From contig JAKUTY010000011.1 in NCBI GenBank assembly GCA_022447825.1, forward strand, positions 1 through 51,144: DNA of 51,144 nt, given 5' to 3'. The stretch's first letter is position 1. Every line of letters starts with the position of its first letter. Below the pieces are notes generated by a model. The model searched no databases. It worked only from the letters and a program-made list of their open reading frames with translations, and was not told where the DNA came from. This stretch comes from SAR202 cluster bacterium (lineage in GTDB: Bacteria > Chloroflexota > Dehalococcoidia > Lucifugimonadales > UBA826). A program made the translations under genes and the position numbers. This document shows, piece by piece, positions 1 to 51,144 of this stretch.

Positions 1-623
1 CCTTTGTTAGAAATTGAATCTCTTTCCCACAAAGCGATTTGAATCGCATTATTAGCGTTAATTACTGTAACATAATCAGCCTGAAATCCTGGTAACATGA
101 TAGGTTTTTTATCAGGAAATCCCATGATGTTCATGAATCCTCCTAAAGCGAATAAAATCATAGGCGTAGATTTATATGTGCTATATGGTCCAGATAGTCC
201 AAATGGCGTGACAGATATTTCAATAAGATTATGGTTTTGTTTGACGAAAAAATCCTTTGAAATTTTTAGTGATTCTCTAGCTTTTAAATCCCAGTCTTCT
301 ATGAGAATATCAGATTTATTAATGAGATTTTGTAAATTTACAAATCCTTCTTTGTTTGTCCAATCCATGACCACACTTTTTTTACCTGTGTTGTTATGGA
401 GAAAAAGTGCGCTAGATTCTAGTTCATTTTCGCAGGGAATCATGGGGCCAAATTTTCTGCTCCAGTCACCTTCAGGTGGAAGTTCAACTTTTAGTACCTC
501 AGCGCCAAGTCCGGCTAGGATTTTCCCGCAATGTGGTCCAGCAACTCCTTGTGCAACTTCAACTACTTTAATGCCTCTGAGAGGTTCATAGAGATTGGGT
601 ATTTTTTCAACAGTTTTTATCAT
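1..623 (-). CDS. CaiB/BaiF family (class III) CoA transferase, 3' end cut off by window
   Basis: The frame is open from an ATG at 623 to the window edge, about 207 codons, so only the N-terminal half or so of a roughly 400-residue family is present. After a short lead the translation has LRGIKVVEVAQGVAGPHCGK, the family's opening strand and loop, then ILAGLGAEVLKVELP (A-D-V/I-K-E-P region), NNTGKKSVVMDW, and VTPFGLSGPY, which matches the SGFGQ/TPFG-x-x-GPY segment of class III CoA transferases. These enzymes move CoA between acyl groups through an aspartyl-CoA intermediate. The usual Asp position is not certain from the part visible. The gene lies downstream of tRNA-Lys on the same strand with a 135-base gap. 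The substrate cannot be told from sequence. SAR202-like genomes often carry many such genes, which fits the rest of the window. Confidence 0.88.
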   Translation of the reverse strand, partial: MIKTVEKIPNLYEPLRGIKVVEVAQGVAGPHCGKILAGLGAEVLKVELPPEGDWSRKFGPMIPCENELESSALFLHNNTGKKSVVMDWTNKEGFVNLQNLINKSDILIEDWDLKARESLKISKDFFVKQNHNLIEISVTPFGLSGPYSTYKSTPMILFALGGFMNIMGFPDKKPIMLPGFQADYVTVINANNAIQIALWERDSISNK

Positions 624-644
624 TAAATTTCTAAAGCTTTGATT

Positions 645-664
645 AAGTATGCGAAAGTATACTT
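645..664. promoter_or_regulatory. Imperfect inverted repeat upstream of the CoA transferase
   Basis: AAGTATGC and AGTATACTT face each other about 20 bases before the CoA transferase ATG at 623. It could be an operator or a weak hairpin in the leader. There is no T-run, so it is not a terminator. Nothing else recognisable is seen in 624-758. Confidence 0.25.
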
Positions 665-758
665 TTAATGATGCTTAAGAGTAAAACATACTATGCAAAT
701 TATCAAAAACTAGCAATAAAATTAATTTATAGATGATTTTAGAAAAAACATCATAAGT

Positions 759-834
759 TGGTGAGCCGGGTGAGATTCGAACTCACGACACATGGATTAA
801 AAGTCCATTGCTCTACCAACTGAGCTACCGGCCC
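759..834 (-). tRNA. tRNA-Lys (anticodon UUU)
   Basis: The minus strand folds as a standard cloverleaf. The acceptor GGGCCGG pairs with CCGGCTC (one G-U), followed by TA and a D arm GCTC/GAGC with AGTTGGTA in the loop. The anticodon arm is ATGGA-CTTTTAA-TCCAT, giving UUU (Lys). The T arm is GTGAG-TTCGAAT-CTCAC, the discriminator is A, and CCA is encoded. The gene lies 43 bases past the stop of the signal peptidase gene on the same strand and may share its transcript. Confidence 0.97.
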
Positions 835-877
835 TAACTTTCTAAAAACAAACACTTATTATCAGATAGTAACGAGT

Positions 878-1477
878 TTATCGCAATCCTTTAGACGTTG
901 TTAGAAAAGAATTGCATATACTCGATCCATATTTGAAGAAATATTTCCCTATTACATGCTCATCAGAAATAGTTCCCCAGTTCCTAGAGTCGTTACTGGC
1001 TGTTCTATTATCTCCTAAAACATAATATTGCCCTTTCCCTACTATAGCTGGTGCCAAATATTCTGATTCAGGATTTTTGTTAATTAAGTAAGGCTCTTGA
1101 AGTTTCAACTGATTTACGTAAACATCTCCATATTTTATTTCAATATGGTCACCTTCAAGACCAATAATTCTTTTTACGAAAAATCTTTTTGGATCGTTGG
1201 GAAATTTGAATATTATAATTTCACCTCTATTTGGTTTATCAAAAATATAGTTGTAATTTTCTGGATTTGAAAAGTATGGTGTTTTCCAGTAAGAGATTTT
1301 CTCGGCAACTACGCAATTTCCTTCTTGAATATTGGGGTACATACTCGACCCTTCTACTTGGAAGTTTTGAACAGAAATGTGAAAGCAGCATATTATTAAG
1401 GAAATTAATAATATTGTTTCGATCATTTCTCTTATAATCGATTTTGTCATTTGAGATAAAATTTTCATAGACATCAA
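878..1477 (-). CDS. lepB: Signal peptidase I
   Basis: Cleaves signal peptides from exported proteins at the outer face of the membrane. A single N-terminal membrane segment covers about residues 17-34. The catalytic Ser is residue 45 in VEGSSMYP, and the general-base Lys is residue 102 in RFFVKRIIGLEGD. The later box GDNRTASNDSRNWG is the family's conserved C-terminal motif. At 199 residues it is the size of a compact bacterial type I peptidase. Several ATGs lie close together at the 5' end (residues 1, 2, 4 and 10), so the exact start is open. It is divergent from a lipoprotein gene with a 54-base gap that must hold both promoters. There are lipoproteins in the window but no lspA. Confidence 0.95.
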   Translation of the reverse strand: MMSMKILSQMTKSIIREMIETILLISLIICCFHISVQNFQVEGSSMYPNIQEGNCVVAEKISYWKTPYFSNPENYNYIFDKPNRGEIIIFKFPNDPKRFFVKRIIGLEGDHIEIKYGDVYVNQLKLQEPYLINKNPESEYLAPAIVGKGQYYVLGDNRTASNDSRNWGTISDEHVIGKYFFKYGSSICNSFLTTSKGLR

Positions 1478-1531
1478 TTATATATCCTCTATCATAGTTG
1501 TATTAATCTTATTCAGTATTGAGAGAGATGT

Positions 1532-2374
1532 ATGAACATAAACGTAAAAATTTTCCTTTTGTTCGCTGTGCTGCTGATTACATTTGTATCTTGTGAATCT
1601 GACGATTCAACAGCTATACAAGTCCCTGCCCCAGCACTTTCTGGGACATTAACAAATCAATTCCCATCAACTGCTAATGTATCGTCTAGAATTGATTCAT
1701 CTACTGATTTCAGCTCTAACACTTCTGAAACTATTTCAGTTTCTGCACAAGGTAGTAAAATGGTTGAACCCGATCTAGCCTTATTAAATGTAGGCGTTGA
1801 AGTTTTTGCTGAAACCGTTACTTTAGCAAGAAATACTGCAGCAAAATCTATTGATTCTATTGAAAAATCTTTATTTAAGAATAATGTAAATAAAGCGGAT
1901 GTTCAGACAAATCGTTTTGATATATCTCCTAGATATGATTATGAAGAATTAACAGTTAATGGAAGAAGGATTGGTTCTCAAATTTTAGTGGGATATACTG
2001 TCACAAATTCATTAAGAGTTAAGATCAGGGATTTAGATAAGGTCGGACAGATTATAGATGATGCTTCTAATGCAGGAGGAGACTTTACAAGGATTAATAG
2101 CATTACTTTTAGTGTTGATGATTCAAGTTCATATCAATCAGAACTTCGTGCGTTGGCAGTTCAAAAAGCCATAGAGAAAGCTTCACATTATGCTGAATTA
2201 ACTGGAGTAATTCTTGGCCCATTGGTGTTTTTGTCGGAAGGGAGCTCCGCAGTTTCATCGACATTTGAAAATTATGGAATGAGAGCTATGGCTTCTGCAC
2301 CTTACTCTACTAATATCAGTGGTGGAGAATTAGAATTATCATTGAGTATTAATGTAATGTTTGGAATTCAATAA
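1532..2374 (+). CDS. SIMPL-domain (DUF541) lipoprotein
   Basis: The N-terminus is a lipoprotein signal: Lys5, a hydrophobic run, then TFVSC with the lipidated Cys at residue 21. A Ser/Thr-rich spacer follows to about residue 68. The rest is a SIMPL domain: ISVSAQGSKMVEPDLALLNV opens it, the AARNTAAKSI-type helix and NRFDISPRYDYEE follow, and it ends in ELELSLSINVMFGIQ. SIMPL proteins form periplasmic or cell-surface oligomers of poorly known function; some are linked to envelope stress. A GAGAGAG ribosome site precedes the ATG. It lies 16 bases before dcd and probably heads that transcript, but no metabolic tie to dcd or riboflavin genes is evident. Confidence 0.85.
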   Translation: MNINVKIFLLFAVLLITFVSCESDDSTAIQVPAPALSGTLTNQFPSTANVSSRIDSSTDFSSNTSETISVSAQGSKMVEPDLALLNVGVEVFAETVTLARNTAAKSIDSIEKSLFKNNVNKADVQTNRFDISPRYDYEELTVNGRRIGSQILVGYTVTNSLRVKIRDLDKVGQIIDDASNAGGDFTRINSITFSVDDSSSYQSELRALAVQKAIEKASHYAELTGVILGPLVFLSEGSSAVSSTFENYGMRAMASAPYSTNISGGELELSLSINVMFGIQ

Positions 2375-2390
2375 GTTTTTGGAGATTTAA

Positions 2391-2963
2391 ATGGTTTTAA
2401 GTGATAGAACTATTAGAGAAGAAATAGCTGCAGGAAGAATTGTAGTAGATCCATTAGGTGAAAATTCAATTCAGCCTGCTAGTGTAGACGTGCATTTAGA
2501 TAATACTTTTTTAGTTTTTCGAAATTCTAGACTTCCATATATTGACGTAAGAAAGGATTTAAAAGATTTAACTGAAAAAGTTGAAATCAAAGATGATGTC
2601 CCATTTATTTTACATCCCGGAGAATTTGTTTTAGGAAGTACTTTGGAGCAAATTGAATTACCCGATGATTTAGTAGCTAGAGTAGAAGGAAAAAGCTCTT
2701 TGGGGAGATTGGGATTATTGATTCATTCTACTGCAGGGTACGTTGACCCCGGATTTAAAGGACATTTAACTTTAGAACTTAGTAATGTGGCTAATCTTCC
2801 AATTACTTTGTATTTCAAAATGAAGATCGGTCAATTATCGTATTTGAGATTAACTACTCCTGCAGATCACCCGTATGGTTCCCCAATTTTAGGAAGTAAA
2901 TACCAAGGTCAAACAGTCCCAACGGCTAGTAAAATTCATCAGGATTTTGAAACTACAGATTAA
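2391..2963 (+). CDS. dcd: dCTP deaminase
   Basis: Converts dCTP to dUTP and feeds dTMP synthesis. The signature region is complete: [18 protein letters not shown], then [17 protein letters not shown], which carries the catalytic Glu of the family, and a Q-rich nucleotide-binding tail ([19 protein letters not shown]). At 190 residues it has standard family length. A GGAG box lies 8 bases before the ATG. It ends one base before the ribD ATG, so both are on one message. Some family members also hydrolyse dUTP, and the sequence alone does not settle mono- versus bifunctional activity. Together with mazG, it is one of two nucleotide-pool enzymes in the window. Confidence 0.95.
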
Positions 2964-2964
2964 A

Positions 2965-4038
2965 ATGTCATATATGCATTTAGCTTTGGAAGCTAGCAAG
3001 AAATCTTTGGGGATCTGCAACCCAAATCCTGCTGTAGGAGCAGTAATTGTAAAAGATGGAGTAGTTCTTTCTACCGGATGGACAGACAAGCCAGGGTTTG
3101 ATCATGCAGAAAAAATGGCTATACAAAATTGTCAAAGTGATCTCACTGGTTCATCATTGTATGTCACTTTAGAACCATGTTGTCATTATGGAAGAACTCC
3201 ACCTTGCACGGATTTAATAATTAATTCAGGTATTTCAGAAATATATATTTCTGTGAAAGATCCTGATAAAAGAGTTAATGGAAAGGGAATACAAACGTTA
3301 TTAAATGCAGGGTTAACTGTTGAAGTAGGTGATAATGAGTTTGAATCCCAGAAAATAATGGAGTCTCATTTTAAATATTCACGTACTCTGCTCCCATTTG
3401 TTACTGTTAAATTTGCTATGAGTTTAGATGGTAAAATTACTACTAATTCAGGGGAGTCTAAATGGATTACTAATGAAAAATCCAGAGATTATGTTCATTT
3501 TCTTAGGGCAATAAATGATGGAGTGATGATAGGTTCTAAAACTGCAATGATTGATAATCCTACATTAACCTCTAGAGGTAAACATGCTCCTGAGTCAGGT
3601 AGGCAACCTATGAGAATACTTTTAGATTCTAGTTTGAAAACTCCAACCGATTTCAACATTTTTAATGCCGATGCTAAAACATTAGTTGCGACATCTAATG
3701 ATACAGATGTAATTAATCTTCCAAATGGTCATGTAATCAAGAAAATTGGAAAAAATAATGGGAAATTAAATTTAGATGAAATTTTAAAAATATTGGGAGA
3801 AATGCAAATTAAATCAGTTCTTATTGAAGGTGGAAGCCAATTAATAGGAGATTTTTTTGATAAAAAAAAGATAGACAAAATACAAGCTTTTGTTTCTCCT
3901 AAAATTTTTGGAGGACATCAAGCTAAATCTCCTGTTGGAGGAAAAGGTTCTGAAACAATGAAGGATATTGAAAAACTATCGGATATTAGTTATAAAACGT
4001 TTGATGATGATTTTTTAATTACAGGATATGTAAAATAG
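2965..4038 (+). CDS. ribD: Bifunctional diaminohydroxyphosphoribosylaminopyrimidine deaminase / reductase
   Basis: Carries out the second and third steps of riboflavin synthesis: deamination of the pyrimidine and reduction of the ribosyl chain. The N-terminal deaminase domain has NPNPAVGAVIVKDG, the zinc ligands in DHAEKMAI, and LEPCCHYGRTPPCTD. The reductase domain starts at about residue 140 with VKFAMSLDGKITT and contains GVMIGSKTAMIDNPTLTSR and VLIEGGSQLIG. I place the start at the ATG at 2965, directly after the dcd stop. A TTG six codons upstream overlaps dcd and is less likely. The following gene starts 7 bases after the stop. Confidence 0.95.
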   Translation: MSYMHLALEASKKSLGICNPNPAVGAVIVKDGVVLSTGWTDKPGFDHAEKMAIQNCQSDLTGSSLYVTLEPCCHYGRTPPCTDLIINSGISEIYISVKDPDKRVNGKGIQTLLNAGLTVEVGDNEFESQKIMESHFKYSRTLLPFVTVKFAMSLDGKITTNSGESKWITNEKSRDYVHFLRAINDGVMIGSKTAMIDNPTLTSRGKHAPESGRQPMRILLDSSLKTPTDFNIFNADAKTLVATSNDTDVINLPNGHVIKKIGKNNGKLNLDEILKILGEMQIKSVLIEGGSQLIGDFFDKKKIDKIQAFVSPKIFGGHQAKSPVGGKGSETMKDIEKLSDISYKTFDDDFLITGYVK

Positions 4039-4045
4039 GATACTC

Positions 4046-4627
4046 ATGTTTACAGGAATTGTTGAAGAATTAGGTAAAATTTTAAAAATATCAGATTCGG
4101 AAATTCACATTCAAGCTAGTGTAGTTTTATCTGACTTAGAAGTGAAAGACAGTGTTTCAGTAAACGGGGTTTGTTTAACTGCAGTAGAAAAATCAGATGA
4201 CAATTTTCTAGTCAATGTAGTCCCTGAAACTTTACGGAGAACAAATTTAGGTACATTGTCTTCTGGATCCCTTGTTAATTTGGAAAGATCAGTTTCTTAT
4301 GGTGGCAGAATTGGCGGTCATTTAGTACAAGGACATGTAGACGGTACAGGTGAAATTACTGAAATCATACCTGATGGGGATGCAGAGATAATTGTTATTC
4401 AGATTGATAGACAATTTTCAAAATATATTGTTGAAAAAGGCTACATCTGCGTGGACGGAGCTAGTTTAACAGTTGTAAAATGCGACGAAAATTCATTTTC
4501 AATCACTTTAATTCCATACACTAAGAAACACACAGTATTTGGTATTAAAACTGTGGGTGACCTTGTCAATATTGAGGTAGATATGATTTCAAAATATGTT
4601 GAAAACATTCTCAAGTTAAATAACTAA
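4046..4627 (+). CDS. ribE: Riboflavin synthase, alpha subunit
   Basis: Catalyses the final dismutation of two 6,7-dimethyl-8-ribityllumazines to riboflavin. It begins with the family hallmark MFTGIVEELG and contains two tandem lumazine-binding repeats, each with a hallmark stretch: DSVSVNGVCLTAV and GRIGGHLVQGHVDGTG in the first, YICVDGASLTVV and the C-terminal VGDLVNIEVDMISKYVE in the second. At 193 residues it is slightly short but complete. It sits between ribD and ribBA on one message. Confidence 0.95.
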   Translation: MFTGIVEELGKILKISDSEIHIQASVVLSDLEVKDSVSVNGVCLTAVEKSDDNFLVNVVPETLRRTNLGTLSSGSLVNLERSVSYGGRIGGHLVQGHVDGTGEITEIIPDGDAEIIVIQIDRQFSKYIVEKGYICVDGASLTVVKCDENSFSITLIPYTKKHTVFGIKTVGDLVNIEVDMISKYVENILKLNN

Positions 4628-4637
4628 AGGAATTCTT

Positions 4638-5870
4638 ATGCCACTTTCTACAATCGAAGAAGCTGTTGAAGATATAAAAAACGGCAAAATGGTAATTATT
4701 GTTGATGATGAAGATAGAGAAAATGAAGGCGATTTAACAATGGCTGCCGAAAAAATCACCCCTGAAGCTATAAATTTTATGGCAACTTATGGAAAAGGTC
4801 TGATATGTGTTCCTATGTTAGGAGAGTATTTAGAAAACTTGAACTTACCTCTAATGGTTCCCCAAAATACTGCTCCTCTGAGTACAGCATTTACTGTTTC
4901 TGTAGATTATCTTAGAGGCACTTCCACAGGGATTTCTTCCAATGATAGGTCTGCAACTATTAAAGCATTAATTGATCCTGAAACAAAACCCGAAGATTTG
5001 GGTCGCCCTGGTCACATTTTCCCTCTTAGATATATGGATGGTGGAGTTTTAAAAAGAACAGGACAGACAGAAGCCTCTGTTGATATTTGTAGAATTGCTG
5101 GTTTAAAAGAGGCGGCTGTTATTTGTGAAATAGTGGCTGAAAACGGCGAAATAGCTCGAATGCCAGATTTAGAAATTTTTGCAAAAACACATGATGTGAA
5201 AATTATTACTGTTGCCGACTTAATCGCTTATAGAAGAACCCATGAAAAATTGATTGACAGAATTGCTGAAGCAAAAATTCCTACTCGTTTTGGTGACTTT
5301 AGAATTGTTTCTTATTCTAGTGTCGTAGACAAGTCTGATCATATTGCACTAATCAAAGGTGAAATTAACTCTAATGAACCTGTTTTAGTCCGAGTACATA
5401 GTGAGTGTTTGACTGGGGATGTTTTTGGGAGTAATAAATGTGATTGTGGAGATCAAATAGACATAGCTATGGAGCAAATTTCACAAGCTGGATCAGGAGT
5501 TTTACTTTATATGCGTCAAGAGGGTAGAGGTATTGGCATTCATAACAAATTAAAAGCATATGCTTTACAAGATCAAGGTTACGACACTGTCGATGCAAAC
5601 GTTGAATTAGGATTTCCCCCTGACCCAAGACAATATGGGATTGGAGCTCAAATTTTAGAAGATTTAGGGATTAGGAAAATGAGATTAATCACTAACAACC
5701 CCACTAAAAGAGTAGGACTAGAAGGGTTTAATCTGGAAATAACAGAAACTATTCCGATTATTGCAAAATACCGTAAAGAAAATATTGATTATATGGATAC
5801 GAAAAGAACTAGAATGGGTCATTTATTAGATTCAACTGATTTAGTAGTGGATGAAGATATAAATGAATGA
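4638..5870 (+). CDS. ribBA: Bifunctional 3,4-dihydroxy-2-butanone-4-phosphate synthase / GTP cyclohydrolase II
   Basis: Makes both starting materials of riboflavin. The N-terminal half (about 1-200) has DDEDRENEGDL, the acidic loop of the butanone-phosphate synthase, plus GHIFPLRYMDGGVLKRTGQTE. The C-terminal half (about 205-405) has the GTP cyclohydrolase II zinc ligands in CLTGDVFGSNKCDCGDQ, the catalytic MRQEGRGIGI, and TNNPTKRVGLEG. A GGAAT box lies a few bases before the ATG. The last 8 bases overlap ribH. I see no FMN riboswitch core upstream of this gene, of dcd or of the SIMPL gene, so regulation of the operon is not evident. Confidence 0.96.
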   Translation: MPLSTIEEAVEDIKNGKMVIIVDDEDRENEGDLTMAAEKITPEAINFMATYGKGLICVPMLGEYLENLNLPLMVPQNTAPLSTAFTVSVDYLRGTSTGISSNDRSATIKALIDPETKPEDLGRPGHIFPLRYMDGGVLKRTGQTEASVDICRIAGLKEAAVICEIVAENGEIARMPDLEIFAKTHDVKIITVADLIAYRRTHEKLIDRIAEAKIPTRFGDFRIVSYSSVVDKSDHIALIKGEINSNEPVLVRVHSECLTGDVFGSNKCDCGDQIDIAMEQISQAGSGVLLYMRQEGRGIGIHNKLKAYALQDQGYDTVDANVELGFPPDPRQYGIGAQILEDLGIRKMRLITNNPTKRVGLEGFNLEITETIPIIAKYRKENIDYMDTKRTRMGHLLDSTDLVVDEDINE

Positions 5871-6330
5871 ATATTTAAAAGAAAACCTAGATGGACCAAA
5901 TATATCTATTGGAATTGTCGTTGCTGAATATAATAGTTTTGTCACCTCAAAATTATTGGATGCAACTAAACGAACCATGATTTCTTACGATATTCTTTCC
6001 GAAAATATTGTTATTCTAGAAGTTGCGGGAGCATTTGAGATTCCTGTAATAGCATCTAGGCTTGCCAAATCTAAAAGATTTGATGCAATTATTTGTCTTG
6101 GGGCTGTAATTAAAGGTGAAACAGACCATTATGAATATGTTTCTTTAGCTGTCACACAAGGGATTTCTAGAATTGCTCTTGATAATGATATTCCGGTGAT
6201 TTTTGGAGTATTAACAACTCATAATGTTGAACAAGCTCTAGATAGAATTGGCGGGAAAAAAGGTAATGAAGGTGAAGATTATGCAGTGGCAGCATTAAAA
6301 GCGATTCATTCAATTAATCAGATCATTTAA
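5863..6330 (+). CDS. ribH: 6,7-dimethyl-8-ribityllumazine synthase
   Basis: Condenses the butanone phosphate with the ribitylamino-pyrimidine to give lumazine. Recognisable parts are SIGIVVAEYNSFVTSKLL at the N-terminus, VAGAFEIPVIA, CLGAVIKGETDHYEYVS with the conserved His, and FGVLTTHNVEQALDRIGGKKGNEG. The usual G-x-T-P-H box has Asp in place of Pro but keeps the His. At 155 residues it is standard. Its ATG overlaps the end of ribBA by 8 bases. Two phosphatase-family genes follow directly and may provide the missing dephosphorylation before this step. Confidence 0.95.
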   Translation: MNEYLKENLDGPNISIGIVVAEYNSFVTSKLLDATKRTMISYDILSENIVILEVAGAFEIPVIASRLAKSKRFDAIICLGAVIKGETDHYEYVSLAVTQGISRIALDNDIPVIFGVLTTHNVEQALDRIGGKKGNEGEDYAVAALKAIHSINQII

Positions 6331-6332
6331 AT

Positions 6333-7265
6333 ATGAAATTTGATCAAGATTACTTAAAAAAAATTGAAAATTATGCTTTTAAAATTGCTCATGAATCAGG
6401 AGAAATCTTACATTCTTATTTCCCCGACATAATTAAATCTCAAGATTTAACTATTGAATATAAAGATTTGAATTTACGTGATCCCGTCACTGAAGCTGAT
6501 AAAAAAATTCAATCTTTCTTGTCAGAGAAAATTAAAAGTGAATTTCCTGATCATGGAATTGTTGGAGAAGAAGGTGAAGCTCAAAATGATTTAGCTACAG
6601 ATTATGTTTGGGTATTAGATCCTTTAGATGGGACTAGAAATTTTATGTACGGGTTTCCAATTTACGCTTGTTCTATAGGTGTTCTATATCAAGGAGAGCC
6701 CGTTGTTGGAGCCATCTTTATTCCTTGGCCGAATTCTATTAATTCAGGTAGAGTTGTTCATGCAAGTCTAGGTAATGGTTTTAGTATTGATGGAGATACT
6801 ATAAATACCTCTAAATCTAGAAATCTTGATGGGAATTCGTTAATTACTCTCCCTGGTTTTTTTCACAAAAGATATAAATTTTCTAATGATTTTTTGCCTA
6901 TTTCAGGAGAATTGAGAATGGGAGGTAGTATTGCATACGAAATACTAATGGTTGCTTTAGGAATTTCTCAATATGCAGTTATTTCTTCAGCATATTTGTG
7001 GGATATAACTGGAGGATTAGCAATAATTAAAGAAGCAAACTGTTCTGCATTAAGTGTAAAAATCAACAAAAATGAGTCTCAATGGTCAAAGATCGATCCC
7101 TTAGTGCAAGATTGGCAGTCTGGAGTCACTAAATTATCAGATTTACGTCTTAGAACCAATCCTATGTTAATAGCTCCTACTAATTATATTGATGAATTGA
7201 AAAATAAAATTTCCAGAAAAAATAGCTCAATTAAAAAAGTAGTAAATGGGATTTTTAATTCGTGA
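6333..7265 (+). CDS. Inositol-monophosphatase-family phosphatase
   Basis: A Mg-dependent phosphatase fold. Metal-binding elements are in order: GEEGE at residues 78-82, DPLDGT at 96-101 and WDITGG at about 223. DPVTEAD at 50-56 is the usual early motif. Family members hydrolyse inositol phosphate, histidinol phosphate, PAP, fructose bisphosphate or other small phosphates. The sequence does not name the substrate. The position, 2 bases after ribH, makes the riboflavin intermediate 5-amino-6-ribitylamino-uracil 5'-phosphate a reasonable candidate, but that is inference. The C-terminal stretch of about 60 residues is basic and has no recognised motif. It overlaps the next gene by 4 bases. Confidence 0.85.
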   Translation: MKFDQDYLKKIENYAFKIAHESGEILHSYFPDIIKSQDLTIEYKDLNLRDPVTEADKKIQSFLSEKIKSEFPDHGIVGEEGEAQNDLATDYVWVLDPLDGTRNFMYGFPIYACSIGVLYQGEPVVGAIFIPWPNSINSGRVVHASLGNGFSIDGDTINTSKSRNLDGNSLITLPGFFHKRYKFSNDFLPISGELRMGGSIAYEILMVALGISQYAVISSAYLWDITGGLAIIKEANCSALSVKINKNESQWSKIDPLVQDWQSGVTKLSDLRLRTNPMLIAPTNYIDELKNKISRKNSSIKKVVNGIFNS

Positions 7266-7684
7266 ATATTTTTTTTGACGTTGATTACACAATTATGTCT
7301 ATGGATGGGAAAATTAGACCACATACTCAGGAAGTTTTTTCCCAATTTATTTCTTTGGGGCATACTATTTATATTTGGTCAGGAGTAGGGTTGAGACATA
7401 AAGATATTGATAGATTAGGATTAACTGATTTTGTGTCAGGAATTTTTGTAAAACCTGTTACTGAATACGAAACAGGCATTCAGAGATTCCAGGTTGATCC
7501 TAGACCAGATTTTGTAATAGATGACCATCGTGAAATAGTTGAGTTTTTTGGAGGATATCATGTGTCCCCATATTATTTTAAAGATGATTCGGATAACGAA
7601 ATTTTAGAACTCTTTGAAAATACTATTAAATATTTTGAAACAGGTTTATCCGATTCGAAAAAATTATTTCATCAACATAATTGA
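7262..7684 (+). CDS. Small HAD-like phosphatase without cap domain
   Basis: Begins at GTG, overlapping the stop of the preceding phosphatase gene. The HAD nucleophile motif is present as FFDVDYT (Asp6 and Asp8, with the second acting as general acid). Motif II Ser is in YIWSG at about residue 40, and the acidic metal loop is DFVIDDHREIV at about 83. At 140 residues there is no room for a cap, so larger substrates or proteins are possible. It sits in the riboflavin operon between a second phosphatase and mutL. Riboflavin synthesis needs a phosphatase that is usually supplied by HAD enzymes encoded elsewhere, so this gene is a candidate. No obvious Lys of motif III is assigned with certainty (KP at about 64 is possible). 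Confidence 0.7.
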   Translation: MNIFFDVDYTIMSMDGKIRPHTQEVFSQFISLGHTIYIWSGVGLRHKDIDRLGLTDFVSGIFVKPVTEYETGIQRFQVDPRPDFVIDDHREIVEFFGGYHVSPYYFKDDSDNEILELFENTIKYFETGLSDSKKLFHQHN

Positions 7685-7691
7685 TTTACTC

Positions 7692-9425
7692 ATGACAATT
7701 GAAGTTTTAGATCCCAAAATCTCATCATTAATAGCTGCAGGTGAAGTTATAGAAAGGCCGGTATCTGTTGTTAAGGAATTAGTAGAAAATTCTATTGATT
7801 CAGGCGCAACTATTATTACGGTAGATACTATCTCAGGAGGATTGGATCAAATTAAAATATCTGATAATGGATCAGGTATTAATTCTACAGATTCTCATTT
7901 AGTATTTGAACGATTTGCTACTAGCAAACTGAAAACTGAACATGACTTGATGCAAATTAGTACTTTGGGGTTTAGAGGCGAGGCTCTTTTTAGTATAGCT
8001 GCTGTTTCAGAAATAGAAATGATTACTAAAACTTCTTCAGAAAAATTAGCCACACAAATTTTTGTTGATGAGGGAAAAATAAATTCAACTTCTTATACTG
8101 CTTCAGCGACAGGGACAATGATTTGCGTATCGAATCTTTTTAAAAATTTTCCTGCTAGAAAAAAATTCATGAAATCACCTAGATCAGAAGCTAGTAAAAT
8201 CACTACATTGATTCAACAATTCATTTTGTGTAATCCAAGCATATCATTCGAATTAATCCAAAATAATAATAGGAAATTTGTTTCTGTAGGTAATGGAAAT
8301 TTACGTGATGCAGTGTCTACTGTATATGGAGTTGATGTAACTTCAGAAATGCTTGAAATAATCGAAGACTATAATGATGATATTAGAGTTTCGGGTTTGA
8401 TTGGATCTGTTTTTCAACATAGGCAAAATAGAAGTGGAATATCCCTATACATTAACGGAAGATTAGTGCAAAACCGATCGTTATCATTTAGCTTGGAACA
8501 AGCCTATCATGACCACATTCCAAATAAGAAATTTCCCATTGGTATTATTAAATTAGAGTTGCCTTTTGATGAGATTGATGTAAATGTCCATCCTGCAAAA
8601 ACTGAGGTTAGGTTAATCAATGAGAATAAAGCCTTTTCAGTTTTACAGAGATCAGTTAGAAAAACTTTAAATTCAGATAGTTTAGTTAAAAAGGTTTCTA
8701 TTTTTCAAACTAAACCTGATTTTTCAATCCAAAATTCTGAAATTTCAGAATTTTGGCCTATAAGTAAATCAAACATTGAAGACAATAAAAGTTTTGACAG
8801 ATTTCCAAATCATAAAGAGTTTTTCTCAAACGGATCTAGTTTGAAAGAAACTCTAGATTCTCTAATAGTTATCGGTCAAATTTCAGATACATATATAGTT
8901 TGTGAAGGATACAATGGATTATATTTGATAGATCAACATGCCGCTCATGAAAGGATATTGTATGAGCGAATTCTATTTAGAAATTTGAATTCTGATCTTG
9001 AGATTCAAAACTTTTTAGATCCATTTGTTTTACAAGTTGATGAAATTCAAAAAGAATTTATTAATGACAATCTACCTACAATTCATTCGTTAGGTTATTT
9101 AGTGGAAGAGTTTGGTAATAACTCAATTATTATCAGAGGAGTTCCTAAAATTATTTCTACAAAAGATCCTGTGGATTCTTTTATGGAACTGATTAACAAT
9201 GATTCTCGGAAATTTATGAGTGTTCCATCAGTATTTGAGAAAATTGTTGCCACCATGGCTTGTCATGGGTCTGTGAGAGCTGGAGATAAATTAGAAGCTA
9301 TTGAGATGGAAAATTTAATTGAAGAATTGAAAATAACTGATAATCCAAATAATTGCCCTCATGGACGACCCACATTGTTAACTGTTGACACAAAAACTAT
9401 TGAGACATATTTTGGAAGAAGATAG
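7692..9425 (+). CDS. mutL: DNA mismatch repair protein MutL, endonuclease type
   Basis: GHKL-ATPase partner of MutS. I start at the ATG at 7692, where MTIEVLDP leads into ISSLIAAGEVIERPVSVVKE, the normal N-terminus; upstream codons in the same frame run back into the HAD gene and are not family-like. ATPase motifs are ELVENSIDSGA, DNGSGI, and STLGFRGEAL. The C-terminal part keeps the nicking-endonuclease motif DQHAAHERILYE (DQHA-x2-E-x4-E), as well as CHGSVRAGDKL and CPHGRPT, so it is of the MutH-independent, metal-dependent type. No mutS is in the window. Confidence 0.95.
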   Translation: MTIEVLDPKISSLIAAGEVIERPVSVVKELVENSIDSGATIITVDTISGGLDQIKISDNGSGINSTDSHLVFERFATSKLKTEHDLMQISTLGFRGEALFSIAAVSEIEMITKTSSEKLATQIFVDEGKINSTSYTASATGTMICVSNLFKNFPARKKFMKSPRSEASKITTLIQQFILCNPSISFELIQNNNRKFVSVGNGNLRDAVSTVYGVDVTSEMLEIIEDYNDDIRVSGLIGSVFQHRQNRSGISLYINGRLVQNRSLSFSLEQAYHDHIPNKKFPIGIIKLELPFDEIDVNVHPAKTEVRLINENKAFSVLQRSVRKTLNSDSLVKKVSIFQTKPDFSIQNSEISEFWPISKSNIEDNKSFDRFPNHKEFFSNGSSLKETLDSLIVIGQISDTYIVCEGYNGLYLIDQHAAHERILYERILFRNLNSDLEIQNFLDPFVLQVDEIQKEFINDNLPTIHSLGYLVEEFGNNSIIIRGVPKIISTKDPVDSFMELINNDSRKFMSVPSVFEKIVATMACHGSVRAGDKLEAIEMENLIEELKITDNPNNCPHGRPTLLTVDTKTIETYFGRR

Positions 9426-9439
9426 CTGGAATATTTTGA

Positions 9440-9778
9440 TTACCAGTTTAATAAACAGGGTTTTTGGTCTCTCCATCCCTGATCTGATGGAAAGATAGTG
9501 TCCAATAAGACTCTTTGAGTTTCTCCCTCAAACCATGGTTGAACTGTTTGACGCCATTTTTTGTAATGTGGAGTCGTTTGGTGGTATTGGAAAGCTTGCT
9601 CGTCTTCATAAACTTCATATAGATGAAACTGGTTAGGGACTTCAGCATTTTTTAATATATCAAACCTGAAACAACCGGGTTCATCTTTTACTGAACCCTG
9701 AGAATCTCCAAAACTAGCTTTTTGAAATTCGTCTGCAAATCCATCTTTTATATTGATAGTAACAAATACTGCGAACAT
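9440..9778 (-). CDS. Antibiotic-biosynthesis-monooxygenase (ABM) domain protein
   Basis: A single ferredoxin-like ABM domain, 112 residues. It opens with VFVTINIKDG, then has EPGCFRFDILKN, FHLYEVYEDEQAFQYHQTT and H-Y-K-K-W, the family's typical order. Such small dimeric proteins act as cofactor-independent oxygenases, haem-degrading enzymes or autoinducer-modifying enzymes; the actual substrate is unknown here. The C-terminal 30 residues (GWRDQKPCLLNW) extend past the usual domain. An AAAGGAA ribosome site precedes the ATG. It is convergent with mutL, 14 bases apart. Confidence 0.82.
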   Translation of the reverse strand: MFAVFVTINIKDGFADEFQKASFGDSQGSVKDEPGCFRFDILKNAEVPNQFHLYEVYEDEQAFQYHQTTPHYKKWRQTVQPWFEGETQRVLLDTIFPSDQGWRDQKPCLLNW

Positions 9779-9814
9779 ATTTCCTTCCTTTACACGTAGA
9801 ATTTTCCGATTATA

Positions 9815-10621
9815 TCAGTGAGACGAACCTTTTTCTTGGTTTTTTATTTCATGCCATAATTTATCTTTTTCAAAAATAGATAATTTTGTGAAATCCTCAG
9901 AATTTTTAGCCGCTAGAATTTCCATTTGATTAAATCTTTTTTCGAACTTTAAATTAGATAATCTTAACGCTTGCTCAGCATCGATAGATAGATGTCTTGA
10001 AAAGTTCACAACACTGAATAATAAATCTCCAATTTCTTCCATTTGTTCTTCAGAAGATTCTGCAGATTCTATTTCTTTCATTTCTTCATAAATTTTTGCT
10101 TTTACTTCATCAATATTATTCCAGTCAAATCCAGTTTTGGCTGCATTTTTCTGTAATTTTTGAGCAGACGCTAGAGAGGGCAGTGATTTGGGAAATCCAG
10201 CTAAATTAGATATAGGTTTTGATTTTCCATTCTCTGTTTTTTTAATTTCATCCCACGATTTTTTTAATTCTTCTTCAGATGAAACTGTAGAGTCGCCAAA
10301 AACATGTGGATGTCGTCTAACGTATTTCGCTATTAATGCTTTAAACATGTCATCTTCATTAAATTTGTGACTAATTTTAGCTAATGAAATTTGAAAAGCT
10401 AAATGAAGCATTACATCTCCAATTTCTTCCATAGTGTTTGGTGTGTCATTTTTTTCTATAGCTTCAATTAATTCGTGACTTTCTTCCAGAAACATTGGTG
10501 ATAATGTCATAGGTGTTTGTTTTTTATCCCATGGACAACCTTCAGGCCCTAAAAGAACCTCTAATAAAGACATTAATCCTCTGAAATTATTGGGGAAATT
10601 TTCTTTAGAATCCCTAATCAT
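9815..10621 (-). CDS. mazG: Nucleoside triphosphate pyrophosphohydrolase MazG
   Basis: House-cleaning enzyme that hydrolyses (d)NTPs to NMPs and pyrophosphate. Two MazG domains are visible. The first has GPEGCPWDKKQTP, then EESHELIEAIE and EEIGDVMLHLAFQ, which carry the Mg-binding Glu/Asp residues. The second has KTGFDWNN, EEMKEIE and EEIGDLLFSVVNFSRHL. YVRRHPHVFGD between them is a family hallmark. At 268 residues it matches the two-domain bacterial form. It is divergent from the DUF1461-like gene across 52 bases. Confidence 0.95.
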   Translation of the reverse strand: MIRDSKENFPNNFRGLMSLLEVLLGPEGCPWDKKQTPMTLSPMFLEESHELIEAIEKNDTPNTMEEIGDVMLHLAFQISLAKISHKFNEDDMFKALIAKYVRRHPHVFGDSTVSSEEELKKSWDEIKKTENGKSKPISNLAGFPKSLPSLASAQKLQKNAAKTGFDWNNIDEVKAKIYEEMKEIESAESSEEQMEEIGDLLFSVVNFSRHLSIDAEQALRLSNLKFEKRFNQMEILAAKNSEDFTKLSIFEKDKLWHEIKNQEKGSSH

Positions 10622-10673
10622 TTTTGCTCCATTTTAATTGTAAAAATATTAGTTAATCATTTAGTATGGATTA

Positions 10674-11363
10674 ATGGTAATTAAATCTTTTTCAATATTT
10701 CAATCATTGATTGTAACAATATTAATTCCCATTTTAATTGTTACATCTGTAGCCTCTTTTGTAATTAATTTACCTCTATTGTATTCATATGGATTTGAAA
10801 GATATGAAATTTCTGATTATACAAGTATAGATCCTTCAGAATTGAAATCAGTCGGCAAGCAAATTCGAGATTATTTTAATAATGATGATGAATGGATAAC
10901 TATTCAAGTCACTAGAAATAATATTTTTTTCCCTAATTTGTTTAACAATAAAGAAATTCTTCATATGAAAGACGTGAAACAATTAATAAATCTTGTATAT
11001 TTTTCCCAAAAAATTTCTGTTGTATTAATAATTTTAGCTACGTTTTATTGTGTGTTTTTTGAAACTAACAATAGATTGAAAAAATTGTTATATGCTGTTT
11101 CTAGAGGTGGAATACTGACTTTAATTATTTTTGGTTCTTTAGCTATTGCATCAGTAGTAGGGTTCGATAAATTGTTTATATATTTTCATCAAATCAGTTT
11201 TAATAATGATCTTTGGATTTTAGATCCTAGAACAGATTATTTGATAGCTATGTTTCCCCAAGGCTTTTTCTTTGATACAACTATGTTTATAGGATTCTTG
11301 ATCATCTTTTTTGCCATTTTATGTTGTATTATTCCAAGAATGATAGCGAGAAATTTCCAATGA
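10674..11363 (+). CDS. DUF1461 / TIGR01906-type integral membrane protein
   Basis: Four hydrophobic segments at about residues 8-38, 107-130, 145-165 and 198-225, with an extracytoplasmic loop between the first two. The loop and later parts carry features of the TIGR01906/DUF1461 family: FNNKEILHMKDVKQLI, then FHQISFNNDLWILDPRTD and LIAMFPQGFFFDTTMFIG. The family's function is unknown. Its stop overlaps the start of the CoA-transferase alpha gene by 4 bases (ATGA), so the three genes 10674-12734 form one transcript, which is an unexplained association. Confidence 0.78.
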   Translation: MVIKSFSIFQSLIVTILIPILIVTSVASFVINLPLLYSYGFERYEISDYTSIDPSELKSVGKQIRDYFNNDDEWITIQVTRNNIFFPNLFNNKEILHMKDVKQLINLVYFSQKISVVLIILATFYCVFFETNNRLKKLLYAVSRGGILTLIIFGSLAIASVVGFDKLFIYFHQISFNNDLWILDPRTDYLIAMFPQGFFFDTTMFIGFLIIFFAILCCIIPRMIARNFQ

Positions 11364-12082
11364 ATAAGATTTTTAATTCATTTGAAGAAGCTGTTTCAGA
11401 TATTCCTGATAATTCAACTTTGATGATAGATGGATTTGCAGGTCCTGGTGGAACTTCACAAAATCTAATTACTGCTTTAAGAAATCTAGGTTCTAAAGAC
11501 TTAACAGTTATAAGTAATACTGCTGGTTTGGCTAGTGTAATAGGGTTTGGAACATTACCAGGAAAAACACCTGTAGATATAGGTATTTTGGTAGAAAACC
11601 ATCAAATTAAGAAAGTGATTGCATCTTTTCCGGTATCTCCTTCTCCTTCAAGACCTACTGCTTTTGAAAAGGCATACGCGAAACATGAGGTTGAATTGGA
11701 ACTAGTTCCTCAAGGAACTTTAGCAGAAAGAATTCGTGCAGGTGGAGCTGGGATTCCTGCCTTTTTTACTCCGACAGGAGTAGGCACAACTGTATCAGAG
11801 GGAAAAGAGATCAGAGAATTTCAGGGGAAACAATATGTTTTAGAAACTGCATTGAAAGCTGATTATGCTTTGATTAGAGCGTATAAATCTGACAAACTTG
11901 GTAATTTAATTTACAGAGGAACCTCAAAAAATTTTAATTCAGTCATGGTTACTGCTGCTGCAACCTCTATTGTTGAAGTAGATAAAATTGTAAATATAGG
12001 AGAAATAGAGTCTTCTCTCATTGATACTCCTTTGATTTATGTCGACAGAATAGTGGAGATTAAAGAAAACAATGAAAGATAG
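11360..12082 (+). CDS. Class I CoA transferase, alpha (A) subunit
   Basis: Alpha subunit of a two-subunit 3-oxoacid/acetate-type CoA transferase. I choose the ATG at 11360, which overlaps the previous stop as ATGA and gives MNKIFNSFEEAVSDIP, the usual N-terminus; the reading frame is open further upstream but inside the membrane-protein gene. Motifs are MIDGFAGPGGTSQNLI (CoA-binding G-G region), LVPQGTLAERIRAGGAGIPAF and a conserved ALIRAYKSDKLGNL. At 240 residues it has normal length. It pairs with the beta subunit encoded next. The substrate acid is not readable from sequence. Confidence 0.93.
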   Translation: MNKIFNSFEEAVSDIPDNSTLMIDGFAGPGGTSQNLITALRNLGSKDLTVISNTAGLASVIGFGTLPGKTPVDIGILVENHQIKKVIASFPVSPSPSRPTAFEKAYAKHEVELELVPQGTLAERIRAGGAGIPAFFTPTGVGTTVSEGKEIREFQGKQYVLETALKADYALIRAYKSDKLGNLIYRGTSKNFNSVMVTAAATSIVEVDKIVNIGEIESSLIDTPLIYVDRIVEIKENNER

Positions 12083-12734
12083 ATTGAATAGAGAAATTAT
12101 TGCAATGAGAGTTGCAAAAGAATTGCAGGATGGTGATGTTGTTAATTTAGGAATAGGAATACCTTCGTTATGTTCTCAATTTGTTCCGGAAGGAAAAACA
12201 GTAATTTATCATAGTGAAAGTGGAGTATTAAATTATGGCCCTATGGCAGAAGATGGATTAGAAGATCAGGATCTAATTAATGCTAGTGGTCAGTTTCTTG
12301 CCCCAGTTGATGGTATGTCGTTTTTTAGTTCTTCAGATGCTTTTGCAATGATAAGAGGAGGTCATATAGACGTCACTGTTTTAGGCGCATTGCAAGTATC
12401 AAAATTTGGAGATCTGGCAAATTGGATGATTCCATCTAGAGGTATAGGAAATGTGGGTGGAGGTATGGATTTAGCTGTAGGAGCAAAGAAAGTGATTGTT
12501 GCAATGGAACATAACGATAAAAATGGTGCAAGTAAAATTGTTAACGAATGTACATTTCCTTTAACTAGTAAATCTTGTGTGAGTTTGATAGTTACAGATA
12601 TAGCAGTAATAGAAGTTGTTAGGGAAGGATTGAAATTGTTGGAATGTGCTCCTGGGTGGACAAAAGAGGAAATTCAAAGTGAAACTTCTGTAGAATTGAT
12701 TTTTGCAGAAGGGATTCAAGAGTTTTCATTGTAA
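12072..12734 (+). CDS. Class I CoA transferase, beta (B) subunit
   Basis: Carries the catalytic Glu that forms the glutamyl-CoA intermediate, in the box HSESGVLNYGP. Other family blocks are GDVVNLGIGIPSL near the N-terminus, MIRGGHIDVTVLGALQVS, and GGGMDLAVGAKKVIVAMEH. At 220 residues it has normal length. It overlaps the alpha gene by 11 bases and abuts sbcC (convergent, no bases between). With the acyl-CoA synthetase and the class III CoA transferase, it is part of the acid-activation capacity of this genome. Confidence 0.94.
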   Translation: MKDRLNREIIAMRVAKELQDGDVVNLGIGIPSLCSQFVPEGKTVIYHSESGVLNYGPMAEDGLEDQDLINASGQFLAPVDGMSFFSSSDAFAMIRGGHIDVTVLGALQVSKFGDLANWMIPSRGIGNVGGGMDLAVGAKKVIVAMEHNDKNGASKIVNECTFPLTSKSCVSLIVTDIAVIEVVREGLKLLECAPGWTKEEIQSETSVELIFAEGIQEFSL

Positions 12735-15305
12735 TTATATTATTTGGAATGAAGAACCTTCAGGGGATTTGAAAACTTCTATTTTTTCTTCAAAACTTTC
12801 TTTCATGCTATCGATATGAGTAATTACTATTATTTTTTTGAAGTCATTTCGAATTGATTGTATTGCTTCAATCATAGTTTGTTGTCCTTTGAAATCTTGG
12901 GATCCAAATCCTTCGTCTATGAATAGTATAGGTAGAGGAGCTCCCGAGCGTGAAGCTAATAATTTTGAAAGTGCTATTCTAATAGCAAAATCTATTCTAA
13001 ATGATTCTCCACCGCTAAAGGTTTCATAGTTTCTAATTCCCATTTCATCTGAAATTTTTATCTCTAGTTCTTCGGAGGGGATTCCAGTTTGTCTATCTAA
13101 TCTGCCTCCGGTAAGGTTTAATAAAATCTGCATTTTGTTTTCTGACAATTTTTCAATCAATTCATTTGCATTATTTTGTATCTCAGGGACTGCTTGCTCA
13201 ATTAATAATGCTTGAATTCCATTCCTTCCAAAAGCAGCGCTTAACTCCTGATAAATTTCTAATTCATTTTGAATTGATGTGACAGAATTCTCTAATTGAA
13301 AAATTTCATTTTGAATTGTTTGGTTTTTTTCCAAATCTCTTTCTAAAACAGTTATTTCTAAGCTCAAATTTTGATAATTTCCAGATAATACCTCTATTTT
13401 TTTTGATGTTGAAAGAAGTAAATCATCAACAGCTTTGTTTTTTTCAATTTCATGATCGATTTTAGAAATTTGATTATATAAATCTGAGTTTTGAGAATTT
13501 TTTTCTGTAATGGTTTTTTGGGAGTTGATGATGTTTATATTTAAAGAATTTAAATTAGTTTCGGCCTCAAGTAATTTTGAATTTGAATCCAAGAATGGCA
13601 TTAATCTAGAAATTTCTTTTTCAAGTTCTAAGTGTATTTTAGGGTCATAGTTTAGGTCATGAATTTTAGATCCTATTTCAATTAATTCATTTCTTTGTGT
13701 TTTGGCAAATTGATCTTCGGATATTTTTTGTTCCAAATCTTCTATATTTTTGAATGTTTCATGAATGTTTTGAAGATTTTTATTTTCTTGATCCAATTTA
13801 GAATTCAGTAAATGGAGTTCAGATTCAATTTCTGATCGCTGATTTAAAGTAGTATTTTTTTTAGGAGAATTTTCTGATTCAATTTGATTGATTTGATTTT
13901 TATATTTCTCAATTTTTTTCTGATTAATTAAAAATGTTTCTTGACTTTGTTTTCCTAGATTTTTTAATTCTGACTCTATATGTTGATGAGTCTCTGCATT
14001 TAATGACTGAGAGCATAATGGGCAATGATCATTTGATGTTTTTAATAAATCGAATTTTTGTCTAGTATCATTCATAGTATTTTTAAGTGCTGCATTTTGA
14101 ATTTCTATTGCATCAATTTCCGATTTTATTGTAGGGATTAAACCTAATTTTTGTTCAAGTGAAATGAGAGTTTCGTTCAACTTTTTTAACTTAAAATGTC
14201 CATCTTTTAAATTGGTTTCAATTTTAGGGATTGTGATTTCCTGAATGTTTTTCAGATTGTTATATGTCTCTTTAAGGGACTTTAAATTTATTTCTTTTTC
14301 TTGTTTTTCAAGAGCAATAGCTTGATTGAGCTTAGATTTTTGATCTTCAAGGTCTCGTAAAATTGAAAACACTGCAGATAATTCAGCTACTTGTTTTTGA
14401 TTATATTTTAGTGTGTTTACATTAGACTTGATTTCATCAGCTTGATTAGTAATTTCCTGAAATTTAATGGATTGTTTTATCCATTCACTCATCTGACTTT
14501 CTAGAGATTTGATATCTTTTTCATTCATTTGAATAAGGGATAAATTTGTTGTTTTTTGTTGTGCCATTAACGATAAATTTGTTTTTTGATTTTGTTGTTC
14601 AGAAAGATTTTGTTTGAGGTTGGAGATTTGGTTTTCAGTTTCCAAAAGAATTTGATGTTTGTGTTCTAATGATTTTGATAAGTCTTTAGGAGGGATTAAG
14701 TCGCTTTTTCTGAGTTCTAATATGGCTTTTTTATTGTTTAAGTGTCCGTTAAGTTGGCGTGAATTTTCTTTAGATTGAATTGATAGATTTTCATAAAATT
14801 CTAAATTCAAAACTTCTGATAAAATTTTTTTCCTGTCAGTAGGAGTAGATTTGCTGAAATTGTCTGAATTTCCTTGTTTTAAATAAGCAGTATTAATAAA
14901 AGTTTCGTAATTCATATGAATTATATCTATGATTTTTTCTTGAGTATCTTTAATAGTATTTCCCATAATTGAAGTTGCTCCGACGTCTGTTAACAAAAAG
15001 AAATTTAATTCAGTTTTTCCCTGTGAGCTTGTCTTCGAAAATTTTCTAGATACCCTGTACTGATCTGAATCTATAGAAAAATCTAATGAAACACTCATGT
15101 GATTAGAGTTTTGATTTACTAACTCTTCTTGAGTTCTAGTTCTTGATTTCCCCCAAATTACCCAAGTGATAGCATCTAAGATCGCTGTTTTGCCATGGCC
15201 ATTTTCACCAGATATACAAGAGACATGAAGTAAGTCAAAATCCAATGTAGGCACATTACTTTGGTAACACATGAAGTTTTCGATTGATAATTTTAAAGGA
15301 ATCAT
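12735..15305 (-). CDS. sbcC: SbcC/Rad50-type exonuclease ATPase
   Basis: SMC-like ATPase subunit of the SbcCD nuclease that processes DNA ends and hairpins. The head is split: Walker A in GENGHGKTAILDAITW near residue 35, then about 600 residues of coiled coil rich in Lys, Gln, Glu and Leu. The zinc-hook motif CPLCSQSL is near the middle. The C-terminal signature is TFSGGESFRIDFAIRIALSK with Walker B ILFIDEGFGSQD. At 856 residues it is within the family range. The nuclease partner sbcD is not adjacent, which is unusual. The gene follows the OsmC-like gene by 16 bases and is probably the last gene of the pyrimidine operon. Confidence 0.92.
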   Translation of the reverse strand: MIPLKLSIENFMCYQSNVPTLDFDLLHVSCISGENGHGKTAILDAITWVIWGKSRTRTQEELVNQNSNHMSVSLDFSIDSDQYRVSRKFSKTSSQGKTELNFFLLTDVGATSIMGNTIKDTQEKIIDIIHMNYETFINTAYLKQGNSDNFSKSTPTDRKKILSEVLNLEFYENLSIQSKENSRQLNGHLNNKKAILELRKSDLIPPKDLSKSLEHKHQILLETENQISNLKQNLSEQQNQKTNLSLMAQQKTTNLSLIQMNEKDIKSLESQMSEWIKQSIKFQEITNQADEIKSNVNTLKYNQKQVAELSAVFSILRDLEDQKSKLNQAIALEKQEKEINLKSLKETYNNLKNIQEITIPKIETNLKDGHFKLKKLNETLISLEQKLGLIPTIKSEIDAIEIQNAALKNTMNDTRQKFDLLKTSNDHCPLCSQSLNAETHQHIESELKNLGKQSQETFLINQKKIEKYKNQINQIESENSPKKNTTLNQRSEIESELHLLNSKLDQENKNLQNIHETFKNIEDLEQKISEDQFAKTQRNELIEIGSKIHDLNYDPKIHLELEKEISRLMPFLDSNSKLLEAETNLNSLNINIINSQKTITEKNSQNSDLYNQISKIDHEIEKNKAVDDLLLSTSKKIEVLSGNYQNLSLEITVLERDLEKNQTIQNEIFQLENSVTSIQNELEIYQELSAAFGRNGIQALLIEQAVPEIQNNANELIEKLSENKMQILLNLTGGRLDRQTGIPSEELEIKISDEMGIRNYETFSGGESFRIDFAIRIALSKLLASRSGAPLPILFIDEGFGSQDFKGQQTMIEAIQSIRNDFKKIIVITHIDSMKESFEEKIEVFKSPEGSSFQII

Positions 15306-15321
15306 ATTGTGATATTTTAGA

Positions 15322-15831
15322 TTAGATATTATCTACTTTTTTGCCGTTGATTATACAAATACTTTGTAGAGGTACAGCTTTAATCACTAGGCTTTCAGCA
15401 AAGCATCCTTTTTTAGCAAGTTTTATCACGCTGAGAATGTCTTCGAAATCTTCTTCGGATGACACCTCAAAAAAGCTTCGGACTTCTGAAACTCCACTTT
15501 CAATATTTTCACCTACAATAGAACCGGACAAGAAAAAATCCAACTCAACTTTAACTCTAGCAGATTTGATCGAAATTTTTTTCATTGAAGCGTACCGCTT
15601 CATATTAGTAAGTAATCAAAATCCGATCCCTGATGCTATGTAAGTTAATGGGGCAGGAAACTCATTTTCTCCTCCCATTTTTTCTGGTTCATCAGAAAAA
15701 AATGAAAACTCTCCGTGATTTGCTACATGAAGCATTTTTTCTAAGTGATCACATGTAACAGAAATTGTTGACTTTTTCATACCTTTTGGTAGATCTTTTC
15801 CATGAATATGAGGTGGGATATCACTAGGCAT
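15322..15831 (-). CDS. OsmC-like protein, predicted selenoprotein (in-frame TGA = Sec72)
   Basis: OsmC/Ohr-fold proteins reduce peroxides with two Cys residues. Here two short frames lie in the same register, separated only by TGA at 15618-15616. The first (71 codons) has FFSDEPEKMGGENEFPAP and LTYIASGIGF, the family's N-terminal half up to the first redox Cys. After TGA come LLTN, then MKRYASMKKISIKSARVKVE, and near residue 143 KKGCFAESLV, the second Cys site. Reading TGA as selenocysteine gives 169 residues with Sec72 in place of the first Cys and Cys143 in place of the second, spaced as in the family. A SECIS-like hairpin follows directly. It starts 11 bases after carB. The alternative is a recent nonsense mutation; a later start at the internal ATG near 15780 is possible. 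Confidence 0.78.
15586..15602 (-). promoter_or_regulatory. Candidate bacterial SECIS hairpin
   Basis: On the coding strand, 13 bases after the in-frame TGA, TGAAGCGGTACGCTTCA forms a 7-bp perfect stem with a GTA triloop, or a 6-bp stem with loop GGTAC. The GGU at the tip lies 20-22 bases after the TGA. Bacterial SelB-bound SECIS elements, such as E. coli fdhF, have GGU in the apical loop at a very similar distance. It lies within coding sequence and encodes MKRYASM. Confidence 0.72.
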
Positions 15832-15842
15832 TTATTATCCAA

Positions 15843-18800
15843 TTACTTGTTGTGTAGGTACTCACTTATAGTTTTTACATTGTAGTTCAATGTCCTTGAA
15901 CTTATATTTTCTGAGGCTGTTCTAGCAGTGTCCAACGATGTGAAACATGGAATTCTCATCTCTACGGCGGCTCTTCTGATATGAAAACCATCTTGCAAAA
16001 CACTTCTGTCTCCTGTGACTGTGTTTACAACAGCATTAACGGTAGAGTTTTGAATAATATCAACAACATTTGGATGCCCATCTTCTAATCTTTTATTAAT
16101 TTCTATGACCGGAACACCTAATGAATTGATGAATTTTGCTGTTCCTTGAGTTGCAAAAATTTTGTATGAATTTTTGTGGAGGTTGTTAATTAGGGGGATT
16201 GCGTTTTCTTTGTCTTGGTCAGAAATGCTTAATAATATAGATCCACTTTCAGGAAGCATCATATTTGAAGCAATCAATGCTTTTGTCGTAGCTGCTTCGT
16301 ATGAAGTGTCTAATCCCATTACTTCCCCTGTTGACTTCATTTCTGGTCCCACATATGTGTCAACTCCCACTAATTTGGACATAGAGAAAACAGGTGCCTT
16401 AACCCCTACCAGTTTTTGTTTTTTCCATAATCCTGTTCCAAATTTAGAATCACTAAGTTTTTTACCTAACATTATATCGACAGCTAGTTGCACCATTGGG
16501 ATTCCTGTAATTTTAGAAATGAACGGAATAGTTCGGCTTGATCTAGGGTTAACTTCTATTACATAAACTTCAGTATTTGAAGCTTTGAAATCTTGAGATG
16601 GATTTCTGTAAGGATCTCCACCTACTACAACGTATTGTATGTTCATTAATCCTTTGATATTTAGAGATTTCCCAATAGTTTCTGTGTAATCGACTATAGT
16701 ATTAACTTCTTCATCAGACAATGTTAAAGCTGGATAAATTGCCATAGAATCTCCACTGTGAACTCCAGCACGTTCAACATGTTCCATTATGCCGGGAATA
16801 AGAATATTGTCTCCGTCACAAATAGCATCTACCTCTACCTCTCTTCCTTCAAAGTATTTATCAATTAAAATTCTTTTGCCACTTCCAGCCTCTATTGCTT
16901 TTTCCATATAATTTACTAATTCTGTGTCATTGTGCACAATTTCCATGGCTCTTCCACCCAAAACGTAACTAGGGCGCACTAATACTGGGTATCCTAACTT
17001 GTTTGCTATATCAATTGATTCTTCAACTGTTAGTACAGTTCCTCCTGGAGGGTTGGGTACACCAGTTTTTGAAAGAAATTCTTCAAAAAGATGCCTATCT
17101 GAAGCAGTATCTATTGATAAAGCAGATGAACCTAAAATAGGGTTGTTTGTTTGATCTAAAATTTGGGATAAATTGATGGCTGTTTGCCCACCAAATTGAA
17201 CTATTGATGGGATTTTATCTTTTTGTTTTTTAATACCTGTGTCATTCTCATTATCAATAATATCTAACACTGATTCTGAGTCTAATGGCTCCACATATAA
17301 TCTGTCACTGATATCAAAATCTGTTGAAACTGTTTCAGGATTAGAATTGATCATGATGCTTTTGATGTTATTTTTTAACAAGGCTTTAGCTGCGTGAACA
17401 GAGCAATAATCAAATTCTATTCCCTGACCAATTCTTATTGGACCACTACCCAATACTATCGCTTTATTCCCTTTGAGGGGATATGCTTCATTTTCAGTTT
17501 CGTAAGTGCTATAAAAGTATGGTGTGACTGCCTCAAATTCTGCAGCACATGTATCTACCATTTTATAGACAGGTACAATTCCATTTTCAATTCTAAATCT
17601 TCTTATTTCCAAACTGGATTTGTTAGATAAATTTGCAATAATTTCATCTGGAAACCCTAATTTTTTTGCTCTTGATATGATTTTGATATCAGAAGAATTA
17701 TTACGGATAGATTTTTCAAAGTCTGTGATTTTTTTAAATGCTCTTGTAAACCAAGGGTCAATTCCTGTAGTTTTTGAAACTGTTTCTGGTGATATCCCTC
17801 GTCTTAAAGCTGCTAATACTCCCCAAATTCTTTCATCATTTGGAGTACGGATAGATTCCAATATTTGATCAGTATTTTCCCATTCAGGATCTTCCCAAAT
17901 CAATGATTTATTTGAAATTTCTAACGATCTGATAGCTTTTTGGAAAGCTGATTCAAAAATCCTATCAATCGCCATTACCTCTCCAGTCGCTTTCATCTGT
18001 GTCCCAAGAACTCTGTCTCCAGAATAGAATTTATCAAAAGGCCATCTTGGAATTTTTACAACGCAATAATCTATTGCAGGCTCAAAAGCAGCTAAAGTTT
18101 TAAGTGTGATTTGATTAGTGATTTCATCTAAAGTTTTTCCTACAGCTATTTTGGCAGCTACTCTTGCTATGGGATAACCTGTTGCTTTACTTGCTAAAGC
18201 CGAACTTCTACTTACTCTAGGATTGACTTCAATCACATAATAGCTGTTTGTGGATTCTCCTTTATCGGGTAATGTATTCCCAACTATGTCTCCGGGGGCT
18301 AGAGCAAATTGCACATTACATCCGCCTTCAATTCCTAATGCTCTAATGATTCTCAGACTGGCAGACCTCAACATTTGATGGTCTTGATCAGATAATGTTT
18401 GGCTAGGGGCTACAACTATACTGTCTCCTGTATGGACTCCCATTGCATCGATATTTTCCATGTTACAGATTGTTATACAGTTGTCCGCTGAATCTCTCAT
18501 TACTTCATACTCTAACTCTTTCCATCCAACTATGGATTTCTCCACAAGAACTTGATGAATAGGACTAGCAGCGAGTCCAGATTGAACTATTTCTTCAAAT
18601 TCTGAAGATGTGGTTGCAATTCCACCTCCTGTTCCACCTAGTGTGTAAGCAGGCCTAATTACCATGGGGAGACCAATGAGTTCTTTTGCTGTGATTGCAG
18701 ATTCAAGTGAGTCAACTATTTCACTTGGAGGAACAGGCTCACCCAAATCGGATAATAATTTTCTGAAAAGATCTCTATCTTCAGCATTTTTAATTGTTTC

Positions 18801-19154
18801 TACAGTACTCCCTATTAACTGAACATTATATTTTTCTAATACTCCTTGTTCAGATAATTCTATTGCTAAATTCAAGCCTGTTTGACCACCTAATGTCGGG
18901 AGAATTGCATCAGGTTTTTCTTGTTCAATAATTTTAGAAATTACTTCTACACTTAATGGTTCTATATATACTCTGTCAGCTGTCTCTTCGTCAGTCATTA
19001 TTGTTGCAGGGTTTGAATTAACTAAGACTGTTTGGATGTTTTCTTCTTCTAAAGATTTACATGCTTGAGTCCCTGCATAATCAAATTCTGCAGCCTGTCC
19101 AATTACAATTGGACCAGATCCAATAACTAAAACTTTGTCATATTTATTTTTCAA
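15843..19154 (-). CDS. carB: Carbamoyl-phosphate synthase, large subunit
   Basis: Makes carbamoyl phosphate from bicarbonate, ammonia (from CarA) and 2 ATP for pyrimidine and arginine synthesis. It has two homologous halves of about 550 residues, each with a pre-ATP-grasp and ATP-grasp domain. The first opens with [20 protein letters not shown], and the second repeats it as [22 protein letters not shown]-grasp blocks are [12 protein letters not shown] and [12 protein letters not shown], followed by [20 protein letters not shown] and [17 protein letters not shown]. The C-terminal allosteric domain begins near 950. At 1103 residues it is full length. It starts at TTG with a GAGG box, 10 bases after carA. 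Confidence 0.97.
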
Positions 19155-19164
19155 ATTAACCTCA

Positions 19165-20292
19165 TTACTTAAATTCTTTGACCATTTCTATAAACTGGTC
19201 AAAAATATATTCGTTATCTTGAGGCCCAGGTGAAGCTTCAGAGTGATACTGAATACTCATGGCAGGTAAAGATCGGTGTTTTATTCCGGCAACAGTTCCG
19301 TCATTCATGTTAATGTGAGTGATGGCTATTTCTGGAGGTAAAGATTCTGCATCTACAGCGTAACCATGATTTTGTGCAGTGATATAAATTCTGCCAGTTT
19401 CTAAGTCTTTTACAGGGTGATTTCCTCCCCTGTGCCCAAAATGTAATTTGTAAGTTTTTCCTCCGAATGCTTTGGCAAGGATTTGGTTGCCTAAACATAT
19501 CCCCATGATAGGAACTCTTCCTACTAACTCTTTAGCTATTTTTGTAGTGTTATCTAACATTTCAGGATCCCCTGGTCCGGGGGATAGCATGATTCCATCA
19601 GGGTTGAGCTTAAGTAATTCTTCCGCTGTCGTATCGTAAGGGAAGACAGTAACCCTACACCCTTTAGATTCAAGAATCCTAAGAATGTTATATTTCACTC
19701 CATAATCGGATACCAAAATATTTAATAATGATTTTTCATTATCGGGGGTTTCTTCTTTTTTTGGCCAACTATATTGTTTTTTAGTACTGACCCTTTGTAC
19801 AAAATTAGTTAAATTGTAAGCTTGAGAGGACTGTATTTGTTCTAGAGCTTCATCTGGAGAAATTCCTATAGCTATTGCTCCCATCATTACACCGGATGAT
19901 CGGAGTTTTCTGACTATAGCTCTAGTATCTATTTCATGAATACCTGGTATGTTTTGTGAAGCTAAAAAATCATTAATATTTGATGTACTTGTGGAATGGC
20001 TAGGACTTTCGCAATATTGTCGAACTACAAATCCAGAGACTTGTATCTTGTTTGATTCATTGGATTTTTCGTTAATCCCATAATTACCTATGATTGGATA
20101 AGTGGGAATAACTATTTGTCCCGAGTAAGAAGGGTCTGTGAGTATTTCTTGATATCCAGTCATTGATGTATTGAAAACCACTTCGCCATATGTAGATTTT
20201 TCACTGCCAAATGATAAGCCCTCAAAAACTGAACCATCAGATAGAACTAGATAAGCTGTTTCATTCATAGAAAATTTGAGTTGATTGGTCAA
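19165..20292 (-). CDS. carA: Carbamoyl-phosphate synthase, small (glutaminase) subunit
   Basis: Releases ammonia from glutamine and passes it to CarB. The N-terminal domain has [14 protein letters not shown] and [17 protein letters not shown]. The class I glutaminase domain has the nucleophile Cys in MGICLGNQ and the His/Glu pair in [11 protein letters not shown]. At 375 residues it has normal length. The longest frame uses a TTG at 20292 that overlaps the pyrC stop; an ATG at 20268 is the alternative. A GGAAAA box fits the TTG somewhat better. Confidence 0.96.
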
Positions 20293-21608
20293 ATGACTAT
20301 TTTTCCTTGATAAATTGTTTTAACTACCTTACTTGTTAAAGTGGAACCGTCTATTGGAGAATTTTTACCTTTAGATAGAAATTCTGCTGGGTTTACTTCC
20401 CATTGCTTGTTTAAATCAATAATAGTTATATCTGCGAAGTTCCCTTGATCTAAATTCCCATATTGATGAGATCCTAAAATTTTTGCAGGACCAATAGTTA
20501 ATGATTCTATTAATTTAGTTAATGAAATTTGGTTATTAATCACTAATTGGTAAATTGAACTGAAAGCAGTTTCTATATTACTTATTCCAAATGCAGCCTC
20601 AGAAAAAGTACAAATTTTATCAATGTCACTATGTGGAGCGTGGTCAGTTGCTATTATGTCTATTGTTCCGTCGTTTAGAGCTTCAATAAGTGAGTCTACA
20701 TCTGATGAAGTTCTAAGGGGTGGATTGACTTTAGCTCTAGTGTCATATGAATCATTAGATATTACAAAATCCTGACTTGAGGAATCCTTGTTGAGTATTA
20801 TTGAATCGGTTAATGTCAGATGATGAGGAGTTACTTCACATGTAATATTTACCCCTTCTTTTTTAGCTTGCCTGATTAAATTAACAGATCCACTAGTGCT
20901 GACGTGAGCTATATGAATATGGCCTCCAGTTAGTTTGGATAATAAGATATCTCGTGAAACCATAGATTCTTCGGCAGAATTTGGGATTCCAGGTAATCCC
21001 AATTGAGTAGAAACCCAACTTTCGTTCATAACTCCGTTTTTAGAAAGCTCTGGAACTTCACAGTGATTAATTATTGGGACTTTTAACTGGGCACTAAAAT
21101 TTAATGCCTGTCTCATAATAAACGGATCATAAATCGGATTCCCATCATCACTAAATCCGATAGCTCCCGCATCAACTAATTCAAACATTTCAGTTAGTGA
21201 TTTCCCTTCACTTTTAATAGTAGCTGCAGCTATGGGAAGGACTCTTATTGCTCCAGTTGATTTTGAGAGGTTTGTCAATGATTCTAGAATAGGTTTTGAG
21301 TCAATTGGTGGGAATGTGTTGGGCATTGCACACACCGTTGTGAATCCACCAGCAGCTGCCGCCATAGTGCCAGTGGCAACTGTTTCTTTGAATTCTTGAC
21401 CGGGTTCTCTTAAATGGCAATGAAGATCTATAAACCCCGGAACAACAATGTTATTCCTTGCATCAATTATTTCAAAAGTTTCATTCGGTTCTATAAAACT
21501 AGAGATTTCTAGGATTTTGTTATTTTGAATTAATATGTCAAAAATACCATCAGTTTTATTATATGGATTAATTAATCTTCCTTGTTGTATTAGTATTTTT
21601 TTACTCAA
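20289..21608 (-). CDS. pyrC: Dihydroorotase
   Basis: Zinc amidohydrolase closing carbamoyl-aspartate to dihydroorotate. The metal-binding HxH is in IDLHCHLREPGQ. It continues with ETVATGTMAAAAGGFTTV and CAMPNTFP. Later ligands are in INHCEVPEL and IHIAHVSTSG, and the catalytic Asp is in DIIATDHAPHS. The length of 439 residues and the LREPGQE motif place it in the type I (class I) family, which often associates with PyrB. It overlaps pyrB by 8 bases and carA by 4, showing tight coupling. pyrD, pyrE and pyrF are not in the window. Confidence 0.96.
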   Translation of the reverse strand: MSKKILIQQGRLINPYNKTDGIFDILIQNNKILEISSFIEPNETFEIIDARNNIVVPGFIDLHCHLREPGQEFKETVATGTMAAAAGGFTTVCAMPNTFPPIDSKPILESLTNLSKSTGAIRVLPIAAATIKSEGKSLTEMFELVDAGAIGFSDDGNPIYDPFIMRQALNFSAQLKVPIINHCEVPELSKNGVMNESWVSTQLGLPGIPNSAEESMVSRDILLSKLTGGHIHIAHVSTSGSVNLIRQAKKEGVNITCEVTPHHLTLTDSIILNKDSSSQDFVISNDSYDTRAKVNPPLRTSSDVDSLIEALNDGTIDIIATDHAPHSDIDKICTFSEAAFGISNIETAFSSIYQLVINNQISLTKLIESLTIGPAKILGSHQYGNLDQGNFADITIIDLNKQWEVNPAEFLSKGKNSPIDGSTLTSKVVKTIYQGKIVI

Positions 21609-22569
21609 TTTTAGAAACCTCGTTCTGTGTTACAGACTTTAAAATAGCCATTCTTATCGCTACACCGCTTTCTACTTGTTCTTGAATTACTGAATTTGGG
21701 CCATGTACAACGTCATGGTCAATTTCAACTCCTTCATTTACTGGCCCCGGATGCATGATAATTGCATTAGGTTTAGCATTTTGTAATTTGTGAAGAGACA
21801 CTCCAAAATATGATGCATATTCTCTTAAAGAAGGTAATAATCCAGAATCTTGTCTTTCTCTTTGTAACCTTAGGGGCATAATGACATCTGCTTGATCTAT
21901 AGCTTTATGTAATTTAGGTTCAAATGATATGTTTTTGAAAGGATGGTTTTGAGGTAAATTTTCTGCTGATAAAAAGTCTGTGGGAATCAAAGACTGTGGG
22001 CCACAAATCACTATTTTTGCACCAAATTTACTTAATCCACAAATATTGGACCTCACAACTCTACTGTGGGATATGTCGCCTACAAAGACTATTTTTTTAT
22101 TTTTTAAAGTCCCTATGTGTTTTTTCATTACATACATATCTAATAGAGCCTGTGTTGGATGAGCATGCATTCCGTCACCAGCATTTATTATTGTTGATTT
22201 GTGTAATAGTTTTGAAAGGAAGTAGGGCGCCCCGGAGTGAGGGTGTCTCAAAATTATTACATCAGCTTTGATGGACTGAATGGTTAACGCGGTATTATAT
22301 AAAGATTCACCTTTTTTTGAGCTGCTAGTTGAGTTCACTATATTAATTACATCTGCACCAAGAATTTTTCCAGCTTGTTCAAACGAGGATCTAGTTCTTG
22401 TACTAGGTTCAAAAAACAATGTGATAACTGTTTTACCTTTTAATGCTTCAGTTTTTTTGTAATCGCTGTTTAGAATATCTGTCATTTCATCAGCGTCATT
22501 GAAAATCTGTTCAATCTGTGGAGCAGTCATAAGGTCTAAATCGAGAATATGATTTGAAGATTTAATCAT
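21601..22569 (-). CDS. pyrB: Aspartate carbamoyltransferase, catalytic subunit
   Basis: First committed step of pyrimidine synthesis. Carbamoyl-phosphate binding motif FFEPSTRTRSSFEQAG is near residue 55, the mobile loop has SSSKKGESLYNT, and the aspartate-binding part has MPLRLQRER and MHPGPVNEGVEI. At 322 residues it is a typical catalytic chain. No pyrI regulatory chain is present. A GAGGA box precedes the ATG. The 190-base leader contains an intrinsic terminator and an open frame that ends inside the pyrB start, so attenuation is likely. Confidence 0.96.
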   Translation of the reverse strand: MIKSSNHILDLDLMTAPQIEQIFNDADEMTDILNSDYKKTEALKGKTVITLFFEPSTRTRSSFEQAGKILGADVINIVNSTSSSKKGESLYNTALTIQSIKADVIILRHPHSGAPYFLSKLLHKSTIINAGDGMHAHPTQALLDMYVMKKHIGTLKNKKIVFVGDISHSRVVRSNICGLSKFGAKIVICGPQSLIPTDFLSAENLPQNHPFKNISFEPKLHKAIDQADVIMPLRLQRERQDSGLLPSLREYASYFGVSLHKLQNAKPNAIIMHPGPVNEGVEIDHDVVHGPNSVIQEQVESGVAIRMAILKSVTQNEVSKIE

Positions 22570-22741
22570 GATAAATCCTCAAAAATTCGTTAATAGATAC
22601 AAAAGACAAAAAAAAACTTGTCGCGGTGGACAAGTTATTTGAATTTATTGATAAGGAATTTGTAGGTTTTGAAATTTTTATTTGCAAAAAAAAAACCCCT
22701 CCTTGAATCATACGATCTCTTTGAGATATCCGAACCATCAT
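22562..22741 (-). CDS. Possible leader reading frame of the pyr operon
   Basis: A 59-codon frame from ATG at 22741 (or 22738) runs through a T10 tract (codons GTT-TTT-TTT-TTG) and through the terminator, and stops 8 bases inside pyrB (TAT-CAT-GAT-TAA around the pyrB ATG). The layout resembles UTP-sensitive attenuation of enterobacterial pyrBI, where ribosome position at a T-rich pause decides termination. There is no strong ribosome site, and the protein has no recognised domain, so it may be chance. I found no clear PyrR-binding hairpin or pyrR gene. Confidence 0.3.
   Translation of the reverse strand: MMVRISQRDRMIQGGVFFLQIKISKPTNSLSINSNNLSTATSFFLSFVSINEFLRIYHD
22608..22635 (-). terminator. 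Intrinsic terminator / attenuator upstream of pyrB
   Basis: On the minus strand ACTTGTC pairs with GACAAGT around the loop CACCGC, followed at once by nine T. It lies 39 bases before the pyrB ATG and in the direction of the pyr operon, so it ends leader transcripts rather than a full gene. That makes it an attenuator of pyrBC-carAB-osmC-sbcC. Confidence 0.8.
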
Positions 22742-22772
22742 ACAACTGAAATTAAATTCATTCAATAGATTA

Positions 22773-22784
22773 AACAAATTTGTT
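22773..22784. promoter_or_regulatory. 12-bp perfect palindrome in the pyr/acetyltransferase divergent region
   Basis: AACAAATTTGTT, a perfect palindrome between the divergent pyr leader and the acetyltransferase gene. It could be a repressor site. No regulator gene is adjacent, and AT-rich palindromes also arise by chance. The rest of 22570-22830 holds the leader, the terminator and a T10 tract. Confidence 0.25.
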
Positions 22785-22830
22785 CAATTTGTGATCTAAT
22801 ATTCATATATTAACTTGCTTAGGATTTGAT

Positions 22831-23397
22831 TTGTTTAAAAAAGCTTTTAATCGGACAAAAGATGAATTAAAAGATTTGCCTCTAGTGGATGAATCCGGAG
22901 AAAAGGTTCGCGTAAGAGAAAAACGTTTGGAAGATATTGAAAATGAATACTTTTGGAGAACAGATCAAGAACTTTCCAGATTAGACGCAACCCGTCCTAT
23001 TAGTATGTCTTATGAAGACTTTTTTAGATATTCCCGTGAAGAAATGCGATTTGCTAGTTATAGATCTAAACGTTTAGCCCTAGAAACTTTAGACGGTATA
23101 CATATCGGAAATGTGATGTATTACGATTTTAATCCCCAGAAAAAAGAAACTGAAATTGGCATAATGATAGGTCACAAAGATTATTGGGGGAAAGGTTATG
23201 GGGCAGATGCATTGCAAGTAATTTTAAAATATTTATTCCAAACATTGGAACTTAATAGAGTTTATTTGCATACCTTGTCATGGAATTATAGAGCTCAATC
23301 AGCCTTTGCTAAAGTAGGCTTTAAAGAAGTTCGGCCAGTAAGAAGAGGTGGGCAAGATTTTTTGTTAATGGACTTATTGAGAGAAAATTTTAGTTAG
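22831..23397 (+). CDS. GNAT-family N-acetyltransferase (RimJ/RimL-like)
   Basis: Acetyl-CoA-dependent acetyltransferase. The CoA-binding motif A is present as HKDYWGKGYGADAL (Q/R-x-x-G-x-G/A type), followed by LNRVYLHTLSWNYRAQSAF and KVGFKEV, the motif B region of the RimJ/RimL subgroup. The N-terminal 55 residues are highly charged (DELKDLPLVDESGEKVRVRE) and not part of the usual domain. It starts at TTG with an AGGA box 6 bases upstream; no ATG is available before the domain. The substrate (ribosomal protein, amino acid or sugar) is unknown. The 3' end overlaps the convergent membrane-protein gene by 4 bases. Confidence 0.85.
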   Translation: MFKKAFNRTKDELKDLPLVDESGEKVRVREKRLEDIENEYFWRTDQELSRLDATRPISMSYEDFFRYSREEMRFASYRSKRLALETLDGIHIGNVMYYDFNPQKKETEIGIMIGHKDYWGKGYGADALQVILKYLFQTLELNRVYLHTLSWNYRAQSAFAKVGFKEVRPVRRGGQDFLLMDLLRENFS

Positions 23398-25214
23398 ATT
23401 TTTTTGATATTTTTACCAGAATGTGAGAAAACTTTTGCTCCGTTTTCCTCAAATACTACTATGACGTTATAACCGTTTGAATTGTTGATTGCCTCTGATA
23501 TTTTTTGGACGGATAAATATTTTGTAGAAAAATTCTCTACTCCTGCATCTGTCCACTCCACAGCGTTAATAGAGTATCCAAGTTCACTTTGTAATTGTTT
23601 TAAGAATTCAGAGTCTTTTATTTGGCATAATATAGTTACATTTTTTTTGACAGATTGTTTAGATGAATGTTTTTTGTAGGAATTTTTTTCATTTCTATAA
23701 ACTTTATAATGAAATGGAAGAATCACAGCAATACCTACAATGATAGATATGAATATTCTAGTAGACTTAATGGTTTCAACTCCAAATTTAAGCTCTAAAA
23801 TATGTAGTATTGAGAAAAAAAGAATAGTAAGGGCACTGACTGCGAAAAGTACTACCCCTATGCCAAATATTGTTAAAAAATAAGCTCGTCGTGAAGATGA
23901 ACCCAAATCTAACCCGTTTTCTGTTCTAGATTGAGCATGTCTCCAATTGAAGTACCAAGTAAAAGATCCAACTAAAGTGAATGTTATACCTGTAATTAGT
24001 GTTGAATTATTTGTAAGCGAAACATTTTCAAACCCTGACATTACTACTGAATGAAACAAAATAGTTATGCCTGGGAAAAGTAATAAAACTCCTAAAAATG
24101 TGAATGAGTATGTGAAAATTTGATTGGATCTATTTATTTGATCAAAATTATCTTTTTGACGGATATGGTTTCTGTGATAAAAAAACAATGATAAAGAAAT
24201 TATTAATATGGTGATGGCAGAAGGTAAATTATTAAATAGACTTGATATAGTAGACTCAGATAGAGGGTCTGAAGGAATTATAAAATTCAATATATCATTT
24301 ACGATTCCTCCAATTGCAAAAATTGCTACAAATCCTGATATCAAAGTAATTATGTAAACCACTATTGCTTCTGTTGATCTTCTCGGAGAATTTTTGATAT
24401 TTAATAACCAGTGAAATATCCATAATAATGACCCGGAAACAAGTCCAATGATTCCAGTTCTGAAATCCCACCAAATTGATTGTGATGAAGAACCAATGAT
24501 CAGGTTGTTATCAAATAATGAGTCATACCCTGAACTTAAAATGGATATTAATATATTGGATACAGAAGTAGATAATATTATTAAACTGGTTATTGAAACA
24601 GAAAAAAGATAAATGTCTCTAAACAAATAATATGTTTCTGAAGATACTAGATGCTCTTCTTTTTGGATTAATTTCCAATGAAAAATCCAAATTCCCAATG
24701 AAAATAATCCCCTAATGATTGAATTGATCGCATCTTTTAATTCTTGTTCATAGTTCCCCACTCCAAGAATAAAAAGGAAGGCTTCTATTAGGAAATAAGT
24801 TGCAAATGAAATACTGAACACAGCAGTGAAATATAAGTAAAAAGTTCGGAAAATGGAATAAAATTCTGCAGGATTTTCATCAATTTGTTTGTTAATAGAT
24901 TTCCAATGAAAGAACCATAAAGGATATCCTACAACAATACTAGAAATGCCTAACGCTACTGGTCCGAAATCTAAATCAACTAGTTGATCTGAAAGGCTCC
25001 TGTTGACTATGAAGGTCAATAATGCGAGTAATCCAGATGAAGTCATTAGTAAGCCTATAAAACTTACAATATAAAAATAAAATCTTTTTGTTGGAGAACT
25101 AGTTATTTCGAGACTTTGGATTTGAGATTTTCTAGTAGCAAGCTTGTATAAACAAATGATGAAATAGGAAAAAGTTACATACCATAAACTTATAAATACT
25201 ATTTGACTGATCAT
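23394..25214 (-). CDS. Polytopic membrane protein with four DUF5671-like repeats
   Basis: A 606-residue protein with many transmembrane segments. A unit of about 115 residues recurs four times. Each unit ends with an aromatic/His motif just after a hydrophobic helix: YPLWFFHWKSI, GIWIFHWKLI, LLWIFHWLLN and TWYFNWRHAQ. Short charged cytoplasmic stretches separate the units. After the last membrane span comes a soluble tail of about 100 residues (KNVTILCQIKDSEFLKQLQ onwards) with no known domain. DUF5671-type repeats are known from Chloroflexota and Actinobacteria, with no assigned function. The gene abuts the small anchored-protein gene upstream, and both probably share a transcript with rph. 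Confidence 0.72.
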   Translation of the reverse strand: MISQIVFISLWYVTFSYFIICLYKLATRKSQIQSLEITSSPTKRFYFYIVSFIGLLMTSSGLLALLTFIVNRSLSDQLVDLDFGPVALGISSIVVGYPLWFFHWKSINKQIDENPAEFYSIFRTFYLYFTAVFSISFATYFLIEAFLFILGVGNYEQELKDAINSIIRGLFSLGIWIFHWKLIQKEEHLVSSETYYLFRDIYLFSVSITSLIILSTSVSNILISILSSGYDSLFDNNLIIGSSSQSIWWDFRTGIIGLVSGSLLWIFHWLLNIKNSPRRSTEAIVVYIITLISGFVAIFAIGGIVNDILNFIIPSDPLSESTISSLFNNLPSAITILIISLSLFFYHRNHIRQKDNFDQINRSNQIFTYSFTFLGVLLLFPGITILFHSVVMSGFENVSLTNNSTLITGITFTLVGSFTWYFNWRHAQSRTENGLDLGSSSRRAYFLTIFGIGVVLFAVSALTILFFSILHILELKFGVETIKSTRIFISIIVGIAVILPFHYKVYRNEKNSYKKHSSKQSVKKNVTILCQIKDSEFLKQLQSELGYSINAVEWTDAGVENFSTKYLSVQKISEAINNSNGYNVIVVFEENGAKVFSHSGKNIKKI

Positions 25215-25685
25215 TTAATTCAAAGCTTCCTTAAAACAGTTCATAGGGAAATTAAATTCTGATATTTTCCAAATGTTATCTTCGAGTATTAAGGTAAATG
25301 ATTCTTGGTATGAGTTTTCTGAAGAACCAAATGGAGAAGGTTCTATTCGCGAAATTTCTAAATTGACAATTGTTGCCTGAGCAATTTCTTGATTCGGCTT
25401 GTTCCATGAAATATTAGAATCTTGAAGTTGTGATTCTCCGTAATCACTAAATTGCCTGAGAAAATAAACAGCATTACATGTTTTTTGTTTATCTTCTGTC
25501 AAAAAACTGTGGGCCTCTGAAAACCGATCATTTTTTAGATTTTCTAGAAAAAGTTGGACAGCCCTTTCGGGAGTTCCTTCCTCGAGTGTTGAAACCTTAG
25601 CTGTTAATGCAAGTGCAAGGCTGGAAACTATTAATATGAATAGTCCTACACCGACTATGATCAAATATCGATTAATTCCTGACAT
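25215..25685 (-). CDS. Small membrane-anchored protein, NTF2-like fold possible
   Basis: 156 residues. One N-terminal hydrophobic segment (about 8-30) can act as anchor or signal. The remainder resembles secreted proteins of the DUF4878/NTF2-like kind: ERAVQLFLENLKNDRFSEAHSFL is the typical opening helix pair, with NIWKISEFNFP near the end as the closing strands. The fold assignment is weak and the function is unknown. It lies 2 bases after rph and directly before the DUF5671-like gene, all on the minus strand, so it is part of one transcript. Confidence 0.55.
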   Translation of the reverse strand: MSGINRYLIIVGVGLFILIVSSLALALTAKVSTLEEGTPERAVQLFLENLKNDRFSEAHSFLTEDKQKTCNAVYFLRQFSDYGESQLQDSNISWNKPNQEIAQATIVNLEISRIEPSPFGSSENSYQESFTLILEDNIWKISEFNFPMNCFKEALN

Positions 25686-25687
25686 TT

Positions 25688-26422
25688 TTAACTGAGGGAC
25701 TGTGTGATTATTTTGTTTTGAATTTCCATCAATTCTGATACTCCTTTTGTAGCTAGGTCTAGAACACTATCAAATGATTTTCTGGAAAATCTTTTCCCTT
25801 CTGCACTTCCTTGAATTTCTACTAACTCAAGAGTTTCTTTGTTTTTACCCATTACTATATTGAAGTCAGAATCTGCTCTAGAATCTTCTTCATAACATAA
25901 ATCTAAAAATGCTATTCCATCAAATAATCCTACGCTTATAGCTGCAGTTGGGGTTAAAATTTCTGTCATTGGTTTTGTTTGACCGTCCAATAAATGGGTT
26001 AATGCTATATGTAATGCTATATAAGATCCGGTAATAGAAGCTGTTCGAGTTCCACCATCTGCTTGGAGAACATCACAATCAACATTAATTGTGATTTCAC
26101 CTAATGAGTTGAGATCTACTGCAGATCTTAAAGTTCTTCCTATTAACCTTGAAATTTCTTTTGATCTACCCTTATTAACATTTTCTCTAGAGCTCCTGGG
26201 ATTGGTTGACCCGGGTAACATAGAATATTCGGCAGTTAACCATCCTGTGTTTTGACCTTCTATAAATCTAGGGACACGATTTTCAATTGTGATTGAACAT
26301 AGAACTTTTGTCATACCCGTCGAGAAAACTACAGATCCTTGAGCAAAAGATAATGGATTGATTTCATATGAGATTTGTCGCAACTCATTTAAATTTCTTA
26401 AATCAATTCTTTGATTCATCAA
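25688..26422 (-). CDS. rph: Ribonuclease PH
   Basis: Phosphorolytic 3'-to-5' exoribonuclease that trims tRNA 3' ends. Hallmarks are GSVVFSTGMTKVLCSITIE, WLTAEYSMLPGST, the arginine-rich region RLIGRTLRSAVD, and DCDVLQADGGTRTASITGSY. At 244 residues it has standard length. The N-terminus normally reads R-x-D-x-R-x-x-x-x-R; here RIDLRNLNELRQ fits. It is divergent from aroK over 69 bases. Confidence 0.95.
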   Translation of the reverse strand: MMNQRIDLRNLNELRQISYEINPLSFAQGSVVFSTGMTKVLCSITIENRVPRFIEGQNTGWLTAEYSMLPGSTNPRSSRENVNKGRSKEISRLIGRTLRSAVDLNSLGEITINVDCDVLQADGGTRTASITGSYIALHIALTHLLDGQTKPMTEILTPTAAISVGLFDGIAFLDLCYEEDSRADSDFNIVMGKNKETLELVEIQGSAEGKRFSRKSFDSVLDLATKGVSELMEIQNKIITQSLS

Positions 26423-26491
26423 ATATTCCTTATTTTGAAGACTACTAGTATGTTGTAGACTAAATAAATCATATTTTCAAGTGAAATTTAT

Positions 26492-27025
26492 ATGGGACAA
26501 AATATATATTTAACAGGATTTTCCTGTACAGGCAAGACTACAGTTGGAAAACTGATGTCTAAAAAAAATGGTTTAACTTTTGTTGATCTTGATGAAGAGA
26601 TTGAATTGTCACAACACGAATCTATCCCAAATATATTTTCTAATCGAGGGGAAGATTACTTTAGGGGTGTAGAAACTTTAGTTCTTGAAGAAGCTTCGTT
26701 AAATGAAAAATCTGTTATATCTACTGGAGGTGGTCTTCCCACCATATCTAGAAATAGAAAAATTATGAATAAGACGGGTATAGTTATATTATTGACTGCT
26801 TCTCCAGAAACAATTTTTAATCGGTTAAATCAAGAAATGCGAGAATTTGGTAGAGAATCTTATCGCCCAGTAATTGACCAAAATTCTGATAAATTCCAGG
26901 GAATTATTCAAGTATTAAAATCTAGGGAGAGTAGTTATAAGTTAGCGGATATTTGTATTGATACCGAAAATAAAACACCTGACCAAATTAGTGATGAAAT
27001 TATAGAGGAATTATTTAGTGAATAA
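26492..27025 (+). CDS. aroK: Shikimate kinase
   Basis: Phosphorylates shikimate in aromatic amino acid synthesis. The P-loop is GFSCTGKTTVG, with Cys-Thr in place of the more usual Gly-Ala. It continues with FVDLDEEIE (shikimate-binding Asp), FRGVETLVLEEA (FR-x-x-E) and STGGGLPT (GGG motif), with a lid Arg in REFGRESYRPV. The length of 177 residues is normal. It overlaps aroB by 8 bases, so aroK and aroB are co-translated. Confidence 0.94.
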   Translation: MGQNIYLTGFSCTGKTTVGKLMSKKNGLTFVDLDEEIELSQHESIPNIFSNRGEDYFRGVETLVLEEASLNEKSVISTGGGLPTISRNRKIMNKTGIVILLTASPETIFNRLNQEMREFGRESYRPVIDQNSDKFQGIIQVLKSRESSYKLADICIDTENKTPDQISDEIIEELFSE

Positions 27026-28121
27026 ATTTCAATCAGATTTAGCAGCTATTGTTGAAACTCCAAATGCTACTTATCCCATTTGGGTAGGCTGGGATATTTT
27101 AAATGAATTGGGAGAAAGATTAAGTGAAATAATTACTCCTGGGAAATTATTTTTAGTTACAGATGAATATGTTCATAATCATGCATCTGAAGTTGCCTCA
27201 AGCCTTACCAAGGCTGGATTTGATTCAAAAACCTTCACAATGACATCAGGGGAATCTAATAAAAATTTAGATACTGTTTTGAAAATATATGAATGGTTAG
27301 CAATGAATAAAGCTGAAAGAGGAGATATGATTTTAGCTGTTGGTGGGGGAGTAGTAGGAGATATAGCCGGTTATGTGGCAGCTACTTTTCTAAGAGGTAT
27401 TGCATTCGCTCAAATCCCTACAACACTTCTAGCTATTATGGATTCTTCTATAGGCGGTAAAGTAGGTGTTGATTTACCTCAAGGAAAAAATTTGGTCGGA
27501 GCATTTTATCAACCTAAATTTGTTCTTTCAGATGTTAAAACTCTAGAAACTTTACCTGAAAGGGAACTGAATTCAGGTTGGGCGGAAGCTATAAAACATG
27601 GATTAATTTTAGATCATCAACTTTTTGAATCTTTTGAAACTGATTCAAAAAGGATTAAATCTTTACACCCTGAAATTGCTACACAAATTATTCGTAAAAG
27701 TGTAGCAATCAAGGCTAATGTGGTTTCAAAGGATGAAAAAGAAACTTTAGGAATTCGGATTTTATTGAATTATGGTCACACAATTGGACATGCAATTGAA
27801 GCTTCTACAAATTATATGAGTTATTTGCATGGTGAAGCAGTAAGTATAGGAATGATGGCTGCGGCATATATTTCTGAATCTATAGGATTATTAGATCATC
27901 AGAGTGTAGAAAGGCAAAAAGTGGTTTTGCAAAATTATGGATTACCTATTGATTCTACTGAATTAAATATGAATTTGATTTTAGAAACCATGAAATCTGA
28001 TAAGAAAACTTCTAGAGGAACTATCAATTGGGTTGTTTTAGATGATATTGGTAAAGCTAAAACTAATAATCAAGTAGATCTCAAAATTGTGAAAGAGGCG
28101 ATTAACAAAATTTCAGTTTGA
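27018..28121 (+). CDS. aroB: 3-dehydroquinate synthase
   Basis: Second step of the shikimate pathway, NAD- and metal-dependent. The glycine-rich NAD loop is VGGGVVGDIAGYVAATFLRG, followed by IPTTLLAIMDSSIGGKVGVD and GWAEAIKHG. The metal ligands are in LLNYGHTIGHAIE and YLHGEAVSIGM. At 367 residues it is full length. Start is GTG at 27018 inside the aroK end; the first 30 residues fit the family. Confidence 0.96.
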   Translation: MNKFQSDLAAIVETPNATYPIWVGWDILNELGERLSEIITPGKLFLVTDEYVHNHASEVASSLTKAGFDSKTFTMTSGESNKNLDTVLKIYEWLAMNKAERGDMILAVGGGVVGDIAGYVAATFLRGIAFAQIPTTLLAIMDSSIGGKVGVDLPQGKNLVGAFYQPKFVLSDVKTLETLPERELNSGWAEAIKHGLILDHQLFESFETDSKRIKSLHPEIATQIIRKSVAIKANVVSKDEKETLGIRILLNYGHTIGHAIEASTNYMSYLHGEAVSIGMMAAAYISESIGLLDHQSVERQKVVLQNYGLPIDSTELNMNLILETMKSDKKTSRGTINWVVLDDIGKAKTNNQVDLKIVKEAINKISV

Positions 28122-29002
28122 TTGAGTATATGTTAGATGAATTAACATTTAAATTATTCCTATTATCTATTGGATATCTTGTATTAGGATTTACTACAGG
28201 AACCTATGGGGTGTTAATTGGTGCAGGTGGGGGTTTTATATTGGCACCAGTTTTAATTCTTTTTTTTAATCTTGACCCATATTTGGCAGTTGGTACATCC
28301 TTAGCTCTTGTAACTATCAATAGTTTTTCAGGAGCATGGGCTTACCATAGAAAACATATGATTGATTATCGCAGTGGAATTATTTCTGGTTTGGTTTCTA
28401 TTCCTGGAGCTGTAATTGCGCCGATATTTTTACAGACAGTTCCTCAAGATATTTTTAAAATTTTATTTGGAGTTTTATTGGTTTCTTTATCGATCTATAT
28501 GTTTTTAAGGAAAAATATAAATGATCTTCCTACTCACAATTCAATTGAAAATTTAGTTCCAGAAAATAGATTTATAAAAAATCGACATATTAATACCCTA
28601 AATAATGAAAAATATGTCTATCAAGTTCACGAATTAGGATTGGGGCTTGTGAATGTTTTTTTGGGGTTTGTTTCAAGTTTTTTTGGAACAGGTGGTGGAT
28701 TTTTACGTACACCTATCTTGGTTTATGGATTTCGTTTTCCTATCAAAATAGCTGTGGCTACATCTATTTTTTCTTTATGTATTTATACAACATTAGGTTC
28801 ACTCACATATGCTTTTTTAGGTAACATTCAATTGTTCCCAACGTTGATATGTGCAGGTACAGGATTAATGCTAGGGGGACAGGTGGGTGCATGGATTTCT
28901 GAGAAAATTGAAGGGGTATGGATTTTAAGATTATTGTTAGTAGTAGTATTGATGTTAGGAATACAATTACTTCTACAAGGATTCCAAATTAATCTGTTTT
29001 AG
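28118..29002 (+). CDS. TSUP (TauE/SafE, DUF81) family membrane permease
   Basis: About eight membrane segments in two related halves. Each half has the family's glycine-rich signature: GVLIGAGGGFILAPVLI near residue 30 and SFFGTGGGFLRTPILVYGF near 190, each followed by A-V-G/A-T-S. Family members export or import sulfite, sulfoacetate, sulfolactate or similar organosulfur anions; the substrate here is unknown. The frame starts at TTG overlapping the aroB stop; ATG at 28130 is an alternative. A hydrophilic loop of about 45 residues sits in the middle. Confidence 0.85.
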   Translation: MIEYMLDELTFKLFLLSIGYLVLGFTTGTYGVLIGAGGGFILAPVLILFFNLDPYLAVGTSLALVTINSFSGAWAYHRKHMIDYRSGIISGLVSIPGAVIAPIFLQTVPQDIFKILFGVLLVSLSIYMFLRKNINDLPTHNSIENLVPENRFIKNRHINTLNNEKYVYQVHELGLGLVNVFLGFVSSFFGTGGGFLRTPILVYGFRFPIKIAVATSIFSLCIYTTLGSLTYAFLGNIQLFPTLICAGTGLMLGGQVGAWISEKIEGVWILRLLLVVVLMLGIQLLLQGFQINLF

Positions 29003-29017
29003 TAGATGGAGATTTAG

Positions 29018-30151
29018 TTGAAATTTTCTTTAAAAGCGAAAGAGGGTTCTGCACGTGTTGGGGTTATAGAGACCTCTCGCGGAAGTATTAAAACTCCTGT
29101 GTTTATGCCCGTAGCTACTCAAGGCTCAGTTAAAGCTTTAGATAATTACGATTTAGAAAAAATAGGCGCTGAAATTATTCTAGGGAATGTTTACCATTTA
29201 AATTTACGACCTGGTTCAGATTTGATTCAAAGGATTGGAGGGTTACATAAATTTATGAATTGGGATCGTCCAATTTTAACCGATAGTGGTGGTTTTCAAG
29301 GCTTTAGCTTACAGCATTTACGTAAGATATCCGAAGAAGGTATAAATTTTAAATCTCATATTGACGGTAGTTCACATCTGCTCACACCAGAAAAAGTGGT
29401 TCAAATACAATTTGAATTAGGTTCAAACATTTGGATGCCTCTTGATGTTTGTTTACCACCAGATTCTAACTTTGATCAAATTGATGAAGCTTTGGGAATG
29501 ACTTCAAGATGGATGGAAAGATCTTTAGATGCTAAAAAAGAATTTTGTGGAGATTTGTTTGGGATTATTCAAGGAGGATTATTTACAGAATTACGGCAAA
29601 AATCAGTTGATATGATGACTTCATTTGATTTGCCCGGTTATTCAATTGGTGGTCTTAGTGTGGGAGAGTCTAAAGAAGAAATGTATCAAACTCTTGCTTT
29701 TACAACGCAACAATTACCAGAAAATAAACCTAGATATTTAATGGGAGTTGGGTCTCCCGAAGACTTATTGGTTGGAGTCAAAAATGGGGTAGATATGTTT
29801 GATTGTGTTCTTCCAACTAGAGTTGCTAGAAATGGTGCTCTTTATACACGGTTTGGGAGGAAAAATATTACCAATAAATTGTATAGAGAATTAGACGAAA
29901 AATTTGATGAATTATGTGACTGTTATTTTTGTGAAAATTTCTCTGTAGCTTATCTTCATCATTTGTTTAGATCAAAAGAATATCTTGCTTACAAATTAGC
30001 CTCCATTCACAATTTGAGGTTTTTAGTAAACTTGATGAATCAGATTAGAGTGAGCATTTTAAATAATCAATTTGAAAATTTTTATATTGATTATTTAAAG
30101 GAGTATAAAATTGCTGACGAACATCAACGGCTATTACAGAGAAAAAATTAG
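29018..30151 (+). CDS. tgt: tRNA-guanine transglycosylase
   Basis: Exchanges guanine 34 of GUN-anticodon tRNAs for the queuosine precursor. Motifs are LTDSGGFQGFSL (base-binding Asp; Gly where Val is usual), FGIIQGGLF, GGLSVGESKEEM, and the nucleophile region GVDMFDCVLPTRVARNG. Zinc ligands are C-x-C-x2-C in CDCYFC plus a distal His in ASIHN. The bacterial LDECTP box is altered to LDVCLPP. At 377 residues it is complete. It starts at TTG with GGAG 8 bases upstream. The stop overlaps the convergent MoaD-like gene by 4 bases. No queC/D/E/F or queA is in the window. Confidence 0.94.
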   Translation: MKFSLKAKEGSARVGVIETSRGSIKTPVFMPVATQGSVKALDNYDLEKIGAEIILGNVYHLNLRPGSDLIQRIGGLHKFMNWDRPILTDSGGFQGFSLQHLRKISEEGINFKSHIDGSSHLLTPEKVVQIQFELGSNIWMPLDVCLPPDSNFDQIDEALGMTSRWMERSLDAKKEFCGDLFGIIQGGLFTELRQKSVDMMTSFDLPGYSIGGLSVGESKEEMYQTLAFTTQQLPENKPRYLMGVGSPEDLLVGVKNGVDMFDCVLPTRVARNGALYTRFGRKNITNKLYRELDEKFDELCDCYFCENFSVAYLHHLFRSKEYLAYKLASIHNLRFLVNLMNQIRVSILNNQFENFYIDYLKEYKIADEHQRLLQRKN

Positions 30152-30429
30152 TCTTTTCCGCCTGCAACCGCTGGAACTAAACTGATTTCATCTCCTGAAG
30201 AGATTGACGTGTTGATTCCGTCTGAAAATCGTATATCTTCGCCGTTTACGAATACATTAACGAAACTTCTAAGTTCACCAGATTCTTCACAGATCCTTTT
30301 TTTGATTCCTGGGAAAGTATTCTCTAAAGAGTCTATTACTTCTGCAATTGAATTTCCTTCTACTGAAGCTTTGTCAGCACCGTTAGTGACTTTACGTAAT
30401 GGAGTGGGGATTCTAACTGTTGCACTCAT
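30148..30429 (-). CDS. MoaD/ThiS-family sulfur carrier protein (Gly-Gly-Lys-Asp tail)
   Basis: A 93-residue beta-grasp protein. I start at the ATG at 30429, which has AAAGGAAA 6 bases upstream and lies 16 bases after the thrC-like stop. The sequence has SATVRIPTPLRKVTNG, IAEVIDSLENTFPGIKKRI, NVFVNGEDIRF and SLVPAVAGG-KD. Sulfur carriers must end in Gly-Gly to be thiocarboxylated; two extra residues follow here, so a protease must trim the tail, as known for QbsE- and HcyS-type carriers. Pairing with a PLP enzyme of the threonine synthase fold suggests sulfur delivery to an amino acid precursor rather than to molybdopterin. That role is inferred. Confidence 0.86.
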   Translation of the reverse strand: MSATVRIPTPLRKVTNGADKASVEGNSIAEVIDSLENTFPGIKKRICEESGELRSFVNVFVNGEDIRFSDGINTSISSGDEISLVPAVAGGKD

Positions 30430-30445
30430 TAATTTTCCTTTTAGT

Positions 30446-31678
30446 TTAAAATTTAAAGTTTGATTTGACGCGATCAAATGATGATATGTTGGGCATACAG
30501 GATACAGTATTTTCCTTTATTTCTCCCATACTCTCAAGTGTTTTTAAACCATTTCCAGTTATGAATGCCACAACAGTTTCATCTTTTTTGATTTTACCTT
30601 TGGTTACTAATTCTTTTAAGCTCGAAATAACAACCCCGCCGGCTGTTTCAGTGAATATTCCTTCTGTCTCTGCTAAAAGCTTGATTGAATCTATTATAGT
30701 ATCTTCAGCAGCTATCTCAGCACTTCCATGTGTTTGGTTTAAAACATCTATAGAAAAAGGCCCAGACGCAGGGTTTCCAATTGCTAATGACTTAGCTATT
30801 GTAGATGGTTTAACAGGTTGGATTTGACGAGATTTTGATTTGAAAGCTGAAGATATAGGAGAACAACCTTCTGGTTGCGCTAAATGCATTTTGGGAATCG
30901 AATTTTCAATTAATTCACAATCAATAAATTCCTGTATCCCCTTCCAAACTTTAGTGTGAAGTTCTCCTGATGCTCCTGGTACTACGCAATGATCAGGAGC
31001 TTTCCAACCTAGTTGCTCTACTATTTCATAACCTAATGTTTTACTTCCTTCTGCATAAAAAGGGCGCATATTTATGTTCACAAAAGCCCAAGGATATATA
31101 TCTGATAGTTCACTGCAAAACCGATTTGCATCATCGTAATTTCCTTCTATAGCTATCATTTTTGATCCATAAACAGCAGCCCCAAAAATTTTCGATACTT
31201 CTAAATCTTGAGGATAGAAAACATATGTATCTAGATTAGCCTTTGAACCATGAGCTGCTACTGAACCCATTAGGTTTCCTGTAGAAACGCAAGCTAGAAC
31301 TTCAAAACCAAATTCTAAAGCTTTACTAGTAGTGATTGCGACAGGCCTGTCTTTAAAAGAGAAAGTAGGGTTGACACTATCATTTTTGATATATAGATAA
31401 TCTAATCCTAATTGCTTTCCAAGATTTTTAGCATGAATTAAGGGAGTGAATCCTGTTCCTATATCGATCGAATTTTCTATGTCTACAGGAAGAAACTGAG
31501 AATACCTCCACATAGAATTTGGACCATTGGAAATTGTTTTTCTTGATACCTTGTTTTTGATCTGATCAAAATCGTATTGTACTTCTAAAGGGCCAAAACA
31601 AAATTCGCATACATTTAATGGTTGAGTTGGATATTCAGCTCCACATTCTCTACAGATTAGATTCAAAACATATGACAT
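30446..31678 (-). CDS. thrC: Threonine-synthase-like PLP enzyme with N-terminal zinc ribbon
   Basis: Fold-type II PLP enzyme of 410 residues. The start chosen is ATG 31678 (MSYVLNLICREC); the frame upstream runs into the terminator and leader. The N-terminal rubredoxin-like ribbon has CRECGAEYP and CEFCFGPLE. The PLP Lys is in TFSFKDRPVA, with the cofactor phosphate loop near ACVSTGNLMGSVAAH (GN box). ETAGGVVISSL near the C-terminus is also typical. Threonine synthase normally makes threonine from O-phosphohomoserine. Here a SAM-clan riboswitch precedes it and a sulfur carrier gene follows, so it may instead make homocysteine from the same substrate. Gene name reflects homology only. Confidence 0.85.
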   Translation of the reverse strand: MSYVLNLICRECGAEYPTQPLNVCEFCFGPLEVQYDFDQIKNKVSRKTISNGPNSMWRYSQFLPVDIENSIDIGTGFTPLIHAKNLGKQLGLDYLYIKNDSVNPTFSFKDRPVAITTSKALEFGFEVLACVSTGNLMGSVAAHGSKANLDTYVFYPQDLEVSKIFGAAVYGSKMIAIEGNYDDANRFCSELSDIYPWAFVNINMRPFYAEGSKTLGYEIVEQLGWKAPDHCVVPGASGELHTKVWKGIQEFIDCELIENSIPKMHLAQPEGCSPISSAFKSKSRQIQPVKPSTIAKSLAIGNPASGPFSIDVLNQTHGSAEIAAEDTIIDSIKLLAETEGIFTETAGGVVISSLKELVTKGKIKKDETVVAFITGNGLKTLESMGEIKENTVSCMPNISSFDRVKSNFKF

Positions 31679-31715
31679 ATAAAACACTCCTTTTATTGAA
31701 GGTGCGTAAAATGTC

Positions 31716-31742
31716 AAAAAAAAAGCTCTCCGTACGGAGAGC
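31716..31742 (-). terminator. Intrinsic terminator of the thrC-like leader (riboswitch expression platform)
   Basis: GCTCTCCGTACGGAGAGC is a perfect self-complementary hairpin on the minus strand, followed immediately by nine T. It lies between the riboswitch aptamer and the thrC-like ATG, so it controls read-through rather than ending a gene. A further palindrome, GTTCTTAAGAAC at 31755-31766, lies between aptamer and terminator and may take part in the switch. Confidence 0.88.
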
Positions 31743-31767
31743 ACCGCACCCTTTGTTCTTAAGAACC

Positions 31768-31855
31768 TCGTCTTATTTCCCAAGGGCACCTTTAAGGTTG
31801 AAGGTTGCCGGACAAGTTAAAAGGATTGGGGCCTAGCTTGCCACTCTATCGACGA
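31768..31855 (-). ncRNA. SAM-I/SAM-IV clan riboswitch (variant)
   Basis: The minus-strand leader shows the clan's parts in order. P1 is TCGTC (31855-31851) paired with GACGA (31772-31768). AGAG follows at 31847-31844. P2 is GGCAAG (31842-31837) with CTTGTCC (31816-31810). GGCAACC (31809-31803) is the family's strongest signature; then come P3 and GGTGCC (31790-31785). A loop segment CCCAA (31830-31826) can pair with TTGGG (31783-31779), matching the family pseudoknot. The GGAGGGA stretch of classical SAM-I is missing and no P4 is obvious, so a SAM-I/IV variant is the best guess. Ligand identity is inferred from these core motifs. Confidence 0.74.
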
Positions 31856-31874
31856 TATATTAAATTTTGAGGCA

Positions 31875-31903
31875 ATCTTAGATTTTATTAAGTTGTTTGT
31901 CAA
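31875..31903 (-). promoter_or_regulatory. Sigma-70 type promoter for the thrC-like/MoaD-like operon
   Basis: On the minus strand TTGACA (31903-31898) is followed, after exactly 17 bases, by TAAGAT (31880-31875). A start 6-8 bases further would begin the transcript just ahead of the riboswitch P1 strand at 31855. The promoter begins 3 bases beyond the stop of the upstream dehydrogenase gene, so the operon has its own promoter. Confidence 0.75.
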
Positions 31904-31905
31904 AT

Positions 31906-32796
31906 CTATTGTTTATATCTGATTTTCACACCAGATTTTTCTTCTTGAAGTTTCACTATTGCTAAACTAACTTCTTTACCTAGTGATTTGTTCATAGCTT
32001 CTATATATTTTTGATGAATTAAATTTGATACTTCCATAGGAACCCCAGTTTTTCTTCCCATTTCAGTAGCTAATCCTACATCTTTTGCTCCCAATTCTAA
32101 CTTAAATCCAGGGTCAAAATTATTTATAAAGACATTATTTGGAAAAGTGTGCATTTGTCCTGTATTTCCGCTACTTTTTGATATAGCTTCATATAATATT
32201 GAAGGATTAACTCCGGATTTAATTCCTAACGTGAATGCTTCTGATAAAAGTACCCCTACAGACATCCCTATCAAATTATTAACTATTTTACATATTGCAC
32301 CGCTACCTAATTCTCCGCAGTACATCACTTTATCTCCCAAAATGTTTAGAATTGGCTCGAATTCTTTAAATTTATCTTTATCTCCACCAACCATGATGGA
32401 TAGGGTGCCATTTTCAGCTCCAGTAGTTCCGCCGCTTACTGGCGCATCAAGCAAATGTACGTTAATTTTCGAACCATGAGATGCGATTCTTTTGATTGTT
32501 TCTGGATCAGTAGTACTCAAATCTATCATAGTGGTTCCAGGCGATGCTTGTGAAAGTATTCCACCCTCAGACATGAATACTTCCTCAACTATTTGAGGAG
32601 TTGGGAGAGAAGTAAATACTAATTTGGTTTCTAAACAAACATCTTGAGGAGAATTTGCCTTACTTGCACCTACTTCACATAGCTCATCTACAACACTGCT
32701 GTTGATATCAAAAACTTTAATAGAATGACCTGCATTAATAAGATTTATAGCCATATGCTTTCCCATAAAGCCAACTCCTACAAATCCTATATTCAT
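31906..32796 (-). CDS. Beta-hydroxyacid dehydrogenase (3-hydroxyisobutyrate dehydrogenase / tartronate semialdehyde reductase type)
   Basis: NAD(P)-dependent oxidoreductase of 296 residues. The Rossmann motif is GFVGVGFMGKHMA at the N-terminus. The substrate-binding box is LLDAPVSGGTTGAENGTLSIMVGG, and the catalytic Lys is in CKIVNNLIGMS. The C-terminal helical domain has LELGAKDVGLA. These features match 3-hydroxyisobutyrate, glycerate/tartronate-semialdehyde and related dehydrogenases; substrate is unresolved. It follows the large FAD/Fe-S protein gene by 8 bases on the same message, so the pair may act on a 2- or 3-hydroxy acid together. Confidence 0.9.
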   Translation of the reverse strand: MNIGFVGVGFMGKHMAINLINAGHSIKVFDINSSVVDELCEVGASKANSPQDVCLETKLVFTSLPTPQIVEEVFMSEGGILSQASPGTTMIDLSTTDPETIKRIASHGSKINVHLLDAPVSGGTTGAENGTLSIMVGGDKDKFKEFEPILNILGDKVMYCGELGSGAICKIVNNLIGMSVGVLLSEAFTLGIKSGVNPSILYEAISKSSGNTGQMHTFPNNVFINNFDPGFKLELGAKDVGLATEMGRKTGVPMEVSNLIHQKYIEAMNKSLGKEVSLAIVKLQEEKSGVKIRYKQ

Positions 32797-32804
32797 ATTT
32801 TCTC

Positions 32805-35705
32805 CTATAAGTATTCGTTAAGAACTTCTACTAAATGCTTTGTTTTTCTAGTAGTACCAGTTTCAATTTGTTCTCTACAAGATACCCCCTCACTGATTAT
32901 CAATGTATCGGGGTCAGAATTTCTAATGGACGGGAATAGAGACTGTTCACCTATTTCCATGGAAATTTCATAATGATTTTTAAAATATCCAAAAGATCCT
33001 GCCATACCGCAGCAGCCCGCGCTGGTTTCTTGTGTCTGTAAGCCTGGGATTTGAGATAATATTTTCATAGCAGCTTGAGTGCCTTTTAAAGCTTTTTGAT
33101 GACAATGACCATGAAGTAATGCCTTTTGGTTTTTAGGATGATTTGTAAAGTTGATTTGAGGGTCTTTTTCTAAAGCTTCTAATACAAATTCTTCTATTAA
33201 CATAGTATTATCAGATATCTTTTTCGAAATATCTTTGTTTGAATAAAGGTCAGGAAAATCTCCTACAAATCCTAAAATGCAGCTTGGTTCAATTCCTACT
33301 AATTTTGCTCCTTGTTCAACATAAGGTGCAATCAAATTGTAATTGAAGTTAATGTTAGATTTGGCCTTATCCATCATTCCATTTGAGAGCATTGGCCTTC
33401 CGCAACATTTTACATCTGGGATAACAACTTCATATCCTAGCTTTTGAATAAGTTCTACTGCAGACTTACCTATATTCGGGTGATTAAAATTTGTAGTAGT
33501 GTCGGGGAAAAGTAATACAGTTCCCTTAGAAGACTTAATTTGATTTGATTTGGTTCTAAACCATTGTTTCAATGTTTGAGAAGAAAAAGTTGGCAGTTTA
33601 CGTCTTTGGTCAATTCCAATGAATTTCTCTAATAGGATTTTCATTAAAGGTGACGAGATAGTGAAATTAGATATTGGGGCAAAAAATGAACCTAACTTAC
33701 TTAAGGAGTCTACATTTCCAAAAAATCTATTTTTCAGTTGATATCCATTTTTTTGATGATATATGGAAAGGAATTCATATTTGATTTTTGCCATATCTAC
33801 GTTTGAAGGACATTCAGATTTGCACCCCTTACATTCAAGACACAAATCCATCACTTGATACATTCTTTCATCTGTCAATGAAGAGGTTGGAATAGCTCCA
33901 GATATAGCCGCTCTTAATGCATTTGCTCTACCTCGAGTAGAGTGCTCTTCATCTCTTGTTACCATATAAGATGGGCACATTGTCCCGCTAGTTACTTTTC
34001 TGCATTCTCCCTGCCCATTACACATTTCAATGGCTGAAGGTAGACTGCCTCCTTCTGTATTAAAGCCAAATCCATTTCCTGGGTTGATTGTTTTGTATGT
34101 GGTCCCATATCTTAAGTTTTCAGTCATAGGTGGGGAATTCACGATTTTCCCTGGATTCATAATGCCTTTAGGATCGAAGGTGTTTTTGACATCCTTAAAA
34201 GCCTGATAAAGCTGGCTACCGAACATTTTTTCGTTGTATCCACTTCGAACTAGCCCATCACCATGCTCTCCGCTTAGAGATCCACCATATTCTAGGACTA
34301 GATCACTAACTTCGTCTGAAATTCCAGTCATACGATCAATACCCTGTTGATTTTTAAGGTTAATTAACGGTCGAATATGCAAACATCCAACACTAGCATG
34401 GCCGTAATATCCGGCTTCAGTCCCATATTTTTTTATGATTTTGTCGAATTTAGATACAAATTCTGGTAATACTTCAGGAGATACAGCAGTATCTTCAACA
34501 AAGGGAAGTGGTTTAGCATCACCTGGAACATTCATCATCAATCCTAATCCAGCTTTTCGTACATCCCACACTTTTTTTTGGTCTTCTGGATCAGTCATTT
34601 TGTGCATCGCATATCCCCAACCACCTCTTTTCATCCTTGATTCCATCTCATTCATTTTGTGGATCAATTCAGATTCAGAATCAGCAACTACCTCTATTGC
34701 AAGTAAAGCTTCAGGTTCGCCTTCAATAAAACTAGTTAGACGTGAAAATTTTAAATTGGATTTAGCCTGAGTAATAATCATTTTCCCAATTAGTTCTATA
34801 GCAGAAGGATCCATTTCAATTGCAGCGACAGTAGCTTCCATTGATTCAATTAAATCGTGGCAATGGAGAACTGCTAATCCTTTGAATTTTGGGTTAGGGA
34901 CTAATTTAAGCTTAGCCTCAGTGATTGTGATTAATGTGCCTTCTGAACCAACGGCAAATCTTGCCATATTGAAGTTATTTCCACCTACAAACTCGTCTAA
35001 ATTATATCCTGAAACACGTCTTTGAATTTTTGGGTATTTACTTAAAATTTCATCTCGGTTTTTTTCACCGATATTAAAAATACTTTGATAAATATTTCCC
35101 TCTAAATTAGAAAGTCGCATTTTTGACTCTAATTGAGACCCCGATACAGGGCCAAATTGAGTGACTGAGCCATCAGATAAAACAACATCCATGGTATTAA
35201 TATTATCTACTGTTTTACCCCACATGATTGAATGAGCACCACAGGAATTGTTGCCCAACGCTCCACCAACATTTCCTCTATTGCTAGTGCTAGGATCTGG
35301 AGCAAATAATAGGCCAGTATGGCTGATTTGTTTATTTAATTCATCAAGAATTATTCCAGGTTGAGTTCTTACCCATTTTTCTTCAACGTTGACTTCTTTG
35401 ATGTTTCTCATATATCGAGAGAAATCCATGATGATTGATTCCCCTACAGTAGATCCAGCTAAGCTAGTTCCTCCACCTCGCGGTAAAATAGAAACATTAT
35501 GTTTGTGAGCTGTTTCTACAACAGCTATGACGTCTTCATCATTTTTTGGTAGGACAACTCCTAGGGGTTCAATTTGATAGATACTAGCGTCAGTACTCCA
35601 CAATGCTCGAGACATCTGATCAAATCTGACATCGCCTTGAATTACAGAACTGAGATCGTGAAGTAATTCGTCGGTTGGATTAGATGGGTTTGATTTTATT
35701 ACCAT
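32805..35705 (-). CDS. FAD-linked oxidase fused to a CCG-type iron-sulfur domain (GlcD/GlpC-like)
   Basis: 966 residues. The N-terminal FAD-binding (PCMH) domain, about 40-220, has ILPRGGGTSLAGSTVG and GNVGGALGNNSCGAHSI. The FAD-oxidase C-terminal domain reaches about 510 and includes YYGHASVGCLHIRPL and GSLSGEHGDGLVRS. A ferredoxin-like region follows with CNGQGECRKV and CLECKGCKSECPSNVDMAK. The last third has two cysteine-rich CCG domains, CCGRPMLSNGM and GHCHQKALKG with SAGCCGMAGSFGY. The architecture is that of D-lactate or other 2-hydroxyacid dehydrogenases passing electrons through Fe-S centres to a membrane acceptor. The substrate is uncertain; the neighbour dehydrogenase suggests hydroxy-acid oxidation. 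It starts at ATG 35705. Confidence 0.9.
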   Translation of the reverse strand: MVIKSNPSNPTDELLHDLSSVIQGDVRFDQMSRALWSTDASIYQIEPLGVVLPKNDEDVIAVVETAHKHNVSILPRGGGTSLAGSTVGESIIMDFSRYMRNIKEVNVEEKWVRTQPGIILDELNKQISHTGLLFAPDPSTSNRGNVGGALGNNSCGAHSIMWGKTVDNINTMDVVLSDGSVTQFGPVSGSQLESKMRLSNLEGNIYQSIFNIGEKNRDEILSKYPKIQRRVSGYNLDEFVGGNNFNMARFAVGSEGTLITITEAKLKLVPNPKFKGLAVLHCHDLIESMEATVAAIEMDPSAIELIGKMIITQAKSNLKFSRLTSFIEGEPEALLAIEVVADSESELIHKMNEMESRMKRGGWGYAMHKMTDPEDQKKVWDVRKAGLGLMMNVPGDAKPLPFVEDTAVSPEVLPEFVSKFDKIIKKYGTEAGYYGHASVGCLHIRPLINLKNQQGIDRMTGISDEVSDLVLEYGGSLSGEHGDGLVRSGYNEKMFGSQLYQAFKDVKNTFDPKGIMNPGKIVNSPPMTENLRYGTTYKTINPGNGFGFNTEGGSLPSAIEMCNGQGECRKVTSGTMCPSYMVTRDEEHSTRGRANALRAAISGAIPTSSLTDERMYQVMDLCLECKGCKSECPSNVDMAKIKYEFLSIYHQKNGYQLKNRFFGNVDSLSKLGSFFAPISNFTISSPLMKILLEKFIGIDQRRKLPTFSSQTLKQWFRTKSNQIKSSKGTVLLFPDTTTNFNHPNIGKSAVELIQKLGYEVVIPDVKCCGRPMLSNGMMDKAKSNINFNYNLIAPYVEQGAKLVGIEPSCILGFVGDFPDLYSNKDISKKISDNTMLIEEFVLEALEKDPQINFTNHPKNQKALLHGHCHQKALKGTQAAMKILSQIPGLQTQETSAGCCGMAGSFGYFKNHYEISMEIGEQSLFPSIRNSDPDTLIISEGVSCREQIETGTTRKTKHLVEVLNEYL

Positions 35706-35753
35706 AGATTTCTTTGTTACTTTTAAGTGTAATCAGATAATAATACAGGAAAT

Positions 35754-36563
35754 TTAAGCAATACTAATAATTTCGAATTTTTTCTTTCCTTGGGGAGTAA
35801 TTGCTTCAGCCGTTTGGCTTTTTCTTTTTCCTAAAAACGCCTTACCTAAAGGAGATTCGTTTGATATTTTTCCATCGAGAGGGTTTGCCTCGGAAGGGCT
35901 AACTAATGTGTATTTAACTTTTTTATTCTTTTCTATGTCTAAAACTTGTACAGTCGCTCCTACTCTCACAGTTTTGGATGCTTTTCCAGAACTATCAACA
36001 ACCACTGCTGTTCGTAAAAGGCTTTCTATTTCTTTTATTCGAGATTCCTCTCTTCCTTGTTGTTCTCGTGCAGCTTCTAATGGGGCGTTTTCTCTTACGT
36101 CTCCATCTTCTCTAGCATTTTGGATTGCAATTCCAATTGCAGTTCTGTTTGATTCTAAAGACTCTTTCTCAGTAGATAATTGATCAAAGCCATCTTGAGT
36201 CATTTGTTGACCAGAATCTTTCCTTTTTGCGTCTTCATTTTTACTGGAACTTCTAGTTTTCCTTACTCGAAAATGAGTAGCTAAATTAGTTGAAATTTTT
36301 TCAGATTTGTATGCAAAAGTTAAGAATTTTCTTACTGCTTGTAGCCCCTCCATTGCTTCTTCAGATAAACTGTTTTTGCTAGCAATTTCAGCATATGCGC
36401 CAATTTGAGAAGGAGTAATAGCATTCATGTCAGCGTCCTCATGAAAGAATTTAACAAATCTGTTAATTTCTCTAATAGCTGAATTAGATTTTTCTTTGTC
36501 TTTTAAGCTTTCAGTAAATTCCCCCACAAGAGCAAGTAATAGTACAGGTTGTTCGGTGGTCAA
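35754..36563 (-). CDS. GreA-like transcription cleavage factor with an N-terminal integrase-type SAM-like domain
   Basis: Residues about 120-269 resemble GreA/GreB. The N-terminal coiled coil is present with STEKESLESNRTAIGIAIQNAR and DGDVRENAPLEAAREQQGREES, where the acidic tip residues Asp and Glu would act in RNA polymerase cleavage stimulation, and the C-terminal globular part ends with PLGKAFLGKRKSQT. Residues 1-110 are extra: FTESLKDKEKSNSAIREINR, FVKFFHEDADMNAITPSQIG, and MEGLQAVRKFLTFAYKSEKI resemble the N-terminal core-binding domain of tyrosine recombinases. The linker is Lys/Ser-rich. Ordinary GreA is about 158 residues. No catalytic recombinase domain is present. Confidence 0.78.
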   Translation of the reverse strand: MTTEQPVLLLALVGEFTESLKDKEKSNSAIREINRFVKFFHEDADMNAITPSQIGAYAEIASKNSLSEEAMEGLQAVRKFLTFAYKSEKISTNLATHFRVRKTRSSSKNEDAKRKDSGQQMTQDGFDQLSTEKESLESNRTAIGIAIQNAREDGDVRENAPLEAAREQQGREESRIKEIESLLRTAVVVDSSGKASKTVRVGATVQVLDIEKNKKVKYTLVSPSEANPLDGKISNESPLGKAFLGKRKSQTAEAITPQGKKKFEIISIA

Positions 36564-36703
36564 TTGAGCACTCCTTATGGAAGATTAATTCTTTTAGGGT
36601 ATATATCTTAGCAAATCTGTCAAATTTTGGTATAGGTGATTTTGTATTTTTTATGAGTTTTCAGGTAATATTCCATGTGGTTTTGTTAAAACTAGTATAT
36701 GAA

Positions 36704-36739
36704 AGTCTAAAATGGTAAATTACCACCTTAACTTAGACT
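36704..36739. promoter_or_regulatory. Nested inverted repeats upstream of the acyl-CoA synthetase
   Basis: TGGTAA-A-TTACCA (36713-36725) is a perfect inverted repeat with one spacer base. It is enclosed by AGTCTAA (36704-36710) and TTAGACT (36733-36739), also perfectly complementary. The element lies 18 bases before the synthetase ATG. It may be an operator (TetR-like sites have this form) or a leader hairpin. The rest of 36564-36756 contains no gene I can support. Confidence 0.5.
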
Positions 36740-36756
36740 AAAATTTTAGGAAGAGA

Positions 36757-38322
36757 ATGAATACTACTGAATTTCTTAATGTTACCTCCCTTATTGTTCC
36801 AGAACGTACAGCAATTGTATTTGATGGAAAAAGGTTTTCCTTTTCAGAACTTTCAGAAAGAGTAAATCGATTAGCAAATGGATTGCAAAATCTTGGAGTT
36901 GGTAAAGGTGACAGAATTGCTGCAATGCAAGTGAATTGTAATGAATATATAGAAGCATATTTTGCAGCTGCAAAATTGGATGCGGTATATGTCCCCATGA
37001 ACTTTAGGGCTAGAGCTGAAGAGATTGAATACATGGTTAAGGATTCAGCTCCTAAAGTATTTATCTCAGGGGGTAGATATATTCCAATGTTGGACGAATT
37101 ACGACCTAACATACCTTCCGTTGAGAATTTTATATGCTTAGATGGGGCTAATAGTGAAGGTTGGGTTAATTATGATGAATTGTTAGAAAATTCCTCAACT
37201 GAAGAACTTTTTCCCTTAGATGATGGCGATGATTTGAGTATGGTCATGTTTACTGCTGGAACTACAGGATCTCCAAAAGGAGTAATGCTTTCACATGAAA
37301 GCTTTTCATCCTATATATTAAGTAATGTTTCTCCAGTAGAAATGGATATTGAAGAGAAAAATATTTTGACTGTTCCCCTTTATCACATTGCGGGAGTTCA
37401 AGCGGTAATAGCAGCTATTTATGGTGGAAGAACACTAATAATTCAACGTCAATTTGAACCAATTGAGTGGATGACGTTAGTTCAAGATGAATTGGCTGAT
37501 AGGGCAATGATGGTTCCGACAATGTTGAAAATGTTGATGGATCATGAACGGTTTGATGATTTTGATTTGTCGAGTTTGCGTGTAATTACTTATGGAGCTG
37601 CTCCCATGCCTCTTGAAGTAATTAAGACAGCTATCGCTAAGTTCCCTGGAACTCATTTTATTAATGCTTTTGGTCAAACTGAAACTGCAGCTACTATTAC
37701 TATGCTTCCCCCTGAAGATCATATTCTTGAAGGAGATGAACAAGAAATTGAGAAAAAATTGAAACGTCTTACCTCTATTGGTAAGCCTTTACCTGATGTC
37801 GACGTTAGAATTGTAGATGAAGATGGTTCTGAGGTCGCTTTGGGCGAAACAGGAGAAATTGTTGCTGGTGGTGGGAGATTGATGAAAGGTTATTGGAATC
37901 AGGAAGAAGCTACTGCTCAAGCGTTAAAAGGCGGATGGTTATATACGGGTGATTTAGGGTATTTTGATGAAGATGGATATATATTTTTATCAGGTAGAGC
38001 TAAAGATTTTATAAAACGTGGAGGTGAGATGGTATCACCCGAAGAAGTTGAACAAGTTTTACATTCCCATCCAAGTATTGATGAGGCTGCTATTATAGGA
38101 ATTCCTGATTTGAACTGGGGAGAAAGAGTTCGAGCTGTAGTGGTTGCAAAACCAGGAGCTTCAATTGATGAGTCTGAAGTAATAGAGTACTGCAGATCAA
38201 AAATGTCTAGTTATAAGAAGCCTGAATCGATTGTTGTTGTTGATTCTCTACCTAGGAATCCTCTAGGCAAAGTATTAAAAAGAGTATTACGAGAGCAATA
38301 TAACGAGCCAATTACTGATTAA
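36757..38322 (+). CDS. AMP-forming acyl-CoA synthetase (class I adenylate-forming)
   Basis: 521 residues. The P-loop motif is MFTAGTTGSPKGVMLSH near residue 165, the substrate/ATP motif is INAFGQTETAATI, then YTGDLGYFDEDGYIFLSGR with the hinge RAKDFIKRGGEMVSPEE, and the catalytic Lys is in NPLGKVLKR. These mark a long-chain or medium-chain fatty acid, or aromatic acid, CoA ligase; substrate cannot be read off. Start ATG has AGGAAGAG upstream. It stands alone on the plus strand, with nested inverted repeats before it and a decayed frame after. Confidence 0.92.
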   Translation: MNTTEFLNVTSLIVPERTAIVFDGKRFSFSELSERVNRLANGLQNLGVGKGDRIAAMQVNCNEYIEAYFAAAKLDAVYVPMNFRARAEEIEYMVKDSAPKVFISGGRYIPMLDELRPNIPSVENFICLDGANSEGWVNYDELLENSSTEELFPLDDGDDLSMVMFTAGTTGSPKGVMLSHESFSSYILSNVSPVEMDIEEKNILTVPLYHIAGVQAVIAAIYGGRTLIIQRQFEPIEWMTLVQDELADRAMMVPTMLKMLMDHERFDDFDLSSLRVITYGAAPMPLEVIKTAIAKFPGTHFINAFGQTETAATITMLPPEDHILEGDEQEIEKKLKRLTSIGKPLPDVDVRIVDEDGSEVALGETGEIVAGGGRLMKGYWNQEEATAQALKGGWLYTGDLGYFDEDGYIFLSGRAKDFIKRGGEMVSPEEVEQVLHSHPSIDEAAIIGIPDLNWGERVRAVVVAKPGASIDESEVIEYCRSKMSSYKKPESIVVVDSLPRNPLGKVLKRVLREQYNEPITD

Positions 38323-38342
38323 AACAAATGGGATATATATGT

Positions 38343-38543
38343 ATGATTGATGTCCCTTGAAAAGATGATTTTACCACTGCGCATCCTGAATTGATGGGTA
38401 TTTAACTGGAGGGTGTTGAGATTAATGCAGAATTCGCAAAAACACATCCATGGACATATAAGAAAGTTGGGTATAAGTCTTCGATGTAACCTTAGGATTC
38501 ACCCGTTGAAGGTATGAATATTCCTTCTGATTTTACAAATTGA
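38343..38543 (+). pseudogene. Decayed reading frame between the acyl-CoA synthetase and the Mo-hydroxylase operon
   Basis: Frame 38343 onward gives protein-like sequence broken by stops: MIDVP, stop at 38358, KDDFTTAHPELMGI, stop at 38403, LEGVEINAEFAKTHPWTYKK and VGYKSSM, stops at 38487 and 38493, then DSPVEGMNIPSDFTN. The composition and length suggest the remains of a small gene, but I recognise no family. This is the longest stretch without an intact gene in this part of the window. It may just be non-coding spacer. Confidence 0.35.
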
Positions 38544-38559
38544 TTGCGAAGTAAATAAG

Positions 38560-38826
38560 TTAATTCCCGCCTGAGATTGCTGGTAGAAAGTGAACTTCAC
38601 TATTTGGAGATACTTTTTCTATAAGACCCATTGTTATGATATCCCCATCTACAGCAATACTAATACTAGGTTTGATATTCCCTTCGTCTAATACCCTGTC
38701 TACGAAACCTGGATGTAAAGAATCTAGGTTTTCAATGATTTGTTTGACGTTGGTGCCCTCTACCTCCACTCTTGCTTGCCCTTTAGTTAGAGGCTGCATT
38801 TGTGAAGGTATGAAGACTAACGCCAT
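38560..38826 (-). CDS. MoaD/ThiS-family protein (Gly-Gly-Asn tail) at end of Mo-hydroxylase operon
   Basis: 88 residues with the beta-grasp pattern: LVFIPSQMQPLTKGQARVEV, KQIIENLDSLHPGFVDRVLD, ISIAVDGDII and VHFLPAISGG-N. One residue follows Gly-Gly, so the tail needs trimming before activation as a sulfur carrier, or the protein works without thiocarboxylation. It lies 13 bases after the Mo-binding subunit, so a link with molybdopterin or with maturation of the hydroxylase is likely. It is distinct from the carrier at 30148 (shorter, different tail). Confidence 0.8.
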   Translation of the reverse strand: MALVFIPSQMQPLTKGQARVEVEGTNVKQIIENLDSLHPGFVDRVLDEGNIKPSISIAVDGDIITMGLIEKVSPNSEVHFLPAISGGN

Positions 38827-38839
38827 AAAATTATAATCT

Positions 38840-41122
38840 CTAAGATTTAAGCGCTTCCAAAATAGACCCAGGACTCATGGGTAATTGAGTGATTCTAGAA
38901 CCACAAGAGTCATATACTGCATTTGCAATTGCGGGAGTTGGTGGGACAATATTTGCTTCACCTATTCCTCTTACTCCAAATGGGTGTCCAGGATTTGCTA
39001 CTTCTACTATTACAGTATCAATCATGGGTAAATCTAATGCTGTTGGCATCCTATAATCGAGCAAACTTGTATTATTCATTTTGCCTTCATCACTCATGAA
39101 ATATTCTTCATTAAGTTCCCATCCGATTCCTTGTACACTGCCCCCTTGCATTTGTCCTTCAACATAACTGGGGTGTAGAGCTTTACCGGCATCTTGAATC
39201 GCAGTAAATCGGTCAATTGTTATTTTGCCTGTTTCTTGGTCGATAGATAAATCTACGATATTTCCGCAGAATGATCCCCCAACACCTCTAGGCTTGACTG
39301 ATGCCCTGCCAGTAATTCCACCACCAGTATCACTTAATTGGGCAGCAAGTTCTTTGATAGTCATTTTTAGTTCAGAGTCCGTTTTAGAACTAATTATTCC
39401 GTCTTCCATTTGTAGGTGATCAGGGTCTACATCCCAAATGCTGGCAGCTCGTGTAATACATTGTTTCTTTACGTCTTGGGCAGCTTCATATGCAGCCCAT
39501 CCAGTAGCAAAAGTAGTTCTACTACCTCCTGTTACAGCAGTAAACCCAATTGTGTCAGTATCTACTACTGAAGGTCTGACATCTTCTGCAGAGATACCTA
39601 AAACTTCTGCAGCTTGCATAGCTATAGATGTTCTAGATCCTCCAACGTCAGTTGATCCCTCTGTGAGATTAACCGTTCCGTCTTTGTTCAAGGCAATGTT
39701 ACAAGCCGAATCAAATCCTATATTAAACCAAAAGCCTATAGCTACTCCACGTCCAGAACCTTCTTGTTTTTCTGACAGGTAATGTGCATGTTCGCGCATG
39801 GATTCAAGTACTTCTTTCGCTCCTATTCTTTGAAAAACAGGGCCATCTACTCGGCGTGTTCCCTCAGTAGCAACGTTTTTAAGTCTTAAATCAATAGGAT
39901 CCATTCCTAGTTTTTCTGCTAACTCATTTAGCGCTTGTTCAAACCCAAATGCTGCATTTGGAGAGCCCGGAGCCCTGTAAGCAGCTGTTTTAGGTTTGTT
40001 GACTACTACGTCAAATCCGTCTATCAACCCGTTTTCTAAGTCATATGCTGCAAAAACGCATTGAGCGGCTGCGCCAACAGGGGATCCCGCATATGCTCCA
40101 GCTTCCATCGCCATCCAAGCGTGAGCTGCAGTAATTTTCCCTTCTTTGGTTGCTCCAACTTTAATTTTAATTTTAGATCCAGGTGTAGGACCAGAACCTT
40201 CAAATGTTTCTTTTCTGGTCATTACAATTTTTACAGGGGTACCTGTTTTTTTAGATAAAAGTGCTGCAACGGGTTCTACGTAGATTGGGATTTTACCTCC
40301 AAAGCCACCACCAATTTCAGTAGGAGTCACTCTAATCATGGACACTGGCATATCCAAAAGGTCTGCAAGGCTGTCTCTCACTACAAAAGATCCTTGAGTT
40401 TCACACCAAATATGTAGTCTACCGTCTGCGCTCCAAAATGCTGTTCCGTTGTGTGGAGCTATATATCCTTGATGTACTGTTACAGTGTTGTATTCTCTTT
40501 CTACAATTACATCTGCTTGTTTAAATCCTTCTGCGATATCTCCTTTAATGTGTTGGAAATGTTTAGCTACATTACTTACAACACCAGAATCATCTCCAAG
40601 TTCCTCTGTAGTTTGGTCTTCATGTAGTATTGGTGCACCATCAGCCATTGCTTCATCTGTAGTCATTACAGACGGCAATACTTCAAATTCCACTTCAATT
40701 AACGATAGTGCTTCTTCGGCAACATGAGCGTTTGTAGCAGCAATTCCGGCAATAGCGTGACCAACGTATAAAACTTTGTCTCTAGCAAGTATATTGCCTC
40801 TTAAGTCTCTAAGCTTTGTTTCGTCTTCACCAAGCTCCATGATTTTATCAGCAGCTTCAGGAAAATCAGCAGCTGTTACAACAGCATGTACTCCGTCTAA
40901 AGCTTCGGCTTTCGACGTGTCAATTGATATGATTTTCGCATGTGCATGAGGGCTTCTTAGGATCTTTCCATGGAGCAGTCCTGAAGCATCATAATCCGCT
41001 CCATATATCGCTCTTCCGGTTACTTTATCAACTCCATCGTGTCGAACTGGCCTAGTGCCTACGACTTTAAAGTCATTCTCAGTGGATAGCACTACATTTG
41101 GGTCATAATCTGTTGTAGTCAT
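38840..41122 (-). CDS. Xanthine-dehydrogenase-family hydroxylase, molybdenum-binding subunit
   Basis: 760 residues, the large Mo-pterin subunit of a heterotrimeric hydroxylase. It opens with RHDGVDKVTGRAIYGADY and LHGKILRSPHAHAKI. Cofactor-binding parts are EIGGGFGGKIPIYVEP, AYRAPGSPNAAFGFEQAL and RGVGGSFCGNIVDLS, and the catalytic Glu is in GVRGIGEANIVPPTPA near the C-terminus. The active-site loop is AYRAPGSP, not the AYxCSFR of true CO dehydrogenase, so this is a purine-, aldehyde-, nicotinate- or other heterocycle-hydroxylating type. The stop of the 2Fe-2S gene abuts its ATG. Subunit order FAD, Fe-S, Mo is that of coxMSL-like operons. Confidence 0.94.
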   Translation of the reverse strand: MTTTDYDPNVVLSTENDFKVVGTRPVRHDGVDKVTGRAIYGADYDASGLLHGKILRSPHAHAKIISIDTSKAEALDGVHAVVTAADFPEAADKIMELGEDETKLRDLRGNILARDKVLYVGHAIAGIAATNAHVAEEALSLIEVEFEVLPSVMTTDEAMADGAPILHEDQTTEELGDDSGVVSNVAKHFQHIKGDIAEGFKQADVIVEREYNTVTVHQGYIAPHNGTAFWSADGRLHIWCETQGSFVVRDSLADLLDMPVSMIRVTPTEIGGGFGGKIPIYVEPVAALLSKKTGTPVKIVMTRKETFEGSGPTPGSKIKIKVGATKEGKITAAHAWMAMEAGAYAGSPVGAAAQCVFAAYDLENGLIDGFDVVVNKPKTAAYRAPGSPNAAFGFEQALNELAEKLGMDPIDLRLKNVATEGTRRVDGPVFQRIGAKEVLESMREHAHYLSEKQEGSGRGVAIGFWFNIGFDSACNIALNKDGTVNLTEGSTDVGGSRTSIAMQAAEVLGISAEDVRPSVVDTDTIGFTAVTGGSRTTFATGWAAYEAAQDVKKQCITRAASIWDVDPDHLQMEDGIISSKTDSELKMTIKELAAQLSDTGGGITGRASVKPRGVGGSFCGNIVDLSIDQETGKITIDRFTAIQDAGKALHPSYVEGQMQGGSVQGIGWELNEEYFMSDEGKMNNTSLLDYRMPTALDLPMIDTVIVEVANPGHPFGVRGIGEANIVPPTPAIANAVYDSCGSRITQLPMSPGSILEALKS

Positions 41123-41602
41123 TTAAGCCTCCTGCATTCTTTTAGCAGCATCTTGAACTGCTCTAACAATTTTGTCATAGCCTGTACATCTGCATAAGTT
41201 GTTTGCTAGCCAAAATCTGATTTCGTGTTCTGTGGGGTCGGGATTTTTTTCTAGTAATGCTTTGGTAGCGATAATAAATCCTGGAGTACAAATGCCGCAT
41301 TGAAGTGCAGCTCCCTCTAAAAATGCTAATTGAATAGGATGAAGATTTGTGCCATCTGCTACTCCTTCAATGGTTTCAATGGATGCTCCTTGAGCTTCTA
41401 CTCCAAGCACTAAACAAGAAGTCACAATACGGCCATCAATATTTACAGTGCAGGCGCCACAATTTCCATCACCGCAACCCTCTTTTGTTCCTGTAAGACC
41501 TATGACATCTCTTAAACATTCTAGAAGGCTTTGCCTTGGTTCACAAAGAAAGTCTACAGGCTCTCCGTTTATAGTTGTTTGAACATGTGTTTTGGTAGTC
41601 AT
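41123..41602 (-). CDS. Xanthine-dehydrogenase-family hydroxylase, 2Fe-2S subunit
   Basis: 159 residues with two [2Fe-2S] sites. The plant-ferredoxin-type site uses Cys43, 48, 51 and 63 (KEGCGDGNCGACTV). The second, all-helical site uses Cys102, 105, 137 and 139 (QCGICTPGF and LCRCTGY). The arrangement is standard for the small subunit of molybdenum hydroxylases and carries electrons from the Mo centre to FAD. Its start codon overlaps the FAD-subunit stop by one base, showing translational coupling. Confidence 0.96.
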   Translation of the reverse strand: MTTKTHVQTTINGEPVDFLCEPRQSLLECLRDVIGLTGTKEGCGDGNCGACTVNIDGRIVTSCLVLGVEAQGASIETIEGVADGTNLHPIQLAFLEGAALQCGICTPGFIIATKALLEKNPDPTEHEIRFWLANNLCRCTGYDKIVRAVQDAAKRMQEA

Positions 41603-42477
41603 TAATTTCCTCCAGCTCTTTCAATAGCAGTGTTAAGTGCGCGTCTAGTTAGAACTTCACATAGATGTTTTCTGTATTCAGCAGTTCCTCTCATATCAGA
41701 AATTGGAGATGCTGCTTCCCGAGCTGCTTCAGCAGCATTTTGAATTGATTCATCATTAACAGGTTGCCCTACAAGTGCTTTTGAAGCTCCTTCAACTAAT
41801 ATTGGTTTAGGGGCAACTGATGCTAGACAAACTCTTGCGTCAACAAATTTTCCATTAGAAATATTCACAGATACACCAGCTCCTGCTACAGCTATATCCA
41901 TTTCATTTCTAGGTATAAATCTTATGTAGTTAGCTCCAAATCCCTCTCCAGGGTTGGGGAAATACAATGAAACTAATAATTCATTTGAATCTATAGATGT
42001 TTGCCTGGGCCCTGTGCAAACGTCCTCTACCGGAATTTCTCTTATTCCATTGGGTCCAGCAACCGTAGCTATTACTTTGTGAGCTACTAAATTAGGAATG
42101 GAGTCCCCACTAGGTGCTCCATTGCATAAATTCCCACCTAAAGTGGCCCTACCTTGAATTGGTGTGCCTCCAATAAGAGATGCGGAATCTATAATTGCTG
42201 GGAAATGTTTAATTACATCTGGATTATTATAAATTAGATGTAATGGAACAGCAGCTCCAATAGTCAATCCTCCGGATTTGTCATAATCCATCTGATTTAG
42301 CTCAGGGATTTTTTTAATATCTACTACTGTTTCTGCATTTACTCTAGGATCCTTGACTCTTAGTTGTACTATCAAGTCAGTGCCACCAGCTAAAGGGCGA
42401 GCTTTTCCATCGGAATCTGCAAGAATTTTAACAGCATCTGCTACGGATTCAGGTGCTTGGTAATCGATCCACTTCAA
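41602..42477 (-). CDS. Xanthine-dehydrogenase-family hydroxylase, FAD-binding subunit
   Basis: First gene of the Mo-hydroxylase operon. FAD motifs are ARPLAGGTDLIVQLR near residue 30 and a second glycine-rich loop TPIQGRATLGGNLCNGAPSGDSIP near 110, written here in parts: RATLGGNLCNGAPSGD. The C-terminal CO-dehydrogenase flavoprotein domain has RFIPRNEMDIAVAGAGVSV. I choose the TTG at 42477 because AAGGAGGA lies 7 bases before it and the family domain starts right there (KWIDYQAPESV). The frame is open 23 codons further to a TTG at 42546, without such a site. The resulting 291 residues match the family. The 144 bases up to uvrA hold its promoter region. Confidence 0.92.
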   Translation of the reverse strand: MKWIDYQAPESVADAVKILADSDGKARPLAGGTDLIVQLRVKDPRVNAETVVDIKKIPELNQMDYDKSGGLTIGAAVPLHLIYNNPDVIKHFPAIIDSASLIGGTPIQGRATLGGNLCNGAPSGDSIPNLVAHKVIATVAGPNGIREIPVEDVCTGPRQTSIDSNELLVSLYFPNPGEGFGANYIRFIPRNEMDIAVAGAGVSVNISNGKFVDARVCLASVAPKPILVEGASKALVGQPVNDESIQNAAEAAREAASPISDMRGTAEYRKHLCEVLTRRALNTAIERAGGN

Positions 42478-42621
42478 AAGACTTCCTCCTTGGTTATCTT
42501 TAATATCACGTACAAAATTATTAGTGACTACAATTATGCCACTCAAATCAGGCGTAGTCTAACATAAGCATTGATAGGTAACAATCAAGCTGATTTGTTG
42601 CTAGAAAATCTCCTATATCTA

Positions 42622-45483
42622 TTATAGATCAGGTAAGCTTTTAAGATAAAATCCAGTTTTAGAATCAGAGTTTTTAGCTACCTCTTCGGGTGTTCCGGTA
42701 CAAACTATTTGCCCCCCCTTATTTCCAGCTCCTGGTCCTAGATCTATTAGCCAGTCTGAACTTTTGATTAGATCTAAGTGATGTTCAATTAATATTACAG
42801 AATTTCCTGAATCAACAAGCCTCTGTAATACTCTTAATAACTGAGCGCAATCTTCGAAAGACAATCCTGTAGTTGGTTCGTCTAAAATGTACAAAGTGTT
42901 TCCTGTAGATTTTTTAGCTAATTCTGTAGCTAATTTAACCCTTTGAGCTTCTCCCCCACTTAATTGTGTAGCAGGTTGACCTAATCTTATATACCCTAAA
43001 CCAACATCATGTAGAGTTTGAAGTTTATTTTTAATTCTCGGAATATTTTCAAATGTTTGAATTGCTTCTGTAACTGTGCTTGAAAGAATTTCCGCAATTG
43101 TTGAAGACTTGTATTGGATTTGTAGTGCTTCTCTGTTATATCGACTTCCTTGACATTCTTCACAAGGAACTGATACATCTGGAAGAAATTGCATTTCTAT
43201 ATTGATGACTCCATCACCTCTACATGCTTCACATCTTCCCCCTTTTACGTTAAATGAAAACCTACCAGGCTTGTAACCCCTACTTCTTGCTTCAGTAGTT
43301 TGTGAAAAAACCTCTCTGATATAAGTAAATGCACCAGTATAAGTTGCTGGATTACTGCGAGGTGTACGACCAATTGGAGCTTGACTGATATTAACTATTT
43401 TATCGATGTTTTCGGTTCCAGAAATGTCTAGAAATTTACCTGGACGATCTTTAGATTTATAAAAATGCTGAGATAATTTTTTAAACAAAATTTCATTGAT
43501 TAAGGTGCTTTTACCTGAGCCTGAAACACCTGTTACACACACTAAGATTCCTAAAGGTATTTCACAGTCAATATTTCTAAGATTATTTTCCTCAGCCCCT
43601 AAAATTTTTATAGTTTTTCCGTTACTTTTTCTTCTTTTTGAAGGAGCTTTAATTTGTTTTGTACCGGAAAGATATTGTCCCGTTAAAGATTTTTTAGATT
43701 TAATGATTTGATTTAAAGTACCACTGGCAATCACTTCGCCTCCAAATTCACCAGCTCCTGGTCCCATGTCTATTATGTGGTCAGCCGATCTCATGATAGC
43801 TTCATCATGTTCAACTATTAATACAGTGTTTCCTACATCTCTTAAGTTTTTCAATGTTGTTATCAATCTATCATCATCAGCTGGATGTAATCCTATAGAA
43901 GGCTCATCACAAACATATAAAACACCCATTAATCCTGATCCGATTTGTGTGGCTAATCTAATTCTTTGAGATTCTCCACCACTTAATGTAGAAGCTCTAC
44001 GGGATAAAGATAGATAATCTAATCCTACATTTAGTAAAAATTCTAATCGAGACTGAATTTCCTTTAATATTTGAGATGCTATAGTTTGGTCTCTTGATGA
44101 GAGAATTGATGAGCTTGATAAAGTATTAACCCAATTCAGAGAATCTTCTATAGAGAAATTTGAGATTTCGATAATATTCTTTTGATCAATTGTTACAGCT
44201 AGTGCTTCAGGCTTCAGTTTATCTCCATTACATGAATTACATGGTAGAGATGTCATAAAGCGATCTATAAATGTCCGAACATTTTCTGATTCAGTTTGTT
44301 GTAATCTTTTTTCTAAATTTTTGATTACTCCTTCAAATTTAGTATTCCATTGGAAACGTCGACCTCTACGGGTTCTGTGAGTGACTTTAATCCTTCTTTC
44401 TTCTTCAGACCCGAATAAGATTAAATCTATATGCTTTTGATCTAGTTGATTAATAGGGATATCAGTTCGAAATCCTTCCATTTCAGACAAAGCATCAATT
44501 TGACTAGAAAAAAATGGGTTTAATTTACCCGACATTGACCAAGCCTCAATTCCTCCATTATTTATTGAAATTGAATCGTCAGGAATGATTAATTCTGGGT
44601 CGACAACTTTTTTGAATCCTAATCCTGCACATGTAGCACAAGCGCCATGTGGATTGTTATAACTGAAACTTCTTGGTTCTAGCTCTCCTAAGCTAATCTG
44701 ACAATGAACACACGCAAAAGCTTCTGAGAAAAGTAAATCTTCGGAATCCTCAACGTCTATTAGTACTATGCCATTAGCCTGTTTTAAAGCAGTTTCTGTA
44801 GAGTCTGAAACTCTAGTTTTGTCTATAGACTTATTGACTACTAACCTGTCTACAACAATTTCAATGTTATGCCATTTTTGTTTGTCTAATTCAATAGATT
44901 CACTTAGATCTCTAATTTCTCCATTAACTCGCACTCTTATGAATCCCGATTTTCTAGCAGAGGCTAAAATGTCTTTATGTTCTCCTTTTCTTCTTTGTAC
45001 TACAGGAGCTAATATTTGGATTCGTTTGTCTTTTTCTATATTTAATATTGAATCTACTATTTGTTGAACAGTTTGACTTTTTACTGGTCTGCCGCAATTG
45101 TGACAGTGAGGTTTGCCAATTCTTGCAAACAGCAGGCGAAGATAGTCGTAAATTTCTGTTACTGTTCCTACAGTAGATCGAGGATTGTGTGAAGTCCCTT
45201 TTTGATCTATTGAAATTGCTGGGGACAAACCTTCGATGTAATCTACATCAGGTTTGTCCATTCTTCCTAAAAACTGTCTTGCGTAGGAGGAAAGTGATTC
45301 TACATATCTTCTTTGTCCTTCGGCATAAATAGTGTCAAATGCAAGCGTGCTTTTTCCTGAGCCTGAAACTCCAGTCACCACTACTAATTTGTTTCGAGGT
45401 ATAGTGACATCAATATTTTTGAGATTGTGCTCACGGGCACCTTGGATCACGATATTTTTTGATTTAAGTTGTTCAGTTGTCAT
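42622..45483 (-). CDS. uvrA: Excinuclease ABC subunit A
   Basis: Damage-recognition ATPase of nucleotide excision repair. Two ABC modules are present, each with Walker A ([20 protein letters not shown] near 35, and [16 protein letters not shown] near 640) and signature ([16 protein letters not shown] and [16 protein letters not shown]). Zinc modules include [18 protein letters not shown] with [10 protein letters not shown], and [20 protein letters not shown] with CEECQGSRY. At 953 residues it is full length. It stands alone on its strand between the Mo-hydroxylase operon and a divergent aminotransferase; uvrB and uvrC are not here. Confidence 0.97.
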
Positions 45484-45548
45484 ATATTGTGTCTCTCTTA
45501 TGAAAAACAGATTTGAATATTGATATCAATCATTGGTTAGGAGTAAAT

Positions 45549-46736
45549 ATGTCTATTAAATTTAATCACTTATATGCAAATGGCATCTTACCTTCATCAA
45601 GACCCAAACAGGTTTCAAGAGGTAAATATGATTTTGCAGTAGCTTACCCAGATCCTAAATCATTTCCTACTGATGAAATTATAAGTAGTTTAAAAGATGC
45701 TATTAAAGCAAATCCAGATTATTTAGCTATTTATCCTCCTCAGCAAGGCAATGCTCTTTTAAGAGATTATATCTCTCATAAGATTGGTCGAGATAGATCA
45801 ATTAAGGTTAATTCTGATCAGATTATTTTAGGTAATGGATCCGGTCAATCTATCGATATGATTTGTTCTGTATTACTTAATGCAGGAGATGCAGTAATTA
45901 CAGACCAATATGTTTACGGAGGAACTTTAAATACTCTTAGAAGGCATTCAGCTAAAATAATTGGTGTAAATAGTGATGCAGAAGGAATGGATCCTGAAAA
46001 TTTAAGTCATACCATTTCAAAATTGTCACAACAAGGAACTCCTCCAAAATTTGTATACTTAATTCCAACATTTCAAAATCCCCAAGGATGGACTCTTCCT
46101 TTACATCGAAGACAAGAAATTTTGAAGGTTTGTAATCAGTTTGGTGTTCCTATATTGGAAGATGACTGCTATTTTGATAATCGTTATGAAGGTGAACCTG
46201 TAACTTCAATTTATGATCTAGATCAAGAAAATAGTGTGATTTACGTAGGATCTTTTTCTAAAACGATTGCACCAGGAATGAGTGTCGGGTTCATGACAGG
46301 GCCAAATGAATTTTTAGATCGTGCTATGTTTGTTAAAAGTGGAAGAGTCAGTGAATTTGCTGCAATGGCTGTGTATCAATATTCAGTGAATTATCTAGAT
46401 CAACATATTTCTGAAATTAATGAAATCCAAAAGAACAAACGAGATGCAATGTTGTCGGCCTTGGGAGAAAATTTTGGTAATCAAGCAAAATGGAGTCATC
46501 CTGAAGGAGGACTTTATATTTGGGTTGAATTCGACGATCAGGTTGATATCACCGAGTTACATCAGAATTCAGTTAATGATATTGATGTAGGTTTTCATCC
46601 AGGAACAAATTATTCTCCTGATGGTAAAGATGGGAAACATTTTATTAGGTTATGTTATGGGTTTAATCAGCCGGATGAAATAAAAGAAGGGATTTCAAAA
46701 CTTGGGGATTATTTAGCGAAAAAAGGTGTAATTTAG
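45549..46736 (+). CDS. PLP-dependent class I/II aminotransferase (2-aminoadipate aminotransferase / MocR-type catalytic domain)
   Basis: 395 residues from ATG 45549, which has TAGGAG 6 bases upstream; the frame opens earlier at 45513 but without a ribosome site. There is no HTH domain. Motifs are AIYPPQQGNALLRDYISHKI at the N-terminal lobe, IILGNGSGQSIDMI, YLIPTFQNPQGWTLPL with the PLP-contacting Asn and Pro, EDDCYFDNRYEG (Asp/Tyr), and the PLP Lys in YVGSFSKTIAPGMSVGF. HFIRLCYGFNQPDEI near the end holds the substrate-carboxylate Arg. It belongs to the ARO8/LysN-like group; substrate is probably an aromatic or branched-chain amino acid or aminoadipate. Confidence 0.9.
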   Translation: MSIKFNHLYANGILPSSRPKQVSRGKYDFAVAYPDPKSFPTDEIISSLKDAIKANPDYLAIYPPQQGNALLRDYISHKIGRDRSIKVNSDQIILGNGSGQSIDMICSVLLNAGDAVITDQYVYGGTLNTLRRHSAKIIGVNSDAEGMDPENLSHTISKLSQQGTPPKFVYLIPTFQNPQGWTLPLHRRQEILKVCNQFGVPILEDDCYFDNRYEGEPVTSIYDLDQENSVIYVGSFSKTIAPGMSVGFMTGPNEFLDRAMFVKSGRVSEFAAMAVYQYSVNYLDQHISEINEIQKNKRDAMLSALGENFGNQAKWSHPEGGLYIWVEFDDQVDITELHQNSVNDIDVGFHPGTNYSPDGKDGKHFIRLCYGFNQPDEIKEGISKLGDYLAKKGVI

Positions 46737-47825
46737 TTATTTGCTGGTATCTCGTGCGTATGGCGCAGGTTCCATTTCGGAAAAAAATTGGTCGAAATAA
46801 TTAATCCGATTGGGTACTGTGTTTTGTATTGTCCGGAGAAGGTCTGTTGAAACACGAGAAGCCTTATATCTCAGGGCGTAATACATTGGGAAAGTTTCAG
46901 CAATATCTTCACGGTCTGGATTATCTTTAGCATAAATGGAGATATAGTTGTTGGCGTCAGCAGACCGTGCCTTTTTCCATTCTTCCCCGTAGTGATGAGG
47001 GTCCAACGAAGTATGAGATGCTTCGTGCAAGAATACCTCTTCCAACACCTTTTGATCTATATATGTTAGTCCTCTTTCATGATGTATCAAAAGGTTATTG
47101 TTTCCGCCACCAAAATCTTCATTCCCTTTATGCAGCCAGATTGTATCTACTTCCTGTCTTAACTCAGTTGGAAGTTGCCCAACTGCATATAGATAAATTA
47201 ATGCTGCCGCCTCCGCACTGTCAGGGGTTTCAAACTCTGAATTCACTTGCACTTCAATTTTGAGTCCGTCTGCAAAATCAGCTTCAAACAGAAATGGATT
47301 TAATGTGTCAAATGTTCCGGTTCTCCTATCAAACATTTCTCGAGGAGCGTCAGTGATTTTTTTTAAAGACCTAAAAAAGGTTGGATCATAGGTATTCAGT
47401 ATGTCGGAGGTACCTGGAATCCAAACGGTTCCAGTAAATGGAGGTGGTACAGATGGAGGTGTTACAGAAATAGGAGTCGCCGTTGGTACAGCAGTAGGAG
47501 TCGTCGTAGGTATAGCAGTAGGAGTCGCTGTAGGGTATGGGGTCACGGCGGTAGGAGATGGAAGGGGTGTACTAGTGCTAGTTGCTGTTGGCTTTTCTGT
47601 AGGAGTGGATATCGGTTGAGCAATGGAAGTTGAGGTTGGTTCTAATGTAGCAGTAGGGGTGGGTTGTACTAGAATCATTGTCGGAAGTTCCATAGCAACT
47701 GTAGCCGGCGTTGTTGGAACGATAGTTGCCACTTCAGTTGTATTTGACATTGTTTCGGAACAAGCTGTCACAAAAGTAATCAAAGTAGTTATGAAAATCA
47801 GGGGAATTAATTTTCTACAACACAT
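46737..47825 (-). CDS. Lipoprotein with Thr/Pro-rich linker and HExxH metalloprotease-like domain
   Basis: 362 residues. The lipoprotein signal is LITFVTAC with Cys22. Residues about 30-130 are a low-complexity stalk of alternating Pro, Thr, Ala and Ser (runs such as PTATPTAIPTTTPTAVPTAT), a style common in Chloroflexota surface proteins. The C-terminal domain (about 135-362) contains LHEASHTSLDPHHYGEEW; HEASH is the HExxH zinc-protease motif, and a Glu downstream in REDIAETFPMYYALRY may be the third ligand. A cell-surface metallopeptidase is the likely role; targets are unknown. The stalk DNA is a degenerate repeat and is prone to length change. Confidence 0.8.
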   Translation of the reverse strand: MCCRKLIPLIFITTLITFVTACSETMSNTTEVATIVPTTPATVAMELPTMILVQPTPTATLEPTSTSIAQPISTPTEKPTATSTSTPLPSPTAVTPYPTATPTAIPTTTPTAVPTATPISVTPPSVPPPFTGTVWIPGTSDILNTYDPTFFRSLKKITDAPREMFDRRTGTFDTLNPFLFEADFADGLKIEVQVNSEFETPDSAEAAALIYLYAVGQLPTELRQEVDTIWLHKGNEDFGGGNNNLLIHHERGLTYIDQKVLEEVFLHEASHTSLDPHHYGEEWKKARSADANNYISIYAKDNPDREDIAETFPMYYALRYKASRVSTDLLRTIQNTVPNRINYFDQFFSEMEPAPYARDTSK

Positions 47826-47894
47826 AGCTCAATCGTAACATTTTTACTAACACACGGCATAATTGGGAATTCCCACCGTTTGGAGTAGCTTAAA

Positions 47895-47977
47895 TGGGGC
47901 GCCAGGGAAGGGACTCTAACCCCACTCTTTTATTGAGAAGCGGAGAAGCGGATTTTAAATTAATGCTTACTGGCGCC
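47895..47977 (-). other. tRNA-like element between the LON-domain and metalloprotease genes
   Basis: On the minus strand GGCGCCAG (47977-47970) and CTGGCGCC (47905-47898) form an 8-bp closing stem around about 64 bases and are followed by CCA. Inside are GGGG-TTAGAGT-CCC, resembling a T arm, CTC-AATAAAA-GAG, and a tandem copy of CCGCTTCT. The D-loop GG, a proper 5-bp T stem and an anticodon arm are missing, so it is not a normal tRNA. It overlaps the last codons of the LON-domain gene. It might be a decayed class II tRNA. Confidence 0.3.
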
Positions 47978-48632
47978 TGAATTTATGAATGAGTTCTATT
48001 TCAAGTCTCAATGACATGTTATCGTTTTCATCATTGAGAAATTTAATACAATTTTTTAATCTTTCTCTAGATGAAGGTTCTTCTAAAAGCTTTTGTCTGT
48101 CCTTAGGATCTAATTGCAACATTTGTGCTATAAAATAAGAAAGTGATTCTGGGTTTGATGGAGTGGGATTTAATGCATTTTCTACCCATCCTCCACTTAA
48201 TCCGAGAACCGATTGGAGATGTTTAGATGCTATCTCACGAGCTTCAATAACTTCTTCTTTTGGAGCTTCATCAAAAATATCTAAATTTGGTAAAATTTCT
48301 ACGTCAGCAGACATATAAGGTTCATTATCAAAAGTTTCTAAAATTTCAAATTTTTCTTCTCCAATTGCAGTGATGTATAGGCGGTCGTTAGACATATTTT
48401 TAACACTAGTAATTTTTGCAGTTGTCCCAACGGAGAATGGATTTGCTTTGTCTCCTACTTCATTCCCGGACTTGATCAAAACTATCCCAAAAATGGAGTC
48501 TGTTTTTAAACAATCTTCTATCATAGTCAAATATCTGGATTCGAAAATTTGCAATGGGATTGTCGCTCCGGGAAACAAAACCGTGTTGAGAGGAAATAAA
48601 GGGATTCTTTTAATGTGAGGTTGCATAGTCAT
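47967..48632 (-). CDS. LON N-terminal substrate-binding domain protein
   Basis: 221 residues consisting only of the Lon N-terminal (PUA-like plus helical) domain. The opening IPLFPLNTVLFPGATIPLQI and FESRYLTMIEDCL are diagnostic. Then FGIVLIKSG and LYITAIGEEKFEIL follow, with a helical tail from about 120. No ATPase or protease domain follows. Such stand-alone proteins are widespread; they are thought to bind unfolded polypeptides, but the role is not established. The last codons AGG-CGC-CAG overlap the tRNA-like element. It is divergent from the xdhC-like gene. Confidence 0.88.
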   Translation of the reverse strand: MTMQPHIKRIPLFPLNTVLFPGATIPLQIFESRYLTMIEDCLKTDSIFGIVLIKSGNEVGDKANPFSVGTTAKITSVKNMSNDRLYITAIGEEKFEILETFDNEPYMSADVEILPNLDIFDEAPKEEVIEAREIASKHLQSVLGLSGGWVENALNPTPSNPESLSYFIAQMLQLDPKDRQKLLEEPSSRERLKNCIKFLNDENDNMSLRLEIELIHKFRRQ

Positions 48633-48708
48633 TTTGTACTAACCTGATTATAAGTTTATTATACCTATATAATAAACTTATGATAATCGCAGTAATATAG
48701 GACTTGAT

Positions 48709-49854
48709 ATGAAAGAAGTATTTCACGAGGCCATAGAAAGATTAAAAAAAGATGAACCAGTAGTAATTGCTACTGTTGTAAAAACAAAAGGTTCTACACC
48801 TCAAAAACCTGGTGCTAAATTATTGGTTCGACAAGATGGAACAGGAGCTGGAACTTTAGGTGGTGGATGTGTAGAGGGAGACATTTGGTTTGCTGCAAAA
48901 CAAATGATGGATCAAGGGGAAGCATCTGATTATAGGGAATATGAACTTAATGAAGATTTAGCAGCTGATGATGGATTGGTTTGTGGGGGTACTATGTATT
49001 TTTTGATTGCTCGTGTTTATGAAGCTTCAGAATATTTGCCTTTTGCTAAAGAGATTGATGCAGCATATGAAGGAAATGGATCAGTAGCTCTTGCATCAAT
49101 TGTGAAATCCTCTTCAGATGGAAAATCTAAAATTGGCGATAAGTTGTTTGTCAGAGAAGATGGTTCTACTCAAGGAACTCTAGGCAATTCTCATATAGAT
49201 TTAGAAGCAGTGTCTAAGGCACATCAGTTGATGATTCATGGAAATAATGAGTACGTTACCTTAGAAAATGGCACTGAGTATTTTATTGAAGCCTACACTA
49301 CTCCGCCTCAATTGGTGATTTGTGGTGGGGGACATGTTTCAAAAGCAATTTCTGCTTTAGCTAAACCTTTAGGGTTTAGGCTGTTTATTACTGATGACAG
49401 AAATGAATTTGCAAATTCTACAAGATTTCCTGAGGCAGACATCATTATCCAAGATACTCCAGAGAATGCATTACCCCAATTACCCATTAACCCCAATACT
49501 TTTATTGTTGTAGCTACTAGAGGGCATAGATATGATAATACGGCTCTTTTAGCAGCAGCTAATACATCAGCCAAATACGTAGGTTTGATGGGAAGTAAAA
49601 GAAAAACAATTTTGATTTATGAGGATTTACTTCGTGAAAATTTGTCTGTGGAGCGTTTGAGAGAAATTCGTTCACCTATTGGATTAGATATCAAAGCCCG
49701 TACTCCTGAAGAAATAGCTATGAGCATTATGTCAGAGGTTTTAATGTTTAGATTGGGAGGAACCGGAGCGCCGATGAAACTTGAAGAAAAATTATTGGAA
49801 AAGATTATAGAAAAAGTTTCAACGTCTACAGAAAAATCTGTTTTTTCTGTCTAG
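48709..49854 (+). CDS. XdhC/CoxF-family molybdenum cofactor maturation protein
   Basis: 381 residues. The N-terminal XdhC domain has IATVVKTKGSTPQKPGAKLL and GTLGGGCVEGDIWFAAKQM. The C-terminal Rossmann domain has LVICGGGHVSKAISALAKPL, VVATRGHRYDNTALLAA and GLMGSKRKT. XdhC proteins bind Mo cofactor, protect it and hand it, sulfurated, to xanthine-dehydrogenase-type apoenzymes. The gene is followed 7 bases later by a mocA-like gene. Together they serve the hydroxylase encoded 6 kb away on the other strand, although they are not in its operon. Confidence 0.93.
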   Translation: MKEVFHEAIERLKKDEPVVIATVVKTKGSTPQKPGAKLLVRQDGTGAGTLGGGCVEGDIWFAAKQMMDQGEASDYREYELNEDLAADDGLVCGGTMYFLIARVYEASEYLPFAKEIDAAYEGNGSVALASIVKSSSDGKSKIGDKLFVREDGSTQGTLGNSHIDLEAVSKAHQLMIHGNNEYVTLENGTEYFIEAYTTPPQLVICGGGHVSKAISALAKPLGFRLFITDDRNEFANSTRFPEADIIIQDTPENALPQLPINPNTFIVVATRGHRYDNTALLAAANTSAKYVGLMGSKRKTILIYEDLLRENLSVERLREIRSPIGLDIKARTPEEIAMSIMSEVLMFRLGGTGAPMKLEEKLLEKIIEKVSTSTEKSVFSV

Positions 49855-49861
49855 GTTTATT

Positions 49862-50461
49862 TTGTCTTATATTACTGGAATTATAACTGCTGCTGGATTT
49901 TCAAATCGAATGGGTACATTGAAAGCCTTGTTGCCTTGGAAAGGGACAACAATGATTTCTCATCAAATTAATATTTTGAAATTATCAGGGTGTAATGAAA
50001 TTATTGTTGTTTTAGGATTTAAATCTGAAGAAATCATACAAGAAATCAATAATGAAGATGTGAAAATTGTTGAAAATCATGATTATTCATACGGAAGAGC
50101 CTCTAGTATTAAAACTGCTGTTAATAAATCTAACATTGAAACAGAATGTTTTGTGATTTTGGGAGTTGATCAACCTAGAGATACTGAAATAATTTCATTT
50201 TTAATCAATAGTCATTTTAAATCAGGATTTCTCATTACCTCGCCAAGATATTTGGGAAAAGGTGGCCATCCAATATTACTGTCTTCTAAACTTAGAGATG
50301 AATTATTAGGTATTGATGAAGAAACTTTGGGATTGAAAAATATTTTTGAAAAGTATAGAGCCGGTGGCATTAACAAGGTGGAAATATCAAATCCTTTAGT
50401 TAAATTAGATTTAAATGAATTCCAAGATTATCAAAATGCATACGATGAGTTTGGGATGTGA
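49862..50461 (+). CDS. mocA: Molybdenum cofactor cytidylyltransferase / MobA-like nucleotidyltransferase
   Basis: 199 residues of the NTP-transferase fold. The nucleotide-binding loop is ITAAGFSNRMGTLKALLPWK near the N-terminus, then IIVVLGFKSEEI, the metal-binding acidic box ILGVDQPRD, and GHPILLSSKLRDEL. MocA links CTP to Mo-pterin to give the cytosine-dinucleotide cofactor used by bacterial xanthine-dehydrogenase-family enzymes. The substrate (CTP rather than GTP) is inferred from the pairing with xdhC and the hydroxylase operon. It starts at TTG (49862), 7 bases after the xdhC-like stop. Confidence 0.88.
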   Translation: MSYITGIITAAGFSNRMGTLKALLPWKGTTMISHQINILKLSGCNEIIVVLGFKSEEIIQEINNEDVKIVENHDYSYGRASSIKTAVNKSNIETECFVILGVDQPRDTEIISFLINSHFKSGFLITSPRYLGKGGHPILLSSKLRDELLGIDEETLGLKNIFEKYRAGGINKVEISNPLVKLDLNEFQDYQNAYDEFGM

Positions 50462-50470
50462 ATTTTTAAA

Positions 50471-51144
50471 TTAATTATTTGTCCATTCAGATAAAGCTTC
50501 TTCTAATTGCTTGTTAAGATCATTATGTTTATCTCCAAGTTCATATATATCATCCATGTTCCCTGAATCAGATGCTTTTGATAATTGGTTTTCTACTGTT
50601 TTTATGGACGATTCTAGTTCTTTAATTTTAGATTCTAATATTTCTAATTCTTTTTTCGAATTATCTTTTGGAGTTTTATTTTTAGATTTTTTCCTTGAAT
50701 CTAATTTAACAGGTCTATTTGTATCTTTGTTTTTGAATTTAACTGAGGTGTTTTCTTTAACCCAATCTTCGTAACTACCTTTAAACTGAACTACAGTTTG
50801 ATTTTGAATTATTAGAAGATAATCAGCTAAAAATGAAATTAAATGTCGATCATGGGAAACAAAAATGACTGTTCCTTCAAAATCTTGAAGCATTAGTTCT
50901 AATGCTTCTCTGCTTTCAATGTCTAAGTGGGTAGTAGGTTCATCTAAAATAAGTACATTTGGTTCTTTAAGTAATAATCGTGCTAAAGCTAATCTTCCTT
51001 TTTCTCCACCACTTAATGATCTGACTTGATCAAAAATTTCATCACCACTAAATAAGAATCTTGCAAGAAAACTTCTAGTTTCACCAATAGTAATATTTTT
51101 GATTTCTAATAATTCATCTAGAACTGAAATGTCGTTCGGGATTT
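50471..51144 (-). CDS. ABC-F family ATPase, C-terminal part (5' end outside window)
   Basis: The frame is open from the window edge to TAA at 50471, about 224 codons. It covers the second ABC module: IPNDISVLDELLEIKN, FLARFLFSGDEIFDQV, signature RSLSGGEKGRLALARLLLKE, Walker B VLILDEPTTHLDIESREALE and switch His in VIFVSHDRHLISFLADY. After that come GSYEDWVKEN, a Lys-rich linker, and a coiled-coil tail (LEILESKIKELESSIKTVEN) as in EttA/Uup-type proteins. ABC-F proteins act on ribosomes as translation or resistance factors; which subgroup is not clear from this part. An internal ATG at 50893 is not the start. Confidence 0.92.
   Translation of the reverse strand, partial: IPNDISVLDELLEIKNITIGETRSFLARFLFSGDEIFDQVRSLSGGEKGRLALARLLLKEPNVLILDEPTTHLDIESREALELMLQDFEGTVIFVSHDRHLISFLADYLLIIQNQTVVQFKGSYEDWVKENTSVKFKNKDTNRPVKLDSRKKSKNKTPKDNSKKELEILESKIKELESSIKTVENQLSKASDSGNMDDIYELGDKHNDLNKQLEEALSEWTNN

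Follow-up and report, generated by a model that had tools for sequence, protein, structure and literature searches.

The osmC-like gene analysed here, from a SAR202 cluster bacterium, very probably encodes a selenoprotein of the OsmC family, the in-frame TGA at its codon 72 being translated as selenocysteine (Sec72). We base this reading on the score of the protein against its family, the selenocysteine machinery of the same genome, the finding of TGA in every one of the 34 recovered Sec-type loci, the covariation of a SECIS-type hairpin and purifying selection on both sides of the TGA. A probable OsmC-like selenoprotein had already been proposed in a preliminary description of this DNA, and every check proposed there that was run came out in its favour. 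The features concerned are the following, with positions counted in the window, i.e. the whole stretch of 51,144 nucleotides that was analysed:

12735 to 15305, minus strand: gene of an SbcC/Rad50-like ATPase, directly downstream across a gap of 16 bp (AAA_23 and SbcC_Walker_B above cut-off)
15322 to 15831, minus strand: putative OsmC-like selenoprotein gene, from an ATG at 15831 to a TAA stop (translation through TGA; NF041052, 144.2 bits; Pfam OsmC, 40.8 bits)
15403 to 15405, minus strand: codon of Cys143, the predicted resolving cysteine (invariant in 22 sequences; aligned with Cys125 of E. coli OsmC)
15586 to 15602, minus strand: SECIS-type hairpin UGAAGCG-GUA-CGCUUCA with GGU at its apex, beginning 13 nt downstream of the TGA (fold z -2.7; covariation in two sets of relatives)
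15616 to 15618, minus strand: TGA codon 72, the candidate selenocysteine codon (TGA in 34 of 34 Sec-type loci; aligned with Cys59 of E. coli OsmC)
15843 to 19154, minus strand: carB, directly upstream across a gap of 11 bp (TIGR01369, 1442 bits; order conserved in the family)

The gene has 169 codons plus the TAA and contains a single in-frame TGA. With translation table 11, ORF calling splits it into a frame at 15616-15831 (71 aa, ending at the TGA) and another at 15322-15603 (93 aa, starting at an internal ATG), and annotation without selenoprotein handling turns this gene into two hypothetical proteins. The starting observation, namely two short frames in one register with only a TGA between them, was seen again, the strand, left unstated before, being the minus strand and the TGA standing at 15618-15616, and the peptides LTYIASGIGF and KKGCFAESLV named on its two sides are both present in the translation. 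Translated through the TGA, the motif at codon 72 is U72-L-L-T75, matching UxxT. Elsewhere in the window, TGA joins eight more pairs of frames whose halves are each at least 50 codons long; seven of these pairs, on comparison with the ORF list, are antisense and lie inside or mostly over long genes. The eighth, at 9440-10633 on the minus strand, consists of a MazG and an ABM monooxygenase gene in one frame with the TGA between them; as each of the two has a domain to itself, they give the impression of plain adjacent genes and not of a selenoprotein. Among all these pairs, only the osmC-like one is known to yield one family domain that spans the TGA and, given this domain and the conservation of the TGA in the Sec-type loci, we consider the pair to be more than chance.

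In particular, the read-through protein far exceeds the curated cut-off of 95 bits of the NCBIfam model NF041052, 'OsmC-related (seleno)protein' (OsmC_like_Se), in a match that extends across the TGA, and it also passes the Pfam OsmC cut-off of 27.5 bits; all 22 members tested exceed the NF041052 cut-off. The gene is thus a further member of a selenoprotein family that is already known, since OsmC-like selenoproteins with the UxxT motif had been reported in print in 2005 (PMC1088965; three Sargasso Sea sequences) and in 2008 (PMC2398784; five Global Ocean Sampling sequences). These two papers bear out the earlier remark that OsmC-like selenoproteins had been reported from marine metagenomes, and such proteins are also listed in a 2026 review (PMC13188914). 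With the metagenomic family our gene shares the OsmC domain, the UGA at the first redox cysteine, the UxxT motif and a bacterial SECIS with a G in the apical loop. What differs is the setting: here the gene belongs to a SAR202 genome with a conserved carB-osmC-sbcC order, while SAR202 is absent from all three publications, and our literature search found no paper mentioning SAR202 and selenoproteins together. In other words, a selenoprotein family known from metagenomes gains a host in SAR202, a marine lineage of the Chloroflexota.

As for the machinery that selenocysteine insertion would require, it had been suggested to search the genome for selA, selB, selD and tRNA-Sec, and all four were found in the assembly (1.38 Mb, 98% complete). 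Namely, tRNA-Sec scores 67.6 bits, above the Rfam cut-off, with ARAGORN in agreement (tRNA-SeC, anticodon TCA), while SelB (TIGR00475), SelA and SelD reach 345, 524 and 369 bits, respectively. SelB is above cut-off in 14 of the 16 family genomes searched, and the two without it are both incomplete (G001, 78%; G003, 55%). Two family members, G011 and G015, have SelB and no osmC(Sec) gene. The selD gene itself (G000:C23:62097-63017; locus L010, TGA near 1528) carries its own in-frame TGA in a SCAGU motif near the N-terminus, for which reason the SelD of this genome is probably a selenoprotein too, as SelD is known to be elsewhere.

The hairpin after the TGA agrees with the bacterial SECIS as described in PMC1088965. 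Its fold z-score was obtained against shuffles, and its 7-bp stem is reached by only 16 of the 576 synonymous codings of the peptide MKRYASM. What is more, relatives have a stem at the same place made of other sequences, e.g. CUCGCUC-GGUU-GAGCGAG, GUGUCCA-GGUA-UGGACAC and UUGAGCG-GUU-CGCUCAA. The relatives were divided into two groups, with loops one register apart, according to which register gave the best hairpin, leaving out of both L032, which has a deletion, and L045, which pairs differently. The stem positions pair in 94% and 98% of cells in the two groups; double-sided changes number 11 and 9, and the covariation score was reached by none of 500 shuffles in either group, these controls retaining some relatedness; slid controls gave scores far lower than that of the hairpin. 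In both alignments the apical loop keeps its GG without exception, and L019 and L028 have weakened hairpins. Covariation thus supports a SECIS of this selenoprotein family. An Rfam search of the stretch returned no SECIS family, and its single match, a sub-threshold one to Xist on the other strand, was taken as chance.

What would such a protein do? An AlphaFold2 model with Cys in place of Sec (pLDDT 83, pTM 0.76) predicts an OsmC fold, its best PDB matches being the OsmC-like 2OPL, 3CJE and 2ONF, followed by Ohr and OsmC themselves. A pairwise hhalign comparison with E. coli OsmC alone put the two Cys motifs out of register, and a multiple alignment was used instead; in it, residue 72 does align with the first catalytic cysteine of OsmC, as had been anticipated. 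The predicted fold and both redox positions (Sec72/Cys59 and Cys143/Cys125) are common to our protein, E. coli OsmC (1QWI) and P. aeruginosa Ohr (1N2F). In contrast to the Ohr/OsmC reductases, however, the protein has Sec for Cys, a longer N-terminal part and no conserved catalytic Glu. The top PDB match by sequence profile (72.9 bits), 3CJE, the OsmC-like Jann_2040 of Jannaschia, differs at the first redox position as well, having Cys at both. Invariant in the alignment of 22 sequences are D47, E48, G53, P59, Y64, F71, Sec72, R79, G103, A139, C143, N162 and G163.

From the sequence we infer the following course of events, and this applies to selenium incorporation, peroxidase activity, substrate and reductant alike. 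SelA and SelD would supply selenocysteinyl-tRNA-Sec, and SelB, docked on the hairpin immediately downstream of UGA72, would insert selenocysteine where translation would otherwise terminate. Sec72, placed in the central helix, would attack a peroxide, probably an organic one; the resulting selenenic acid would then form a selenenylsulfide with Cys143, to be reduced by a cellular dithiol. An Ohr-like peroxidase function of this kind seems to us reasonably likely. That said, Ohr uses a catalytic Glu, and the one preceding the first cysteine (NPEEL in E. coli OsmC) is missing here, E49/E50 corresponding to L62/T63, which are unconserved among the Sec members. Ohr-type chemistry may consequently not be transferable, and since this Glu is absent we do not assert Ohr activity for the protein. 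There is a smaller yet appreciable chance that the selenoprotein has a non-Ohr role, such as disulfide/thiol exchange or the handling of sulfide or persulfide. Along with the missing Glu, this alternative is favoured by a different set of invariant residues (D47, E48, Y64, R79) and by nearest solved relatives that are OsmC-like proteins known only by structural genomics titles, while the retained Sec/Cys pair at the OsmC redox positions and the predicted OsmC fold speak against it. It is less likely than not, though plausible, that the Sec-type OsmC family of SAR202 relatives represents a redox enzyme in its own right, one that lacks the catalytic Glu of Ohr, relies on Sec72 and Cys143 along with further invariant residues (D47, E48, R79) and acts on some substrate that is not among the organic hydroperoxides reduced by Ohr.

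Returning to the selenoprotein reading of codon 72, the 34 Sec-type loci come from 14 family genomes (including this one), class-wide loci and two named records that carry exact copies of two family genes. The closest named relatives, by which the host was judged to be SAR202, both have TGA: they are an uncultured Chloroflexi MAG and SAR202 AG-426-M11, whose name marks it as a single-cell genome. All ten alignable remoter homologues have Cys (TGC in nine, TGT in one), so that relatives show TGA or TGC/TGT at this codon and nothing else. Viral contigs, searched as well, yielded no relative. Among close relatives, dN/dS is approximately 0.04-0.06 for the part upstream of the TGA and 0.11-0.13 for the downstream part; synonymous changes predominate in both parts, so the substitutions are not random ones, and such low values indicate purifying selection on both halves. 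Could the halves nevertheless be two separate small proteins of 71 and 93 residues, each translated independently? An ATG does lie four codons past the TGA (15603), but Leu replaces this Met in close relatives, one OsmC domain covers both halves and a predicted helix (residues 61-83 of the AlphaFold2 model) passes across the TGA position, and we rejected this reading as very improbable. A pseudogene or sequencing error, i.e. a Cys-type OsmC with TGC or TGT mutated to or misread as TGA, would likewise yield two fragments in standard ORF calling, but was rejected as having practically no chance: the TGA stands in every Sec-type locus, purifying selection persists downstream of it, a covarying hairpin follows it, and its occurrence in independent assemblies, including the single-cell genome, excludes in practice the read error at 15616-15618 that had been named as a possible objection. 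At one locus, L032 (G012), four codons are missing right behind the TGA and the matched stretch contains a TAG; it is probably a decaying or misassembled copy. Two genomes (L048/L049, with G356:C16 and G290:C97) carry a TGA-type OsmC plus a paralogue without internal stop, which makes for a natural pair in which to compare the Sec and non-Sec forms.

Finally, the gene had been called unexpected inside a pyrimidine operon. The placement is real, as pyrB-pyrC-carA precede carB at this locus and the order carB-osmC(Sec)-sbcC is found in 14 of 14 loci of this SAR202 family; in the window, the downstream gene matches the sbcc model TIGR00618 below its cut-off. The placement is, however, specific to this lineage and is no evidence of a functional link. 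Neither carB nor sbcC was found within about 1.5 kb of the more distant homologues, so the association probably stems from the history of the lineage and from joint transcription, not from a common function, carB and the osmC-like gene being probably co-transcribed.
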